64,000 nt of DNA from Alphaproteobacteria bacterium (GTDB taxonomy: Bacteria; Pseudomonadota; Alphaproteobacteria; Ferrovibrionales; Ferrovibrionaceae). The DNA is taken from assembly GCA_026126165.1 (NCBI GenBank), contig JAHCJR010000004.1, forward strand, positions 1 through 64,000, in the 5' to 3' direction. The notes below the pieces were generated by a model. That model was not told where the DNA came from. It saw only the letters and a program-made list of their open reading frames with translations, and made no database searches. This document shows, piece after piece, positions 1-64,000 of this stretch; position 1 is the stretch's first letter, and each line of letters begins with the position of its first letter. The position numbers and the translations under genes were made by a program.

Positions 1-75
1 CTGGACCTTGCCGTCCTCGATCACCTCTTCATAGGGCTGACGGTGATAGACGATGATCAGCGATGATTTCTGCAT
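1..75 (-). CDS. ggpS: Glucosylglycerol-phosphate synthase, N-terminal 25 codons (cut by window edge)
   Basis: Only the first 25 codons lie in the window. They read MQKSSLIIVYHRQPYEEV and continue with an acidic stretch to GKVQ. This is the characteristic opening of glucosylglycerol-phosphate synthases (GT20, trehalose-6-phosphate-synthase relatives), which join ADP-glucose to sn-glycerol-3-phosphate in the cytoplasm. The ATG at 73-75 is preceded by AAGGGGA on the minus strand. The start lies inside the 3' end of the upstream phosphatase gene, with a 47-base overlap in another frame, so the two are probably translationally coupled. With gpsA two genes upstream, substrate supply, synthesis and dephosphorylation are encoded together. 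A trehalose-phosphate synthase is the main alternative; the rest of the protein is needed to settle it. Confidence 0.72.
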   Translation of the reverse strand, partial: MQKSSLIIVYHRQPYEEVIEDGKVQ

Positions 76-808
76 TTTTCTGGTCCCCTTGCATTCCAAA
101 ATGGGCGAGCGCGTCGGCAATGCCGGCGGCGCCGGGCAATGCGCTGCGATAGATCCAGTCGAATTCGGCTATGGCTTCGATCAGCTTTGGTTCCGAATTG
201 CCGACAGCCACGCCCTTGAGGCGCGTCTCGAACAGCGAAAGGTCGTTGAGCGTGTCGCCGGCCACCAGCACGCGGTCGGCATCGAGCGAGGCCGCCTCGA
301 TCAGCCTGAGCAGCGTCGGTCCCTTGGCGATGCCGCGCGGCAGGACATCGAGAAAGCGGTCGGCCGAGAGCAGCCATTCGAAGCCCGCATCCTCGATCAG
401 GCGCAGGGTCTGCGGGCGCAGTCGTGCCGGATCGTAGTAGTAGCTGACACGATGCCGGAACGCGGTCGGCTGCAACTCGAGTGCCGGTTCGTCGCGGAGC
501 AGCGCCATCACTCTCGCGTTGGCATCGCCCCAGGATTCGGCGATCGCGTCCTGGACTTCGGCGACAGGCTGGAAGTCCTCGCCCCGCACCACCGTGGTTC
601 CGACATCGCCGATGATGTAGCGGGGACGGGGAATCTCGGGATCGGCGAGCAGCTCGTGGATGAAGTCGAGATCGCGACCGGTGACGAAGACAACCGTCGC
701 ATCCCGCCGACGGCGGAGCGAGGCATAGAGATCGCGCCGGGCCTCGGCCGGGCCACCCAGGAAGGTCCCGTCCAGGTCGGTCGCGAGTACGAGGCCGTGG
801 CCGCTCAT
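29..808 (-). CDS. HAD-type phosphatase, probable glucosylglycerol-phosphate phosphatase
   Basis: A 259-residue cytoplasmic HAD hydrolase of the sucrose-phosphate-phosphatase/Cof type. Motif I is DLDGT with nucleophile Asp11 and Asp13, motif II is VFVTGRD with Thr43, motif III contains Lys162, and motif IV is GDTLND with Asp185 and Asp189. The ATG overlaps the gpsA stop (ATGA), and the 3' end overlaps the ggpS start by 47 bases. In Pseudomonas mendocina a HAD phosphatase domain is fused in front of GgpS in one GgpPS protein; here the same two parts sit in the same order as overlapping genes. I therefore infer that it dephosphorylates glucosylglycerol-3-phosphate. By domain alone it could equally be called a mannosyl-3-phosphoglycerate or sucrose-phosphate phosphatase. 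Confidence 0.78.
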   Translation of the reverse strand: MSGHGLVLATDLDGTFLGGPAEARRDLYASLRRRRDATVVFVTGRDLDFIHELLADPEIPRPRYIIGDVGTTVVRGEDFQPVAEVQDAIAESWGDANARVMALLRDEPALELQPTAFRHRVSYYYDPARLRPQTLRLIEDAGFEWLLSADRFLDVLPRGIAKGPTLLRLIEAASLDADRVLVAGDTLNDLSLFETRLKGVAVGNSEPKLIEAIAEFDWIYRSALPGAAGIADALAHFGMQGDQKNAEIIADHRLSPSAL

Positions 809-1941
809 GCCGCTGCCCCGGGGTCTGCGGCGGCCTCCATCTTCGGGTGCGGGAGGTGCAGCACCGGTTCCAGATCGCGCGATTCGGCGCGAATCGGTCG
901 CGTCAACAACTGCTCGATCGCGGCCTCGATGGCAAGGCCATCGTGCAGGATTGCGTCCACTGCCGCGCAGATCGGCATCTCGACGCCAAGGCGCCGGGCA
1001 AGTTCGGTGACGGCACGGGCATTTACCGCACCTTCGACCACGGCGGACTTGCCCTCGAGCGCCTGCGCCGGCGTGAGGCCGGAGGCGAGCGCCTTGCCGA
1101 AGGAAAAGTTGCGCGACTGCTCGCTAGAGCAGGTGAGGGTCAGATCCCCTATTCCGGACAGGCCGGTCACCGTTTCGCGCCGGCCGCCCAGGGCCTCGGA
1201 GAGGCGCTTGATCTCTGCCAGGCCACGCGTGATGAGTGCCGCGCGCGGGTTGGAGCCCAAGCCATGGCCGGCGGCGATGCCGCAGGCGATGGCGAGCACG
1301 TTCTTGACCGCGCCGCCGACTTCCGCGCCGATCGGATCGTCCGAGAGATAGGGGCGGAAATTGCGCGTGCCCAGCGTCACGGCAAGGCGGCCGGCGAGAT
1401 TGTCCGGCAGCCGTCCGTCGAGTTCGCCCGCATCCTCGGTGGCGATCGTCACGGCGGTCGGCTGGCCGAGCGCCACTTCCTCGGCGAAACTCGGGCCGGA
1501 GAGCACCGCTTGCGGACGCCCCGGCATTTCCTCGGCGACGACCTGCGTCATCAGCTTGCCGGTGCCGGTCTCGATGCCCTTGCTGCAGATCACCACGGGC
1601 ACGCCATCTGCCAGCAGTTTTCCGATCTGACGCGCCTGGGCACGCAGGAATTGCGAGGGGATGACCAGGATCGCCAGATCGGCATCCCTGGCTGCCGCTT
1701 CGAGATCGCCGAGAACCTCGATCGATTCCGGAATGGACCGCTGCGGCAGGAAGCGGTTCATCCTGTTCTGCCTGACCTGCTCGACGACATCCGGTTCGCG
1801 CACCCAGAGCCTGGTGCGCCGTCCGGCCGAGTCGGAAACGATCGCCAATGCGCTGCCCCAGGCGCCACCGCCAAAAACGCTGACGCGCTCGAATGGGGCA
1901 GGATTGTCGCCGCCACAGGACGTTTCGGCTGTTCCGTTCAT
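805..1941 (-). CDS. gpsA: Glycerol-3-phosphate dehydrogenase [NAD(P)+]
   Basis: The 378-residue product reduces dihydroxyacetone phosphate to sn-glycerol-3-phosphate in the cytoplasm. The Rossmann motif GGGAWG is at residues 24-29, the substrate loop GPSFAEEV at about 149-156, and the catalytic lysine is Lys213 in GAVKNVLA. The frame stays open upstream, but the ATG at 1939-1941 gives the normal family length (about 330-380), so I chose it. The gene ends in an ATGA overlap with the phosphatase gene and leads a three-gene leftward unit. Besides phospholipid synthesis, G3P is the acceptor used by glucosylglycerol-phosphate synthase, which explains this position. The C-terminal extension after RPIRAESRDLEP is longer than in E. 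coli GpsA. Confidence 0.93.
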   Translation of the reverse strand: MNGTAETSCGGDNPAPFERVSVFGGGAWGSALAIVSDSAGRRTRLWVREPDVVEQVRQNRMNRFLPQRSIPESIEVLGDLEAAARDADLAILVIPSQFLRAQARQIGKLLADGVPVVICSKGIETGTGKLMTQVVAEEMPGRPQAVLSGPSFAEEVALGQPTAVTIATEDAGELDGRLPDNLAGRLAVTLGTRNFRPYLSDDPIGAEVGGAVKNVLAIACGIAAGHGLGSNPRAALITRGLAEIKRLSEALGGRRETVTGLSGIGDLTLTCSSEQSRNFSFGKALASGLTPAQALEGKSAVVEGAVNARAVTELARRLGVEMPICAAVDAILHDGLAIEAAIEQLLTRPIRAESRDLEPVLHLPHPKMEAAADPGAAA

Positions 1942-2216
1942 CACGGCCTTGGCCTCCGCTGTGGAAGTCGCGACGAAATCGCCGCTATGGATAAGATCGA
2001 AGCATATTGGCGCCGCAAAAAAAACCTGTCCACCCTTGAACTCTTTGAACATCTACCTATCGCGGCTAAGCCATTGATTCGAGGCGGAGCGGACGGCAGA
2101 GAATCCCGTTGCGGGACACCTTTTCCGATGACGCGACTGCGAGATCGGTGCTGGCCATCGGCTTTTTCATTGCGCTAGCCTCGTTGACCGTTCCGGCCGA
2201 AAGGAGGTGAGGCGCG

Positions 2217-3845
2217 ATGCAATGGTGGCGAGGCGCCGTTATCTACCAGATCTATCCGCGCAGCTTTCAGGACAGCAACGGCGATGGTATCGGCGATCTG
2301 CCCGGGATCATCGGGCGGCTGGAGCACGTGGCGAGCCTCGGCGTCGACGGCGTGTGGATCTCGCCCTTCTTCAAGTCGCCGATGGAGGATTTCGGCTACG
2401 ATATCGAGGATTACCGTCAGGTCGATCCCGTGTTCGGCAGCCTGGATGATTTCGACCGGCTGCTGGCACGCGCGCACGAACTCGGGCTCAGGGTCATAAT
2501 CGACATGGTGCTGAGCCACACATCCCGGCGCCATCGCTGGTTCCAGGAGTCGCGCCGCTCGCGGGAGAACGACCGGGCCGACTGGTATGTCTGGGCCGAT
2601 CCGAAGCCCGACGGGACGCCGCCCAACAACTGGCTCTCCATGTTCGGCGGCCCGGCTTGGACCTGGGAGCCGCGGCGCGAGCAGTACTACTTCCACAACT
2701 TCCTTCCCTGCCAGCCCGACCTCAACCTGCACAACATGGCGGTGCAGGAAGCACTGCTCGACGAATGCCGCTTCTGGCTCGAACGGGGGGTCGATGGGTT
2801 CCGGCTCGATGCCTGCAACTACCTGATGCACGATCCGGCCCTGCGCCCCAACCCGCCGCGTCCGCCCGGCGCGCCGCCGACCGATGGCGTGAAGTCGAGC
2901 AACCCCTATAACCGGCAGTATCACGTGCATGACAAGTCGCAGCCGGAGACGGTGGACTTCCTGCGGCGCCTGCGCCAGCTCACCGACAGCTTCGGCGAAG
3001 TCGTGCTGCTGGCCGAGATCGCCGACGATAACAGCCTGAAGGTAATGGAGGAATATGCCGGCCCGCGCGCCCCGCTCCATACCGCCTACTCTTTCGCGCT
3101 GCTCGGCCCCGAACTGGACACGCGGATCTTTCCCAAGGCGTTCGAGGCGTTCCACAATGGCAGCCGCCATGGCTGGCCGGCCTGGGCCTTCAGCAATCAC
3201 GACGTTGCGCGCGTTCTCACCCGCTGGGGCGGCCGGGACGCGCCGGCGGCTTTCGCCAAGGTGCTGATCGCCCTGCTTTGTGCGCTGCGCGGCACGGTGT
3301 TCATCTATCAGGGCGAGGAGCTGGGCCTGCCCGAGGCGGACGTGCCCTACGAGCAGATCAAGGACCCCTACGGTCTCAACTTCTTTCCCGACTTCCCCGG
3401 GCGCGACGGCTGCCGGACGCCGATGCCCTGGGACGATTCCGACCGGCATGCCGGGTTTTCATCCGTCGATGGCTGGCTCCCGGTTCCCAACGAGCATCTC
3501 CTGCGCAGCGTCGGCGCGCAGGAAGCCGACCCCGCCTCGGTGCTGAATTTCACGCGAAACTTCCTCGCCTGGCGCCGCCGCCACCCGCCGCTCATCGTCG
3601 GCGATATCGGCTGGATACGGGCGGAGCCGGGACTGGTATCCTTCGTGCGCATGGATGCTGGCCGGCGCATCTTCTGCGCCTTCGAGCTGGCCGGGAGCGA
3701 GCGCGACCTGGCACTGGAGGGATTTGTGCTCGGTGCTCTCGACGAAGGCGGAACCGGCCGGCTGGAGGAGGGGCGGGCGATCCTGCCGCCCTATGGCTTC
3801 CTGTTCGCGGAGGTCCATGACGCACCGCAGGAGCCCGGGCAGTAG
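2217..3845 (+). CDS. GH13 alpha-glucosidase (subfamily 23-like)
   Basis: A 542-residue cytoplasmic glycoside hydrolase of family 13. The TIM barrel starts at VIYQIYPRSFQDSNGDGIGD. The nucleophile is Asp198 in GVDGFRLDA, the acid/base Glu267 in LLAEI, and the transition-state Asp329 in FSNHD. The DGVKSSNPYN loop and overall length match bacterial oligo-1,6-glucosidase/alpha-glucosidases that take sucrose, maltose or isomaltose. There is no signal peptide. A very strong Shine-Dalgarno (AAAGGAGGTGA) precedes the ATG. It diverges from the gpsA-ggpS unit across 275 bases, so it may help turn over glucosylglycerol or recycle glucose for it. That role is inferred; the substrate cannot be read from sequence. 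Confidence 0.9.
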   Translation: MQWWRGAVIYQIYPRSFQDSNGDGIGDLPGIIGRLEHVASLGVDGVWISPFFKSPMEDFGYDIEDYRQVDPVFGSLDDFDRLLARAHELGLRVIIDMVLSHTSRRHRWFQESRRSRENDRADWYVWADPKPDGTPPNNWLSMFGGPAWTWEPRREQYYFHNFLPCQPDLNLHNMAVQEALLDECRFWLERGVDGFRLDACNYLMHDPALRPNPPRPPGAPPTDGVKSSNPYNRQYHVHDKSQPETVDFLRRLRQLTDSFGEVVLLAEIADDNSLKVMEEYAGPRAPLHTAYSFALLGPELDTRIFPKAFEAFHNGSRHGWPAWAFSNHDVARVLTRWGGRDAPAAFAKVLIALLCALRGTVFIYQGEELGLPEADVPYEQIKDPYGLNFFPDFPGRDGCRTPMPWDDSDRHAGFSSVDGWLPVPNEHLLRSVGAQEADPASVLNFTRNFLAWRRRHPPLIVGDIGWIRAEPGLVSFVRMDAGRRIFCAFELAGSERDLALEGFVLGALDEGGTGRLEEGRAILPPYGFLFAEVHDAPQEPGQ

Positions 3846-3854
3846 GAGCGGCGG

Positions 3855-4454
3855 ATGGCAGTACGGCGCGCGAGGGACGGGACGGCGGGAAGCTACGAGC
3901 TGCGGGCCCTGCGGCCCGGCGACTGGCCGCTGGTCGAACGGCTGTTCGGATCGAACGGTGCCTGCGGCGGCTGCTGGTGCATGTGGTGGCGCCTGCCGCG
4001 CGGTGGCAAGGCCTGGGAAGCGGCCAAGGGCGAAGGCAACCGGCGGGCGCTGCAACGGCTCGTCGAGCAGGGCGCCTGCCGCGCCATTCTTGCATTCCAG
4101 GACGGCGAGCCGGTCGGCTGGTGCTCGTTCGGGCCGCGCGAGGACTTTCCGCGCATCGCAAACAGCCGCAAGCTGCGCCGTGCCCGGCCCGCGCCCTGGT
4201 CGGTCAACTGTTTCTTCATCGATCGTGCCCACCGCAAGCGCGGTCTCTCCGGGCTTCTTCTTGCCGCCGCGAGCGAGGCGGCATTCCGGGCCGGCGCCAG
4301 CGCCATCGAGGGCTATCCGGTCCTGCCCCGCGATGGCGATTTTCCCGGCACCTTCGCCTGGACCGGCTTGCCCGGCGCGTTCGAGCGCGCAGGCTTCCGG
4401 CGCATGGATGAGGACGCGGGTGCGCGCGCCATCTACGAACGCGGAAGGCCCTAA
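3855..4454 (+). CDS. GNAT family N-acetyltransferase
   Basis: A 199-residue GNAT-fold protein nine bases after the alpha-glucosidase stop, probably in the same transcript. The N-terminal CGGCWCMWWR motif (about residues 37-46) marks a subgroup of small GNATs of unknown substrate. The acetyl-CoA loop is the unusual HRKRGLSGLLL at about 125-135 instead of the usual QxxGxG/A. The 3' end overlaps the convergent hydrolase gene by four bases (the stop codons interlock at 4451-4454). The substrate is not predictable; related proteins are annotated only as acetyltransferases. Confidence 0.82.
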   Translation: MAVRRARDGTAGSYELRALRPGDWPLVERLFGSNGACGGCWCMWWRLPRGGKAWEAAKGEGNRRALQRLVEQGACRAILAFQDGEPVGWCSFGPREDFPRIANSRKLRRARPAPWSVNCFFIDRAHRKRGLSGLLLAAASEAAFRAGASAIEGYPVLPRDGDFPGTFAWTGLPGAFERAGFRRMDEDAGARAIYERGRP

Positions 4455-5107
4455 CGCGTCGACAGCGCGAGGTCGCAGACGAAGGGGTTGGTCTTGCGCT
4501 CCCAGCCGAAGGTCGAGACCGGGCCGTGGCCGGGAATGAAGGTCGTGTCCTCGCCAAGCGGCCAGAGCCGCTGCGTGATCGACCGGATGAGCTGTTCGAA
4601 ATTGCCGCGCGGGAAGTCCGTGCGGCCGATCGAGCCGCGAAAGAGCACATCGCCCACCAGCGCGAGCCGCGAGGCGGCGTGGTAAAAGACGACATGGCCC
4701 GGGGTGTGGCCGGGACAGTGCAGCACCTCGAGCGTGAGCGGCCCGAACGTGACCTGGTCGCCCTGCCGCAGCCAGCGGTCGGGCGTGAAGGCGCGCGCCG
4801 GCGGAAAGCCGTAGGCGCGGGCCGAATCGGCCATGCGCTCAATCCAGAACGTGTCGTCGACATGCGGTCCCTCGACCGGCAGGCCGAGCCGTTCCGCCAG
4901 TTCGGCGACGCCGCCCGCATGGTCGAGATGGCCATGGGTCACGAAAATCTTCTCCAGCCGGATCCTGTTGCGCGTGACGAAATCCAGAACCCGGTCGAGA
5001 TCGCCGCCCGGGTCCGAGACCGCGCCGACCCGCCCTTCGGGCGTGTCCGACCAAAGGACCGTGCAGTTCTGCTGGAATGGCGTGACAGGAATGATCTGAT
5101 AGCGCAT
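4451..5107 (-). CDS. MBL-fold hydrolase, glyoxalase II-like (YcbL family)
   Basis: A 218-residue metallo-beta-lactamase-fold protein. The metal motif THGHLDHAGG supplies His58, His60, Asp62 and His63, with later ligands in HCPGHTPGHV and FIPGHGP. The opening MRYQIIPVTPFQQNC and this length are typical of the short YcbL/GloB-like hydrolases that cleave S-lactoylglutathione or related thioesters. The frame is open for 78 codons upstream, but the ATG at 5105-5107 gives the canonical family start. It is divergent from the CoA-transferase operon. Cytoplasmic; the physiological substrate is uncertain. Confidence 0.9.
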   Translation of the reverse strand: MRYQIIPVTPFQQNCTVLWSDTPEGRVGAVSDPGGDLDRVLDFVTRNRIRLEKIFVTHGHLDHAGGVAELAERLGLPVEGPHVDDTFWIERMADSARAYGFPPARAFTPDRWLRQGDQVTFGPLTLEVLHCPGHTPGHVVFYHAASRLALVGDVLFRGSIGRTDFPRGNFEQLIRSITQRLWPLGEDTTFIPGHGPVSTFGWERKTNPFVCDLALSTR

Positions 5108-5207
5108 GTCGAGCCTGGACCAAACTGACCCTGCGGATGGTATATACGTTCCCGTTATCTGTATGCCAGAGCAGGTTTCGTCCGGTGTTCGCGGGGGAGG
5201 ATTGGGA

Positions 5208-6071
5208 ATGGCGGCAATCATGAGCCTGCGCGAGGCCATCGCGGAGAATGTCCGGGACGGCGACGTGGTGGCGATGGAGGGTTTCACCCATCTCATTCCT
5301 TTCGCCGCCGGGCATGAAGTGATCCGCCAGGGGCGGCGCAACCTGACCCTGGTCCGGATGACGCCGGATATAATCTACGACCAGATGATCGGGATGGGGC
5401 TGGCGAACCGGCTGGTTTTCTCCTGGGGCGGCAATCCGGGCGTCGGCTCGCTGCACCGTTTCCGCGACGCGGTCGAGAATGGATATCCGGCGCCGCTTGC
5501 CGTGGAGGAACACAGCCATGCCGACATGGCCGCGCGCTACCAGGCCGGCGCTTCCGGCCTGCCTTTCGCCGTCCTGCGTGGCTATGTCGGGTCCGACCTG
5601 CCGAAATGGAACGATCGCATCCGGACGGTGAGCTGCCCCTTCACCGGCGAAGTGCTGGCCGCGACCCCGGCCATCAATCCCGATGTCGCCGTCATCCATG
5701 CCCAGCAGGCGGACAAGAGGGGCAACGTGCTGATCTGGGGGATCGTCGGCATCCAGAAGGAGGCGGTCCTGGCGGCGCGGCGGGCGGTCGTCACGGTGGA
5801 AGAGGTGGTCGAGCGTTTCGATGCCACGCCAAATGCCTGCATCCTTCCGCACTGGGCGGTGAGCGCGGTGGCGGTTGTTCCCGGCGGGGCGCACCCCTCC
5901 TACACGCATGGCTACTACGACCGGGACAACGCTTTCTGCAAAGCCTGGGACGGCATATCCCGCGACCGTCGGAAGTTCGCGGACTGGATGGAGAAACATG
6001 TGCTTGGAACCCGCGATTTCGCCGGGTTCCGTCGAAGCATCGGACTGGCGGAAGCGGGAGCGGCATCATGA
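5208..6071 (+). CDS. CoA-transferase family I, subunit A (GctA/IpdA-like)
   Basis: A 287-residue alpha subunit of a class I (glutaconate/3-oxoacid type) CoA-transferase. Diagnostic stretches are EGFTHLIPFAAGHE near the N-terminus, VFSWGGNPGVGS, and AARYQAGASGLPF, the last two being CoA-transferase A hallmarks. I start at the ATG at 5208 because GGGGAGG lies seven bases upstream; the ORF extends 34 codons further without a better ribosome site. It overlaps the B subunit by ATGA. With the B subunit it would move CoA between carboxylic acids. Related IpdAB proteins instead hydrolyse a ring in steroid degradation, so transferase versus hydrolase is open. Confidence 0.88.
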   Translation: MAAIMSLREAIAENVRDGDVVAMEGFTHLIPFAAGHEVIRQGRRNLTLVRMTPDIIYDQMIGMGLANRLVFSWGGNPGVGSLHRFRDAVENGYPAPLAVEEHSHADMAARYQAGASGLPFAVLRGYVGSDLPKWNDRIRTVSCPFTGEVLAATPAINPDVAVIHAQQADKRGNVLIWGIVGIQKEAVLAARRAVVTVEEVVERFDATPNACILPHWAVSAVAVVPGGAHPSYTHGYYDRDNAFCKAWDGISRDRRKFADWMEKHVLGTRDFAGFRRSIGLAEAGAAS

Positions 6072-6856
6072 GCGAGTCCGGCTATACCCTGAACGAGATC
6101 ATGACGGTCGCCGCGGCGCGGCTGCTGCGCAACGGGCAGGTCTGTTTCGTCGGCATCGGCCTTCCCTCCGCCGTCGCCAACCTGGCCCGCCTCAGTCACG
6201 CGCCGGAACTGGTGCTGATCTATGAAAGCGGCACCATCGGCGCCAAGCCGGACGTGCTGCCGCTATCGATCGGGGATGGCGAACTGGCGGAGACCGCCGA
6301 TGCGGTGGTCGCCGTGCCGGAGATCTTCCGCTACTGGCTGCAGGCCGGACGGGTCGATATCGGCTTCCTGGGTGCGGCGCAGATCGACCGCCATGCCAAC
6401 ATCAACACGACGGTCATCGGACCCTATGATCGGCCGAAGACGCGCCTTCCCGGCGCCGGGGGCGCGCCTGAAATCGCTGCCGCCGCCGGCGAGGTCTTCA
6501 TCATCCTGCGCCAGAGCAAGAGGACTTTTGTCGACCAGCTCGATTTCATCACCTCGGCCGGCCATCTCACCGGTGGCGATTCGCGTGCGCGCAGCGGCGC
6601 GCGCGGCCGCGGTCCGCAAGTCATCGTCACCGATCTCGGCATCCTCAGGCCAGATCCGGAAAGCAAGGAACTGGTCATGACCAGCCTGCATCCGGGCGTC
6701 ACGGCGGACCAGGCGCGCGCCGCGACCGGGTGGAAACTGCGCGTGGCGGACCGGCCTGAAGTGACCGAGCCGCCGCGTCCGGAGGAGCTCGAGCTGCTGC
6801 GCGCGCTGCATGCGCGCACGGCGCGCGCACACGGCGCCGCGCCGGCGGAGGGATAA
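6068..6856 (+). CDS. CoA-transferase family I, subunit B, with catalytic Glu
   Basis: A 262-residue beta subunit coupled to subunit A by an ATGA overlap. The motif LIYESGTIG places Glu53 where family I CoA-transferases carry the glutamate that forms the acyl-enzyme anhydride and CoA thioester. The stretch GAAQIDRHANINTTVIG is also typical of GctB-like subunits. It is followed after 26 bases by an acyl-CoA synthetase, so two routes to an acyl-CoA are encoded in one operon. The substrate acid is unknown. The second A/B pair in this window (12008-13566) differs at exactly the catalytic position. Confidence 0.88.
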   Translation: MSESGYTLNEIMTVAAARLLRNGQVCFVGIGLPSAVANLARLSHAPELVLIYESGTIGAKPDVLPLSIGDGELAETADAVVAVPEIFRYWLQAGRVDIGFLGAAQIDRHANINTTVIGPYDRPKTRLPGAGGAPEIAAAAGEVFIILRQSKRTFVDQLDFITSAGHLTGGDSRARSGARGRGPQVIVTDLGILRPDPESKELVMTSLHPGVTADQARAATGWKLRVADRPEVTEPPRPEELELLRALHARTARAHGAAPAEG

Positions 6857-6882
6857 CGGGGTTCGTCATCCGGGAGGCGGCA

Positions 6883-8448
6883 ATGGACCATGATCTTTAT
6901 CGCGGCTGCTCCATGGGCGATCTCCTGCTGCATGCGATCCGGCGCTTCCCGGATCGCGTGCTGATGGTCCATGGCGGACGCCAGATCACTTACAGGGACT
7001 TTGCCCGAACGCTCTCGCAACTCCTTCAGGCGCTTGAATCGCTGGGCCTGCGACGCGGCGATGGCCTCGTCCAGCTTTCGGCCAACCGGCCGGAGGCATT
7101 CATGGTGCAGTGCGCCTGCTACATGCTGGGCCTGCGCTATACGCCCCTGCACCCGCTGGGTTCGGTGGAAGATCATGCCTTCATCGCCCATGACAGCGAG
7201 GCGCGCGCCCTTGTGGTCGACGAACGCGGCTTTGCCTCTCGCGCGGCCGAGATCGCCGCCGGCGCGCCGGGCCTTGCCCATATTCTCGCCCACGGACCGG
7301 CCGCGGGGGTGACGGACCTGTTCGCTCTCGCTGCCGGTTACGCGCCGAAACCGCTGCGGGTCGCCGCGCGCGAGGACGATCATGCGCTCCTCGTCTATAC
7401 GGGCGGCACGACCGGCCGGCCGAAGGGCGTGCTGCACCTCCATCGGTCGATGGTCATGAATGCCATGATGACGCTTGCCGAGTGGGAATGGCCGCGGGAG
7501 GTGCGACTGCTTGCCGCGACGCCCATCACGCACGCGGTCGGCGCGATGATGGTGCCGACCATGCTGCGCGGCAGCACCGTCATCCTGCAGGAGGGTTTCG
7601 AGCCGGCGGCTTTCCTCGATGCGGTGGCGCGTCACCGGGTCACGGCCACCTTCCTGGTGCCCACCATGATCTATGTCCTGCTCGACCATCCCTCGACACG
7701 GCAAACCGACCTGTCGTCGCTGCAGCTTGTCATTTATGGCGCCGCGCCCATGAGCCCTTCGCGCCTGCGCGAGGCGATCGGTGTTTTCGGACCGGTCTTC
7801 ATGCAGCTTTATGCCCAGTCCGAGGCCCCGAACACGGTGACGGCGCTGCGCATCTCCGATCACGATCCCGATCGGGCGGAACGGCTGGCCTCCTGCGGCT
7901 CGCCGCTCGCGGGGATTCAGGTGGCGATCTTGGACGAGAACGGCCGTGAATGCCCGCAGGGCGAGGTGGGCGAGATCTGCGTCCGCGGCCCGCTGGTGAT
8001 GGAGGGTTACTGGAAGCGGCCGGAGGAGACGGAGAAGGCGTTCCGCCACGGCTGGCTGCATACCGGGGACATGGCCTATCGCGATGCCGACGACTTCTAT
8101 TACATCGTCGACCGGCTCAAGGACATGATCGTCTCCGGCGGCTTCAACGTCTTTCCGCGCGAGGTCGAGGACGTGCTGACCGCGCATCCCGCCGTGGCGA
8201 TGGCGGCGGTGATCGGCGTGCCGGACGAGAAATGGGGCGAGGCGGTCAAGGCGGTCATCGTGCGCAAGCCTGGCGCCAGCGTCACCGAGGAGGAACTGAT
8301 CCGCCTCGTGCGCGAACGCAAAGGTCCGGTCCATGCGCCGAAATCCGTCGATTTCGCGGAAACGATTCCGGTGACGGCACTCGGCAAGCCGGACAAGAAG
8401 GCGGTTCGCGCCCGTTACTGGGGCGCGCGCACGCGGCAGGTGAACTGA
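6883..8448 (+). CDS. Acyl-CoA synthetase, AMP-forming (FadD3-like)
   Basis: A 521-residue ANL-superfamily ligase that activates a carboxylic acid with ATP and CoA. The P-loop is YTGGTTGRPKGV (172-183), the aromatic/acid motif lies around YAQSEAPN, the hinge is DRLKDMIVSGGFNV, and the catalytic C-terminal lysine is Lys502 in TALGKPDKK. It is the third gene of the CoA-transferase operon. Its size and the GGFNVFPREVEDVL signature resemble medium-chain and steroid-side-product ligases such as FadD3, but that does not fix the substrate. The stop lies seven bases from the end of the convergent reductase gene. Confidence 0.92.
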   Translation: MDHDLYRGCSMGDLLLHAIRRFPDRVLMVHGGRQITYRDFARTLSQLLQALESLGLRRGDGLVQLSANRPEAFMVQCACYMLGLRYTPLHPLGSVEDHAFIAHDSEARALVVDERGFASRAAEIAAGAPGLAHILAHGPAAGVTDLFALAAGYAPKPLRVAAREDDHALLVYTGGTTGRPKGVLHLHRSMVMNAMMTLAEWEWPREVRLLAATPITHAVGAMMVPTMLRGSTVILQEGFEPAAFLDAVARHRVTATFLVPTMIYVLLDHPSTRQTDLSSLQLVIYGAAPMSPSRLREAIGVFGPVFMQLYAQSEAPNTVTALRISDHDPDRAERLASCGSPLAGIQVAILDENGRECPQGEVGEICVRGPLVMEGYWKRPEETEKAFRHGWLHTGDMAYRDADDFYYIVDRLKDMIVSGGFNVFPREVEDVLTAHPAVAMAAVIGVPDEKWGEAVKAVIVRKPGASVTEEELIRLVRERKGPVHAPKSVDFAETIPVTALGKPDKKAVRARYWGARTRQVN

Positions 8449-8455
8449 GCCAGCT

Positions 8456-9607
8456 TCAGGCGGACCGGCGGGGCATGGCCTTGGCCCGGCGCTCGAGCCA
8501 CCAGCCATACTGCTTCGGCCAGAGGCTCCAGGCGGTCTCCTCGTCCTCGAGCGCGAGCGCCGCCCTTCCTACCCAGTGCGGATCGAACAGCGCCTCGCGG
8601 GCGATGGCGACCAGATCCGCCTGGCCAGCGGCGAGCGCGGCTTCCGCCTGCTCCGGCGTGAGGATCAGTCCGACCGCCTGCGTCATCACGCCGGCATCGC
8701 GGCGCAGGCGTTCCGCATAGGGAAGCTGGAAGCCCGGACCGCGCGGCACGCCGGCCGCGGTCGCCGGACCGCCGATGCCGCCGGACGAGCAGTCGATGAC
8801 GTCGACGCCGCGCGCCTTCAGCTCGCCAGCCAGCGCCAGCGAATCCTCGATCTCCCAGCCACCTTCGATGCCATCGACCGACGAGATGCGGAAGAAGAGC
8901 GGCTTGCGCTCCGGCCAGACGGCGCGTACGGCCTCCGCCGTCTCCAGGGCAAAGCGCATGCGGCCGGCACGCTCGCCGCCATAGGCGTCGTTGCGCCTGT
9001 TCGAGATCGGCGACAGGAAGGTATGGGTCAGATAGCCATGCGCGCCGTGCAGTTCCAGCACCTCGAAGCCGGCCGCATCGGCCCGCTTCGCCGCGTCGGC
9101 GAAAGCCTGCCGGATGGCGGCAATCTCGTCGAGGCGCAGTTCATGGGGCATGAGCCAGCCTTCGGCCACCGGCACGGAAGAGGCCGCGACGACCTGCCAG
9201 GGACGCTCGCCGCGCGCGATATCGGCATCGTTCATCGGGCCGTTGCCGTGCCAGGGGCGCTGCATGCTCGCCTTGCGCCCGGCATGGGCGATCTGGATGC
9301 CAGGCGCCGCGCCCTGCGCGGCGATAAAGGCGGCGACCGGCTTCAGTGCGGCGGCATGGGCGTCGGACCAGATGCCGAGATCGCCGTGAGTGATGCGCCC
9401 GCGCGCCTCGACGGCGGCGGCCTCGCTGAAGACGAGCCCGGCACCGGCGATGGCGAACTGGCCGAGATGGACCAGATGCCAGGCGTCCGCCATGCCATCC
9501 TTGGCCGAATACTGGCACATCGGCGAGATGACGACGCGATTGCGAAGCGTGAGGCCGCGAATGGTGAGGGGCTGGAACAGCCGTGATCTGGCGGAAGTCA
9601 TGGTCAC
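8456..9607 (-). CDS. NADH:flavin oxidoreductase, old-yellow-enzyme family (YqjM-like)
   Basis: A 383-residue FMN ene-reductase. SPMCQYSA carries Cys31, the residue typical of the YqjM/thermophilic class, and ELHGAHGYL gives the substrate-binding pair His187/His190, followed by [15 protein letters not shown]. Such enzymes reduce alpha,beta-unsaturated carbonyl compounds. I take the GTG at 9605-9607, in a GTGA overlap with the upstream hydroxylase stop, because AGGAG lies eight bases before it; an ATG two codons later is possible. It is the last gene of a leftward operon with a molybdenum hydroxylase, which suggests a role in reducing an intermediate of the same pathway. Confidence 0.92.
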
Positions 9608-11928
9608 ACAGCCTTCTCCTGGATTGCCCGCCAGACCTTCTCCGGCGTGGCGGGCATGTCGATATGCTCGATGCCAAGCGGGGCGAGCGCATCGCAGATC
9701 GCATTGATGACCGCCTGCGGCGCGCCGACCGAGCCGGCCTCGCCCGCGCCCTTCACGCCGAGCGGGTTGGTCCGGCAGGGCACCTCGTTGAGCTGGAAGT
9801 CGATATCGGGCAGGTCATCCGCGCGCGGAAGGGTGTAATCCATGAAGGATCCGGTGAGAAGCTGGCCGCTCTCGGCGTCATAGAGCGTGCGCTCGAGGAG
9901 GGCCTGGCCGATGCCTTGGCCGATGCCGCCATGCACCTGTCCTTCGACGATCAGCGGGTTGATCACGCGGCCCATATCGTCGACCACATGGTAGGCGACC
10001 ACCGCGACCCGGCCGGTTTCCGGATCGATTTCCACTTCCGCGATGTGGCAGCCGTTGGGAAACGTACCCTGCGCGGTGATCTTCGCGTCCGAATCGAGGC
10101 CGCCATCCAGGTCCTTCGGGCGGCGCGCGGGATCGCGCGCGGCGGCGGCCACATCCAGAATGCCGATCTTGCGGTCCGTGCCGGCGATGCGGAACTGGCC
10201 CGAGCCGAACTCGATATCGACCGGCGCCGCTTCCAGCAGGTGGCCGGCCATGACCCGGCCCTTCTCGATCACCTGTTCGGAAGCGCCGAGAATCGCCCCG
10301 CCCTCGGCATAGAGCGAGCGGGCTCCTCCGGTGCCGCCACCGGTCCTGATCAGGTCGCTGTCGCCCTGGTGGATGACGATGCGCTCGATCGGCACGCCGA
10401 GCTGGTGCGAGATGAGCTGGGTATAGCCTGTCTCGTGGCCCTGGCCGTTCGACTGGGTTCCGACCAGCACATGCACCAGCCCGTCCTCGCCGAAGCGGAT
10501 CTCTGCGCGCTCCTCGGTCGGGCCGGCGGTCGCTTCGAGATAGCAGGCGATGCCGAGGCCGCGAAGCCGGCCCCGCGCCTTCGCCGCCGCCTTGCGTGCC
10601 GCAAGCCCGGAATGATCCGCCGCCTTGAGGGCGCGGTCCAGGTTCTCGGCGAAGGCGCCGGAATCGTATTTGAGGCCGGTCGGCGTCTGGTAGGGGAAGG
10701 CATCGGCGGGGATGAAATTGCGCCGGCGCAGCTCGATGGCGGAAATGCCAAGCCGCCGCGCCGCCACCTCGATCAGCCGCTCGACCAGATAGTTGGCTTC
10801 CGGCCGGCCGGCGCCGCGATAGGCATCGACCGGCACCGTGTTCGTCAGCACGCCCTTGACCGCGGCATGGATGATCGGAATGCGATATTGCACCGAGAGC
10901 ACCCTGGTGCCCGCCACGGTCGGGATGAAGGGCGCGAAGGTCGAGACATAGCCGCCGAGATTGGCAAGGGTGCTGACGCGCAGCGCGAGGAAGCGTCCCT
11001 GATCGTCGAGAGCCAGTTCGCCCCTGGTCAGGTTGTCCCGCCCCTGGGTGTCGGAGAGGAAGGCATCGCCGCGTTCGCTGGTCCATTTCACCGGCCGGCC
11101 GATCTTGCGCGCGGCATAGCAGGCCAGTACCTGCTCGGGATAGAGATAGATCTTCATGCCGAAGCCCCCGCCCACGTCCGGCGTCACGACGCGGACCTTC
11201 TCCGGCGGGATCTTGAAGATCGCCTCGGCGAGCAGGCGCTTGAGCAGATGCACGCCCTGGGTATTGGTGTGGAGCGTCAGCCGCTCCGTCGCCGGATCGT
11301 ATTCCGCCAGCGCGGCCCGGGTCTCCATCGAGGCCACGACGACGCGGTTGTTGACCACCTCCAGCGCGACCACCTGATGCGCGCCGGCAAAGGCGGCCTC
11401 TGCCGCCGCCGGGTCGCTGTTCTGCCAGTCGAAGCAAAGATTGCCGGGCGCCGCCTCGTGGATCAGCGGCGCCTCGGGGGAAAGCGCGCGCCGCATGTCG
11501 GTGACCGGCGGCAGTTCCTCGTAATCGACGATCACCGCCTCCGCCGCATCGCGCGCCTCGGCCAGGCTTTCGGCCACGATCATCGCCACCTGGTCGCCGA
11601 CATGGCGCACCTTGTCGCCGGCGAGCGCCGGGCGCGGCGGATCGGCGCGCCCCGAACCATCGCGGTTCTTGAGCGGGATGATGCAGGGAAGCGGCGGGAT
11701 GCCGTCCGCCGCGAGGTCGGCGGCGGTGAAGATGGCGAGCACGCCAGGCATGGCGCGGGCGGCTTGCGTGTCGATGCCCCTGATCCGGGCATGGGCATGC
11801 GGCGAGCGGAGGATGAAGGCGTGGGCCTGACCCGGACGCGTGATATCGTCGGTATAGCGGCCGGTGCCGGTGATGAACCGGCGGTCCTCGATCCGGCGCA
11901 GGGGCTGGGACGCTCCGAACTTCTCCAT
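9604..11928 (-). CDS. Xanthine dehydrogenase-family molybdopterin-binding subunit (CoxL-like, form II)
   Basis: A 774-residue large subunit of the xanthine oxidase family. It starts [15 protein letters not shown], contains GRYTDDI, the Moco loop [26 protein letters not shown] near residue 365, and the catalytic Glu730 in [13 protein letters not shown]. The CODH form I signature AYxCSFR is absent, so CO oxidation is not supported; family members hydroxylate aromatic or N-heterocyclic carbons or aldehydes. The ATG at 11926-11928 starts the conserved opening. No FAD-binding medium subunit and no 2Fe-2S small subunit is encoded anywhere in the window, which is unusual because the large subunit normally passes electrons to them. 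It lies between the second CoA-transferase pair and the ene-reductase. Confidence 0.9.
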
Positions 11929-12007
11929 GTCTCTTGCTTTCCTCGGTTCCGGGTCTGGCGGGATGATGGTGAGCGCCGCGACCTTTGGCAAGTCGGCGGC
12001 GGCGCGA

Positions 12008-12736
12008 TCAGGCGGCGAAGGCGCTGGCCGCAAACTCGGGATAGGTTTCGGCGATCTCCTCGCGGATCGGCCCGCGCAGCAGCGCGAGCGTCGCCTCGTC
12101 CGGAACCGGCGTGGACGGCACCTGCTCCGGCCGGTCGAAGGCAAAACCCGTATTGTCCAGAACTTCCTCGATACCGTGCCCCGGATGGATCGAACGCAGC
12201 GCGAAACGTCCGCGTGCGCGGTCGAAATCGAACAGCGCGAGATTCGTCACCAGGGCATGGGGGCCACCCCGGCGCGGGACGTTGGGCGGGCTCGTGCCCG
12301 GGGCGCTGATGAAGTCGACCCTGTCGACCAGAACGCGCCGCGTATGTTCCTCCCGGAACAGGATCACGCGCGGCACGAGGAAATAAAGGTAGGCCGAGCC
12401 GAAGGAGCCCGACCAGCGCACCTCGCTTCGCGGGTAGCCGCCGGTGCCCACAAGGTTGATGTTGCCGGCGCCGTCGATCTGGCCGCCGCTGAGAAAGAAG
12501 GCGTCGATTCTTCCCTGCGCGGCGCAGTCGAAAAGCTCCACGCCTCCATTGGTGAAGAAGTTGTTGCGCAGCGAGCGGAGAATGGAGACGCGCATTCCGC
12601 CATGCGTGCGACGTCGCGCCAGCAGCGCGGCGGACCCGGGAACCGGAGAGGATGCGCCGACCGCGACATGCCGGCAGCCATCGAGCAGGCCGGCAATCAC
12701 CGCAATCAGCAGCTCGCGTTCGTTGCAGGGCGTCAT
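12008..12736 (-). CDS. CoA-transferase-like subunit B lacking the catalytic Glu
   Basis: A 242-residue protein with the family I CoA-transferase beta fold: VAVGASSPVPGSAALLA, FFLSGGQIDGAGNINLVG and RVLVDRVDFISAPG. Where the paralogue at 6068-6856 has YESG with Glu53, this protein reads VSILRSLRNN around residues 50-59, so the usual glutamate nucleophile is missing. Either a different residue in the A subunit acts, as reported for the IpdAB ring-cleaving hydrolases, or the protein has lost activity. It overlaps subunit A by ATGA, and the ATG at 12734-12736 is well placed. I would call it a CoA-transferase-family hydrolase candidate rather than a transferase. Confidence 0.82.
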   Translation of the reverse strand: MTPCNERELLIAVIAGLLDGCRHVAVGASSPVPGSAALLARRRTHGGMRVSILRSLRNNFFTNGGVELFDCAAQGRIDAFFLSGGQIDGAGNINLVGTGGYPRSEVRWSGSFGSAYLYFLVPRVILFREEHTRRVLVDRVDFISAPGTSPPNVPRRGGPHALVTNLALFDFDRARGRFALRSIHPGHGIEEVLDNTGFAFDRPEQVPSTPVPDEATLALLRGPIREEIAETYPEFAASAFAA

Positions 12737-13566
12737 TCCGCCGCCTCCGCCGGGGCCCCGCTTTCGAGAAAGTCCGCCATGAAGGCGGCAAACCCCTCGT
12801 CGCTGCGCGCGGCCCGCACGTAGGCAGCGAGGGTCCGGCCATCGGGGCCGTAGCTGTCCCACAATCCGACCGGCCAGGCCCCCTTTCGTACCTCGGCGAT
12901 CCCCTCGACATAGAGCGCGGGCAGGGTGCCCGCGGCCCAGCGTTCGTCATCGAGCAGGCTTTCCTCCTGGATGCGTTCGACGCTGACCAGCGTGCGCGCC
13001 GATGCCTGCGCCATGGTGATCAGCTCGCGCCGGCGGCCGATCCAGACATTGCCCTCGCGGTCGGCGAGCGGTGCATGGAACAGCGCCACGTCCGGCGCGA
13101 TCGCGGGCAGCAGCACGATGGGCTCGCCGGCGGCGAAGGGATTGTCGATCACCTTCCAGTCGCTGCGATGCTTGAGCAGGTCGCTGCCGACGATGCCCCG
13201 CAGCGGCATGAAAGGCAGTCCTTTCTGCGCCGCCTGCAAGGCGGCATGGATGGCGGGACAGGTGGCATCCAGCAGGCGGATGCTGCCGCGGCGCACCGCC
13301 TCGACGAAGCGCGGCCCGGTCCCGAACTCGTCCAGGGTCACGGCCGAGGATTCGACGCTCGCGACCGCACCGGCGCCGATCAGCATGTCCGCCTGCAGCC
13401 CGCTGGTCGGCAGGCAAACGAGATGCAGGTCCCTGACGCCGCGTCGGATCAGGGCGGCTGTCGCCGCCATCGCCACCCCGGCATAGTTCGCCGGAATGGC
13501 AAGTCTGGTTCCGTCGGCAATGCCCGCGACCAGCGCGTCGATATCGGCACGGATCAACTGCTGCAT
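12733..13566 (-). CDS. CoA-transferase-like subunit A (IpdA-like)
   Basis: A 277-residue alpha subunit partnered with the preceding B subunit. Landmarks are the N-terminal DGTRLAIPANYAGVAMA, VCLPTSGLQADMLIGAGAV, the central PFMPLRGIVGSDLL (compare LPFAVLRGYVGSDL in the first pair) and APDVALFHAPLADREGNVWI. It is encoded downstream of the MFS carrier, 55 bases after it, and ahead of the hydroxylase and ene-reductase. The only acidic candidates near the usual active-site region are Glu72 in VASVESSA and the DEF that follows. The reaction is not assigned. Confidence 0.82.
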   Translation of the reverse strand: MQQLIRADIDALVAGIADGTRLAIPANYAGVAMAATAALIRRGVRDLHLVCLPTSGLQADMLIGAGAVASVESSAVTLDEFGTGPRFVEAVRRGSIRLLDATCPAIHAALQAAQKGLPFMPLRGIVGSDLLKHRSDWKVIDNPFAAGEPIVLLPAIAPDVALFHAPLADREGNVWIGRRRELITMAQASARTLVSVERIQEESLLDDERWAAGTLPALYVEGIAEVRKGAWPVGLWDSYGPDGRTLAAYVRAARSDEGFAAFMADFLESGAPAEAAE

Positions 13567-13621
13567 GGGCTTTCCGCTCCCCGTCCTGCCGGCTCGCCAC
13601 GATGATAGCAGCCCGCGGCGC

Positions 13622-14881
13622 TCACTTCTCCCCCCTGAGCGCCCGGATGGTCAGGAACGGGGTGAGCCCGCCCAGCATGCAGAGGAAGCTCAGCACCATC
13701 ACCCATTCGTAGCCGCCGGTCAGGTCGTGCACCAGCCCGCCCCAGATCGAGCCCAGGGCGCTGCCGATGCCGCCGGCCAGCGTGATGCAGCCGAAAATCG
13801 AGGCGGCGTTCGGTCCGCGGAAGATCTGCATGGCCGTCGCGGCAACCAGCGGTCCCCGCGAGCCGAGGGAGGAGCCCATGAGGAAAACGAAGGCGCCGAG
13901 CAGCCAGACATTGGGGAAGTGGCCGAGCAGCCACATGCAGAGGATGCCGAGAATGGTCGTGGCATAGCTCAGCATGACGGAAAGCCGCCGTCCGATCACG
14001 CCGTCGAGCCAGCCGAAGGTGATCATGCCGAGGGGCATGAAGATACCCGATAGGCCCCAGGCCGAGGCGGCCTGCAACGGCGTGAAGCCGATCTCGACGA
14101 GGTAGGCGACCGCCTGCACCGAAAGCGAGACCATGCCCTGGGAGGTAAAGAAAAAGACGCAGAACAGCCCCCAGAAGGGCAGGCTGCGCAGTACCTTGCC
14201 GGGCGTCCAGAGCCCGGCGCCGGCATGGCGTTTCTGGCCCTCCTGCCGCCAGGCGGGATGGCCGGCTCGGATGCGCCTCCACGGCAGCAGCAGGGCGGGC
14301 ACGAGCAGCAGCAGGGTGAGCCCGCCCAGGATCCGGTAGGTGTCGCGCCAGCCGAAATGCTGGATCAGCAGTTCGGTAAAGGGGACGAAGAGCAGCACGC
14401 CGACGCCGAAGGAGGAGAAGATGAGCGCCGAGTAGAAGGACTGGCGTGTCAGGAACCAGCGGTTGACGAGCGCCGTCCCCGGCACGTTGCCGACCGCGGC
14501 GAGGCCGAAGCCGATGCCGAGGCCGATGGCAAGCTGGAGGTGCCAGATCGCACTTGCCGAACCGGCGAGCAGCAGGGCCAGCCCCATGCCGGACAGACCG
14601 ACCCCATAGAGCAGGCGCGGGCCAAGGCGATCGAAGAGCAGGCCGGTGAGCGGCGAGGCGAGGCCGGAGAGCAGCAAGGCCGAGGAATAGATCGTGGTGA
14701 TGGCCGCCCGGTCGCCGCCGAACTCCGCCGAGAGCGGCAGAAGAAACACCACGAAGCCTTCCATGAGGCCGCGGCCGGTGCAGCCCATGAAGAAGCAGAA
14801 TCCCAGCACCGTCAGCGCCAGCCGGTTGGCGGAGCGCAGCTTTTCTTCGTCGGTCCGCGCCGTCGCGTCGGGCTCCGCCAT
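13622..14881 (-). CDS. MFS transporter (monocarboxylate/OFA-type)
   Basis: A 419-residue inner-membrane carrier with about twelve hydrophobic segments, a short charged N-terminal tail, the conserved loop LLFDRLGPRLLYGVG between TM2 and TM3, and a longer hydrophilic central loop around RRIRAGHPAWRQEGQKRH. The layout matches the major facilitator superfamily branch that takes up monocarboxylates and other organic acids. It lies eight bases after the acyl-CoA dehydrogenase stop and ahead of the CoA-transferase-like pair. It is therefore the natural uptake system for the locus substrate, probably an organic acid. Confidence 0.88.
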   Translation of the reverse strand: MAEPDATARTDEEKLRSANRLALTVLGFCFFMGCTGRGLMEGFVVFLLPLSAEFGGDRAAITTIYSSALLLSGLASPLTGLLFDRLGPRLLYGVGLSGMGLALLLAGSASAIWHLQLAIGLGIGFGLAAVGNVPGTALVNRWFLTRQSFYSALIFSSFGVGVLLFVPFTELLIQHFGWRDTYRILGGLTLLLLVPALLLPWRRIRAGHPAWRQEGQKRHAGAGLWTPGKVLRSLPFWGLFCVFFFTSQGMVSLSVQAVAYLVEIGFTPLQAASAWGLSGIFMPLGMITFGWLDGVIGRRLSVMLSYATTILGILCMWLLGHFPNVWLLGAFVFLMGSSLGSRGPLVAATAMQIFRGPNAASIFGCITLAGGIGSALGSIWGGLVHDLTGGYEWVMVLSFLCMLGGLTPFLTIRALRGEK

Positions 14882-14889
14882 CGCCCGTC

Positions 14890-16044
14890 TCAGCCGCCGC
14901 GCGCTTCACGCAGCATGGCGCGGCCGATGACGATCTGCTGGATCTGGCTGGTGCCTTCGTAAAGCCGGAAGATGCGGACGTCGCGATAGAACCGCTCCAC
15001 CGGATAGTCGGCGATGTAGCCGGAGCCGCCATGGATCTGCACCGCCCGGTCGGCGACGCGTCCGACCATCTCCGAGGCGAAGTACTTGCAGCAGGCGGCA
15101 TCGGTGGCGATTTTCTCGCCGCCATCGAAGCGTCGCGCGGTCTCGCGCACCATGGCGAGCGCGGCGAAGGCTTCGGTGCGGCTGTCCGCCAGCATGGCCT
15201 GGATAAGCTGGAACTCCCCGATCGGCTGGCCGAATTGCCGGCGCTCCAGCGCAAAGGTGACGCTTTCGTGGATCAGCCGCTCGGCGGTCCCGCAGCACAG
15301 CGCCGAAATGTGCAACCGGCCGCGATCGAGCACCTTCATCGCCGTCTTGAAGCCCTGTCCTTCCCTTCCGCCAATGATGTTGCGGGCCGGCACGCGTGCA
15401 TCCTCGAAGATGACGTCGCAGATATGGGCGCCCTTCTGGCCCATTTTCACGTTCGGACGGCCGAGCGAAATGCCGGGGGTGCGCGCATCGACGATGAAGG
15501 CGCTGATCCCTCCGGCGCCCTTGTTGTTCGGATCGGTGCGCGCCATCACGGTGAAGACGCCGGCGGTCGGTGCATTGGTGATGAAGCGCTTGGTCCCGTT
15601 CAGGACATAATCCTCGCCATCCCTGACCGCGCGGGTTTTCAGGCTGGCCGCGTCCGAACCGGCTTCGGGTTCGGTCAGGCAGAAGGAGGCGATCAGTTCG
15701 CCGGAGGCGATGCGCGGCAGCCACTCGCGTTTCTGCTCCTCGCTGCCATCGATCAGCAGTCCCTGGCTGCCCAGCCCGTTGTTGGTGCCGATCAGCGAGC
15801 GGAAGGCGGGCGATGCCCAGCCGAGCTCGCGCACGATCTCGACCTCCGCCTGCATGTCGAGGCCGAGGCCGCCATAGGTTTCCGGAATGGACATGCCGAA
15901 CAGCCCCATCTCCGCCATTTCGCGGCGTACCTGTTCGGGAATGCTGTCGGCCTCGGCCACCTCGGCTTCCAGCGGCACGAGCCGCTCGCGGACATAGCGG
16001 CGTACCGTGTCGACCAGTTGCGCGAGCGTGTCCCTGTCCGTCAT
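14890..16044 (-). CDS. Acyl-CoA dehydrogenase
   Basis: A 384-residue FAD flavoprotein. [14 protein letters not shown] and [11 protein letters not shown] are the FAD/substrate signatures, and the catalytic base is Glu363 in [10 protein letters not shown], the position used by short- and medium-chain dehydrogenases. It removes alpha,beta hydrogens from an acyl-CoA and passes electrons to ETF. It is the first gene of the leftward operon that continues with the MFS carrier, CoA-transferase-like pair, Mo hydroxylase and ene-reductase. The chain length preferred cannot be told from sequence. Confidence 0.93.
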
Positions 16045-16076
16045 CGTCCTGTCCCCATTCTATCGAAGTCCGGATC

Positions 16077-16092
16077 GCGGCCGTTCGGCCGC
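16077..16092. other. GC-rich inverted repeat (arms GCGGCCG / CGGCCGC)
   Basis: A perfect 7-base inverted repeat around TT. It lies between the end of the leftward PF09608-type gene and the start of the leftward acyl-CoA dehydrogenase gene. It could fold as a hairpin that ends the upstream transcript, but no T-run follows on the minus strand, so a terminator role is only a possibility. Confidence 0.3.
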
Positions 16093-16182
16093 CGGGCATC
16101 CTGCCCAATGCCGCAACTGGTGCCTAGAGTGTTTCCGGAATGCATGGCAGCACGGCGTCTGTCGCAGGCGAAGGCGGGGCGC

Positions 16183-17010
16183 TCACGCCTTGCGGAAAAC
16201 GGCGGCCGCGAACCAGCCCGCGAACATCGCCAGCGCCACTGCCGCCAGCCCGTAATAGACCGGTTGCTGATGGGCGAAGTCATAGAGCACCTGCTCGGCG
16301 CCCGACTTCTTGATGAAAAGCGGTGTCGCCTGCGCGCTGATCACCTGCTCGTCGCGCAGCAGGTAAACCTCCGCCCGATAGGTGCCGGTCGGCACGGTCG
16401 AGGGGAAGCTGATCCGCGCCCGAAAGAGCTTCGGCCCGAGGAAGACCACCGGAGACGCTTCCTCCTGATAGAGGCCGGCATCGCGCTTCTGCCGCAGGAT
16501 CGCCTCGCGGAACTCGGCCACTTCCTGCTCGGTATGGCCGTGCCTGGGCGGCATGCGCAAATGCTCGGCCCCGATCTGCAGGCGCTGCAAGAGGGACTGG
16601 TTGGCGAACTGGTGCAGGGCCTGGCTCGCCGCCACCGCGTAATAGCCCGGCATGTTGTCGAATTCGACCGCGTCGACATTGATCCAGATGCCGAGCACGC
16701 GCCGTTTCTTGCGCACCACGACGCGCCCCTGCGGCCCGCGCAGCACGACGATGATGTCGCCAGGCTGGTCGACGGCGCCGAAGATCAGCAGGTCGGTGCC
16801 GGTGAAGCTCGATGAGATCGAGATCAGGTGCGAGGAAAGATCGGTGACGAGCGGGCTCTCCAGCGCCTGCGTCAGCGGATTGGTCGGCGCGGACCGGGCT
16901 CCCTGCTGGGCGCGCGCAGTTTCGCACCAGGCGAACAGCAGGAACGGCATGCACACAAGGAGAGTGGGAGTTACCGTTCGTAGAATCTGGACGACCGACC
17001 CAACCAGCAT
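16183..17010 (-). CDS. PF09608/TIGR02186-family putative transmembrane protein
   Basis: A 275-residue protein with an N-terminal signal segment (TPTLLVCMPFLLFAW, then ARAQQ), a central beta-rich region starting LVTDLSSHLISISSSFTGTD, and a C-terminal membrane helix (YGLAAVALAMFAGWFAAAVF). The phrases GTDLLIFGAV and VVLRGP are hallmarks of an alphaproteobacterial family known only as a putative transmembrane protein. Family members are usually found next to a TauE/SafE sulfite exporter; no such gene lies beside it here. The bulk should sit in the periplasm, anchored at the C-terminus. Function unknown. Confidence 0.82.
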   Translation of the reverse strand: MLVGSVVQILRTVTPTLLVCMPFLLFAWCETARAQQGARSAPTNPLTQALESPLVTDLSSHLISISSSFTGTDLLIFGAVDQPGDIIVVLRGPQGRVVVRKKRRVLGIWINVDAVEFDNMPGYYAVAASQALHQFANQSLLQRLQIGAEHLRMPPRHGHTEQEVAEFREAILRQKRDAGLYQEEASPVVFLGPKLFRARISFPSTVPTGTYRAEVYLLRDEQVISAQATPLFIKKSGAEQVLYDFAHQQPVYYGLAAVALAMFAGWFAAAVFRKA

Positions 17011-17116
17011 TCGCCTGCCGACCCTGCGGGGCGTCTGCGCTGCCCCGCATCACAATAACCGCCATGGGTCAGCCTAGGGCGCCCTTCATCCGGTCGCAAT
17101 CAAAACCGGGCGATCC

Positions 17117-17132
17117 GGCGCGGAATTCCGCG
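17117..17132. repeat. Perfect 16-base palindrome GCGCGGAATTCCGCGC
   Basis: An uninterrupted palindrome just beyond the stop codon of the leftward DUF962 gene and upstream of the next leftward gene. It might act as a weak transcript end or as a protein-binding site. No second copy was noticed in the window. Confidence 0.35.
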
Positions 17133-17134
17133 CT

Positions 17135-17488
17135 TCAGGCAGTCCGGGCGGGCATGCCAGACACTCCTGCCCGTTCGAGTTCCGCATCCAGCCGTCCGGT
17201 CGCCCAGGCGAAATACATGCGGAAGTCGCTGACCAGCGACCATAACGGATAGCGGAAAGTCGCCGGCCGGTTCCGCTCGACGAAGAAGTGCGCGATCCAG
17301 GCCGGGCCATAGCCGGCCACCAGTCCCAGCAGCAGATACCAGCCGTTGCCGGTGAGGATCAGCGCCAGCAGCGCCAGAATGGCGAGCGTGGTTCCGCAAT
17401 AATGCAGCGCCCGCGTCGCCGGTCGGGAATGTTCGCGCAGATAATAGGGCCAGAACTCGGCGTAGGTCTGGATTCGCGTGTCGCTCAT
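17135..17488 (-). CDS. DUF962 / Mpo1-like membrane protein
   Basis: A 117-residue protein with an N-terminal amphipathic part ([19 protein letters not shown]), [10 protein letters not shown], two hydrophobic segments ([11 protein letters not shown] and [19 protein letters not shown]) and the [12 protein letters not shown] motif. This is the DUF962 family (PF06127), whose yeast member Mpo1 is an Fe-dependent dioxygenase in alpha-oxidation of 2-hydroxy fatty acids. The histidines in LHYCG and AHFFVERN that would serve as metal ligands are present. It diverges from the GNAT gene at 17604. Catalytic activity of bacterial members is inferred. Confidence 0.85.
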
Positions 17489-17603
17489 GCCGTCTCCTCC
17501 CGAGGCGGGGCGATCCGTGCTTCAATCGCCGCACCATTACTGGTTAGTCCCGGGTCCGCGGATTGGCAACCGCTTCCTGTGGGTCGGGGCGGGGAGGTAG
17601 GGC

Positions 17604-18107
17604 ATGCGCAAGGGTGGCGGCGAGACCGAGGTGGGGCTGGCGGGGCCGGAGGACGCGGCGGAGATCGTGCGGCTGGTGCGCGCGCTGGCTGCATTCGAGA
17701 GGGCCGATCCGACGGAAGTCCGGCTCGATGAGAATGCCCTGCTGCGGGAGGGCTTCGGTGCCGCGCCGCGCTTTCAGGTGCTGCTCGCGCGCCAGCGCGG
17801 CCGCGCCGTCGGCTTCCTGCTGTTCTACGAGGTATTTTCCACCTGGACGGCGCGCCCCAGCCTGCATGTGGAGGATTTCTTTCTCGAGCCGGAGGTGCGC
17901 GGACGCGGGCTCGGCCGGCGGATGCTGGCGGAACTGGCGCGCATCGGCCTCGCGCGGGATGCGCGGCGTATCGACCTCAACGTGCTTGAATGGAACCCCG
18001 CGCGGGCCTTCTACGAGCGGCTCGGCTTCGCGCCGCGCCGGGACTGGATCGGCTATCGGGCCGGGCCGGCGGAAATGGCGGCGCTTGCCGCGACGGCAGA
18101 AGGTTGA
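17604..18107 (+). CDS. GNAT N-acetyltransferase, diamine-acetyltransferase-like
   Basis: A 167-residue GNAT protein. The acetyl-CoA site is EPEVRGRGLGRRMLAEL and is preceded by FYEVFSTWTARPSLHVEDFF, a pattern shared with spermidine/spermine and thialysine acetyltransferases (STWTGR..LEDLF). A strong ribosome site GGGGAGG precedes the ATG. The stop codon (18105-18107) falls inside the palindromic operator of the next gene. An amine or polyamine substrate is a reasonable inference but not proven. Confidence 0.85.
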   Translation: MRKGGGETEVGLAGPEDAAEIVRLVRALAAFERADPTEVRLDENALLREGFGAAPRFQVLLARQRGRAVGFLLFYEVFSTWTARPSLHVEDFFLEPEVRGRGLGRRMLAELARIGLARDARRIDLNVLEWNPARAFYERLGFAPRRDWIGYRAGPAEMAALAATAEG

Positions 18108-18125
18108 CGTTTACGTAAACGTAAA
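18104..18125. promoter_or_regulatory. MerR/LiuR-type operator in front of the merR - beta-oxidation operon
   Basis: The core ACGTTTACGTAAACGT (18107-18122) is a perfect 16-base palindrome; with three flanking bases on each side it is a 22-base site with one mismatched pair. It lies about 70 bases upstream of the GTG start of a MerR-type regulator. Its sequence resembles the binding sites reported for LiuR, the MerR-family regulator of branched-chain and fatty acid breakdown in proteobacteria. A near-identical copy occurs at 42016-42037. Autoregulation is the likely meaning. Confidence 0.75.
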
Positions 18126-18193
18126 TTAGACTGGCCGCCAGAAAGACCGGGACTTACCCGGCCGTCGTCGCCGAGGAGGGAGCAGGGCATCCG

Positions 18194-18625
18194 GTGAGCG
18201 AGACCTTCACCATCACGCAATTGGCCGAGGAGTTCCGCATCACTCCGCGGGCCATCCGCTTCTACGAGGACAAGGACCTGCTGCGGCCCGAGCGTCATGG
18301 GCTCAACCGGGTCTACAGCCGGCGCGACCGGGCGCGTCTTAAACTGATTCTGCGCGGCAAGCGGCTGGGTTTCTCGCTGGCGGAAATCCGCGAGATGCTG
18401 GACCTTTATTATCATGGCGACGGCCAGGTCGAGCAGATGCGCGTCACCCTCAAGGCGTCGCGGCGCCGCCTGGAGCAGCTCGAGGATCAACGGCGCGAGA
18501 TCGAGGAGGCGATCGCCGAACTCAAGGACGGCATCCGCCAGCTCGAGAGAATATTGGCCGAGAAGGGTGTCGGCGCCGAGCAGCGTGCCGCGCCGGCGAA
18601 AGCGGTGACCAGCCGGGTCGCCTGA
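18194..18625 (+). CDS. MerR-family transcriptional regulator, LiuR-like
   Basis: A 143-residue regulator. The winged helix at residues 5-75 reads ITQLAEEFRITPRAIRFYED and NRVYSRRDRARLKLILRGKR, followed by a coiled-coil dimerisation helix at about 80-125. There is no metal-binding cysteine pair, so it belongs to the MerR group that senses acyl-CoA-type ligands. The start is a GTG after GAGGAGGGAG. It is the first gene of the rightward beta-oxidation unit and sits behind a near-perfect palindromic operator. By context it controls the operons behind the sites at 18104 and 42016. The ligand is unknown; a CoA ester is likely. Confidence 0.88.
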   Translation: MSETFTITQLAEEFRITPRAIRFYEDKDLLRPERHGLNRVYSRRDRARLKLILRGKRLGFSLAEIREMLDLYYHGDGQVEQMRVTLKASRRRLEQLEDQRREIEEAIAELKDGIRQLERILAEKGVGAEQRAAPAKAVTSRVA

Positions 18626-18716
18626 TCCGGCGGCCGGACACCTGGATATCGAAGAGACGGCAGGAAGCAGACCAGACAAGTCATCAGAACAATGCCGAGC
18701 GAAAGGAAGTGACCCG

Positions 18717-19853
18717 ATGAGGAACGTCGTGATCGCGGGCTTTGTCCGCTCCCCCTTCACCCTGGCCAAGAAGGGCGCCCTGACCAGGGTGCGCGCCGAC
18801 GAACTGGCCGCGCAGGTGGTCAAGGGCCTGATGGAAAGGACCGGCGTCGAGCCCAAGGATATCGAGGACGTCATCATGGGCTGCGCCTTTCCCGAAGGCG
18901 AGCAGGGCCTGAACGTGGCGCGCATCGTGAGCTTCCTGGCCGGCCTGCCGATCGAAGCCGCCGGCACCACGGTGAACCGCTTCTGCGGTTCGTCCATGCA
19001 GTCCATCCATATGGCGGCCGGCGCCATCCAGATGGGAGCGGGCGAGGCCTTTGTCTGCGCCGGCGTCGAGCATATGACGCGTGTGCCGATGGGGGGCTTC
19101 AATCCATCGCCGCATCCGAAGCTCTACCAGGACTACCCGGAAGCCTACGTCTCCATGGGGATCACCGCCGAGAACCTGGCGAAGCAGTATTCGATCAGCC
19201 GCGAGCGCCAGCAGCAGATGGCCGTCGAAAGCCACGCCAAGGCTCTGGCCGCGCAGCAGGCGGGAAAGTTCGCCGATGAAATCGTGCCGATCGTCGATGG
19301 CAACAATCGTGTCGAGCAGGATGGCTGCATCCGCCCCGGCACCAGTCAGGAAGGTCTGAACGGCCTGGAGCCCGCCTTCGACAAGAACGGCACGGTGACG
19401 GCCGGCACGTCCTCGCCGCTGACCGATGGCGCCTCGGCGGTGCTCGTCTGCTCGGAGGACTATGCCAAGGCGCATGGCCTGAAGCCGCTGGCGCGCATCC
19501 GTTCCATCGCCGTGGCCGGCTGCCGGCCGGAGGTGATGGGCATCGGGCCTGTTCCGGCGACGCAGAAGGCGCTGGCTCGCGCCGGCCTGAAGCTCGACGA
19601 TATCGACATCATCGAGATCAACGAGGCCTTCGCGGCTCAGTCGCTCGCCTGCCTGATCGAGGCGAAGATGCCGGAGGAGAAGATCAATCTCGATGGCGGC
19701 GCCATCGCCCTCGGACATCCGATGGGGGCGACCGGCGCGCGCATCACCGGCAAGGCGGCATCCCTGCTGCGGCGGGAGAAGAAGCAGTTCGCGCTGGCCA
19801 CCCAGTGCATTGGTGGCGGCCAGGGCATCGCGACCGTGCTGGAGGCCGTCTGA
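18717..19853 (+). CDS. fadA: Acetyl-CoA C-acyltransferase (thiolase), module 1
   Basis: A 378-residue thiolase that cleaves 3-ketoacyl-CoA to acetyl-CoA and a shortened acyl-CoA. The nucleophile is Cys90 in NRFCGSSMQ; the second set is GHPMGATGAR with its histidine and ATQCIGGGQG with the proton-donor cysteine; NEAFAAQ is also present. The product overlaps the following fusion gene by TGATG, so the two subunits are translationally coupled as in classical fadBA operons. First enzyme gene of the module controlled by the MerR regulator. Confidence 0.94.
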   Translation: MRNVVIAGFVRSPFTLAKKGALTRVRADELAAQVVKGLMERTGVEPKDIEDVIMGCAFPEGEQGLNVARIVSFLAGLPIEAAGTTVNRFCGSSMQSIHMAAGAIQMGAGEAFVCAGVEHMTRVPMGGFNPSPHPKLYQDYPEAYVSMGITAENLAKQYSISRERQQQMAVESHAKALAAQQAGKFADEIVPIVDGNNRVEQDGCIRPGTSQEGLNGLEPAFDKNGTVTAGTSSPLTDGASAVLVCSEDYAKAHGLKPLARIRSIAVAGCRPEVMGIGPVPATQKALARAGLKLDDIDIIEINEAFAAQSLACLIEAKMPEEKINLDGGAIALGHPMGATGARITGKAASLLRREKKQFALATQCIGGGQGIATVLEAV

Positions 19854-22171
19854 TGGACGCCGCCGCGATCAGGAAGGTCGCCGTCATCGGCTCGGGCGTG
19901 ATGGGCGCGGCCATCGCCGCGCACGTGGCCAATGCCGGCATTCCCTGCCTGCTGCTCGACATCGTGCCGAAGGGCGCGGCCAACCGCAACCAGCTCGCCG
20001 AAGAAGCGATCGCCCGCCTGCTCAAGGCCAAGCCCGCTTCCTTCATGCACGCCTCCTTCGCCAAGCGCGTCACGCCCGGCAATCTCGAGGACCATCTGGA
20101 CCAGACCGCCGACTGCGACTGGATCTGCGAGGCGATCATCGAGAATCCGGACATCAAGCGCGATCTCTATCGTCGCCTCGACAAGGTGCGCAAGAAGGGC
20201 TCCATCGTCTCCTCCAACACCTCGACCATTCCGCTGGGCGAGCTTCTCAAGGGCATGGACGATGGCTTCGCCCGCGATTTCGCCATCACGCACTTCTTCA
20301 ATCCGCCGCGCTACATGAAGCTGCTCGAAGTGGTGGGCGGGCCGGCCACGCGCAAGGACGCGATCGCGGCGCTGGTCGCCTTCGGCGACGTGGCGCTCGG
20401 CAAGGATGTGGTGATTTGCAAGGACACGCCGGGCTTCATCGGCAACCGCATCGGCATCTACTGGTCGAACGTCGCCCTTTCCGCCGCCTACGACCTGGGT
20501 CTCACGGTGGAGGAGGCGGATTCCATCGTCGGCCGCCCGATGGGCATTCCCAAGACCGGCATCTTCGGCCTCGCCGACCTGACGGGCATTGATCTCGGCC
20601 CGCACGTGGTCGGCTCGATGCTGAAGCTGCTCCCCGCGAGCGATGCCTTCGTGAAGGGCTACCGGGCCGATCATCCGCTGAACAAGCTGACGCAGAAGAT
20701 GATCGCGGAGGGCTATACGGGCCGCAAGGGCAAGGGCGGGTTCTACCGCAACCGCGGCAAGGAGGCGCTCGACCTCGTGTCCGGCGAGTACCGGGCGAAG
20801 CAGCGTTCCGAACTCGCTTCCGCCAAGTCGAAGAAGCTGAAGCAGCTCGTCGAGGCGGAGGACAAGGGCGGCGAGTATGCCTGGGTCGTGCTCTCCAGGG
20901 TCCTGTCCTATGCGGCCGATCTGGTGCCGGAGATCGCCGACGACATCGTCAGCGTCGATCTGGCCATGAAGACCGGCTATGCGTGGAAGCATGGGCCCTT
21001 CGAGCAGATCGACCAGCTTGGCACCGCCTACTTTGCCGAACGGCTGAAGGCTTCGGGCCTGCCCATCCCGCGCATGGTGCAAATTGCCAAGGGCCGGCCC
21101 TTCTACAAGGAAGAGGATGGCAAGGCCTATTACCTTGGCGCCGACGGCAGCTATGTCGAACGGCGGGTGGCCGAGGATGCCTGGATGCTGGCCGACAGGA
21201 AGCGCGGCAAGCAGCCCATTGCCTCTAACAAGTCGGCCTCGCTGTGGGACGTGGGCGACGGCGTCGCCTGCCTCGAGTTCCATTCGAAGATGAATGCCAT
21301 CGATGCGGACATCATTCAGATGGTCCAGAAGGCGGCGAAGATCGACAAGATGGGCTACAAGGCGCTGATCATCGGCAACGACGCGGACAATTTCTCGGTC
21401 GGCGCCAATATCGGCCTCGGCCTCTTCGCCGCCAACATGGCCATGTGGCCGGTGATCGAGAACGGCATATCCGAGGGACAGAACGCTTACATGGCGCTGA
21501 AATACGCGCCCTTCCCCGTGGTCGCGGCGCCCGCCGGCATGGCGCTTGGCGGCGGCTGCGAAATCTGTCTGCATTCGGACGCCGTCCAGGCCCATGCCGA
21601 ATGCTATATGGGTCTGGTCGAGGCCGGCGTCGGCCTGCTGCCGGGCTGGGGCGGCTGCAAGGAGCTGGTGATGCGCTGGATGCTCAACCCGAAGCGTCCC
21701 GGCGGCCCGATGCCGCCCCTGGCCCAGGTCTTCGAGATGATCTCCACGGCCAAGGTCTCCACTTCGGCGGCGGAGGCGCGCGACATGCTGATCCTCAGGC
21801 CCGGCGATGGCATCACCATGAACCGCCGGCGCGTGCTGGCCGATGCCAAGGCGCGCGCGCTGAAGATGGCGGAGAATTACAAGGCGCCTGAGCCGGCGGA
21901 AATCCAGCTTCCGGGAGCTTCGGCGCGGGCGGCACTCGACATGGCGGTGCAGGGTTTTTACCTCCAGGGCAAGGCGACCGAACATGACCGGGTGGTCTCG
22001 GCCGCCATCGGCCGCGTCCTGACCGGAGGCGAGACGGACATCACCGTGCCGGTGAAGGAGAAGGACCTGCTTGCCCTCGAGCGCGAGGGCTTCATGTCCC
22101 TCATCAGGAACCCCCGCAGCCTCGACCGGATCGAGCACATGCTCACGACCGGCAAGCCGCTGCGCAACTGA
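19853..22171 (+). CDS. 3-hydroxyacyl-CoA dehydrogenase / enoyl-CoA hydratase fusion (FadN-type order)
   Basis: A 772-residue bifunctional beta-oxidation enzyme with the dehydrogenase first: Rossmann motif VIGSGVMGAAIAAHVANAG at residues 8-26, SNTSTIP near 120, then the C-terminal dehydrogenase domain. A crotonase domain follows at about 450-620 with MALGGGCEICLHSD and VEAGVGLLPGWGGCKE. This order matches Bacillus FadN and is the reverse of E. coli FadB; the window's other fusion (27744-29870) has the FadB order. I start at 19853, where the ATG overlaps the thiolase stop. Acts in the cytoplasm with the preceding thiolase. Confidence 0.92.
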   Translation: MDAAAIRKVAVIGSGVMGAAIAAHVANAGIPCLLLDIVPKGAANRNQLAEEAIARLLKAKPASFMHASFAKRVTPGNLEDHLDQTADCDWICEAIIENPDIKRDLYRRLDKVRKKGSIVSSNTSTIPLGELLKGMDDGFARDFAITHFFNPPRYMKLLEVVGGPATRKDAIAALVAFGDVALGKDVVICKDTPGFIGNRIGIYWSNVALSAAYDLGLTVEEADSIVGRPMGIPKTGIFGLADLTGIDLGPHVVGSMLKLLPASDAFVKGYRADHPLNKLTQKMIAEGYTGRKGKGGFYRNRGKEALDLVSGEYRAKQRSELASAKSKKLKQLVEAEDKGGEYAWVVLSRVLSYAADLVPEIADDIVSVDLAMKTGYAWKHGPFEQIDQLGTAYFAERLKASGLPIPRMVQIAKGRPFYKEEDGKAYYLGADGSYVERRVAEDAWMLADRKRGKQPIASNKSASLWDVGDGVACLEFHSKMNAIDADIIQMVQKAAKIDKMGYKALIIGNDADNFSVGANIGLGLFAANMAMWPVIENGISEGQNAYMALKYAPFPVVAAPAGMALGGGCEICLHSDAVQAHAECYMGLVEAGVGLLPGWGGCKELVMRWMLNPKRPGGPMPPLAQVFEMISTAKVSTSAAEARDMLILRPGDGITMNRRRVLADAKARALKMAENYKAPEPAEIQLPGASARAALDMAVQGFYLQGKATEHDRVVSAAIGRVLTGGETDITVPVKEKDLLALEREGFMSLIRNPRSLDRIEHMLTTGKPLRN

Positions 22172-22197
22172 ACTCAGACAGAAGGAAGGGATCGGCC

Positions 22198-23994
22198 ATG
22201 CCAAGCTATCAGGCGCCCCTGCAGGACCTCCGCTTCGTCCTGAACGATTTCATCCAGATCGACCGCTATTCCAACCTGCCGGGATTCGCCGATGCGACGC
22301 CGGAGACGATCGACGCCATCTTCGAGGAGGCGGCGAAACTCATGCAGGAGGTGATCGCGCCGCTCAACCAGGTGGGCGACAAGGAAGGCTGCAAGTGGAA
22401 CAACGGCGAGGTCACCACGCCGACCGGCTTCAAGGAAGCCTACCGCCAGTATATCGAAGGCGGCTGGTCCGGCCTGACTGCGGAACCGGACTATGGCGGG
22501 CAGGGCCTGCCGCATGTCATCGGCATTGCCTTCTCGGAGATGATGACCTCGGCCAACATGGCCTTCGGCATGTATCCCGGCCTCTCGCACGGCGCCTACG
22601 AGGCAATCCTTGCCCATGGCACGGACGAACAGAAGCAGACCTATCTGCCGAAGCTGGTCAGCGGCGAATGGACCGGCACCATGAACCTGACGGAGCCCCA
22701 TTGCGGCACCGATCTCGGCCTCATGCGCACCAAGGCAGAGCCGCAGGCCGATGGCAGCTACAGGATCACCGGAACCAAGATCTTCATTTCCGCCGGCGAG
22801 CACGACATGGCGGAGAACATCATCCATCTGGTCCTGGCCAAGATTCCCGGCGGCCCGGAAGGCATCAAGGGCGTCAGCCTGTTCATCGTGCCGAAATTCA
22901 TGGTCAACGAGGACGGCTCGCTCGGGGCGCGCAACGGCGTCACCTGCGGCTCGATCGAACACAAGATGGGCATTCACGGCAATTCCACCTGCGTGCTGAA
23001 CTACGACGGCGCCGTCGGCTATCTGATCGGCGAGAAGCACAAGGGCATGCGCGCCATGTTCACCATGATGAACGCGGCGCGGCTCGGCGTCGGCGTGCAG
23101 GGCCTGGGCATTGCCGAAGTCGCCTATCAGAATGCCGTCACCTACGCCAAGGACCGGCTGCAGATGCGCTCCATCTCGGGCGTCAAATTCCCCGACAAGC
23201 CGGCCGATCCGATCATCGTCCATCCGGACGTGCGGCGCATGCTGATGTCGATCCGCTGCTTCACCGAGGGCGCGCGGGCGCTCGCCCTGCAGACCGGGCT
23301 GATGATCGACTTCGCTCACAAGCACCCAGACGAGCGCGTCCGCCAGGATGCCGATGACTTCGTGGCGCTGATGACGCCGATGCTCAAGTCATACCTCACC
23401 GATTACGGATACGAGTCGGCCACCATGGCCCAGCAGGTCTATGGCGGGCACGGCTACATCCAGGAATGGGGGATGGAGCAGTTCGTGCGCGATGCGCGCA
23501 TCGCCATGATCTACGAGGGCGCCAACGGCATCCAGGCGCTCGATCTGGTCGGCCGCAAGCTGCCGCAGAACATGGGCCGGCTGTTGCGCCAGTTCTTCCA
23601 TCCGGTGGATGCGTTCATCCGCGAGAACGCCGCCGATCCGAAGATCGGCAAGGACTTCGTCATGCCGCTGGCCAAGGCGTTCGCACGGTTGCAGCAGGCA
23701 ACGGCGTGGATCGGCGAGCAGGGCATGCGCAATCCCGACGAGGCGGGCGGCGCATCGAGCGACTATCTGAAGCTCTTCGCGCTGGTGGCGCTCGGCCATG
23801 TCTGGGCCCGCATGGCCAAGGTCGCGCACGAGAAGATCGATGCCGGCGGCAATGGCGACCGGGCCTTCTACGAGAACAAGCTGATCACCGGCAAGTTCTT
23901 CATGGACCGCATCCTGCCCGATACCGCCAGTCTGGTGCAGAAAGTCCAGGCCGGTGCATCCTCGATGATGGCGATGTCGGCGGACGCGTTCTGA
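22198..23994 (+). CDS. Acyl-CoA dehydrogenase, long DmdC/AcdH-type
   Basis: A 598-residue acyl-CoA dehydrogenase, about 200 residues longer than the usual enzyme. The FAD site is MNLTEPHCGTDLGL, the base is Glu440 in MIYEGANGIQALDL, and an extra C-terminal helical domain (about 450-598) follows. This build is shared by 3-methylmercaptopropionyl-CoA dehydrogenase DmdC and long-chain dehydrogenases of alphaproteobacteria. As third gene after thiolase and the FadN-type fusion it completes module 1, so general long-chain fatty acid oxidation is more likely than DMSP use. The ATG at 22198 follows AAGGAAGGGA. Confidence 0.92.
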   Translation: MPSYQAPLQDLRFVLNDFIQIDRYSNLPGFADATPETIDAIFEEAAKLMQEVIAPLNQVGDKEGCKWNNGEVTTPTGFKEAYRQYIEGGWSGLTAEPDYGGQGLPHVIGIAFSEMMTSANMAFGMYPGLSHGAYEAILAHGTDEQKQTYLPKLVSGEWTGTMNLTEPHCGTDLGLMRTKAEPQADGSYRITGTKIFISAGEHDMAENIIHLVLAKIPGGPEGIKGVSLFIVPKFMVNEDGSLGARNGVTCGSIEHKMGIHGNSTCVLNYDGAVGYLIGEKHKGMRAMFTMMNAARLGVGVQGLGIAEVAYQNAVTYAKDRLQMRSISGVKFPDKPADPIIVHPDVRRMLMSIRCFTEGARALALQTGLMIDFAHKHPDERVRQDADDFVALMTPMLKSYLTDYGYESATMAQQVYGGHGYIQEWGMEQFVRDARIAMIYEGANGIQALDLVGRKLPQNMGRLLRQFFHPVDAFIRENAADPKIGKDFVMPLAKAFARLQQATAWIGEQGMRNPDEAGGASSDYLKLFALVALGHVWARMAKVAHEKIDAGGNGDRAFYENKLITGKFFMDRILPDTASLVQKVQAGASSMMAMSADAF

Positions 23995-24079
23995 CGGCCC
24001 GTCTTGCACGACGCTCGCCGGCTCCCTGACCGGGGCCGGCGAATCGCTTTCAGGGTCCAGGCTACGAAAGGAAGCATGA

Positions 24080-25216
24080 ATGCTGCGCCGGCGCATATTC
24101 CAGGAGGAGCACGAACTTTTTCGCGACCAGGTGAGGCGCTTCGTCGCGCGCGAGATCGTGCCCCATCACGAGGAGTGGGAGGAGGCGGGCATCGTGCCGC
24201 GCTCTGCCTGGCGCAAGGCGGGCGAGGCGGGATTGCTCTGCGCCACCATCCCCGAGGCCTATGGCGGCCAGGGGGCGAGCCGGCTCTACAGCGTGATCCT
24301 GATGGAGGAGTTCGCTCGCGTGAACGCCTCCGGTCCGGGCTTCAGCCTGCATTCCGATATCGTGGCGCCCTATATTTTCAATTACGGAACAGAGGAGCAG
24401 AAGAAGGCCTGGCTGCCGCGCATGGCGAGCGGCGAGGTCATCGGGGCCATTGCCATGACCGAACCGGGCACCGGCTCCGACCTGCAGGGCGTGCGTACCA
24501 GTGCCATCCGGGATGGCGAGGATTATGTGATCAATGGCCAGAAGACCTTCATCACCAACGGGCAGAATGCCGACTTGGTGATCGTGGTGGCCAAGACCGA
24601 TCCGAAGGAGGGTGCGAAGGGCACCAGCCTGATCCTGGTGGAGGGCGACCGGAAGGGCTTCAGCAAAGGCCGTAACCTGGAGAAGATCGGTCTCAAGGCG
24701 CAGGACACATCCGAACTCTTCTTTGCCGACGTGCGCGTTCCGCTGACCAACCGGCTGGGTGGCGAGGGACAGGGCTTCTTCCTCCTGATGCAGGAACTGG
24801 CCTGGGAACGGCTGCAGATCGCCATCATGGCGATGGCGAATGCCGAGGCGGCGCTGGAATGGACGGCCGATTACACCAAGCAGCGACAGGCCTTCGGCAA
24901 GCCCATCGCCAGCTTCCAGAATACGCGCTTCAAGCTGGCCGAGCTCAAGACGCAGATCCAGGTCGGCCGGGTCTTCGTCGATCGCTGTATCGACCTCGTG
25001 GTGCGGGGCGAGCTCGATCCGGCCACGGCCGCCATGGCGAAGTACTGGTGTTCCGACCTGCAGGGCAAGGTGATCGACGAATGCCTGCAACTCCATGGCG
25101 GCTATGGCTACATGCTCGAGTATCCGATCGCAAAAGCCTATATCGATGCGCGCGTACAGCGCATCTATGGCGGAACCAACGAAATCATGAAGGAGCTGAT
25201 CGGCCGCGCGCTCTAG
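24080..25216 (+). CDS. Acyl-CoA dehydrogenase, LCAD-type (copy 1)
   Basis: A 378-residue dehydrogenase. FAD signature AIAMTEPGTGSDLQG; the C-terminal segment reads IYGGTNEIMKELI, with Gly where short/medium-chain enzymes have the catalytic Glu. The base is instead expected at Glu243 in MQELAWERL, as in mammalian LCAD and isovaleryl-CoA dehydrogenase. Phrases such as RQAFGKPIASFQ and LHGGYGYMLEYPIAKAYIDARVQ match LCAD closely. The next gene is a close paralogue, so this is a tandem duplication. It opens module 2 with the second thiolase and the FadB-type fusion. Confidence 0.92.
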   Translation: MLRRRIFQEEHELFRDQVRRFVAREIVPHHEEWEEAGIVPRSAWRKAGEAGLLCATIPEAYGGQGASRLYSVILMEEFARVNASGPGFSLHSDIVAPYIFNYGTEEQKKAWLPRMASGEVIGAIAMTEPGTGSDLQGVRTSAIRDGEDYVINGQKTFITNGQNADLVIVVAKTDPKEGAKGTSLILVEGDRKGFSKGRNLEKIGLKAQDTSELFFADVRVPLTNRLGGEGQGFFLLMQELAWERLQIAIMAMANAEAALEWTADYTKQRQAFGKPIASFQNTRFKLAELKTQIQVGRVFVDRCIDLVVRGELDPATAAMAKYWCSDLQGKVIDECLQLHGGYGYMLEYPIAKAYIDARVQRIYGGTNEIMKELIGRAL

Positions 25217-25251
25217 CGCCGCGACCGGACGGGATCGGGGAGTATGGGCGG

Positions 25252-26397
25252 ATGCTGAACGGACTGCCACGCACGGTATTCACGGGCGAGCACGAGGAGT
25301 TCCGCGGACATGTGCGAAAGTTCGTGGAGCGCGAGATCCTGCCGCACCGCGAGGAATGGGAGAAGGCCGGGCAGATCAGCCGGGATGCCTGGCTCAAGGC
25401 GGGCGAGGCCGGGTTGCTCTGCCCGACCATGCCCGAGGAATATGGCGGTGCCGGCGCGGACCGGCTCTATAGCGCGGTGATCATCGAGGAGCTGGCGCGA
25501 AGCTTTTCCTCCGGGCCTGGCTTCACGCTCCATTCCGACATCGTGGCGCCCTACATCCTGCGCTATGGCAGCGAGGAGCAGAAGCAGACCTGGTTGCCGC
25601 GCATGGCCAAAGGCGAGGTGATCGGCGCCGTCGCCATGACCGAGCCCGGCGCCGGATCGGACCTGCAGGGCATCAAGACGACCGCGATCCGCGACGGCAA
25701 CGAGCTGGTGATCAACGGCCAGAAGACTTTCATCACCAACGGCTATCTCTCCGACCTCGTCATCGTCGTCACCAAGACCGATCCGAAACTTGGCGCCAGG
25801 GGCATGAGCCTGGTCCTGGTGGAGGCGGACCGGCCCGGCTTCACCAAGGGGCGCAAGCTGAAGAAGATCGGGCTGAAGGCGCAGGACACATCGGAACTCT
25901 TCTTCGACAACGTGCGGGTGCCGCCTTCAAACATGCTTGGCGAGGAGGGCAAGGGCTTCGCCTATCTGATGCAGGAACTGGCCTGGGAGCGCATGCAGAT
26001 CGCCATCCGCAACGCGGCGGTGGCGGAAGCGGCGCTCGAGGAGACGCTTTCCTATACCCGGCAGCGCAAGGCGTTCGGGCGCGCCATCGCCGATTTCCAG
26101 CACAGCCGTTTCAAGCTCGCCGAGATCAAGACCGAGGTGCAGATCGGCCGCGTGTTCGTCGATCACTGCCTTTCGCTGCTGATGCAGGGCGAACTGGACG
26201 ATGCCACCGCCGCCATGGCCAAACTCTGGCTTTCGGAACTTTCGGGCCGGGTCATCGACCAGTGCCTGCAACTCCATGGCGGCTATGGCTATATGTGGGA
26301 GTATCCGGTTGCGCGCGCCTGGGCCGATGCGCGCGTGCAGCGGATCTTTGGCGGCACCAGCGAAATCATGAAAGAAATCATCGCCCGGACCATCTGA
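25252..26397 (+). CDS. Acyl-CoA dehydrogenase, LCAD-type (copy 2)
   Basis: A 381-residue paralogue of the preceding gene, similar along its whole length: AVAMTEPGAGSDLQG, GLKAQDTSELFF, MQELAWERMQIAI with the presumed base Glu, and RIFGGTSEIMKEII. The gene starts 35 bases after copy 1; the ATG at 25252 is chosen because the open frame upstream is only the shadow of copy 1. The N-terminus is four residues longer. The two may form homotetramers with different chain-length preferences or a mixed tetramer. A hairpin directly follows the stop. Confidence 0.92.
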   Translation: MLNGLPRTVFTGEHEEFRGHVRKFVEREILPHREEWEKAGQISRDAWLKAGEAGLLCPTMPEEYGGAGADRLYSAVIIEELARSFSSGPGFTLHSDIVAPYILRYGSEEQKQTWLPRMAKGEVIGAVAMTEPGAGSDLQGIKTTAIRDGNELVINGQKTFITNGYLSDLVIVVTKTDPKLGARGMSLVLVEADRPGFTKGRKLKKIGLKAQDTSELFFDNVRVPPSNMLGEEGKGFAYLMQELAWERMQIAIRNAAVAEAALEETLSYTRQRKAFGRAIADFQHSRFKLAEIKTEVQIGRVFVDHCLSLLMQGELDDATAAMAKLWLSELSGRVIDQCLQLHGGYGYMWEYPVARAWADARVQRIFGGTSEIMKEIIARTI

Positions 26398-26418
26398 GCG
26401 GCCGGAATTGCCGGCCGC
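26398..26418. other. 8-bp GC hairpin directly after the LCAD copy 2 stop
   Basis: The perfect arms GCGGCCGG and CCGGCCGC enclose AATTG, beginning on the first base after the stop codon. No T-run follows, so complete termination is doubtful. It could set the ratio of dehydrogenase to thiolase message by protecting the 3' end or by partial termination, since the next gene begins 88 bases later. Confidence 0.5.
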
Positions 26419-26505
26419 CATGCTCGCGCCGCATGGCGCCACGGCGCCGGCGCGCTGGCTGAATGAAGATCGCGGGGCGAGACTCGGAACAACCAGGAGG
26501 ATGTC

Positions 26506-27714
<1,209 letters not shown>

Positions 27715-27743
27715 GCGCCCGCGCGGGACAAGGGGACATACCG

Positions 27744-29870
27744 ATGATCGACTACGCGGTCGATGCGGACGGCATCGCCACCATCACCTGGAACATGGCC
27801 GATCGCAGCATGAACGTGCTGAACGACCAATCGATCCCGGCCTTCGCCGAAAAGGTGGCGGCGGCCATCGCCGACAAGGCGGTCAAGGGCGTGATCGTGA
27901 CCTCGGCCAAGCCGGATTTCATCGCCGGCGCGGACCTCGCCATGCTGCAGCAGGTGCGCGATGCCGCCGGGATGTTCGAGCGCGGCAATGCCATGCGGCG
28001 GATGCTGCGCGATATCGAGAAGGCCGGCAAGCCGTTCGTCGCCGCGATCAACGGCACGGCTTTGGGCGGCGGGTATGAAATCTGCCTGGCCTGTCACCAT
28101 CGCATCGCCGCCGACAACCCGAAGGCGCAGATCGGCCTGCCGGAGGTCCTGGTCGGCCTGCTGCCGGGCGGTGGCGGCACGCAGCGGCTGCCGCGCATGA
28201 TCGGCATCCAGAAGGCCCTGCCGCTGCTGCTGGAAGGCAAGAAGCTGGCGCCGCAAGCGGCGCTTCAGATGGGCCTCGTGGACAAGGTCGTGCCGCCGGA
28301 CCGGCTGCTTGCGGAAGCCCGGCGCTGGCTCGTCGAGGAGGGCGCGAAGAATCTGGTCAAGCCGTGGGACCAGCGGGGCTTTCGCATTCCGGGCGGCAAT
28401 CCGCATGCGCCGGCGACCGCACCCGTCTTCGTCGCCGGCAATGCCATGCTGCGCGAGCGCACCTTCGGCAACTATCCGGCGCCGCTCGCCATCATGGCCT
28501 GCGTCTACGAGGGCTGCCTGGTGGATATCGATACCGGCCTGAAGATCGAGGCGCGGCATTTCGTCAGGCTCTGCACCACGCCGGAAGCGAAGAACATGAT
28601 CCGCACCCTGTTCTTCTCCATGGGCGAGGCGAACAAGCTGGCGCATCGGCCGAAGGACGTGCCGGTCCAGAAATACAGCCGCGTCGGGATTCTCGGCGCC
28701 GGCATGATGGGTGCCGGCATCGCGCATGTCACGGCACAGGCCGGCATCGAGGTGGTGTTGCTCGACACGTCGCTGGAGCAGGCCGAGAAAGGCAAGGCTT
28801 ATTCGCAGGGGCTGCTCGACCGGCGCGTGCAGCAGAAGCGGACGAGCCCGGAAGAGCGCGACGAGTTGCTTGCCCGCATCCGCCCCACCACCGATTTCGC
28901 CGATCTGGCCGGCTGCGAGCTGGTCATCGAAGCGGTTTTCGAGGACCGGGCGATCAAGGCGGACGTGACGCGGCGGGCGGAAGCGGTGCTGGCGCCGACG
29001 GCCATCTTCGCCTCCAACACCTCGACACTGCCGATCAGCGGCCTCGCCGAGGCATCGGCCAGGCCGGAGAACTTCATCGGACTGCATTTCTTCTCGCCGG
29101 TCGAGCGGATGCAGCTCGTCGAGATCATCCGTGGCCGGCAGACCAGTGACGCGACATTGGCCCGCGCCATGGATTACGTGAAGAAAATCCGCAAGACGCC
29201 GATCGTGGTCAATGACAGCCGCGGCTTCTATACCAGCCGGGTCTTCGGCACCTATGTATCGGAAGGGCTGGCCATGCTGGGCGAAGGCGTGGCGCCGGCG
29301 CTGATCGAGAATGCCGGTCGGATGGCCGGTATGCCGGTCGGGCCGCTCGCCCTGGCGGACGAGGTTTCCCTGGAGCTCATGCATCGCGTGCGCCGGCAGA
29401 CGATGAAGGATCTGGGGGACGCCTATCGGCCGGCGCCGGGCGACCGCGTCCTCGAACTGATGGTCGAGAAGGGTCGCATCGGCAAGAAGGCGGCGAAGGG
29501 CTTCTATGAGTATCCGGCCGGGGACAAGAAGCGTCTCTGGCCCGGCCTCGCCGAACTGTTCCCCCTGGCCGGGGAGCAGCCGGCTGTGGCCGAGGTGATC
29601 GAGCGGCTGATGTACGTGCAGTCGGTGGAGACCGCGCGCTGCATCGAGGAGAAGGTGGTCACCGATCCTCGCGAGGCGGATGTGGGCTCGGTCCTCGGTT
29701 GGGGCTTCGCGCCGGCGCGCGGCGGCACGGTGAGCCAGATCCATTCCGTCGGCCTCGCGTCCTTCATCGCCGGGTGCGAACGGCTGGCGCAGAAGCATGG
29801 CGGGCGTTTCGCCCCGCCGAAGCTGCTGCGCGAGATGGCGGCGCGCGGGGAGAGCTTCTACGCCATATGA
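27744..29870 (+). CDS. fadB: Enoyl-CoA hydratase / 3-hydroxyacyl-CoA dehydrogenase fusion (FadB/FadJ order)
   Basis: A 708-residue multifunctional beta-oxidation protein. The N-terminal crotonase domain shows PDFIAGADLAML, GTALGGGYEICLACH and GLPEVLVGLLPGGGGTQRL; the central dehydrogenase has the Rossmann motif VGILGAGMMGAGIAHV and SNTSTLPISGL; two C-terminal dehydrogenase repeats follow (GPLALADEVSLE and the GSVLGWGFAPARGGT region). The ATG at 27744 follows AGGGGAC. It partners the preceding thiolase. The stop lies three bases from the end of the convergent AEC transporter gene, closing the rightward beta-oxidation block. Confidence 0.94.
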   Translation: MIDYAVDADGIATITWNMADRSMNVLNDQSIPAFAEKVAAAIADKAVKGVIVTSAKPDFIAGADLAMLQQVRDAAGMFERGNAMRRMLRDIEKAGKPFVAAINGTALGGGYEICLACHHRIAADNPKAQIGLPEVLVGLLPGGGGTQRLPRMIGIQKALPLLLEGKKLAPQAALQMGLVDKVVPPDRLLAEARRWLVEEGAKNLVKPWDQRGFRIPGGNPHAPATAPVFVAGNAMLRERTFGNYPAPLAIMACVYEGCLVDIDTGLKIEARHFVRLCTTPEAKNMIRTLFFSMGEANKLAHRPKDVPVQKYSRVGILGAGMMGAGIAHVTAQAGIEVVLLDTSLEQAEKGKAYSQGLLDRRVQQKRTSPEERDELLARIRPTTDFADLAGCELVIEAVFEDRAIKADVTRRAEAVLAPTAIFASNTSTLPISGLAEASARPENFIGLHFFSPVERMQLVEIIRGRQTSDATLARAMDYVKKIRKTPIVVNDSRGFYTSRVFGTYVSEGLAMLGEGVAPALIENAGRMAGMPVGPLALADEVSLELMHRVRRQTMKDLGDAYRPAPGDRVLELMVEKGRIGKKAAKGFYEYPAGDKKRLWPGLAELFPLAGEQPAVAEVIERLMYVQSVETARCIEEKVVTDPREADVGSVLGWGFAPARGGTVSQIHSVGLASFIAGCERLAQKHGGRFAPPKLLREMAARGESFYAI

Positions 29871-29873
29871 TCC

Positions 29874-30812
29874 TCAGCTCGGGGCAAGCAGAAGGAGGAG
29901 TGCCGAGACGGTGAGGACCGAGAGTGCCGTCGAGACCAGGATCGCCGTCGAAGTGCGTGCCGTGTAGATCCCGTAGGCGTTCGCCATAACGAAGACGTTG
30001 GCGGCGACGGGCAGCGCCGCATCGATCACGGCGATGCTCGCCATGAGCGGATCCATCGCCAGAACCTGGAAGGCGAGCAGCGCGGTCGCCAGCGGGTGGA
30101 CGAACAGTTTGCAGCCGGCGATCAGCGCCACCTCGGCGAAGTTGTCGGAGATCGGCCGGCCGACGAGGGTCGCGCCGAGGGCGAAGAGCGCGCACGGCCC
30201 CGCGGCGTTGCCCAGCAGATTGAAGAAGGATTCGACGGGCGTGAGCAGCGAAAGGGGCGTCAGGCCCCAGGCAAGGCCGGCGGCGGTGGCGACCAGCAGC
30301 GGATTGCGGGCGAGACCGGTAGCGACCGTCCAAAGGATGCCAAGCAATGAACGCCTGCGGCCCTGATCGGCCTCGATCAGGGCCGTGGTGAGCGACAGGT
30401 TGATCAGGTTGTCGAACAGCAGAACGAGAACGGCGGGAAGCGCGGCTTTGTCGCCATAGATGGCGATCAGCAGCGGCAGGCCGAGATAGCCGACATTGGG
30501 GAAGGCAGCGCCCATGCCCTGCAACGCTCCTTCTGCCAGCCGCGAGCGGAACAGGATGCGGCCGAGCACGAGACAGAGCAGATACGTGAACAACCCACCG
30601 CCCGAATAGGCGACGACGAAGCGCCAGTCGAAGAGTTCCATGATCGGGATGGCGGACATCTTGACGAAGAGCAGCGCCGGCAGGGCGAAGTAGTAGACGA
30701 AGCTGTTGATGCCGCTGATTGCCGCCTCGCCGAGCACGCGGAAATGCCCGGCCGCATAGCCGCAGAAGATCAGCGCGAAAAACGGCAGGGCGATATTGAG
30801 AACGATTTCCAT
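29874..30812 (-). CDS. AEC-family transporter (auxin efflux carrier fold)
   Basis: A 312-residue inner-membrane protein with about ten hydrophobic segments, starting MEIVLNIALPFFALIFCGYAAG. The two halves each contain the crossover-helix pattern of the AEC/BASS fold, for example FPNVGYLGLPLLIAIYG and LPVAANVFVMANAYG. Bacterial AEC carriers move small organic acids such as malate and malonate. It is the last gene of the long leftward block, 20 bases after the double-hotdog gene. Export or import of an acid released by the neighbouring thioesterases is a plausible but unproven role. Confidence 0.88.
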   Translation of the reverse strand: MEIVLNIALPFFALIFCGYAAGHFRVLGEAAISGINSFVYYFALPALLFVKMSAIPIMELFDWRFVVAYSGGGLFTYLLCLVLGRILFRSRLAEGALQGMGAAFPNVGYLGLPLLIAIYGDKAALPAVLVLLFDNLINLSLTTALIEADQGRRRSLLGILWTVATGLARNPLLVATAAGLAWGLTPLSLLTPVESFFNLLGNAAGPCALFALGATLVGRPISDNFAEVALIAGCKLFVHPLATALLAFQVLAMDPLMASIAVIDAALPVAANVFVMANAYGIYTARTSTAILVSTALSVLTVSALLLLLAPS

Positions 30813-30832
30813 GCCCGGGCGCCGTTGCGGGT

Positions 30833-31738
30833 TCAGCCGGCCGCGTGGTGGAGGAGGAGTGCCTCGGCCCGCATCCGGACCTGGTCCGGGATCGGCATGG
30901 CGCGGCGGCGCTCCAGATCGAACATGGCAAGCACGATCTCGATCGAAGTCGCGGGGCGCCCCGGTTCTCCGGCCTCCATGTGGTGAAAAATGCGAAAGAC
31001 CTTGTCGCGAACTTCGAGGATGCCGCTCCTGACGCCGAGCAGCGCACCCGCGCGCAAGACTGCGTGGTAGCGTACATGGTGGTCCAGCGCGGCAAGGCCC
31101 CAATGTGGCTCCGGGCGGCTCTCGGGCGAGAGGCCGAGGCGCGCCAGAAGCTGAACCAGCGCGGCGGAGAAACGGTCCACATGGAAGCGCGGGCTGGAAT
31201 AGCCGAACTCGTCCACCTCCCAGTTGCTGAGGGTCCCGCGATAGGTCTCTATGGTGCCGGGATCGTCGCAAGGGGGCGCCGCCCCGCCCTGCGCGGCAGG
31301 CCAGGGCGGGCAATCGGCTGCTGTCGCCTCGGCCAGCCGTCCGGCCGCGCGGGCAAGGTCGTCGGGCAAGGGCAGGAATTCGCCGCTTGCGAGGTCGAGC
31401 GCCGAAAGGCGGCGGTCGATCGTCGCGGCGATCTCGCCGGTCTCGAGATTGCGCAGCTCGGTATGGGTGTCGATGCCATCCTCGCGCAGGCCGCGGACGC
31501 CGCTTGCCATGGTGAAGATGTCGCCGGCCCTCAGTTCACGACGAAAGCGGATGCGATCCTCGCCGGGCACCAGGGTCAGGCCCCGGGCGCGAATCCGGTC
31601 GGGCGTCAGGCCAAGGGCATGGCGCAGATGCCCCATCGCTTCCAGGGACTTGCCCATGTAGAACTGCACGTTCATATGGCCCATGGCGTCGCATTCCCAG
31701 GCATTGACCGCGCCGCAATAAGTCGGGATCAGGCTCAC
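30833..31738 (-). CDS. Tandem double-hotdog thioesterase
   Basis: A 301-residue protein made of two 4HBT-type hotdog domains. Domain 1 (about 1-125) opens with NAWECDAMGHMNVQFYMG, containing the Asp and His-Met-Asn features of acyl-CoA thioesterases. Domain 2 (about 160-301) has the corresponding NWEVDEFGYSSPRFHVDRF, where the HMN part is changed to YSS, so it may be structural. The start is a GTG in a GTGA overlap with the upstream single-hotdog gene, which is itself similar to domain 1. Likely hydrolyses an acyl-CoA of the neighbouring pathway; substrate unknown. Confidence 0.85.
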   Translation of the reverse strand: MSLIPTYCGAVNAWECDAMGHMNVQFYMGKSLEAMGHLRHALGLTPDRIRARGLTLVPGEDRIRFRRELRAGDIFTMASGVRGLREDGIDTHTELRNLETGEIAATIDRRLSALDLASGEFLPLPDDLARAAGRLAEATAADCPPWPAAQGGAAPPCDDPGTIETYRGTLSNWEVDEFGYSSPRFHVDRFSAALVQLLARLGLSPESRPEPHWGLAALDHHVRYHAVLRAGALLGVRSGILEVRDKVFRIFHHMEAGEPGRPATSIEIVLAMFDLERRRAMPIPDQVRMRAEALLLHHAAG

Positions 31739-32172
31739 GCGCGGGCCTCCTCTTCGGAAACCAGGAGTGCCTCGGCCCGCGTGCGAACGAAATCCGGCAG
31801 CGGCCGCGCGCGCCGTGTCTCGAGATCGAGGCAGACGCCGTCATTGCGCATCAGCATGGCGATCTCGTCCGTGCCGGCGTTCCAAAGGCGGTTGAGCAGC
31901 CGGATGGAGCTGCGCCCGATGGCGAGCACGGCAGTATCCATGCGCAGAAGGTCGCCGGCGCGAAGCTCCCGGCGGAACTCGGCATCATAGCGCACCGCGG
32001 CGAGGCCGATCCGCTCGGCCCGCGCGAAGCTCGGGCTCAACCCGACATGGTGCATCAGGTGCCAGGCCGCGTCGGAACAGCGGGCAATATAGAACTGCAC
32101 GTTCATGTGGCCCAGATGGTCGCATTCCCAGGCCTGCACCATGCCGCGATGTGTCTCGACGAACTGCCCCAT
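31735..32172 (-). CDS. Acyl-CoA thioesterase, single hotdog domain
   Basis: A 145-residue 4HBT-family protein. QAWECDHLGHMNVQFYIA matches the catalytic loop of YbgC/4HBT thioesterases, and the helix that follows contains the usual hydrophobic pattern. It starts at an ATG 11 bases after the TetR gene and overlaps the double-hotdog gene by four bases. The close resemblance to domain 1 of the next protein points to duplication and fusion. Probably releases free acid and CoA from a pathway intermediate. Confidence 0.88.
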   Translation of the reverse strand: MGQFVETHRGMVQAWECDHLGHMNVQFYIARCSDAAWHLMHHVGLSPSFARAERIGLAAVRYDAEFRRELRAGDLLRMDTAVLAIGRSSIRLLNRLWNAGTDEIAMLMRNDGVCLDLETRRARPLPDFVRTRAEALLVSEEEARA

Positions 32173-32183
32173 GATCCCAACCT

Positions 32184-32819
32184 TCAGCCGCGACGCCGGG
32201 TTTCTAGCAGTTCGTCGAGGCCCTCGTCGACAAGCGCGAGCGCGTCCTGTTGCAGGACCTTGAGGCGTCCGGTGGTCTCGAGGATCAGCGCGCCGACGAT
32301 CAGGGCGGTCAGCCGCGCCGTGGCCCGGTGGGCGGGCGCCATGGCCCCGCCCATCAGCTCGCGCAGCGGCTCGGCGATGAGCGCGAGCACGCCGATCAGG
32401 CGGCCGTTCAGCAGCCGGTCGAGTTCGGGGCCGAGCCCGCGCGGGGCCGCCCCGCGGCTCAGATAGAGGCCGAGGCTCAGTTCGTCCGGCCGTTCGCGAT
32501 AATGCTCGAAAAAGGCGCGGGCTGCCGCCCGCACCCGCGCCTCGGCCGGGGCACCGGCGGGAATGGCCGCGCGCATGCGTCGTCCAAGCTGGGCGAGGGA
32601 GCGCGCCAGCAGTTCGCCATAGATCTGCTCCCGCGAGGCGAAATGCTGATAGAGGGCGCCGACGGCGTAGCCCGCCTCGGCGGCGATGGCGCGCATGGTG
32701 GCACCTTCGAGCCCCACGCGGCCAAAGACACGCTGGGCGGCCTCCAGCACCAGCTCCCGGCGCCGGTCCTTCAGTTGTGCCCGCCGCTCCTGCCGCGCCG
32801 CTGCCGCGGTCTCGCTCAA
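32184..32819 (-). CDS. TetR-family transcriptional regulator
   Basis: A 211-residue regulator. The N-terminal helix-turn-helix is in [18 protein letters not shown] and [19 protein letters not shown] (about residues 25-70); the remainder is a ligand-binding helical domain. No ATG is suitably placed: the start is probably the TTG at 32817-32819, overlapping the crotonase stop as TTGA, which implies coupled low-level expression. It lies downstream of the crotonase gene, whose promoter region carries two GAAC-N3-GTTC sites, so self-repression of this pair is likely. The ligand is probably an acyl-CoA or free acid handled by the adjacent enzymes. Confidence 0.87.
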
Positions 32820-33661
32820 CGGTTCTTCCAGCCGAGTGGATCGCCTCGGTCGCGTTCCCGCACGGCCTCGTTGAAGCCGATCTGTTCGGCTCGCTCCTTG
32901 AATGCGACGCCCTCCGGGGAGTGGCGGGTCATGCCGTCGAACAGCGTCGCCAGCAGTTGCGTGCCGGCAAGACCCATATTCTCGAAGGCCTGATTGACCA
33001 TGGTCTTCTGCATCCAGAGCTGATTCTTCGGTACCGAGGCGATGCGCGTCAGCAGGGCTTCGATCCGGGCATCGAGTTCCGCTTCGGGGACCGCGTCCAT
33101 CACCAGCCCCATGGCCTTCGCCTCGCGGCCGTCCACGAGGTCGCCGGTGAGAAGCATCCGCTTGGCCCGTTCGGCGCCAATGCGATAGACCCACATCGCC
33201 GTGGTCGGGCAGCCCCAGATACGCGCGGGGGGATAGCCGATGCGCGCATCCTCCGCCATCACCACCAGATCGCAGCACAGCGCGATGTCGCTGCCGCCGG
33301 CCACCGCATAGCCATGGACGCGGGCGATGGTCGGTTTCAGCGAGCGCCAGAGCGACATGTAGTTCTGGGTCGCGCGCTGCATCCACTGAAAGTCGGTCAT
33401 CGGATCCCAGGGCATGTCCTGGCTGCCGGTGGTCGGGCGCGGCGTCTCCGCATAGAGCTTGAGGTCGTAGCCGGCGCAGAAGGCGCGGCCGGCGCCTTGC
33501 AGCAGGATGACATGCACCTCCGGATCGGCGTTGGCGCGCTCGACCGCCCCGGCGATCTCGCCGGGCATCTCGTCGTCGATCGCGTTCAGCCGCTCGGGCC
33601 GGTTGAGCGTCAGGCGCGCGACGCGCCCGGTCTTCTGATAGAGCACGACGGGATCGGGCAT
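32816..33661 (-). CDS. Crotonase-family protein (enoyl-CoA hydratase/isomerase-like), atypical active site
   Basis: A 281-residue crotonase. [12 protein letters not shown] and [14 protein letters not shown] form the first oxyanion region and [18 protein letters not shown] the second. In standard hydratases two glutamates act; here the first position is Asp (GGSDIAL) and the second region reads [11 protein letters not shown], with no Glu. An ordinary hydratase reaction is therefore doubtful. An isomerase, hydrolase or other crotonase reaction is possible. A 25-residue insert [20 protein letters not shown] follows the first motif. I start at the ATG at 33659-33661, downstream of the TetR-like operators. 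Confidence 0.86.
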
Positions 33662-33682
33662 CGGTGGCTCCGTGCAAGTTTT

Positions 33683-33715
33683 ATGAACATTGTTCATATT
33701 ACAGAACATCGTTCA
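33683..33715. promoter_or_regulatory. Two TetR-type operator sites (GAAC-N3-GTTC) upstream of the crotonase-TetR pair
   Basis: Site 1, ATGAACATTGTTCAT (33683-33697), is a perfect odd-length palindrome around the T at 33690. Site 2 has the same GAAC-N3-GTTC core at 33704-33714. The centres are 19 bases apart, close to two helical turns, so two dimers could bind the same face. The sites lie 22 bases upstream of the crotonase ATG, in a short AT-richer gap between two leftward genes, and would control the crotonase, the TetR gene and probably the thioesterases. Confidence 0.68.
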
Positions 33716-33727
33716 CATCAAGTGCCC

Positions 33728-34879
33728 TCACCAGCCGAGATGGCGGCTCGCCAGTTCCTTCATGATCTCCTCGGCGCCGCCGCCGATGGCGTTCACCTTT
33801 ACTTCCCGGTAGATCCGCTCGGATTTGGGCCCGCGCATGAAGCCGCTGCCGCCCAGTATCTGCACCGCCTCGCTGGCGACGAAGGCCATCGTCTGCGTTG
33901 CCTGGTTCTTGAGCATGCAGATATCGGCGATCGGGTTCTCGCCCTGCATGACCCGCCAGGCGGTCTGTTCCAGATAGGCCTGGGTGGCGCCGATCCGCAT
34001 CGCCATGTCCACCAGTTTGTGCCGGATCACCTGATGCTGCACCAGGGCCCGGCCGAAGGTCCGCCGCTCCCGTGCCCAGGCCAGCGCCTCCTCGTAGGCG
34101 GCGCGCGCCATGCCGTTGCAGCTCGCGGCCATGCCGATCCGCTCGCCATTGAAGTTCAGCATGATGGCGCGGAAGCCGGCATTCTCCTCGCCGATCAGGT
34201 TGGCGACCGGCACATGGCAATCATCGAAATGGAGGCTTGCGGTGTCCGACGCCCACCAGCCCATCTTTTTCAGCGGCGTGCGGGTGAAGCCCGGCCGGTC
34301 TCGCTCGATCAGCAGCAGGGAGACCCCGCCCATGCCCTCGCCGCCCGTGCGGACCGCGACCGTGTAGAAATCCGCCCGCATACCGGATGTGATGAAGGTC
34401 TTGGCTCCGTTCACCACGTAATGATCGCCCTCGCGCCGGGCAGTGGTGCTCAGGTTCGCCACATCCGAGCCGCCGCCGGGCTCGGTGATGGCGAGCGCGC
34501 TGATCTTCTCGCCCCGCAGCACCGGGCCCAGGACGCGCGCCTTCATGTCCGCGCTGCCGAGCCGGGCGATCGGCGGGCAGCCGATGGTGTGGCTCTGCAG
34601 GCTGGCGGAGAGGCCGCCGGCGCCGGCGCGCGCCAATTCCTGCGCCGCGACGATGGCGTGAAACAGATCGCCCGGGACGCCGCCATCCTCCTCGGGAAAG
34701 CCGAGGCCCAGCAGCCCGACCTCGGCCGCGCGCCGGTAGAGATCGCGGGGAAACTCGCCCGCCTCGTCCCATGCTTCCACATGCGGCATGATCTCGCGTT
34801 CGACGAAGCGGCGCATGCTGGCCTGGAAGGCCCGATGCTCCTCGCGATAGAAGGGTCCGACGCCGAACTCCAGTGTCAT
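33728..34879 (-). CDS. Acyl-CoA dehydrogenase (IVD/LCAD-like active site)
   Basis: A 383-residue dehydrogenase. FAD signature ALAITEPGGGSDVAN; FITSGMRADFYTV; C-terminal NAIGGGAEEIMKEL, where Gly replaces the SCAD-type Glu, so the base is more likely the Glu in LNFNGERIGMA. Such enzymes act on branched or long acyl-CoAs. The start (34877-34879) overlaps the GNAT stop by ATGA. It follows the carboxylase alpha and GNAT genes in the leftward block and precedes the TetR-controlled crotonase. Probably acts in the same terpenoid or branched-chain pathway. Confidence 0.92.
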   Translation of the reverse strand: MTLEFGVGPFYREEHRAFQASMRRFVEREIMPHVEAWDEAGEFPRDLYRRAAEVGLLGLGFPEEDGGVPGDLFHAIVAAQELARAGAGGLSASLQSHTIGCPPIARLGSADMKARVLGPVLRGEKISALAITEPGGGSDVANLSTTARREGDHYVVNGAKTFITSGMRADFYTVAVRTGGEGMGGVSLLLIERDRPGFTRTPLKKMGWWASDTASLHFDDCHVPVANLIGEENAGFRAIMLNFNGERIGMAASCNGMARAAYEEALAWARERRTFGRALVQHQVIRHKLVDMAMRIGATQAYLEQTAWRVMQGENPIADICMLKNQATQTMAFVASEAVQILGGSGFMRGPKSERIYREVKVNAIGGGAEEIMKELASRHLGW

Positions 34880-35385
34880 TTCCTTTCGTCCTCCGCCTGA
34901 TCGAGCAGGGCCATCAGGATCATGTCCTCGGTCCGGCCATCGAGCCGGCGCGCCGCAACGCGGCGCCCCTCCTCGCGAAACCCGAGGCGTCGATAGAGCC
35001 GGATCGCCGGCATATTGCCGGCGACGACCTGCAGTTCGATGCGCTCGATGCCGCGCCCGCGCGCCTGGGCAATAGCGGCTTCCAGCAGCCGGCGCCCGAT
35101 GCCCCGGCCGCGATGGGAGGCGGCGACACCGATGCCGAGCATGCCGACATGGCGGCAGCCTGCACGGCCATCCCGCTGGATGTCGCACCAGCCGCAGACC
35201 TCGCCGCCATCGAGCGCCAGCAGACAGGGCAGGCCGTCGGCGATCAGCGCCGCGTGAAAGGCGCGGCATTCCTCCAGAGGCGGCGCCTCGACCAGGGCAA
35301 GCCCCGACCGTTCCCGCGCCACCCGATCCAGGCAGGCCCGGGCGCCCGCCAGATCCTCGGCCCGGAAGGGGCGGATCTCCACCAT
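34876..35385 (-). CDS. GNAT family N-acetyltransferase
   Basis: A 169-residue GNAT protein with the acetyl-CoA loop SHRGRGIGRRLLEAAIAQA and the C-terminal NMPAIRLYRRLGFREEG, both standard RimI-like features. It is squeezed between the biotin carboxylase and dehydrogenase genes with a one-base stop/start overlap upstream (TAATG on the minus strand) and an ATGA overlap downstream, so it is translated with catabolic enzymes. What it acetylates is unknown; protein or CoA-pathway regulation would fit the context, but nothing in the sequence shows it. Confidence 0.87.
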   Translation of the reverse strand: MVEIRPFRAEDLAGARACLDRVARERSGLALVEAPPLEECRAFHAALIADGLPCLLALDGGEVCGWCDIQRDGRAGCRHVGMLGIGVAASHRGRGIGRRLLEAAIAQARGRGIERIELQVVAGNMPAIRLYRRLGFREEGRRVAARRLDGRTEDMILMALLDQAEDERK

Positions 35386-37358
35386 TACCCTGCCGCCGAC
35401 TCCGGCGTGATCTCGACCAGGAGCTGCCGGGTGGCCACCTGGTCGCCCTCGCGCACCTCCACGCGGGCGACCCTGCCCGCCACCTGGGCCGCGATCTCGT
35501 GCTGCATCTTCATCGCCTCCAGAACCAGCAGGCGTTCCCCGCGCCGGACCGTCGCGCCCGGACGGGCCAGCACCGTGACGATGCGCCCGTTCATCGGCGC
35601 GGCGACGCGGCCGTCACTGCCGGCCTCGGCGCGGCCACGGGGCCGGTGCAGCGTCTCCTCGAAGCAGGCGCTCTGCCGGCCGCAGGCGAGGAACATTCGC
35701 TCGCCGCGAAACAGGAAGCGCGCATCGCGCCGATGGCCGTCGATCTCGAAGCGCACCCGGTCCGCGCCGATCTCGACCAGGCGCACCTCCCGGCTGGTCT
35801 CCCCTTGACTGACACGCATGCGCCGCGGCTCGAGCATGCTGACCCGCAGATCGGCGCGGATGCCCTCCGCCTCGAGCCGGAGCGGCCAGTCCGCCGGCCC
35901 GCTGGATCGCCAGCCCGCGGCGAGCGCATCGGGGTTCCGGGTCCGCTGCCAGGCCAGCAGCGCGGCGGCGAGGACCGGCAGGGTCTCGTCCGCCGTGCCG
36001 CCGTCCAGAACGGCCGGCGGAAAATGGCGAGCGATGAAGCCGGTTGTCGCCGCGCCCTTGGCGAATTCCTCGTGCGCAAGCATGTCGCAGAGAAAACGGC
36101 GGTTGGTGGCCGGACCGAAAACAGCCGTGTCCTCGAGCGCCCGGATCAGCCGTCGCCGCGCCTCTTCGCGGCTGCGGCCATGGGCGATGACCTTGGCGAT
36201 CATCGGGTCATAATAAGGCGTAATCTCCTGCCGCGACTTCAGGCCATGATCGATGCGGATGCCGGGGCCTTCGGCCGGCGCCCAGAGTTCGACCCAACCG
36301 CTCTGCGGCAGGAAGCCGCGTGCCGGGTTCTCGGCATAGAGGCGTGCCTCGATGGCGTGACCCTGCAGCCGGAGCTGATGCTGCTCCAGCGGCAGGCGAT
36401 GGCCGGCGGCCACGTCGATCTGCAACGCCACCAGATCAAGCCCGGTGATCATCTCCGTTACCGGATGTTCCACCTGCAAACGGGTGTTCATCTCGAGGAA
36501 GTAGAATCTTCCCGATCCGTCGAGCAGGAACTCAACCGTGCCCGCGCCGACATAATCGATGGCGCGCGCCGCCTGCACCGCCGCCTCGCCCATCGCCTCG
36601 CGCAGCTCGGTCGAAACGGCAGGCGAGGGCGCTTCCTCAATCACCTTCTGGTGCCGGCGCTGGATGGAGCAGTCCCGTTCGCCCAGATGAATGACGTTGC
36701 CGTGGCGGTCGGCGAAGACCTGTATCTCCACATGGCGCGGCTCGGCGACGGCCTTCTCGAGGATCAGTTCGCCGGAGCCGAAAGCGTTTTCGGCTTCCGA
36801 ACGGGCGCCGGCAAGGGCACGTGCCATTTCCCCGGCGCCCGCGACGAGCCGCATGCCGCGCCCGCCGCCGCCTGCCGCCGCCTTGACCATGACGGGATAG
36901 CCGATGCGCGCCGCCTCGGCCAGCATCGTTGCCTCCGACTGGTCCTGCCCTTGATAACCCGGCACGCAGGGCACCCCTGCCTCGATCATCAGCCGCTTGG
37001 CCGCCGCCTTGTTCCCCATGGCGCGGATCGCCGAAGGCGGCGGGCCGATGAAGACGTGGCCGGCTTCGTTGCAGGCACTGGCGAAAAGCTCGTTCTCCGA
37101 CAGGAAGCCGTAACCCGGATGGATGGCGTCCGCGCCACTCCGCCGCGCCGCTTCTAGGATGGCGTCGATGTTCAGGTAGCTCTGCCGCGCCTCCAAGCCG
37201 CCGATCGCCACCGCCTCGTCGCAGGCATCCACATGCAGCGCCCCGGCATCCGCATCGCTGTAGATGGCAACCGAGCGCAGGCCGAGTGCGCGCACGCTTC
37301 GCGCCACGCGGCAGGCGATTTCGCCACGATTGGCGATCAGGACCTTGCTGAAACTCAT
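35385..37358 (-). CDS. Acyl-CoA carboxylase, biotin-carboxylase alpha subunit (AtuF/LiuD-like)
   Basis: A 657-residue biotin-dependent carboxylase subunit. The biotin carboxylase domain (1-445) has KAAAGGGGRGMR for ATP, EKAVAEPRHVEIQVF and EMNTRLQVEHPVTE; a middle linking domain follows; the biotinyl domain ends the protein with the biotin lysine Lys617 in LEAMKMQHE. It uses ATP and bicarbonate to carboxylate biotin for the beta subunit at 39377-40996. Gene order with its neighbours equals atuB-C-D-E-F of Pseudomonas, so geranyl-CoA carboxylase is a good candidate; methylcrotonyl-CoA carboxylase (LiuD) is the alternative. Confidence 0.92.
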   Translation of the reverse strand: MSFSKVLIANRGEIACRVARSVRALGLRSVAIYSDADAGALHVDACDEAVAIGGLEARQSYLNIDAILEAARRSGADAIHPGYGFLSENELFASACNEAGHVFIGPPPSAIRAMGNKAAAKRLMIEAGVPCVPGYQGQDQSEATMLAEAARIGYPVMVKAAAGGGGRGMRLVAGAGEMARALAGARSEAENAFGSGELILEKAVAEPRHVEIQVFADRHGNVIHLGERDCSIQRRHQKVIEEAPSPAVSTELREAMGEAAVQAARAIDYVGAGTVEFLLDGSGRFYFLEMNTRLQVEHPVTEMITGLDLVALQIDVAAGHRLPLEQHQLRLQGHAIEARLYAENPARGFLPQSGWVELWAPAEGPGIRIDHGLKSRQEITPYYDPMIAKVIAHGRSREEARRRLIRALEDTAVFGPATNRRFLCDMLAHEEFAKGAATTGFIARHFPPAVLDGGTADETLPVLAAALLAWQRTRNPDALAAGWRSSGPADWPLRLEAEGIRADLRVSMLEPRRMRVSQGETSREVRLVEIGADRVRFEIDGHRRDARFLFRGERMFLACGRQSACFEETLHRPRGRAEAGSDGRVAAPMNGRIVTVLARPGATVRRGERLLVLEAMKMQHEIAAQVAGRVARVEVREGDQVATRQLLVEITPESAAG

Positions 37359-37366
37359 TGCGCCCC

Positions 37367-38182
37367 CTACTCGACCGGTTCGACCCAGGCTGGCCTGCGC
37401 TTCTCGACGAAGGCGCGCGTGCCCTCGCGCCCTTCCGGCCCGCGCACGGCCGAGATGAAGAGGTCGGCGGCGCGATCCAGCAGCATCTCGGCCGGGGTCT
37501 CGGCAATGGCCGAGAGCAGCGACTTGGTCGCGGCGATGGACCCGGGTGCCGCGTTCATGAGCTGGCCCAGCACCTTCCGCAGGATCGCTTCCGCATCCTC
37601 CTGTCCGCTGGCGAGGTAATGGACCAGGCCGAGTTCCTTCGCCCTGGGCCCGTCGATCCGTTCGCCCGTGAGGGCATGGCGGCGCGCCTCGGTCATGCCG
37701 ATGCGCGCCACGACGAAGGGCGCGATCTGCGCCGGGACCACGCCAAGCGTCACCTCCGGCATGGCGAAGCGTGCATTCTCGTGGGCGATGGCGATATCGG
37801 ACACGCAGACCAGACCGAAACCGCCGCCCATCGCGGCTCCCTCCACGATCGCGACCACCGCCTGCGGCGCGGCATCGACTTTGCGGCAGAGCGCCCCGAA
37901 GGACCGGTTGCGCGCCCGCATCGCATCCTCGCCCGGCGGGGCATCTCCGGCGCGCGCCATGTCCTTGATGTCTCCGCCGGCACAGAAGATACCGCCGGAA
38001 CCGCGCAGGATCACGACGCGGATCGCCCGATCGTCTCGGATCGCATCGAAGACCAGATTGAGCTCGCGCACCATCTGGCTGTTCATGGCATTGCGCGCTT
38101 CGGGGCGATTGAGCGTGACGGTGAGGACCGCGCCGCGCCGCTCCAGGGCAATGGCTTCGGTCGCGGGCAGGCTTGCGGTCAT
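37367..38182 (-). CDS. Enoyl-CoA hydratase (AtuE/LiuC-like)
   Basis: A 271-residue crotonase. GIFCAGGDIKDMA, GAAMGGGFGLVCVSDIAIA and MPEVTLGVVPAQIAPFVV are the pattern of bacterial isohexenylglutaconyl- and methylglutaconyl-CoA hydratases, including the Gly where other hydratases have the first catalytic Glu. The second Glu (in MPEV) is kept. It hydrates the 3-methyl(en)glutaconyl-CoA-type product of the neighbouring carboxylase. It sits between the dehydrogenase and the alpha subunit gene, eight bases from the latter. Confidence 0.9.
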   Translation of the reverse strand: MTASLPATEAIALERRGAVLTVTLNRPEARNAMNSQMVRELNLVFDAIRDDRAIRVVILRGSGGIFCAGGDIKDMARAGDAPPGEDAMRARNRSFGALCRKVDAAPQAVVAIVEGAAMGGGFGLVCVSDIAIAHENARFAMPEVTLGVVPAQIAPFVVARIGMTEARRHALTGERIDGPRAKELGLVHYLASGQEDAEAILRKVLGQLMNAAPGSIAATKSLLSAIAETPAEMLLDRAADLFISAVRGPEGREGTRAFVEKRRPAWVEPVE

Positions 38183-38192
38183 CCAGGTCTCC

Positions 38193-39344
38193 TCAGTTCG
38201 CGGGGGTCATGCCCATATGGCGGGCGATGATCGAGAGCATGATTTCATCGGCGCCGCCTCCGATGGAGGTCAGGCGCCCGTCGCGAAAGGAGCGGCTGAT
38301 CCGGTTCTCGCTCATGTAGCCCATGCCGCCCCAGTATTGCAGGCAGGCATCACTCGCCTGTCGCGACAGCCTGCCGGCCTTGAGCTTGGCCATGGAGGCG
38401 AGCCGCGTCACATCCTCGCCCGCCATGTGCAGCTCCGCCGTGCGGTAGGTGAGGGCACGCAGGGCCTCGATCTCGGTCTGCAACTCGGCCAGCCGGAAAT
38501 GCACCACCTGGTTGTCGAGGATGGGGCGGCCGAATGCCCTGCGATCCCGCGTATATTCGATGGTGGCCTGGATGATACGCTCGAGGCTGAGCAGGACCTT
38601 GGCCGCCGCCCACAGCCGCTCTTCCTGGAATTGGCGCATCTGGTACATGAAGCCCATGCCTTCGGCGCCGATGCGGAAACGCTGCGGCACCCGCACGTCG
38701 TCGAAGAAAATCTGCGCCGTGTCGGACGAGCGCATGCCAAGCTTGTCCAGCTTGCGCGCCACCTGCACACCCCTCGTCTTCATCGGCACGCAGATCAGCG
38801 TCTTGTTCTTGTGCACCGGACCATCGCCCGTATTCGCCAGCAGACACATCCAGTCCGCCTGCGTCCCGTTCGTCGTCCACATCTTGCCGCCGCTGATCAC
38901 GTAATCATCGCCGTCCCGCCGCGCCACCGTCCGGATTGAGGCGACATCCGATCCGGCGCCGACCTCCGACACGCCAAGACAGGCCACATACTCGCCGCTG
39001 ATCGACGGCGCCAGAAACTCGCGCCGCACCTCGTCCGAGCCGAACCGCGCCAGCGCCGGCGTCGCCATGTCCGTCTGAACGCCGATCGCCATCGGAACGC
39101 CGCCGCAATTGATCCGCCCCAGCTCCTCCGCCATCACCAGAGCGTAGGAATAGTCGAGACCCTGACCGCCATACTCCACCGGCTTGTTGATGCCGAGAAA
39201 GCCAGCCTTCCCCATCTTCCCGAACAGCTCGTGCGCCGGGAATATCCCAGCCTCCTCCCACGCATCGACATGCGGGTTGATCTCCGTCTCGATGAACCGC
39301 GACAAGGATCGCCGCAGCTCCTCATGCTCGGGGGTGAATTTCAT
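38193..39344 (-). CDS. Acyl-CoA dehydrogenase, AtuD-like (citronellyl-CoA dehydrogenase candidate)
   Basis: A 383-residue dehydrogenase opening MKFTPEHEELRRSLSRFIE. CLGVSEVGAGSDVAS replaces the usual TEPxxGSD; KMWTTNGTQADWMCLLANT and LTSIGGGADEIML are features I recognise from citronellyl-CoA dehydrogenases of acyclic terpene clusters. The presumed base is the Glu pair in MRQFQEERLW. I start at the ATG at 39342-39344, preceded by AAAGGAT; the longer frame is a shadow. It lies between carboxylase beta and hydratase genes, exactly as atuD does. An isovaleryl-type dehydrogenase is the alternative. Confidence 0.9.
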   Translation of the reverse strand: MKFTPEHEELRRSLSRFIETEINPHVDAWEEAGIFPAHELFGKMGKAGFLGINKPVEYGGQGLDYSYALVMAEELGRINCGGVPMAIGVQTDMATPALARFGSDEVRREFLAPSISGEYVACLGVSEVGAGSDVASIRTVARRDGDDYVISGGKMWTTNGTQADWMCLLANTGDGPVHKNKTLICVPMKTRGVQVARKLDKLGMRSSDTAQIFFDDVRVPQRFRIGAEGMGFMYQMRQFQEERLWAAAKVLLSLERIIQATIEYTRDRRAFGRPILDNQVVHFRLAELQTEIEALRALTYRTAELHMAGEDVTRLASMAKLKAGRLSRQASDACLQYWGGMGYMSENRISRSFRDGRLTSIGGGADEIMLSIIARHMGMTPAN

Positions 39345-39376
39345 CGCCGTATCCTTTCCATCTCTCGCAAGCGGTC

Positions 39377-40996
39377 CTACATGCGCGCGACGCCGAAGGT
39401 ATTGGGCCTGAGCGGCCTGATCTCCGCCTCCCGGCAGATCGACAGGCACCAGGCCAGAACCTTGCGGCTGTCGCGTGGATCGATCAGCCCGTCGTCCCAG
39501 AGCCGGGCGGTGGCGAAGAGGGCGGAGCTTTCCACCTCCATCCGCCGCACGATCTTCTCCTCCATCGCCTTCAGCATGGCGGGATCGGCCTGCTGGCCGC
39601 CGCGCCGGAGTTTCTCCTCGGTGACGATCGACATGACTTTTGCCGCCTGCTCGCCGCCCATGACCGCGATGCGGTTGTTCGGCCAGGCGAAGATGAAGCG
39701 CGGATCGTAGGCGCGTCCGCACATGCCGTAGTTTCCGGCGCCGAAGGAGGCGCCGATATGCAGCGTGATCTGCGGCACGGTCGCATTCGCCACGGCCTGG
39801 ATCATCTTCGATCCGTGCTTGACGATGCCGGCCTGTTCCATCTCGCGGCCGACCAGGTAGCCGGTGGTGTTCTGCAGATAGATGATCGGCGTGTTCGACT
39901 GGCAGCAGAGCTGGATGAACTGCGCCGCCTTGGTGGCGCCATCGGCATCTATCGGGCCGTTATTGCCGACGATGCCGCAGGCATGGCCGGCGATGGCGGC
40001 GTGGCCGCAGACGGTGTGGACGCCATAGAGGCTCTTGAAATCGAGAAAGTCGGATCCGTCCACCAGCCGGGCGATCACCTCGCGCACATCGTAGGGCCGG
40101 CGATAGTCGACCGGCACCACGCCCGCCAGTTCCGAGGGGTCATAGAGCGGCTCGGCGAAATCCCGCGGCGGTCGGAAGGGAAGCTGCTCGTTCCAGGGCA
40201 GCTTTGCCATGATCTCGCGCGCCAGCCGGATGCCGTCGGCATCGTCCTCGGCGAGATATTCGGCGACGCCGGAAACAGTGGCATGCATTTCCGCCCCGCC
40301 CAGCTCCTCGTCGGTTGCGATCTCGCCGGTGGCCGCGCGCAGCAGCGGCGGGCCGGCGAGGAATACCTTGGCCTTGCCCTTGACCATCACGACATAGTCG
40401 GAGAGACCGGGCAGATAGGCGCCGCCGGCGGTGGAGGAACCATGCACCACCGTGACCTGCGGGATGCCGGCCGCCGACATGCGCGCCTGGTTGGCGAAGC
40501 CGCGGCCGCCTTCGACGAAGATCTCTGCCTGGTAAAGCAGGTTGGCGCCGCCCGATTCGACAAGGCGCACCATGGGCAGGCGGTTCTCGAGCGCGATCTG
40601 CTGGGCGCGCAGGCTCTTCTTCAGGCCCATGGGCGCCGTGGTACCGCCCTTGATGGCGCTGTCGTTGGCGGTCACGACGCAGCGCACGCCGGAGACGATG
40701 CCGATGCCGACGATGCCCCCGCCGCCCTGGATTCCGTCCGCCCCGTCATCGTCGTGCATCCTGTAGCCGGCGAGCGTCGAGAGTTCGAGCCAGGGCGCGC
40801 CGGGATCGAGCAACAGGGCAAGCCGCTCGCGCGGCAGGAGCTGGCCGCGCTTCCGGAAGGTCGCCGCCTTGGCGTTCGAGGCATCGCGCACCCGCCCCTC
40901 GAGGGCGCGGAACTCGTCGATCAGCACCAGCATCTCGGCGCGGTTCCTGTTGAACTCCTCCGAACGCGGATCGATGCGGCTTTCGATGGCAGGCAT
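39377..40996 (-). CDS. Acyl-CoA carboxylase, carboxyltransferase beta subunit (AtuC/LiuB-like)
   Basis: A 539-residue carboxyltransferase. The N-half has RERLALLLDPG and VRLVESGGANLLYQ, with GGAYLPGLSDYVVMV; the C-half has NNGPIDADGATKAAQFIQ, LQNTTGYLVGREME and SFGAGNYGMCGRAYDPRF, forming the oxyanion holes. This is the MCC/GCC type (about 535-540 residues), which carboxylates a 3-methyl-2-enoyl-CoA. A Gly/Phe difference in the acyl pocket separates geranyl- from methylcrotonyl-CoA enzymes; I could not place that residue without an alignment. The ATG at 40994-40996 gives the standard start. Confidence 0.93.
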   Translation of the reverse strand: MPAIESRIDPRSEEFNRNRAEMLVLIDEFRALEGRVRDASNAKAATFRKRGQLLPRERLALLLDPGAPWLELSTLAGYRMHDDDGADGIQGGGGIVGIGIVSGVRCVVTANDSAIKGGTTAPMGLKKSLRAQQIALENRLPMVRLVESGGANLLYQAEIFVEGGRGFANQARMSAAGIPQVTVVHGSSTAGGAYLPGLSDYVVMVKGKAKVFLAGPPLLRAATGEIATDEELGGAEMHATVSGVAEYLAEDDADGIRLAREIMAKLPWNEQLPFRPPRDFAEPLYDPSELAGVVPVDYRRPYDVREVIARLVDGSDFLDFKSLYGVHTVCGHAAIAGHACGIVGNNGPIDADGATKAAQFIQLCCQSNTPIIYLQNTTGYLVGREMEQAGIVKHGSKMIQAVANATVPQITLHIGASFGAGNYGMCGRAYDPRFIFAWPNNRIAVMGGEQAAKVMSIVTEEKLRRGGQQADPAMLKAMEEKIVRRMEVESSALFATARLWDDGLIDPRDSRKVLAWCLSICREAEIRPLRPNTFGVARM

Positions 40997-41025
40997 GGCA
41001 CTCCTGGCGCGCGGGGCGCTTGGCT

Positions 41026-41892
41026 TCAATCCTCGCTCAGGACCTTCGGCGAGCGGGACAGGTGAAACCCGTCGAAGGCGGGGCCGGGCTCGCGGCGGGG
41101 CAGCGGCACGCTGGGCTTCGTATTCGGCACCGCGCCATCCACCCTGAGCGTGACGCCGGAGATGAAGGCCGCCGCCGGCGAGAGCAGGAAGACGATCGCC
41201 GCCGATACCTCGGCCTCGGTCCCGAGCCGGCCGAAGGGGGAAAGGAAGCGCAGATTGCGGATATGTTCGCGCATGCTTTCCGGGTAATGGTCCATGCCCG
41301 AAGAGGCAATCCAGCCGGGTGCCACCGCGTTGACGCGGACATTGGCGAGCGACCATTCGCAGGCCGCCGTCTCGGTGAAGTTGACCATTCCGGCACGCGC
41401 GGCCCCGGAATGTCCCATGCCGGGCATGCCATGCCACATGTCGGCGACGATATTGACGATGGCGCCGCCATGCTGCTGCATCCATTGCAGGAAGCATTCG
41501 CGCGCCATCAGGAAGCCGCCGGTGAGGTTGGTGCGGACCACCGTTTCCCAGCCCTTCTGGCTGATGGCGCGCAGCGGCGCGGAGAACTGACCGCCCGCGT
41601 TATTGACCAGATGGTCGATGCGGCCCAGCGCGCCGAGCACCTCGCCGATCAGCGCGCGCACCTGCTCCTCCTCGCGGATATCGCAGGGAAATGCCTGCGC
41701 CCGGCCGCCCGCGGCCTCGATCTCCTCGCGCACCTGATCGAGCTTCTCAGCCTTGCGGCCGACAAGCGCGATGGCGGCGCCGAGCGAGGCCAGCTCATGA
41801 GCGGTGCAGCGGCCGATGCCGCTGCCGCCGCCGGTGACGATGGCGACCTGGTTCGCGAACAGTCCGGGACGAAAGACGGACTGATAGGACAT
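41026..41892 (-). CDS. SDR oxidoreductase, PECR/AtuB-like, with Ser-xxx-Arg in place of Tyr-xxx-Lys
   Basis: A 288-residue short-chain dehydrogenase. The cofactor site TGGGSGIG is at 20-27 and NNAG at 97-100. The usual catalytic YxxxK is replaced by Ser162-GAA-Arg166 in MGHSGAARAGMV. The same HSGAARAG phrase occurs in peroxisomal trans-2-enoyl-CoA reductase, so reduction of an enoyl-CoA is more likely than oxidation of a plain alcohol. It leads the leftward carboxylase operon, in the position of atuB in Pseudomonas. A MerR-type operator lies 124 bases upstream of its ATG. Confidence 0.9.
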   Translation of the reverse strand: MSYQSVFRPGLFANQVAIVTGGGSGIGRCTAHELASLGAAIALVGRKAEKLDQVREEIEAAGGRAQAFPCDIREEEQVRALIGEVLGALGRIDHLVNNAGGQFSAPLRAISQKGWETVVRTNLTGGFLMARECFLQWMQQHGGAIVNIVADMWHGMPGMGHSGAARAGMVNFTETAACEWSLANVRVNAVAPGWIASSGMDHYPESMREHIRNLRFLSPFGRLGTEAEVSAAIVFLLSPAAAFISGVTLRVDGAVPNTKPSVPLPRREPGPAFDGFHLSRSPKVLSED

Positions 41893-42015
41893 GGACGGTG
41901 CGATCCTCCCCCGAGCGATGCCAGATGCGGACAGCCTTGCGCGGCTGTCTTCTTCTTCCGTGATTGGCGACCGGCGGCCCCTCGCGGGGCCCGCCGATGA
42001 TTGACGGCAAGGTAG

Positions 42016-42037
42016 TTAACGTTTACGTTAACGTCAA
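42016..42037. promoter_or_regulatory. Second MerR/LiuR-type operator, between the SDR operon and the SCP2 gene
   Basis: The core ACGTTTACGTTAACGT (42019-42034) differs by one base from the perfect palindrome at 18107-18122, and the flanks TTA and CAA also fit. It lies in the divergent gap between the leftward SDR-carboxylase operon and the rightward SCP2 gene. The MerR regulator encoded at 18194-18625 is the obvious binder, which would tie the atu-like operon to the beta-oxidation operon. Confidence 0.75.
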
Positions 42038-42091
42038 GCTTCGCCGGCAGTCTTCAGCGACTGGCCTGGCAAACGGGAGGAGGCGAGGAAG

Positions 42092-42400
42092 ATGAGCCTG
42101 GAGCAGATCACAGAGGGACTGAAGAGCCGCATCGCGCAGAAGGGCGGCGATTCCGGCCTGAACGCGTCGGTAAAATTCAATTTCGGCTCCGATGGCGTGG
42201 TCTTCCTTGATGGTGGGGCCAGTCCCAACGTGATCAGCAACGAGGACAAGGACGCCGACTGCACCATCACCATGTCGATGGCCGACTTCATCGCCATGAC
42301 CCAGGGCGATCTCGACCCGACGACGGCCTTCATGATGGGCAAGCTGCGCGTCTCGGGGAACATGGGCATCGCCATGAAACTCTCGAGCGTGCTTGGCTGA
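42092..42400 (+). CDS. SCP2 sterol-binding domain protein
   Basis: A 102-residue stand-alone SCP2 domain: VKFNFGSDGVVFLDG, DADCTITMSMADFIAMTQGDL and AFMMGKLRVSGNMGIAMKL. These small lipid carriers bind acyl-CoAs, fatty acids or sterols in a hydrophobic tunnel. The gene diverges from the carboxylase operon across the MerR-type operator, with AGGAGG about 15 bases before the ATG. A role as intracellular acyl-CoA or lipid carrier for the neighbouring pathways is inferred. Confidence 0.93.
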   Translation: MSLEQITEGLKSRIAQKGGDSGLNASVKFNFGSDGVVFLDGGASPNVISNEDKDADCTITMSMADFIAMTQGDLDPTTAFMMGKLRVSGNMGIAMKLSSVLG

Positions 42401-42437
42401 TCCGCAACGGACCGGGTGAGACGGCCCGGCCGGCGCC

Positions 42438-43349
42438 TCAGCGCTGGCGGGCGGCCTGGCCTGCCAGCCGTTCGCTGCCGGCGCGCGCTTGCGGTGGCGG
42501 CGCGGGTTTCTTCGCGAAGTCCTCGAGCACCAGCGACATGCCCTCGACCGCTATGAAGGCGCCGGGCCAGGCTTCGTGCGCGGCAAGCGCCACGCGGTCC
42601 ATGAACTCGTCGTCATGGTCCGGATCATGGTGGAAGATGGCGAGCTTCCTGGCGCCGGCGGCGCGGCAGAGCCGCACGCCTTCCTCCCAGGTGGAATGGC
42701 CCCAGTTCACCTTGCTGGGAAATTCCTCGTCGGTATAGGTGCAGTCGTAGATGACGAGATCGGCGCCCTCGATGAGCGAGAGGATGTGCTGATCCATCTT
42801 GCCCAGCACATGCTCCGTGTCCGTCACGTAGCAGAGCGAGACGCCGTTATGGTCGAACCGGTAGCCCGTCGCCCCGTTCGGGTGGTTGAGGATCGCCGTT
42901 CGCACCTTGATCTTGTTGCCGTGGCCGAGATGAAGCGTCTCGCCGGCATGGAAATCCTCGAAGCTGATGCGCGCCTTCATCGCCGCGAGCGGGACGGGGA
43001 AATAAGGGTTCTCGAGCTGTCCGGCGAAGACCTTGGCGATGCCGCCCTGGTCGATCAGGTGGCCGGCCATCACATGGAAGGTGCGGTCCGGCCGGAAGGC
43101 CGGCGAGAAGAACGGCACGCCGTTGATATGGTCCCAGTGCGTATGGGAGAAAAGGATCGTGGCGCGCTTGAGGTCCTTGCGCAGCATCCAGTGCCCGAGA
43201 TTTCGGATGCCGGTTCCGCCATCGAGGATGAAGCGCTCGCCGCCCAGCGAAATCTCGACGCAGGAAGTGTTGCCGCCATAGCGAACATGGCGCGGTCCCG
43301 GACATGCGATCGAGCCCCGCACCCCCCAGAACTTGACCTTGAAGCTCAT
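42438..43349 (-). CDS. MBL-fold metallo-hydrolase
   Basis: A 303-residue metallo-beta-lactamase-fold protein. FWGVRGSIACPGP and RYGGNTSCVEI are the opening of a distinct cytoplasmic branch, and SHTHWDHINGV supplies the metal ligands His69, His71, Asp73 and His74; later ligands are in HPNGATGYRF and VIYDCTYTDEEFP. Related proteins have been linked to cyclic-nucleotide or RNA phosphodiester hydrolysis, but no substrate can be assigned. The last 30 residues are rich in Pro, Ala and Arg and probably disordered. It is convergent with SCP2. Confidence 0.88.
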   Translation of the reverse strand: MSFKVKFWGVRGSIACPGPRHVRYGGNTSCVEISLGGERFILDGGTGIRNLGHWMLRKDLKRATILFSHTHWDHINGVPFFSPAFRPDRTFHVMAGHLIDQGGIAKVFAGQLENPYFPVPLAAMKARISFEDFHAGETLHLGHGNKIKVRTAILNHPNGATGYRFDHNGVSLCYVTDTEHVLGKMDQHILSLIEGADLVIYDCTYTDEEFPSKVNWGHSTWEEGVRLCRAAGARKLAIFHHDPDHDDEFMDRVALAAHEAWPGAFIAVEGMSLVLEDFAKKPAPPPQARAGSERLAGQAARQR

Positions 43350-43450
43350 GCCGACGGCCTCCGTTCAGGTTTCACGCCGCCCTCGAGACCTTCAGGCACT
43401 CGCAGCTTTGCCTTTCTTTATTATTCAGTCGATCCAAACATAGATTCGGT

Positions 43451-43474
43451 GAACAAACCATTGATATTTTGTTC
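43451..43474. other. AT-rich inverted repeat (GAACAAA ... TTTGTTC)
   Basis: Seven-base arms separated by ten bases, in an unusually AT-rich patch between the fadD stop and the start of the leftward MBL gene. Read leftward it could be an operator of the MBL gene promoter or the end of the fadD message. The site overlaps neither coding region. Confidence 0.4.
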
Positions 43475-43479
43475 GCGAT

Positions 43480-45201
43480 CTATTGGGCCGCACTTGGGCG
43501 TCCCTTGCGGGCCGCCTCATGGCGGGCCAGTTCCTCGGCGACCAACTCTTTCTTGGACAGCTTGCCTACGACCGTCTTGGGCAATTGTTCGCGGATCTCG
43601 ATGGCGACGGGCATCTCGTGCTTGCCGAGCTTGTCCTTCAGGAAATCCTTCAACTCTTCCAGCGTGAAGGCGGCGGCCCCGGCGCGCAGCTTGATGAATG
43701 CCTTGGCCGACTGGCCGCGATATTCGTCCGGAATGCCGATGACGGTCACCTCCTCGACCGAAGGATGCATGTAGATCGCATCCTCGATGTTGCGCGGATA
43801 GACGTTGAAGCCGCCGGAGATGATCATGTCCTTCTTGCGGTCGACCAGATAGACGAAGCCGTCCTCGTCGATATAGCCGATATCCCCGGTATGGAAGCGC
43901 CCGCCGGCGAACGCCTCCGCCGTGACCTCCGGCTTGCGCCAGTAGCCTTTCATCACGTTCGGGCCGCGGATGCAGATCTCGCCGCGCTCGCCGATGCCGA
44001 GCACCTTGAGCGGATCGTCCACATCCACCACCTCGATGGTGATGCCGGGCAGCGGCAGGCCGGTCGAGCCCTTCTTGCGCGGGCCGACCAGGGGATTGGT
44101 GGTGCCCGAGGGCGAGGTTTCGCTCATGCCCCAGCCTTCCACCAGCTTGCAGCCGGCCAGCGCCTCGAACTTCTCCTGCACCTCGACCGGAAGCGGCGCG
44201 CCGCCCGAGCCGCAGAACTTGAGCGAGGACAGGTCGTACTTGCCGATGTCCGGATAATTGATGATGGCCATGTACATGGTGGGCACGCCCGGGAACATGG
44301 TGGGCTTCTTCTCGTGGATGTCCCGGATCACCTTTTCGAGTTCGAAGCGCGGATGGAGAATGAGTTCCGCCCCGCCCTGCAGGCCGCGCAGCATGACCAC
44401 GGTCATCGCATAGACATGGAACAGCGGCAGGACGGTGAGGATCTTCTCCTTGCCTTCCTCGAGCGTGTTGGGCCCTGCCTCGGTCCAGAGCCGCGACTGT
44501 TCCATCGCCGCCGTCAGGTTGCCATGGGTCAGCATCGCCGCCTTCGCCTGGCCGGTGGTGCCGCCGGTATATTGCAGGACCGCGACCTCGTCGGTCGGAT
44601 CCGCGATGGCGGGCTTCGCCACGCCGCCGGGATTGTCGAGCAGCTTCTTCCAGCGCACATGGCGTCCGTCGGCCGGGATCTCGGCGATCTCCTTGCGCTT
44701 GAGCAGGGGAAACAGGATGTTCTTGGGAAAGGGCAGGACATCCTGCAGGTCGGAGACGATGATCGTCTTGAGGTGCGTCTTGCCGAGCAGCTTCGCCATC
44801 TGCGGATAGAGCGCCTTGAGCGACAGGGTGAAGACGATTTCCGCGCCGCTATCCTCGATCTTGTGCGCGAGTTCGCGCTCGGCATCGAGCGGACTCATAT
44901 TCACCACCGTGCCGCCGGCTTTCAGGATGGCGCAATAGGCGATGATGTGCTGCGGACAGTTCGGGAAAAACAGTCCGACCTGCACGCCCTTTCCGACGCC
45001 GAGCCCCTGCAATCCACGGGCGCAGCGGTCGACGAGACTTTCGATCTCCCGGTAGGTGTAGCGCCGCCCGAGGAATTCGCAGGCATACTTGTCGGCGAAC
45101 TTGCGAAATGCCTCCTCGAGCACGTCGTAGAGCGGCCGGGCCGGCAGCGGGCTGTCCCAGCGCAACCCCTTCGGATAGGATTTTTCCCAGACTTGCGCCA
45201 T
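43480..45201 (-). CDS. fadD: Long-chain fatty-acid--CoA ligase
   Basis: A 573-residue ANL ligase that activates long-chain fatty acids with ATP and CoA. The P-loop is YTGGTTGQAKAAMLTHGN; GWGMSETSPSGTTNPLVG is the aromatic/acid region; LVDRKKDMIISGGFNVYPR is the hinge and fatty acyl-CoA synthetase signature; LPKTVVGKLSKKELV holds the catalytic lysine. I start at the ATG at 45199-45201, preceded by GGGGAGGG, rather than 28 codons upstream. It diverges from the phasin gene. It is the likely entry enzyme for both beta-oxidation modules. Confidence 0.94.
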   Translation of the reverse strand: MAQVWEKSYPKGLRWDSPLPARPLYDVLEEAFRKFADKYACEFLGRRYTYREIESLVDRCARGLQGLGVGKGVQVGLFFPNCPQHIIAYCAILKAGGTVVNMSPLDAERELAHKIEDSGAEIVFTLSLKALYPQMAKLLGKTHLKTIIVSDLQDVLPFPKNILFPLLKRKEIAEIPADGRHVRWKKLLDNPGGVAKPAIADPTDEVAVLQYTGGTTGQAKAAMLTHGNLTAAMEQSRLWTEAGPNTLEEGKEKILTVLPLFHVYAMTVVMLRGLQGGAELILHPRFELEKVIRDIHEKKPTMFPGVPTMYMAIINYPDIGKYDLSSLKFCGSGGAPLPVEVQEKFEALAGCKLVEGWGMSETSPSGTTNPLVGPRKKGSTGLPLPGITIEVVDVDDPLKVLGIGERGEICIRGPNVMKGYWRKPEVTAEAFAGGRFHTGDIGYIDEDGFVYLVDRKKDMIISGGFNVYPRNIEDAIYMHPSVEEVTVIGIPDEYRGQSAKAFIKLRAGAAAFTLEELKDFLKDKLGKHEMPVAIEIREQLPKTVVGKLSKKELVAEELARHEAARKGRPSAAQ

Positions 45202-45351
45202 TTTTCCCTCCCCGCCGTCGGATTCTCGCGCCCGCGGCCTGATATCTTTGGGACTAGGGTAGGGCCGCCCGGCCCGATTCCGCAACGGCGAAGCGGCCTG
45301 CCCGTAACGCAGTCCGCCGACAACCGGACGTTAACCCGCCGCGCCGTCACA

Positions 45352-45363
45352 TATTCGCGAATA
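45352..45363. promoter_or_regulatory. Perfect 12-base palindrome TATTCGCGAATA between fadD and phasin genes
   Basis: The palindrome lies in the 246-base divergent gap, about 150 bases upstream of the fadD ATG and 85 bases upstream of the phasin ATG. A half-site ACGTTAAC, matching one arm of the MerR-type operator, lies at 45328-45335. The position suits a regulator serving both genes. No second copy was noticed. Confidence 0.45.
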
Positions 45364-45412
45364 GTTGATAGCGGCTCGACGCCACCCCGCTGGGCGGTCG
45401 CGCCGTTGGTGC

Positions 45413-45418
45413 TATACT
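45413..45418 (+). promoter_or_regulatory. Candidate -10 box TATACT for the phasin gene
   Basis: GCTATACTGC lies 30 bases upstream of the phasin start codon and is a close match to the sigma-70 -10 consensus. No clear -35 box is seen at 17 bases, so an activator or a weak promoter is possible. Confidence 0.4.
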
Positions 45419-45447
45419 GCCGGGCGCTGCTGCCAAGAGGACCTGCC

Positions 45448-45963
45448 ATGAACGCGAACGATGGGAAATCCGAGTTGCCGCTCGACCGCTGGATCGCGGT
45501 GCTGAAATATCGTGGCATGGATACCGAGGCGCTGATCATGGCGCAGCGCCGCAATCTCCAGACCCTGTCGGAAGCGACCGATCTGGTGGCGCGCGGCATC
45601 AAGGAACTCGCCGCCGCGCAGGCCAACCTCATGCGCGAGCAGATCGACCGCGCCTCCGACGCGCTGCCCGGGATGACGCGCCAGCGCACGCTGGACGAGA
45701 TGGCGCGCGAGCAGATCGACTTCTCGCGCGGCACCATGAACGCGGCGATCGCCGGGTTTCAGGAACTCTCCGAGATGCTCTGGCAGTGCAATCGCCAGGC
45801 GGTGGAGGTGCTGAACCGCTCGCTGCTCGACGGTTTCGAGAGCGTGATGAAGTCGGCCGGCTTCCCGGGCGCGAACGGCAGCGCGCTCCCGGCCGGCGCC
45901 GACGAGGCGAAAGAGGAAGCCGGACAGGCAAAGACGCGTCGCAAGAGCAGCCGCAAACCCTGA
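45448..45963 (+). CDS. Phasin family protein
   Basis: A 171-residue, helix-rich, cysteine-poor protein with heptad-like repeats (ALIMAQRRNLQTLSEATDLV, GIKELAAAQANLMREQID) and a charged, disordered tail (EAKEEAGQAKTRRKSSRKP). This is the phasin_2 pattern: proteins coating polyhydroxyalkanoate granules. The ATG at 45448 follows AAGAGG. The two-phase spacing MAREQIDFSRGTMNAAIAG is typical. Together with acyl-CoA breakdown genes it suggests that excess acyl-CoA is stored as polyester. No PHA synthase lies in the window. Confidence 0.85.
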   Translation: MNANDGKSELPLDRWIAVLKYRGMDTEALIMAQRRNLQTLSEATDLVARGIKELAAAQANLMREQIDRASDALPGMTRQRTLDEMAREQIDFSRGTMNAAIAGFQELSEMLWQCNRQAVEVLNRSLLDGFESVMKSAGFPGANGSALPAGADEAKEEAGQAKTRRKSSRKP

Positions 45964-45981
45964 CCGGCCGGCGCCTTCCGC

Positions 45982-47127
45982 TTACGCGGCTTCCGCCCCC
46001 TCCATCTCGGCGAAACGACGCCTGTGGTGTTCGGCATTGCCGAACAGCACGTCGATCATCATCAGCCGCTTCTTGTAATGGCCGACGGTCAGTTCGTCGG
46101 TCATGCCCATGCCGCCGTGCAATTGCACCGCCTGCTGGCCGACGAAGCGGGCGGACTGACCGATCTGCACCTTGGCCGCCGCGGCGGCGCGGGCGCGCTC
46201 GCCGGCCGGCCCGTCCAGCTTCATGTTGACCATCAGCGCCAGCGAGCGGGCCTGCTCGAGCGCGATATGCATGTCCACCATGCGGTGCTGGAGCACCTGG
46301 AAGGAGCCGATCGGCACGCCGAACTGCTTGCGGGTCTTGAGGTAGTCGTTGGTGGCATCGTGCAGGCACTGCATCGCGCCCACCGCTTCCGCAGCGACCG
46401 CGGCGATCCCGTGATCGATGGCCTCCGACAGCAGCCCATGGCCCTGGTCCCTGGCGCCGATCAGCGAAGCGGCGTCGACGCGCACATTGTCGAAGGCGAG
46501 ATCGGCGGCGCGGCGGCGATCCAGCGTGCGATAGGCGCGCAGGTTCAACCCGCGCGCCGCGCGATCGACGAGGAAGAGCGAGATACCCTGCGCCTCGCGC
46601 GCCCCACCTCCGGTGCGGGCCGAGACGATGATCTTGTCGGCCTGCGGCGCATCGAGCACCACGCATTTTGGTCCCGCAAGGACATAGCCCGACCCCTCCG
46701 CCCGCGCGCTCAGCGCGACATCGGCGAAGTTGTAGCGGCCCTGATGTTCGGCGATGGCCAGCGCCAGCTTGAGCTTGCCTTCGCCGATCTTCGGCAGCAG
46801 CTCCGCCTGCAGCGCCTCCGGCGCGCCCCGGGCGAGCAGGGTGGCGCCGAGGATCACCGTCGAGAGATAGGGTTCGAGGACGAGGCCGCGGCCGAAACCC
46901 TCCATGATGATCATGGTCTCGACCGCGCCGCCGCCCAGTCCGCCATGCGCCTCCGGCAGCGACACGGCGAGCCAGCCGAGTTCGGCCATCTGCCGCCAGT
47001 TCTCCTCGGACATGCCGCTCTCGGAGGCGGCGATCTTCTTCCACTGATCGAACTGGTAGCGCTCGCGCACGAACCGCTCGACGCCGTCCTTGAGCTGGCG
47101 CTGCTCGTCGGAATAATCGAAGTCCAT
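45982..47127 (-). CDS. Acyl-CoA dehydrogenase small subunit (PimD-like), no catalytic base visible
   Basis: A 381-residue acyl-CoA dehydrogenase-fold protein. MDFDYSDEQRQLKDGVERF, SLPEAHGGLGGGAVETMIIME and RGLVLEPYLSTVILG match the small subunit of pimeloyl-CoA dehydrogenase. The FAD-side TEPxxGSD motif is degenerate (AIAEHQGRYNF), and the C-terminal segment MMIDVLFGNAEHHRRR lacks the Glu of active monomers, so it probably serves as the partner chain of a heteromer. It starts 14 bases after the large-subunit gene. Similar pairs (FadE28/29 and others) work on ring- or side-chain acyl-CoAs. Confidence 0.88.
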   Translation of the reverse strand: MDFDYSDEQRQLKDGVERFVRERYQFDQWKKIAASESGMSEENWRQMAELGWLAVSLPEAHGGLGGGAVETMIIMEGFGRGLVLEPYLSTVILGATLLARGAPEALQAELLPKIGEGKLKLALAIAEHQGRYNFADVALSARAEGSGYVLAGPKCVVLDAPQADKIIVSARTGGGAREAQGISLFLVDRAARGLNLRAYRTLDRRRAADLAFDNVRVDAASLIGARDQGHGLLSEAIDHGIAAVAAEAVGAMQCLHDATNDYLKTRKQFGVPIGSFQVLQHRMVDMHIALEQARSLALMVNMKLDGPAGERARAAAAAKVQIGQSARFVGQQAVQLHGGMGMTDELTVGHYKKRLMMIDVLFGNAEHHRRRFAEMEGAEAA

Positions 47128-47141
47128 CTTTCGCTTACCTT

Positions 47142-48332
47142 CTAGAGGCCAAGAACCATCTTGGCGATGATGTTGCGCTGGATCTCGTTGGAGCCGCCAT
47201 AGATCGTATAGGCGCGGCCATAGAGATAGGTGCCGACCAGACCCTCGCCATGCTCGGGCCCGACCGGCGGCTCGTTCATGCCTTCGCGCGGCAGCTCGTA
47301 GGGCAGGGCGTAATGTCCGAGTGCCTCGACCGCCAGTTCGCTGATGCGCTGGCCGATCTCGGAGCCGCGGATCTTGAGGACCGAGGTCTCGGGCCCGAGC
47401 GGCCGGCCGCTCGCCGCGTCGGCCAGGAAGCGCAGGTTGGTGTATTCGAGCGCCATCAGCTCGATCTCCACCTGCGCCAGCCGTTCGCGGAAGGATGGCT
47501 CGTCGATGAGCGGACGGCCGTCCACATGCTCGGCCCGGGCGATCTCCTTGAGGCGCCGCAGCCGCCGCTTCGAGCCGCCGACCTGGGCAATGCCGGTGCG
47601 CTCGTTGCCGAGCAGGAACTTGGCGTAGGTCCAGCCCTTGCCCTCGCGGCCGATCAGGTTGCCGCGCGGCACGCGCACATTGTCGAGAAAGACCTCGTTG
47701 ACGCTGTGGCCCTCATCGATGGTGATGATCGGGCGGACCTCGATGCCGGGCGATTTCATGTCGATGAGCAGGAAGGAAATGCCCTCCTGCTGCTTGACCT
47801 CGAAGTCGGTGCGCACGAGGCAGAACATCCAGTCGGCGAACTGTGCCTGGGTGGTCCAGATCTTGTGACCGTTGACGATATAATCCTCGCCGTCCACGAC
47901 CGCCCTGGTGCGCAGCGAGGCGAGGTCGGAGCCCGATCCCGGCTCCGAATAGCCCTGGCACCACCAGTCCTCGGCGGAGACGATGCGCGGCAGGTAGTGG
48001 CCCTTCTGCGCCTCGCTGCCGAAGGTATAGATGACCGGGCCGACCATGGAGAGGCCGAAGGGCGATTGCGGCGGGCAGTCGAGTGCTGCCGTCTCCTCCT
48101 CGAAGATATGGCGCTGCACCACGCTCCAGCCGGTGCCGCCATGCTCCACCGGCCAGCCGGGCGCGCCCCAGCCGCGACGGAACAGGATCTTCTGCCAGGC
48201 GTCGATCTCGGGGCGTTCCAGATGCACCTGGCGGCGCACCTTCGCGCGGATATCGGCCGGCAGATTGTCGTTGATGAAGTTCCGCACTTCGTCGCGAAAG
48301 GCGATTTCCGCCTCGCTGAACCTCAGATCCAT
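47142..48332 (-). CDS. Acyl-CoA dehydrogenase large subunit (PimC-like)
   Basis: A 396-residue dehydrogenase, the usual length of pimeloyl-CoA dehydrogenase large subunits. GWGAPGWPVEHGGTGWS, MVGPVIYTFGSEAQK, GYSEPGSGSDLASL and KIWTTQAQFADWMFCLVRT are its hallmarks; the end reads TIYGGSNEIQRNII. I use the ATG at 48330-48332 behind GAAGGGAG rather than the longer frame. Together with the small subunit it should form an alpha2beta2 enzyme with FAD only in part of the interfaces. Dicarboxylyl-CoA, cyclic or side-chain acyl-CoA substrates are all possible. Confidence 0.9.
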   Translation of the reverse strand: MDLRFSEAEIAFRDEVRNFINDNLPADIRAKVRRQVHLERPEIDAWQKILFRRGWGAPGWPVEHGGTGWSVVQRHIFEEETAALDCPPQSPFGLSMVGPVIYTFGSEAQKGHYLPRIVSAEDWWCQGYSEPGSGSDLASLRTRAVVDGEDYIVNGHKIWTTQAQFADWMFCLVRTDFEVKQQEGISFLLIDMKSPGIEVRPIITIDEGHSVNEVFLDNVRVPRGNLIGREGKGWTYAKFLLGNERTGIAQVGGSKRRLRRLKEIARAEHVDGRPLIDEPSFRERLAQVEIELMALEYTNLRFLADAASGRPLGPETSVLKIRGSEIGQRISELAVEALGHYALPYELPREGMNEPPVGPEHGEGLVGTYLYGRAYTIYGGSNEIQRNIIAKMVLGL

Positions 48333-48536
48333 TTCGCTCCCTTCCTCCCGGGTGGCGTTCCGCATGCGGGCCGCGACCCGGCGCCGAGACTATGGCCCGG
48401 GCAGGAGCATTTCAAGCGGCCGGCCGGAGTGCGCCAGGATAGCTTCGCACCGGCAATTGCTCGGGCCCGCCGGGGCTTGCTTGGGGTGGCTCAGGGCGAT
48501 GCGTCCGGCCTTTGGCGATCACAAAGATGTGTATAG

Positions 48537-48638
48537 AATGCGCATCACCATCTCACGCTACCGCACCCGGGAAAACATGTCGCGGTCGGCACGCTCAAGA
48601 GCATCGCCCGGCAATCGGGCATCCGGTTCCCCAGGTAA
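48537..48638 (+). pseudogene. hicA toxin remnant (C-terminal 33 codons)
   Basis: The frame between a stop at 48534 and the stop at 48636-48638 reads NAHHHLTLPHPGKHVAVGTL and continues with KSIARQSGI. This is the end of the HicA mRNA-interferase fold: the catalytic-histidine region (normally GSHH), the PHPxKxxxxGTL strand and the KSIxRQxGI helix. The first helix and strands are missing, and I find no other frame that encodes them in the 200 bases upstream, so the toxin is broken. It lies 42 bases before an intact hicB gene, the normal hicAB arrangement. The 348-base gap 48333-48680 holds nothing else that I can identify. Confidence 0.75.
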
Positions 48639-48680
48639 TCGGGGCGCGAGGCAGACGGAAAAGCGGAGGAATGTGGAAAA

Positions 48681-49076
48681 ATGGCACAGGTGCATTACGT
48701 CGCGGTCATCGAGCGGAGCGATGACGGTTACTGCGTGTTTTTCCCCGATCTGCCGGGCTGTACCAGCGCCGGCGACACGATCGAGCAGGCGATCAGGAAT
48801 GCCGAGGAAGCGGCCCGCGACCACGCGGCGCTGACCATCGAGGCCGGCGAGCGCTTGCCGGCGCCCAGGCCCGCCGACACGATCCCGACCGATCCGGAGG
48901 TGGCCGAGGTGGCGCGCTTTCTGGTGCGCGTCGAGCTGCCCGGCCGGGCGGAACGGGTCAACGTGACCATCGACAGCGGCCTGCTGGACCGGATCGACCG
49001 GGCCGCGCGCGAACGCGGCATGAGCCGCTCCGGCCTGCTCGCCGAGGCCGCACGCCGTTTCATCGACGCCGCCTAA
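48681..49076 (+). CDS. hicB: HicB-family antitoxin
   Basis: A 131-residue antitoxin. The N-terminal partial RNase H-like fold is shown by YVAVIERSDDGYCVFFPDLP and GCTSAGDTIEQAIRNAEEA, and the C-terminal ribbon-helix-helix by VNVTIDSGLLDRIDRAARE and GMSRSGLLAEAARRFI. HicB neutralises HicA and represses the hicAB promoter. Here the partner gene is only a remnant, so HicB is an orphan that could still bind DNA or other HicA proteins. The ATG follows GCGGAGGAA. With the next gene it marks an accessory patch. Confidence 0.9.
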   Translation: MAQVHYVAVIERSDDGYCVFFPDLPGCTSAGDTIEQAIRNAEEAARDHAALTIEAGERLPAPRPADTIPTDPEVAEVARFLVRVELPGRAERVNVTIDSGLLDRIDRAARERGMSRSGLLAEAARRFIDAA

Positions 49077-49154
49077 AGGGCGATTTCGGGTTGAATACGT
49101 GGCTGCCGAAGCGCGCTTGACGGGTAACGCCGACTCGGCCGAGCATTGGGCGGC

Positions 49155-49943
49155 ATGGGTGAAAACGAGGCAAAAGCTTGGGGGCAGTGGTTTGCAGTCG
49201 GCCTCCTGGGCTCCTGGGCCGTGTGCCTGCCGATTGGCATGGTGTGGGCATTTCTCGTCGACCTGCTTGCCACTCGTAAAGGCGCGGGCCCGGGTGCTAT
49301 CGCCCAATCTCTCGGCGCGGTTTTTGGTGGCGCAATTGGCGCGGGCGGCGCGGCCTTCGGCGTCTGGTGGCAGATGCGGAGAGCGGCACAGGCCGAGTTG
49401 GCCAAGGACGCTATTCGCTACGAGCAGTTCGTGAAAGAGGCCATTGAGTTCATAATGGGGCTGTTGCTCTCCTACGTGAGCCTTCGCGTGTGGAACGCCG
49501 CAATCCAGCCATCGAGCCAAACCGAATCTGTTGACTCTCCAACGTTGAGCCAACTCGAGACCGTTCCTATCCGACCGACCGAGCCTCACTTGCACCTCGC
49601 GAGCGAGATAGTTTCCGGCGCGCTCGCACATGCCTCGCGACATAACTTGGCCTTGGGCAATGTCCTCGGTCTCTACGCCGAGAGCGCACGGCTGCACGAT
49701 GCTTGGTCGACCTTGATCAGGGAGCGAAGCGAGTTGATCGACCGACCACACGTCGTCAAGCAGATGCGGATTGATGCAGAATTTCTTGCGGGCCGTGCGG
49801 AAGCCACGCTGCGCACAATTGCTGTTCCGGATATAGCTTTCGGCACAGACGCCGCCAATCGAATGAGCGGCTTTCTTCGCCAGAAGTGGGTTTTCGATCA
49901 GATGACCCGGCGTATCGTTCCAGCGCCCGCCATCAAGCTATAA
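49155..49943 (+). CDS. Hypothetical membrane protein, lower-GC accessory gene
   Basis: I do not recognise this 262-residue protein. Two hydrophobic segments lie near the N-terminus (WFAVGLLGSWAVCLPIGMV and a Gly/Ala-rich SLGAVFGGAIGAGGAAFGV), followed by a charged helix (WWQMRRAAQAELAKDA) and a helical, probably cytoplasmic remainder with an AHASRHNLALGNVLGLYAES segment. The layout (short membrane anchor, then soluble helices) recalls phage- or defence-island proteins of unknown function. Base use differs from its neighbours: the line 49501-49560 holds 31 G/C of 60 against about two thirds elsewhere, which suggests recent acquisition. The ATG at 49155 is used; a TTG three codons upstream is possible. 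Confidence 0.7.
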   Translation: MGENEAKAWGQWFAVGLLGSWAVCLPIGMVWAFLVDLLATRKGAGPGAIAQSLGAVFGGAIGAGGAAFGVWWQMRRAAQAELAKDAIRYEQFVKEAIEFIMGLLLSYVSLRVWNAAIQPSSQTESVDSPTLSQLETVPIRPTEPHLHLASEIVSGALAHASRHNLALGNVLGLYAESARLHDAWSTLIRERSELIDRPHVVKQMRIDAEFLAGRAEATLRTIAVPDIAFGTDAANRMSGFLRQKWVFDQMTRRIVPAPAIKL

Positions 49944-50198
49944 TGAGGTATCAATGCGCGTCGAGACTCTTGGCCCACTCCTCGCGATCGCACCGGCTGC
50001 CCCAAACGGAATGGCCGAACTCACCGCCCGCGTGACCCCTTCCGTGCGCGCGACCCCATGACGCTGCGCGGGACGCGCCTGCGTCTGAGGGGATCGACGC
50101 GCCGGCAATTGCTGTAGACTTGCCGCGCCCGCGCGCGGGCGGTTCGGGGCTGGACCGATCAGGCTTGCGGAAACCAGTGCGAGGAAGGAGTGATCGCG

Positions 50199-51098
50199 AT
50201 GACGGTGCTGCGCACCCAAGACGACCGGTTCGCCGGCCTGCCCGGCTATGATTTCGCGCCGCATTACGTGGAGGGCCTGCCCGGCTATGCCGGCCTGCGC
50301 ATGCATTTTCTGGACGAGGGGCCGCGCGATGCGCGCGAGGTCTTTCTCTGCCTGCACGGCCAGCCGACCTGGAGCTACCTCTACCGGAAGATGATCCCGG
50401 TTTTCAGCGCCGCCGGAATCCGCTCCGTGGCACCGGACCTGTTCGGCTTCGGCCGCTCCGACAAGCCGGCGGAGGATGCGACCTACGCGTTCATGTTTCA
50501 CCGCGAAAGCCTTGCCCGCTTCGTCGAGAAGCTCGATCTCGCGAACGTCACCCTGGTCTGCCAGGACTGGGGCGGGCTGCTCGGCCTGACCCTGCCGCCG
50601 GACATGCCGGCCCGCTTCCGCCGGCTGCTGGTGATGAATACGGGCTTCGGCACCGGCGACCGGCCGCTCGGGCCCGGCTTTCTCGCCTGGCGGGACTGGA
50701 ACAACAAGAACCCCGACATGGACATCGCCAAGCTGATGGCCCGCGCCTGTCCCCAGCTCTCGCCGGCCGAGGCCGCCGCCTATGCCGCGCCCTATCCGGA
50801 CCAGCGCTACAAGGCGGGCGTGCGGCGCTTTCCCAATCTGGTTCCCGACAATCCGGATGCGGAGGGGGCCGCCCTGTCCCGCGCCGCGCGGGACTGGTGG
50901 CAGCGGGACTGGCAGGGCGAGACCTTCATGGCCATCGGCATGCAGGACCCGGTGCTCGGCCCGCCGGCGATGCGGGCGCTGCGGAAGTCGATCCGCAATT
51001 GCCCGGAGCCCTTCGAACACCAGACCGCCGGCCATTTCGTGCAGGAATGGGGCGAGGAGGTGGCGGCGCGCGCCCTCGCCGCCTTCCGGCTGGCGTGA
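50199..51098 (+). CDS. Haloalkane dehalogenase (HLD-I, DhlA-like)
   Basis: A 299-residue alpha/beta hydrolase. HGQPTWSYLYRK gives the oxyanion region, CQDWGG the nucleophile Asp123 with the halide-binding Trp124, GMQDPVLG the acid Asp250, and TAGHFVQEWG the base His279. Asp-Trp at the elbow, the WRDWNN segment (Trp164/Trp167) and the acid position fit subfamily I, the DhlA group, which hydrolyses C-halogen bonds to alcohols and halide. GGAAGGAG stands eight bases before the chosen ATG; a GTG at 50190 is also open. It shares an operon with a PaaI-type thioesterase. The natural substrate is unknown, and epoxide hydrolase is less likely. Confidence 0.87.
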   Translation: MTVLRTQDDRFAGLPGYDFAPHYVEGLPGYAGLRMHFLDEGPRDAREVFLCLHGQPTWSYLYRKMIPVFSAAGIRSVAPDLFGFGRSDKPAEDATYAFMFHRESLARFVEKLDLANVTLVCQDWGGLLGLTLPPDMPARFRRLLVMNTGFGTGDRPLGPGFLAWRDWNNKNPDMDIAKLMARACPQLSPAEAAAYAAPYPDQRYKAGVRRFPNLVPDNPDAEGAALSRAARDWWQRDWQGETFMAIGMQDPVLGPPAMRALRKSIRNCPEPFEHQTAGHFVQEWGEEVAARALAAFRLA

Positions 51099-51108
51099 GG
51101 GGCGGGCG

Positions 51109-51561
51109 ATGGCGGACGCGCATCGGGAGAACGGACGGGGCGAGGAGGATGAGGCGCTGCTTGCTGCGGGCTGGCGCGCCTATCCGCGCAGCGAGGGCTT
51201 CGAGGGTCATGTCGGCCCGCTCCATCACCGCAGGCGCGCGGATGGCGTGATGGTGTTCGGCTTCCGCTGTCGCCCGCACCACGAGAACCCGCAAGGGGTG
51301 GTGCATGGCGGCATGCTGATGACCTTCGCCGACCATGTGATGGGCGCGCTGGTCTGGCACCGTATCGGCCGCAAGCCCACGGCGACGGTCAGCCTCAACT
51401 CCGACTTCCTCAACGCGGTCCGGGTGGGCGACTGGGTGGAAGGTACGGCGGAGATCGTCCGCCAGGGCTCCAGCCTGGTTTTCGTGCGCGGCGAACTGAG
51501 CGTCGAGGGACGCCCGGTTCTGGCTGCCAACGGCATCTGGAAGGTCCTGGGAGCCGCCTGA
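51109..51561 (+). CDS. PaaI-family hotdog thioesterase
   Basis: A 150-residue hotdog protein. NPQGVVHGGMLMTFADHVMGA is the PaaI/YdiI catalytic helix region, with HGG and the acidic residue in the helix, and TVSLNSDFLNAVRVGDWVEG is the following strand-turn. It starts ten bases after the dehalogenase stop and shares its transcript. It should hydrolyse an acyl- or aryl-CoA thioester; the substrate is not predictable. Confidence 0.9.
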   Translation: MADAHRENGRGEEDEALLAAGWRAYPRSEGFEGHVGPLHHRRRADGVMVFGFRCRPHHENPQGVVHGGMLMTFADHVMGALVWHRIGRKPTATVSLNSDFLNAVRVGDWVEGTAEIVRQGSSLVFVRGELSVEGRPVLAANGIWKVLGAA

Positions 51562-51755
51562 ACGGCCGACTGGGGCGCCCTTGACTTCGTTTCGGCGGGC
51601 GGCGATGCTCCCCCGGTCAGTCTAGCTTCGCGGCGCGTGCCGCATTCGCCCCCTGACCGGGCCCGAATACAGACCTCCGGGAAGCCTTGGATTGGACCGC
51701 GGCCGGCGCAGGGCGTCGAGACGCGCATTCTATCACTACTTCTTGGAGACGATGT

Positions 51756-51959
51756 ATGGCTACCGGCACCGTGAAATGGTTCAACCAGACCAAGGGCTAT
51801 GGCTTCATCCAGCCGAGCGACGGGTCGAAGGACGTGTTCGTGCACATCACAGCGGTGCAGAAGGCGGGACTGACGACTTTGGCCGAAGGCCAGAAGGTCA
51901 CCTTCGACGTGCTGAACGAGCGTGGCAAGCCGTCCGCCGGCAACCTCAAACTCGGCTGA
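51756..51959 (+). CDS. Cold-shock protein (CspA family)
   Basis: A 67-residue single CSD protein with both RNA-binding motifs, KGYGFIQP (RNP1) and VFVHIT (RNP2). It binds single-stranded nucleic acid and unwinds mRNA secondary structure. Two ATGs lie within five bases; the one at 51756 begins the conserved [11 protein letters not shown] 194-base non-coding leader precedes it, in keeping with the structured 5' leaders of csp genes, though I could not fold it. A strong hairpin terminator follows 15 bases after the stop. Confidence 0.95.
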
Positions 51960-51974
51960 ACGAATTGCGTGTCG

Positions 51975-52000
51975 ACGGGGCCGGCTCTCACCGGCCCCGT
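51975..52000 (+). terminator. Hairpin terminator of the cold-shock gene
   Basis: Ten-base perfect arms (ACGGGGCCGG and CCGGCCCCGT) enclose the loop CTCTCA, followed by ATCTGTTT. It begins 15 bases after the csp stop and lies before the convergent isomerase gene, so it may also stop readthrough from the right. Confidence 0.8.
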
Positions 52001-52039
52001 ATCTGTTTCCGACCGGTCCGGCCGCTGCCGGATGCCCCC

Positions 52040-52888
52040 TCAGCCACGCCGCCTGACATAGCCGGTCGAGGGCAGCAGCGGCTTGAAGCGCGCTGGCCGC
52101 TTCTCCAGGTTCGCCTGCATCTGTTCCATCAGATCCTCGGTGAAGAACATGCCCGCCTGCCAGGTGGCGATGTGGTTGAGCGCATCGGCGACCGAATGGT
52201 CGCGGGTGTAGTTCAGCATCTCCTTGGTGCCGCTCACCGCCAGCGGCGATTTCGACGCGATCTCGCGCGCCAGCGCCATCACCGCCTCCAGCATCGTCGC
52301 CTGGTCCGCATAGACCTCGTTCACGAGGCCGCAGGACTTCGCCCGTTCGGCCGGAAGCCGCCGGCCGGAATAGGCCAGCTCGCGCACCAGACCCGATGGC
52401 ATGAGGTGCGGCAGGCGTTGCAGGGTGCCGACATCCGCCGTCATGCCAATGTTGATTTCCTGGATGCAGAACCAGGCATCGGCGCTGCAGTAGCGCATGT
52501 CGCAGGCGGAGATCATGTCGACGCCGCCGCCGATGCAGCCGCCCTGGATGGCGGCGAGCACCGGCACGCGGCAGCGTTCGATGGCGTTGAAGCTCTCCTG
52601 CATTTCCAGCACCGTGCGCCGCATCCGCTCGCCGAGCCGCCCGCGATCCTGGTCCTGGTCGGTGAAGATGGCGCCGCCGAAAGCCTTGAGATCGAGGCCG
52701 GCGGTGAAATGCCGCCCGGTCGAGGAAATGACGGCCACGCGCGCCGCGCCGTCGCGGTCGATGGCCGTGAAGACATCGGCGATCTCCTGCCAGAACGGCA
52801 TGGTCATGGTGTTCAGTTCGCCAGGCCGGTTGAGGCGCACATGCGCCACGTCGTCGGCGACGGAGAAGTCGAAGGTCGAGTAGCTCAC
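52040..52888 (-). CDS. Delta(3,5)-delta(2,4)-dienoyl-CoA isomerase (ECH1-like crotonase)
   Basis: A 282-residue crotonase whose active site matches mammalian ECH1: GGCIGGGVDMISACDMRY with Asp124, CIQEINIGMTADVGTLQRL with Glu144 and Asp152, the three acidic residues that move the double bonds. It converts 3,5-dienoyl-CoA to 2,4-dienoyl-CoA during oxidation of unsaturated fatty acids with odd-numbered double bonds. The start is probably the GTG at 52886-52888, with GGGAGA before it; the ORF extends 16 codons further without a ribosome site. It diverges from the M14 gene by 72 bases. Confidence 0.9.
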   Translation of the reverse strand: MSYSTFDFSVADDVAHVRLNRPGELNTMTMPFWQEIADVFTAIDRDGAARVAVISSTGRHFTAGLDLKAFGGAIFTDQDQDRGRLGERMRRTVLEMQESFNAIERCRVPVLAAIQGGCIGGGVDMISACDMRYCSADAWFCIQEINIGMTADVGTLQRLPHLMPSGLVRELAYSGRRLPAERAKSCGLVNEVYADQATMLEAVMALAREIASKSPLAVSGTKEMLNYTRDHSVADALNHIATWQAGMFFTEDLMEQMQANLEKRPARFKPLLPSTGYVRRRG

Positions 52889-52960
52889 GGCGGGTCTCCC
52901 TGGCTGGATGGCGGGGCCGAGCTTGACAGGGCGCATGGCGCGCGGCTACCCCCTTGAGCC

Positions 52961-54103
52961 ATGCAGCAAGAGACGCTCCGTTTCCCTCTCCCGCGCATGA
53001 GCATCGGCACGAGCCGGGAGCTGGTCGTCTTTCGCTATGGCCGGCCGGGCGCGCGACCGAAAGCCTATCTCCAGGCCGCGCTGCATGCCGACGAATTGCC
53101 CGGCCAACTCGTGCTGCGCGAACTGCGCGTCCGGCTCGACCATCTTGCCGCCACCGGGCGGATCGCGGGCGAGATCGTCCTGGTCCCGGTGGCCAATCCG
53201 GTGGGCTTGAGCCAGATCTTCGGCGGCCGGCATATCGGCCGCCACGAGGGGGCGAGCGGCGAGAACTTCAACCGGAACTTCCCCGACCTGGGCGCGGTCG
53301 CGGATAAAGTCGAAGGCAGCCTGGGGCCGGACCGCCAGCGCAATGTCGGGATCGTGCGCGCGGCGCTGCGCGCCCATCTCGACGGCCTCGCCTGTCCGGA
53401 CGAACTTTCCGCACTGCGCCGCCTGCTGCTCAGCCTCTCCTGCGATGCCGACATCGCCCTCGACCTGCATTGCGACGAGGATGCGGCGATGCATCTCTAT
53501 ACCGGCGACCTGCTCTGGCCGCAGGCGGCCGATCTGGCGGCCGATCTGGGCGCGGTGGCGGTTCTGCTGGCGCGGGTCTCCGGCGGCCATCCTTTCGACG
53601 AGGCGCTGTCGGCGACCTTCGCCATGCTGTCGGAGCGCTTCGGGGCGGAACGGCCGGTCCCGGCCGATGCCTGCCTCTCGGCGACGCTGGAACTGCGCGG
53701 CCAGGCCGATGTGGATGCGCAACTCGCGGCGCGGGATGCGGACGGGCTGGTCCGGTTCCTGACCCGGCGCGGCGTCGTCGCGGGTACGGCTCCGGCGCCC
53801 GCTTCGGCCGGTCCGCCGGCCACCCCGCTCTCCGGCGTCGATGTCGTCCGCGCGCCCGCGGCCGGTCTCGTCCTCCATCATGTGGCGGTCGGCGAGCGGG
53901 TCGCCCCCGGCCAGATGGTGGCCGAGATCGTCGATCCGCTGGCGGAGCCGGCGCGCCAGCCAGGCATTCCGGTCCTCAGCCGGACTTCCGGCATCCTCTT
54001 TGCCCGCTCGCGGGAGCGGCTGGCGCGCCCGGGGCAGCCGATCGCCAAGGTGGCGGGGCCCGACCCCTTGCCCGACCGGACCGGGCATCTGCTCATCGAT
54101 TGA
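52961..54103 (+). CDS. Succinylglutamate desuccinylase/aspartoacylase-family amidohydrolase (M14)
   Basis: A 380-residue zinc carboxypeptidase-fold amidohydrolase. The ligands are His42 and Glu45 in LHADEL and His170 in LDLHCDED; ENFNRNFPD supplies the substrate-binding arginine, and Glu244 in ATLELRG is the catalytic glutamate. The last 100 residues form a beta-rich domain (VRAPAAGLVLHHVAVGERV, then GQMVAEIVDPL) like the tail of aspartoacylases and resembling a lipoyl-type fold. Family members remove acyl groups from N-acyl amino acids or deacetylate ectoine intermediates (DoeB). No ectoine genes are nearby, so the substrate is unknown. Confidence 0.87.
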   Translation: MQQETLRFPLPRMSIGTSRELVVFRYGRPGARPKAYLQAALHADELPGQLVLRELRVRLDHLAATGRIAGEIVLVPVANPVGLSQIFGGRHIGRHEGASGENFNRNFPDLGAVADKVEGSLGPDRQRNVGIVRAALRAHLDGLACPDELSALRRLLLSLSCDADIALDLHCDEDAAMHLYTGDLLWPQAADLAADLGAVAVLLARVSGGHPFDEALSATFAMLSERFGAERPVPADACLSATLELRGQADVDAQLAARDADGLVRFLTRRGVVAGTAPAPASAGPPATPLSGVDVVRAPAAGLVLHHVAVGERVAPGQMVAEIVDPLAEPARQPGIPVLSRTSGILFARSRERLARPGQPIAKVAGPDPLPDRTGHLLID

Positions 54104-54142
54104 AAAGTCCGAAACGCGCAAAAGGCGGGGGAGACGATACGA

Positions 54143-54997
54143 ATGCCGATATCCTACGAGAAACTGATGGGGCTCGACCTGCCGGAAAGGGAGTTCAGCT
54201 ATACCGAGCGCGAGACCATGCTCTATGCACTCGGTATCGGGATGGGCGGCGATCCCATGGACCGGCAGGAGCTTCCCTTCGTCTACGAGAAGGATCTGAA
54301 GGCCGTGCCGACGCAGGCGACCGTGATCGCCTGGGACGATAGCTGGGCGCTGAAGACCGGCCTCAACCTGGTGATGGTGGTGCATGGCGAGCAGAGCGTG
54401 CACCTGCATCGCCCGCTACCGCCGCGCGGCAGCATCCTGGCGAAGCTGCGCGTCAGCGATGTCTTCGACAAGGGCGAGGGACGGGGCGCGCTGGTGCTGA
54501 CCGAACATACGTTGCGCGACAAGGCGAGCGGCGAGCTGCTCTGCACCAACCGCTCGACGGTCTTTGCCCGTGGCGATGGCGGCTTCGGCGGACCCAAGGG
54601 CTCGCCGCCCGAGCCGCACGCCATTCCCGTCCGCGCCCCCGATCTGGTCTGCGACCTCGCGACCCGGCCGGACCAGGCGTTGCTCTACCGCCTTTCGGGC
54701 GACCGCAACCCGCTCCATAGCGATCCGGATTTCGCCGCCGCGGCCGGCTTTCCGCGGCCGATCCTGCATGGCCTCTGCACCTACGGACATGCCTGCCGCG
54801 CCATCCTGCGGACGGTCTGCGACTATCGGCCCGAACGCATCCGCGAGATCGGCGGGCGGTTTTCCGCGCCGGTCTTTCCGGGCGAGACGATCCGCACGGA
54901 AATCTGGCAGGATGGGGCGACCATCTCGTTCCGCTGCCGGATTCCGGAGCGCGATCTGGTCGTGATCAACAACGGGCGCGTGCTGCTCGCCGCATGA
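54143..54997 (+). CDS. MaoC-type enoyl-CoA hydratase 2 (double hotdog)
   Basis: A 284-residue double-hotdog hydratase. The C-terminal half holds the hydratase 2 motif LYRLSGDRNPLHSDPDFAAA with catalytic Asp187 and His192, then GFPRPILHGLCTYG. It forms (R)-3-hydroxyacyl-CoA from trans-2-enoyl-CoA, as in the hydratase domain of the peroxisomal multifunctional enzyme, and could feed PHA synthesis or side-chain oxidation. GGGGGAGAC precedes the ATG, and the stop overlaps the channel gene by ATGA. It is the only R-specific hydratase in the window. Confidence 0.92.
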   Translation: MPISYEKLMGLDLPEREFSYTERETMLYALGIGMGGDPMDRQELPFVYEKDLKAVPTQATVIAWDDSWALKTGLNLVMVVHGEQSVHLHRPLPPRGSILAKLRVSDVFDKGEGRGALVLTEHTLRDKASGELLCTNRSTVFARGDGGFGGPKGSPPEPHAIPVRAPDLVCDLATRPDQALLYRLSGDRNPLHSDPDFAAAAGFPRPILHGLCTYGHACRAILRTVCDYRPERIREIGGRFSAPVFPGETIRTEIWQDGATISFRCRIPERDLVVINNGRVLLAA

Positions 54998-56442
54998 ACC
55001 TTCGCCTCTCCCATTGGCAGGTGCTGCCGCCGATCGTGGCGTTCGCGGCGCTGTTCGCGCTGCTGATGAAATGGCGGGACGTGCTTGCCTCGCTCGGCCT
55101 TCCGCCCGAGGGCCGGGTCGGCATGCTGGGCCGCGATCTGGTGGCGGTCCTGCTCTGGTTCGCCGGCGCCTGGGTGGTGACCCGGCTGCTCACCATCATT
55201 TTCTGGCAGGGCATATTCGGCCAGGGCGGCCGGCGCCACGTGCCGCGGCTGCTGGTCGATCTGGTGGCGGCCCTGGTCTATGCCATCGCCATCCTGAGCC
55301 TGATCTCGCTCTGGTTCGAGTTCGAGATCGCCACCTCCGCCCTGACCACCTCGGGCATCCTGGTGGCGGTGCTGGGCTTCGCGCTGCGCGACACCATCGC
55401 CGACATCTTCTCCGGCATCACCGTCAACCTGGAGCGGCCCTACAGGATCGGCGACTGGATCGAGGTGACGCCGGGCGGGCGCGTCGGCGAGGTGGTGGAG
55501 ATAAGCTGGCGCACCACCCGGCTGGTGACGCAGGACAACATCTCCATCATGGTGCCGAACGGGCTGCTCTCGCGCACGCAGTTCGCCAATTTCAGCCTGC
55601 CCGAGCGGCATTTCCGCGAGGCGGTGCGCCTGCGCCTGCCGCCCGCGCTCTCGCCCGAGCGCGCGCGGCAGGTTCTCTCGAACGCGCTCAAGGGCGTGAG
55701 CGGCGTGCTGCAGAGCCCGCCGCCGGAAGTGCGCATCGTCGATATCGAACGCCATGCCGTCGTCTACGAGGCGCGCTTCTGGGTGCCCGACTATCGCCAG
55801 CTCACGCAGCTTCGCGACGCGGCCATCACCAGCCTGCTCGAGCATCTGGACAAGGCCGGCATCGCGCTCGCGCAGGAGCGCCGCGAGATCACGGTGCGCC
55901 GGGCCGAGACGCGAATGAGCCGGCATCTCACGCCGCTCGAACTGCTGCGCCGCATCGAGATGTTCGACGTGCTGGCCGAGGAAGACGTGGCCGAACTCTC
56001 GCGCAATCTGGTGGAGCGCCGCTTCGCCCCGGGCCATGCCGTGGTGCGGAGCGGCGATCCGGGCGGCTCGCTTTTCGTCCTGGCGGAAGGTCTGCTCGAG
56101 GTCGAGGGAAAATCGGCGGAGGGCCGCAAGGTGCGGCTTGCCCGCATCGAGCCGGGCGGGGTGTTCGGCGAGATGTCGCTGCTCACCGGCCAGCCGCGCA
56201 GCGCCGACGTGGTCTGCCTGACCGAGGCGCTGCTCTACGAGGTCGACGGCGCGGCGCTCGGCCCGATCCTGCAGCGCCGGCCGGAACTGGCGCTGCTGCT
56301 CTCGGCCAAGGTGGCGCGCCGGGTCGGCCGCAACGAGGTGGCGGCGACCGAACAGCCGCCGCCGGCAACGGCCGCTGGCGAGACCGGCCTCACCAGCCAG
56401 ATCCTCGCCCGCCTCCGCGCGCTCTTTCACCTGGACCGTTGA
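54994..56442 (+). CDS. MscS-family channel with C-terminal cyclic-nucleotide-binding domain (bCNG type)
   Basis: A 482-residue inner-membrane protein. Three to four N-terminal membrane helices are followed by the pore-lining MscS helix (SGILVAVLGFALRDTIADIF, then SGITVNLERPYRIGDWIEV) and the beta domain, and by a CRP-type cyclic-nucleotide-binding domain at about 325-440 with FGEMSLLTGQPRSADVV, where the arginine that contacts the nucleotide phosphate is kept. Such bCNG channels are cAMP-gated relatives of MscS with weak mechanosensitivity. Translation is coupled to the hydratase gene by ATGA although the functions seem unrelated. Confidence 0.92.
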   Translation: MNLRLSHWQVLPPIVAFAALFALLMKWRDVLASLGLPPEGRVGMLGRDLVAVLLWFAGAWVVTRLLTIIFWQGIFGQGGRRHVPRLLVDLVAALVYAIAILSLISLWFEFEIATSALTTSGILVAVLGFALRDTIADIFSGITVNLERPYRIGDWIEVTPGGRVGEVVEISWRTTRLVTQDNISIMVPNGLLSRTQFANFSLPERHFREAVRLRLPPALSPERARQVLSNALKGVSGVLQSPPPEVRIVDIERHAVVYEARFWVPDYRQLTQLRDAAITSLLEHLDKAGIALAQERREITVRRAETRMSRHLTPLELLRRIEMFDVLAEEDVAELSRNLVERRFAPGHAVVRSGDPGGSLFVLAEGLLEVEGKSAEGRKVRLARIEPGGVFGEMSLLTGQPRSADVVCLTEALLYEVDGAALGPILQRRPELALLLSAKVARRVGRNEVAATEQPPPATAAGETGLTSQILARLRALFHLDR

Positions 56443-56444
56443 AC

Positions 56445-57413
56445 ATGACCGATCCCGCCGCGACCGCCCCCACCCTTGCCGAGATCGAGGCGACGGCCCG
56501 GCGCCTTGAGGGGCGCATCCGCCGCACGCCGATGATCGATGCGCGGCCGGCGCGCCACGATTTCGGACGCGAGGTGCGCTTCAAGCTGGAGAACCTTCAG
56601 GTCTCCGGCTCGTTCAAGGCGCGCGGCGCGACGGCGCGCCTGCTCGGCCTCGGTCCGGAACGACTGGCCCGGGGCTTGATCACCGCCTCCGGCGGCAACC
56701 ATGGGCTGGGCGTCGCCTATGCCGCCTTCCAGGCCGGCGTTCCGGCGGCGATCTACCTGCCGCGCAACACGCCGGCGGCGAAAGCCGAAAAGCTGCGCCG
56801 CTGGGGTGCGGAGGTGGTGACGGAAGGCGAGGTCTGGGACGAGGCGAACCAGGCCGCGCTCGCGGCCGCCGAGGCGCGGGGCATGGCCTACGTCCATCCC
56901 TTCGCCGATCCGGCGGTCATCGCCGGCCAGGGCACGCTCGGCCTCGAGATCGTCGAGCAGGCGCCGGAGATCGGCGCGGTCTTTGTGGCGATCGGCGGCG
57001 GCGGCCTGATCTCGGGCGTGGCCAGCGCCATCAAGGCGAAGCGGCCGGACATCCGCGTCATCGGCGTCGAGCCGGTCGGCGCGCCGACCCTGCATGACAG
57101 CCTGCTGGCCGGGCGCCTGGTGACCTTGGAGCGGATCGCGACGCGCGCCAACACGCTGGCGCCGCGCCGGTCGGAACCCCTCAATTTCTCGATCATCCGC
57201 CGGCATGTCGACCAGATCGTGCTGGTGAGCGACGAGGAGATGGAGCAGGCCGCCTCGCTTCTCTGGTTCGAGTACGGGCTGGCGGTCGAGCTTTCGGCGG
57301 CGGCGGGTCTCGCCGCGCTGATCGCCGGGCGGGGCGGGGCGCCGGTCGACCGGCCGGCCTGCGTGCTGGTCTGCGGCGCCGGCAGCGATGGCATCTCCGC
57401 CGCCGCGCCCTGA
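56445..57413 (+). CDS. Threonine/serine dehydratase-family PLP enzyme
   Basis: A 322-residue fold-type II PLP enzyme. Lys58 in VSGSFKARGA forms the Schiff base, ASGGNHGLGVAYA binds the substrate carboxylate, and AIGGGGLISGVASA the cofactor phosphate. There is no C-terminal ACT domain, so it is the short catabolic type (TdcB or serine racemase-like, or hydroxyectoine-type dehydratases). Deamination of threonine or serine to 2-oxoacid and ammonia is expected. It starts two bases after the channel stop; the next gene is convergent. Confidence 0.9.
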   Translation: MTDPAATAPTLAEIEATARRLEGRIRRTPMIDARPARHDFGREVRFKLENLQVSGSFKARGATARLLGLGPERLARGLITASGGNHGLGVAYAAFQAGVPAAIYLPRNTPAAKAEKLRRWGAEVVTEGEVWDEANQAALAAAEARGMAYVHPFADPAVIAGQGTLGLEIVEQAPEIGAVFVAIGGGGLISGVASAIKAKRPDIRVIGVEPVGAPTLHDSLLAGRLVTLERIATRANTLAPRRSEPLNFSIIRRHVDQIVLVSDEEMEQAASLLWFEYGLAVELSAAAGLAALIAGRGGAPVDRPACVLVCGAGSDGISAAAP

Positions 57414-57424
57414 CCTGACCTCGG

Positions 57425-57883
57425 CTAGCGTCGCATCCGGAAGAAGTCGCGCAGCAGCGCCGCCGCCCGGCTCTCGCCGATGCCGCCATAGACGTCCGGC
57501 CGGTGATGGCAGGTCGGCTGGGCGAAGATGCGCGGGCCGTGCAGTACGCCGCCGCCCTTCGGGTCCTCGGCGCCGAAATAGAGCCTGCGGATGCGCGCGA
57601 AAGCGATGGCCTGGGCGCACATCGGGCAGGGTTCCAGCGTGACATAGAGGTCGCAGCCGGCAAGGCGCTGGCTGCCGACCGCGGCGGCGGCGGCGCGGAT
57701 CGCCAGCATCTCCGCATGGGCCGTCGGGTCGGAGAGTTCCAGCGTGCGGTTGCCCGCGCGCGCGAGGATTTGCCCGCTCGCCGGATCGACGAGGACGCAG
57801 CCGACCGGGACCTCGCCGCGGCCCGCCGCCGCCTCGGCCTCGGCCAGGGCTTCCGCCATCAGGGGATTGGGTGCCAGTCCCAT
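57425..57883 (-). CDS. tadA: tRNA-specific adenosine deaminase
   Basis: A 152-residue zinc deaminase that converts A34 to inosine in tRNA-Arg(ACG). His56 and Glu58 in TAHAEML and Cys86/Cys89 in EPCPMCA bind zinc and catalyse the reaction. GEVPVGCVLVDP and YFGAEDPKGG are typical of TadA rather than of cytidine or guanine deaminases. The gene is convergent with the dehydratase and neighbours rluB and rsmD, a familiar alphaproteobacterial grouping. Confidence 0.93.
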   Translation of the reverse strand: MGLAPNPLMAEALAEAEAAAGRGEVPVGCVLVDPASGQILARAGNRTLELSDPTAHAEMLAIRAAAAAVGSQRLAGCDLYVTLEPCPMCAQAIAFARIRRLYFGAEDPKGGGVLHGPRIFAQPTCHHRPDVYGGIGESRAAALLRDFFRMRR

Positions 57884-57979
57884 GAGAGGGTGTTAGCCGA
57901 TCCGCGATCCGCGCGCCATCGCCGGATCGGCCCCGGGCCGCGTTGCCGCCCGGGCCGGCTTGGCCTATTGTGCCGGCCC

Positions 57980-58696
57980 ATGAGCATCCCCGTCATCGGC
58001 ATCACTCTCGATTCGGAAGAACCGGGCGGCTATTCCAGGCTGCCCTGGTATGCGCTGCGCCAGAACTATGCGGAATCGGTGGTGGCCGCCGGCGGCCTGC
58101 CGGTCATGCTGCCGCACGAGCCGGAGCAGGCGGCGCGCTATCTCGACCGGATCGACGCGCTGGTGGTAACCGGCGGTGCTTTCGATGTCGATCCGGCGCT
58201 GTTCGGCGCGGCCAGCCGCCATCACACGGTGAAGCTCAAGTCGCGGCGTACCGAGTTCGAGCTGGCGATCACGCGCGGGGCCATCGAGCGCGACCTGCCG
58301 GTGCTTGGCATCTGCGGCGGCCAGCAGCTTCTCAACGTGGTGCTCGGCGGCAGCCTCATCCAGCATATTCCCGACGAGGTGCCCGGCGCGCTCGCGCACG
58401 AGCAGCCGAACCCGCGCACCGAACCGGGCCATGTGGTGAAGGTGGGCGCGGGCACCGAACTGCATCGCATCGTCGGGCGTTCGGAACTGCCGGTGAACAG
58501 CGCCCATCACCAGGCGGTCAAGGATATCGGGCCCGGCGTCGCCATCAACGCGATCGCGCCCGATGGCGTGATCGAAGGGATCGAAGTCCCCGGCCGGCGC
58601 TTCTGTCTCGGCGTGCAGTGGCACCCGGAATATGCGATCTCCGAAGGCGACCGGCTGATCTTCGAGGCATTCGTGCGCGCGGCGCGGGGCGACTGA
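57980..58696 (+). CDS. Gamma-glutamyl-gamma-aminobutyrate hydrolase family protein (class I glutamine amidotransferase)
   Basis: A 238-residue peptidase C26 protein with the triad Cys112 in GICGGQQLLN, His215 and Glu217 in QWHPEY. The family includes PuuD, which releases GABA from gamma-glutamyl-GABA in putrescine breakdown. The start is the ATG at 57980, the first residue of the conserved SIPVIGITL. The other puu genes are absent here, so the natural substrate may be a different gamma-glutamyl compound. Confidence 0.9.
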   Translation: MSIPVIGITLDSEEPGGYSRLPWYALRQNYAESVVAAGGLPVMLPHEPEQAARYLDRIDALVVTGGAFDVDPALFGAASRHHTVKLKSRRTEFELAITRGAIERDLPVLGICGGQQLLNVVLGGSLIQHIPDEVPGALAHEQPNPRTEPGHVVKVGAGTELHRIVGRSELPVNSAHHQAVKDIGPGVAINAIAPDGVIEGIEVPGRRFCLGVQWHPEYAISEGDRLIFEAFVRAARGD

Positions 58697-58701
58697 GCGT
58701 C

Positions 58702-59487
58702 ATGCCGGGGCAGCGGGACGAGAGGGCGCTGGCCGACGGGCCGGAGAAGGGCGAGCGCATCGCCAAGGTGCTGGCGCGCGCCGGCGTCTGTTCGCGCCGG
58801 GATGCGGAGAAGCTGGTTCTCGAAGGCCGCGTCAGCGTGGACGGCGTGGCGCTCGCCTCGCCCGCCTTCAATGTCAGGCCGGGCCAGGTGGTGAGCGTCG
58901 ATGGCAAGGTGCTGGGGCAGGCCGAGCCGACGCGGCTCTGGTGCTATCACAAGCCGCGCGGGCTGGTGACGACGCACAAGGACCCCGAGGGCCGCCCGAC
59001 CGTCTTCCAGCAGCTCCCCAAGACCCTGCCCAGGGTGATTTCCGTCGGCCGCCTCGATTTCAATTCCGAAGGGCTGCTCCTGCTCACCAACGATGGCGCG
59101 CTGGCCCGCCGGCTGGAGCTGCCCGAGACCGGCTGGACCCGGCGCTACCGGGTGCGCGTGCATGGCGCGCCGACCGACGAACAGCTTGCGAGGCTCGCGA
59201 AAGGCGTCACGGTCGATGGCGTTTCCTATGGCCCGATCGAGGCGCGGCTCGACGGCCTCAAGGGGGCCAATGCCTGGCTGACCATGGCGCTACGCGAAGG
59301 CAAGAACCGGGAAATCCGCAAGGTGATGGGCCATCTGGGCTTCCAGGTCAGCCGCCTGATCCGGGTCGCCTATGGTCCCTTCCAGCTCGGCAATCTCAAG
59401 GAAGGCGAAGTGCGGGAGGTACCCGCGCGGGTTCTGGCGGATCAGACGGGAGGCCGGCGCAAGCCGCGGACCGGCCCCCGGCCATGA
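58702..59487 (+). CDS. rluB: 23S rRNA pseudouridine synthase RluB-type
   Basis: A 261-residue pseudouridine synthase of the RsuA/RluB family. An N-terminal S4 domain (RIAKVLARAGVCSRRDAEKL) is followed by the catalytic domain with Asp119 in VGRLDFNSEGLLLLTND and REGKNREIRKV. It isomerises a uridine in 23S rRNA (position 2605 in E. coli). The gene starts five bases after the amidotransferase stop and overlaps rsmD by ATGA, joining two rRNA modification genes. Confidence 0.92.
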   Translation: MPGQRDERALADGPEKGERIAKVLARAGVCSRRDAEKLVLEGRVSVDGVALASPAFNVRPGQVVSVDGKVLGQAEPTRLWCYHKPRGLVTTHKDPEGRPTVFQQLPKTLPRVISVGRLDFNSEGLLLLTNDGALARRLELPETGWTRRYRVRVHGAPTDEQLARLAKGVTVDGVSYGPIEARLDGLKGANAWLTMALREGKNREIRKVMGHLGFQVSRLIRVAYGPFQLGNLKEGEVREVPARVLADQTGGRRKPRTGPRP

Positions 59488-60059
59488 CCTTGCGCATCAA
59501 TGCCGGCATCTGGCGCGGACGCCGGCTGGCCGCGCCGCCGGACCGCAGCGTCCGGCCGACATCGGAGCGGGCGCGCATCGCGCTCTTCAATATTCTCGCT
59601 CATGGCGCGGCGTTTCGTTCCGGCGATGTGCCCTTGCCGCAGGGCGCTTGCGTGGTCGAGCTGTTCGCCGGGACGGGCGCGCTCGGTCTCGAGGCGCTCT
59701 CGCGCGGTGCCGCCCATGCGATCTTCATCGAACAGGACCGCGCCAGCGCCGCGCTGCTTTCGCGCAACATCGCCGCGCTTGCCTGCGAGGACCGGGCGAC
59801 CCTGCTGGTGCGCGACGCGCTCGATCCCGGCCCGCCGCCGATGCGCTGCCAGCTCGCTTTGCTCGACCCGCCCTATGGTTCGGGTCTGGGTGCAAAGGCC
59901 CTGGCCGCATTGCGCCAGCGCGGCTGGCTGGCGCCGGGCGCCATCGCCGTACTCGAGGTCGGCGCGCGGGAGGCATTCGCTCCGCCGGAGGGGTTCGAGC
60001 TGCTCGACGAGCGGGCCCATGGCGCGGCGCGTCTGGTGTTCCTGCGCCGCGCCGATTGA
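59484..60059 (+). CDS. rsmD: 16S rRNA (guanine(966)-N(2))-methyltransferase
   Basis: A 191-residue SAM-dependent methyltransferase. The SAM-binding loop is VVELFAGTGALGLEALSRG, and the N2-guanine motif IV is LLDPPYGSG with Asp128. RINAGIWRGRRL and RPTSERARIALFNIL are the RsmD signatures. It methylates G966 in the small ribosomal subunit. It is coupled to rluB by an ATGA overlap and ends seven bases before the convergent mutL stop. Confidence 0.94.
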   Translation: MTLRINAGIWRGRRLAAPPDRSVRPTSERARIALFNILAHGAAFRSGDVPLPQGACVVELFAGTGALGLEALSRGAAHAIFIEQDRASAALLSRNIAALACEDRATLLVRDALDPGPPPMRCQLALLDPPYGSGLGAKALAALRQRGWLAPGAIAVLEVGAREAFAPPEGFELLDERAHGAARLVFLRRAD

Positions 60060-60066
60060 TTCAAGG

Positions 60067-61905
60067 CTACTTCCGCCCGAACAGCCGTTCGATATCGCCG
60101 AGTTTCAGTTCGACATAGGTCGGCCGGCCATGATTGCACTGGCCGGAATGGGGCGTGCGCTCCATCTGCCGCAACAGGGCGTTCATCTCGTCGGCGCTCA
60201 GGCTGCGTCCGGCGCGGACCGAACCATGACAGGCCATGGTGGAGGCCACCGCATCGAGGCGTTCCCGCAAGCTCAGCGCGGCATCAAGTTCCGCGAGATC
60301 GTCGGCGAGATCGCGCACCAGTCCCTTGACGTCGCAATCGCCGAGCAGCGCCGGAACTTCGCGCACCAGCACGGCGCCCGGGCCGAACGGCTCGAGATCG
60401 AGGCCGAGATCGCGCAACTCCTCGCGCCGCTCGCCAAGGCGGATCACCTCCGCCTGATCCAGTTCGACCACCTCCGGCAGCAGCAGGATCTGCCGCGCGA
60501 TACCGCGCGCGGCAAGCTCGGCCTTCATGCGCTCATAGACGAGGCGTTCATGCGCCGCATGCTGGTCGACGATCACCAGGCCATCGCGCGTCTGCGCCAC
60601 GATGTAGGTGCCGTGCAACTGGCCGCGGGCGGCGCCGAGCGGATGATCCTCCGCAGCGGGCTCGCCCGCCACGGGCCGGCTCTCCGGTTCCACCCTTGCG
60701 CTTGGCGCGGCAAAGCCCGGCAATTGACCGGTGAGCGGCGCCTGGAACGCGCGCGCCGCCTGTTGCAGGCCGGGATTGGACCAGCCGCCCCCGCCGCTCC
60801 AGGGTGTGGGGGTCGCGCCCGGCATGCCGCGGCCCTGCAGGGCGCCGAGTGCCGCGCCGGCGAGCGTGCTGGAGGCGCGATGTCCGGCCTCCGCCAGGGC
60901 ATGCCTGATCGCGCCGACGATCAGGCCGCGCACCAGGCCGGGATCGCGGAAGCGCACTTCGGACTTTGCCGGATGCACGTTCACATCGACCTCGCCGGGC
61001 GGGATGTCGAGGAACAGCGCCACGACCGGATGGCGGTCATGGGCGAGAACGTCCATATAGCCGGCGCGCACCGCGCCGAGGAACAGCCGGTCGCGCACGG
61101 GCCGGCGGTTTACGGTGAAATACTGCATGCCGGCATTGGCCCGGTTGAAGGTCGGCAGCCCGATGAAGCCGCCGAGCCGGATGCCTTCGCGCTCCGCCTC
61201 GATCCGCAGCGCGTTGCCGGCGAACTCATCGCCCATCACGGCGGCGAGCCGGCCGAGCCGCGCCTCGAACAGTTCGCCCTGCGCCCGGTCGACGCGAAAG
61301 GCGACACGCTCGCCGTCCGACAGCGAGAAAGCGATATCGGAATGGGCGAGCGCGAGGTGCCTGACGCCATCCAGGGCCTGCGCGAATTCGGTCCGGTCGC
61401 TCTTCATGAACTTGAGGCGGGCCGGCGTGGCGAAGAAGAGATCGCGCACCTCGACGCGGGTGCCGCGTGGCAGCGCCGCCGGCTGCGGCGCCGTCTTTTC
61501 GCCCGCTACCACCTCGATGCTCCAGCCGCTCTCGCTGCCGGGCAGGCGGCTTGCGATCCGCAGCCGGCTCACCGCGGCGATGGAAGGCAGCGCCTCGCCG
61601 CGAAAGCCGAGATGGCGGATATCCACCAGGTCGTCGTCCGGCAGCTTCGAGGTGGCATGGCGTTCGACCGCCAGCGAGAGTTCCTCCGGCCCCATGCCGC
61701 AGCCATCGTCGCTGACCGCGATCAGGCTGCGCCCGCCATCGCGCAGCACCACCTCGATGCGCCGGGAGCCCGCATCGATGGCATTCTCGATCAGCTCCTT
61801 GGCGGCCGAGGCCGGACGCTCCACCACCTCGCCGGCGGCGATGCGGTTGACCAGGCCCTCGGGAAGGCGGCGGATATGTCGCGGTGGCGGGGCGGAATCG
61901 GGCAC
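60067..61905 (-). CDS. mutL: DNA mismatch repair protein MutL (endonuclease type)
   Basis: A 612-residue GHKL ATPase. The N-terminal domain has [29 protein letters not shown] and [13 protein letters not shown] Pro/Ala-rich linker follows (about 330-400), then the C-terminal domain with the nicking motif [12 protein letters not shown] (DQHA-x2-E-x4-E) and CNHGRP. An endonuclease MutL implies methylation-independent repair without MutH. No ATG is near the conserved start; the GTG at 61903-61905 has AGGAG nine bases upstream and is my choice. Confidence 0.95.
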
Positions 61906-61963
61906 GGGCCGTGGCTCCTGATCTCGATCTTCTCCTATCAGGATTCGCCCGTCCCGTCGCGCG

Positions 61964-63292
61964 TCAGCCGCCGATGCCGACCGGCTTGCCGACCACGACC
62001 ACCCGCAGATTGTCCGGATCGAGCAGCCGCCGTGCGACGCGGCGGATATCTTCCAGCGTGACCGCTTCGATATAGCCGGGCCGTTTCTCGACATAGTCGA
62101 TTCCGAGACGGTCGATCTGCATGCGCAGCAGCATGCCGGCGATGCGCGAGTTGGAGGAAAGCTGCAACGGGAAGGAGCCGTTCAGGTAGGTCTTGGCATT
62201 CCGCAGGTCCTGCTCGCTCATGCCCTCGTCGCGCATCCGGCGCAACTCCCGGCGCACCACGTCGAGTGCTTCTGCCGCGCGCTCGTTCTGGGTGCCGAAA
62301 CTGCCGATATGGATCGCGGAGTGGCGCATCGGCGCCAGATAAGTGTTCACCGAATAGGCGAGGCCGCGCTTCTCGCGCACCTCTTCCATCAGCCGCGAGT
62401 TGAAGCCGCCGCCGCCCAGCACGTAGTTCATCACGAAAGCGGCATAGAAGTCCGGATCGTCCCGGCCGATGCCCGCGCCGATGAACTGCACCTGGCTCTG
62501 CGGCATGTCGCGGGGAATGACGATCGGCTTCGCGTCGAGCTTGGGCGTGATATCGGGAATGGCGGCCGCCTCGCGCCGTTCCGGCAGGTCGGCGAAAGTC
62601 GTTTCCAGCAGGCGGCGAAGCTCGTCGGCGTCGATATCGCCCACCACGCCGATCACCAGATTGTCGCGCGCGAGATGCCGCTGGCGGAAACTGCCGAGAT
62701 CGGCTGGCGAGAGCGCCTTCAGGCTTTCCGGAGTGCCGGAGGGATTGCGGCCATAGGGGTGGTCCGGAAAGGCGGCCGCGAACAGCGCGCGCGAGCCGAT
62801 CGAGCCCGGCTCCTCCTGCTCGCGCGAGAGGCGGATCAGGGCCTGCTGGCGCCGCCGCTCCAGCGGCTCGCTGTCCATGCGCGGGCGCGCCAGCGCCTCG
62901 CCGAACAGACGGAATGCTTCCTCGCGGTTACGCGTCAGTGTGCGCAGCGAGCCGCGGAATTCGTCGCGGTCGGCGCTGAAGGAGACGGAAACCGCCAGTT
63001 CCTCCAGACGGACCTGATAGGCCTGCGAATCCAGCTCGCCTGCGCCCTCCGTCAGCATGGTGGCAAGGATGCGCGCGAGGCCGCCTCGCCCGGCCGGTTC
63101 CGCCGCCCAGCCGGCATCGCGCCAGGCTGCTTCCAGGGCGATCATCGGAATGGACGGTTCGCGGACCAGCCAGGCCTCGATCCCGAGGGCGGTGGTCACC
63201 CGCTCGATCTTCGGCTGGGCAGCCAGAGGCTGCCAGAGGCCGGGCAGCAGCAGCACAATGGCAAGGGTGAGAAGGCGGGCCAGCCGATGCAT
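61964..63292 (-). CDS. M16-family peptidase-like protein lacking the zinc motif
   Basis: A 442-residue pitrilysin-fold protein with a signal peptide ([20 protein letters not shown]). Where active M16 enzymes have HxxEH, this chain reads [15 protein letters not shown], so both histidines and the glutamate are gone. The C-terminal R-Y-type region is kept ([19 protein letters not shown] and RGLAYSV). It is therefore the non-catalytic half of a two-chain periplasmic peptidase, with the upstream gene (63297 onward) as likely catalytic partner four bases away. Similar pairs process peptides or cofactor precursors. Confidence 0.9.
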
Positions 63293-63296
63293 GGTT

Positions 63297-64000
63297 TCAG
63301 CTCCGGACCTTGGGTAGCAGGATGCCGGTGACCGAGCGGCGCAGATCGAGTACCTCGCGCGCGGCCGCCTGCACGTCCTCGCGCGTGACGGCGGCGATGC
63401 GCTCGGGCCAGGCTTCGACGTCGGCGACCGTAAGGCCGCTGGTCAGCGCCGCGCCAAGGGTGCGCGCGGCGTTCGACATGCTGTCGCGGGCGTAGATCGC
63501 CGCCGCTTCGAGCCCGGCCTTGGCGCGGGCCAGTTCGGCGTCGGTCACGCCGTCCCGCTGGATTTCCGCGATGACGCGCTCCATCGCCGCTTCAAGCTTC
63601 TCGATGCCGACACCGTTTTTCGGCGTGGCATAGAGGCCGAAACGGCCGTAATCCAGCGCGGTGCCGTCGTACCAGGCGCCGGCGCTTGAAGCCGGCCCAT
63701 CGCCCAGCACCAGCGCGCGCTGGATGCGGCTGGTCCGCCCGCCGCCAAGGATCTCGGCCAGCACGGTGAGCGCGTAGGGCATGCCAGCCTCGCCGGCCTT
63801 CTGGGCGGGGGCGACATAACTCCGGCTCCAGGACGGCTCCCGCACGCGCTGATCCTCCATGCTGACGCGCCGCGGTGCCAGTTGGGGCGGCTCCTGCGGC
63901 CGCAGGCGCGGCGCGATCTCCCGGCGCGGAATCGGGCCATAGTGCTGTTCGGCCAGTTGCCGGACCTCGTCTGCCTTCACGTCGCCGGCGACGATGAGGA
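63297..64000 (-). CDS. M16-family zinc peptidase, C-terminal part (cut by window edge)
   Basis: The frame is open to the right edge, so only the last 234 codons are seen; the ATG at 63978-63980 is internal, as LIVAGDV is encoded upstream of it. LTVLAEILGGGRTSRIQRAL and FGLYATPKNGV match the third and fourth repeats of M16 (insulinase/pitrilysin) peptidases. The metal motif HxxEH lies outside the window. It is the upstream gene of the M16 pair and is expected to hold the active site; periplasmic location is inferred from its partner. Confidence 0.9.
   Translation of the reverse strand, partial: LIVAGDVKADEVRQLAEQHYGPIPRREIAPRLRPQEPPQLAPRRVSMEDQRVREPSWSRSYVAPAQKAGEAGMPYALTVLAEILGGGRTSRIQRALVLGDGPASSAGAWYDGTALDYGRFGLYATPKNGVGIEKLEAAMERVIAEIQRDGVTDAELARAKAGLEAAAIYARDSMSNAARTLGAALTSGLTVADVEAWPERIAAVTREDVQAAAREVLDLRRSVTGILLPKVRS

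Follow-up and report, generated by a model that had tools for sequence, protein, structure and literature searches.

An invariant cysteine in subunit A of a CoA-transferase-like gene pair that lacks the catalytic glutamate

The stretch of DNA that we analysed, 64,000 nucleotides long and hereafter called the window, carries two gene pairs of the PF01144 fold, which together with one longer protein make up the five PF01144 matches of the source assembly (81% complete). The pair on the minus strand has no catalytic glutamate in its B subunit (the Glu-less pair), and the first pair, on the plus strand, serves as comparison:

12733 to 13566, minus strand: subunit A of the Glu-less pair, 277 amino acids, PF01144, studied with AlphaFold2 and Foldseek
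12008 to 12736, minus strand: subunit B of the Glu-less pair, 242 amino acids, PF01144, with its ATG start at 12736 and its end at 12008
5208 to 6071, plus strand: subunit A of the first pair, with His at the position matching Cys103
6068 to 6856, plus strand: subunit B of the first pair, with the catalytic-type Glu53 in YESG (codon 6224 to 6226)

With the corrected gene limits, the stop codon of A and the start codon of B in the Glu-less pair share the letters ATGA. Both proteins match PF01144 above the cut-off, and in relatives A lies beside B wherever the contig permits; with these matches and a pairing that is conserved in more than 100 genomes, both genes are real. Single-chain AlphaFold2 models reached a pLDDT of 95.1 and a pTM of 0.92 for A, and 85.4 and 0.87 for B. 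In Foldseek searches the nearest folds were AibA, GctA and IpdA for the A model and AibB, IpdB and GctB for the B model, with AibA and AibB the best match in each case. The first pair (5208 to 6856) is of the ordinary transferase type and has a gene for an AMP-binding CoA ligase behind it. An Rfam scan of the window gave no matches.

The sequence-only reading of this DNA had contrasted the Glu53 of the first B subunit with an ILRS motif at the matching place in the second, and both observations hold in our alignments. The site in question is:

12572 to 12583, minus strand: codons of I52-L53-R54-S55 of subunit B, counted from the ATG at 12736, at the site of the transferase catalytic Glu (YESG)

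Among 84,980 species genomes scanned, B had 416 relatives, of which we kept 80; with genomes from other searches added, the final alignments held 108 distinct sequences of B and 107 of A. Three plasmid sequences were left out of some of the alignments. We looked for a conserved active-site glutamate in B that might have been misplaced by a less careful alignment, and found none in columns 48 to 62 across the 108 distinct homologues. Column 53 is Leu in 103 of them and Ile in 4, column 54 is Gly in 97 and column 55 is Ser in 101. The same alignment gives Gly in the glutamate column of IpdB-type sequences, matching the published Gly57-beta (PMC5380842). The absence of the glutamate is thus a trait of the whole family, more than chance or a single odd sequence. 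Moreover, the loop of about 24 residues that follows YESG in transferase B subunits is absent from the Glu-less B in the alignment. The CoA-side motif GGGQIDG...NIN...R..GS.GS is retained, and in the form GGGQIDG...N.N...R..GS.GS it is common to GctB. Two other conserved glutamates of B were considered as stand-ins: Glu67 sits in a helix past the lost loop and Glu130 in a conserved basic stretch aligned to QHEKRR of GctB, so that neither is a clear substitute. In CtfAB, replacing the glutamate by Ser or Ala kills activity, and replacing it by Asp gives a hydrolase (PMC12400318). Since B lacks the catalytic glutamate, classical family I transferase activity is unlikely for the Glu-less pair.

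Subunit A offers a different candidate for the working residue. Three of its codons are of interest here:

13258 to 13260, minus strand: Cys103 of subunit A (T102-C103-P104), aligned to Glu105 of IpdA and present in 107 of 107 distinct A sequences
13351 to 13353, minus strand: Glu72 of subunit A, present in 107 of 107 distinct A sequences, not at the position of IpdA Glu105
13327 to 13329, minus strand: Glu80 of subunit A, near-invariant (106 of 107 distinct A sequences)

Two independent alignments, one pairwise and one profile-based, place Cys103 on Glu105 of IpdA, which, also in view of PDB titles, we take to be a catalytic or active-site residue. Indeed, the title of PDB entry 6coj names IpdAB E105A with COCHEA-CoA. 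Cys103 occupies the aligned place of this mutated residue and is therefore probably the key residue. The motif TCP occurs in 114 of 114 A genes, and the profile alignment puts Gln at this position in GctA and Gly in AibA. In the AlphaFold2 single-chain model a strand spans residues 97 to 100 and a helix residues 103 to 114; Cys103 is the first residue of this helix in the model, a setting that appears well suited to a reactive thiol. Fourteen polar residues of A are conserved at 98% or more among the 107 distinct sequences; besides Cys103, these are Glu72, Glu80, Thr102, Asp129, Arg134, Asp136, Asp159, His164, Asp169, Asn173, Tyr219, Asp242 and Tyr249. Glu72 had been put forward in the sequence-only reading as a replacement carboxylate. 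This proposal did not survive the comparison with IpdA: the residue is invariant, but both alignments give the place of IpdA Glu105 to Cys103, and we retain Glu72 only as a possible partner. Nonetheless, an invariant cysteine need not be catalytic, because Cys56B of AibAB, which replaces the glutamate there, can be mutated without loss of activity (PMC7756340).

The state of the A position is coupled to the presence of the glutamate in B. We compared 78 distinct A/B pairs, taken from the relatives, from plasmids and from a genome sample across the class. Wherever B has the glutamate, A has His (9 pairs) or Asn (4 pairs), 13 of 13, and the glutamate occurs with no other A residue; where B lacks it, A has Cys in 54 pairs, Glu in 8, Ala in 2 and Gly in 1. 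The glutamate column of B is Leu, Ile, Val or Gly in all 54 Cys-type pairs. A Fisher test of A state against B glutamate gives 4.5e-15, a value that is overstated, as the states follow clades. Indeed, the glutamate-bearing pairs form one clade (95/95), and with each state confined largely to a clade, few independent events lie behind the link; there may have been a single switch between glutamate and no glutamate, followed by several outcomes. Three actinobacterial pairs with Cys in A and a glutamate one residue early in B were scored by column as Glu-less, which is debatable. The family provides a clear test of how chemistry changes within one fold: at the A position, His or Asn accompanies the B glutamate, and Glu, Cys, Ala or Gly its absence.

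A tree built from the A subunits gives the Cys103 family a long branch of its own (support 100/100), separate from the clades of IpdA (100/100) and of Gct/Pca (95/95). AibA, itself a very long branch, joins L123 (96/84) and not the Cys103 family. The nearest row to the family is L103, which also has Cys; it is a long branch that the program flagged as unsure. Other Alphaproteobacteria have pairs that carry the IpdA signature, DEG in A and Gly or Ser in place of the glutamate in B (L104 from genome G002, L126 to L129 and L206), and one of these genomes belongs to the window's own family. The Glu-less pair also turns up in a metagenome assembly labelled Bordetella parapertussis (L019), where B is about 68% identical; this species label looks doubtful.

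The Glu-less pair lies in a run of genes on the same strand:

14890 to 16044, minus strand: acyl-CoA dehydrogenase, upstream
13622 to 14881, minus strand: MFS transporter of the monocarboxylate/oxalate-formate type, adjoining A
9604 to 11928, minus strand: molybdenum large subunit of the xanthine-dehydrogenase/CO-dehydrogenase type, downstream of B
8456 to 9607, minus strand: flavin oxidoreductase of the Old Yellow Enzyme type, last gene of the run

No iron-sulphur or FAD subunit genes adjoin the molybdenum subunit gene; six Fer2_2 proteins are encoded elsewhere in the genome. Further along the window (33731 to 41892), a run of genes for an enoyl-CoA hydratase, a biotin carboxylase, an MmdA-like carboxylase, acyl-CoA dehydrogenases and an SDR resembles leucine or acyclic-terpene degradation. 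Across the relatives, an acyl-CoA dehydrogenase is found near the pair in 16 of 119 loci (the best NCBIfam model is the Desulfococcus glutaryl-CoA dehydrogenase, below cut-off), and a molybdenum hydroxylase in 11 of 119. In 32 of 111 loci the next gene after B encodes a family III CoA-transferase of the CaiB type, mostly within 51 bases. All 41 CaiB-type sequences compared have an invariant Asp in the motif IVDLGTG, at the place expected for the catalytic Asp of family III CoA-transferases. These proteins score best against models of dicarboxylate CoA-transferases, in every case below cut-off. The operon of the window has no CaiB gene. On plasmids of Paracoccus, Cereibacter and Pseudosulfitobacter (L116, L117 and L120) the pair is part of a conserved set of catabolic genes, which also encodes an IclR regulator, an ABC importer, CaiB, a 2-hydroxyacid dehydrogenase, a fuculose-phosphate-aldolase-like class II aldolase, an FGGY kinase, a ThDP enzyme and a molybdopterin oxidoreductase (a BisC/TorA-like reductase); a literature search on this cluster found nothing relevant. 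Operon context varies widely, and we found no single substrate that fits all neighbourhoods.

On balance, the pair is probably a non-transferase member of the GctAB/IpdAB/AibAB group, a heteromeric acyl-CoA enzyme that uses Cys103 of A. Such an enzyme would have given up family I CoA-transferase chemistry while keeping the CoA-side motif in B, and its most likely reaction would be C-C cleavage of an acyl-CoA that bears a second carbonyl or carboxylate. Substrates that need CoA first might receive it from elsewhere: CaiB lies behind B so often that in many genomes another gene can provide the CoA transfer, although not visibly in the operon of the window. For the reaction itself we tentatively favour an IpdAB-like hydrolytic (retro-Claisen) step, with Cys103 as nucleophile or acid/base. 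IpdAB had already been cited in the sequence-only reading as the precedent for a new hydrolase, and an enzyme that hydrolyses a beta-diketone-CoA is one possibility. The parallel fits in that IpdB, too, is Glu-less, and IpdAB showed no transfer of CoA between short-chain acyl substrates (PMC5380842); it falls short in that the Glu105 position is Cys103 here and the family lies outside the IpdA clade.

Ranked second by a small margin, and possible rather than probable, is an AibAB-like decarboxylation, in which CO2 would leave a dicarboxylic enoyl-CoA of the glutaconyl-CoA type and Cys103, as proton donor, would protonate the dienolate. AibAB is Glu-less and decarboxylates (PMC7756340), AibA and AibB are the best structural matches of our models, Glu72 of A aligns with a glutamate of AibA, and the glutaryl-CoA-dehydrogenase-like and dicarboxylate-type CaiB neighbours (both below cut-off) could make and desaturate a dicarboxyl-CoA. 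However, most loci have no acyl-CoA dehydrogenase, the tree does not join the Cys103 family to the long-branched AibA, and AibA has Gly at the Cys103 position while Cys56 of AibB sits in the opposite subunit. The CaiB neighbours also suggest dicarboxylic substrates for an intramolecular CoA-transferase, in which the second carboxylate of the substrate would stand in for the glutamate via an internal anhydride. Here the precedent is ThnP, a family I enzyme without the conserved active-site glutamate that moves CoA within one dicarboxylate, with an internal anhydride proposed (PMC11659651). Such a mechanism leaves the invariance of Cys103 unexplained, and ThnP is from a different subgroup (Cat1) of family I; we consider it unlikely.

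The next alternative in our ranking, and likewise improbable, gives Cys103 a direct role: the pair might be a simple acyl-CoA thioesterase, or a cysteine-linked transferase with an acyl-S-Cys intermediate. A cysteine at the start of a helix would be a plausible nucleophile in the model, and a single-residue change makes CtfAB a hydrolase (PMC12400318); on the other hand, we found neither a Cys-type member nor a precedent for a Cys nucleophile, structural or biochemical, in the CoA-transferase fold in the open-licence papers that we searched. Finally, the loss of the known nucleophile together with its loop could mean that the pair is catalytically dead or purely regulatory. Against this stand the many polar residues held at 98% or more (14 in A and 17 in B, the latter among 108 distinct B), the strict coupling of A and B genes across the Proteobacteria and the CoA-side motif, which B has kept; we consider it very unlikely.

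Public records annotate the genes of the pair as CoA-transferases, although the defining residue of this reaction is missing from the family; a large set of these annotations is probably wrong. A tentative wider reading sees in the family a separate clade of the CoA-transferase fold, common among Proteobacteria, whose working residue would have shifted from a glutamate in B to a cysteine in A and would now serve thiol-dependent acyl-CoA chemistry. The open-licence papers that we searched do not describe such chemistry for this fold. Glu-less members are known to specialists; the clade with Cys in A appears to be undescribed in the same literature.

Among known systems, the ordinary family I CoA-transferases of the GctAB/PcaIJ type, including the first pair of the window, share the PF01144 fold, the CoA-side motif of B and the gene pairing; they keep the B glutamate together with His, Asn or (in GctA) Gln in A, whereas the Glu-less family keeps neither. 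The actinobacterial plasmid pairs L119, L121 and L125 have Cys at the same A position, in an SCC motif, but are about 34-37% identical, have VEGAT in B with the glutamate one residue before its canonical place, and are followed by a CoA-ligase-type gene. These pairs (plasmids of Nocardioides JS614 and Mycolicibacterium chubuense NBB4) adjoin genes for phosphosulfolactate synthase or alkene monooxygenase, and could represent a further Glu-shifted variant, one that belongs to alkene/coenzyme M metabolism. AibA/AibB, the 3-methylglutaconyl-CoA decarboxylase of Myxococcus xanthus, resembles the pair most closely in structure in both subunits and has a Glu-less B; it differs in having Cys56 of AibB at the glutamate position, where the Glu-less family has Leu or Gly and carries its cysteine in A, at a place that is Gly in AibA. 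IpdAB (ScdL1L2), the hydrolase that cleaves the ring of COCHEA-CoA in steroid degradation, shares the fold, the A/B pairing, a B subunit without the glutamate (Gly57-beta in RHA1) and a functional residue at the aligned position of A. This residue is Glu105 in IpdA and Cys103 in the Glu-less pair (107 of 107), which moreover belongs to a separate clade, has lost the loop after the glutamate and has no steroid gene context. We would not file the Cys103 family under IpdAB, AibAB or GctAB.
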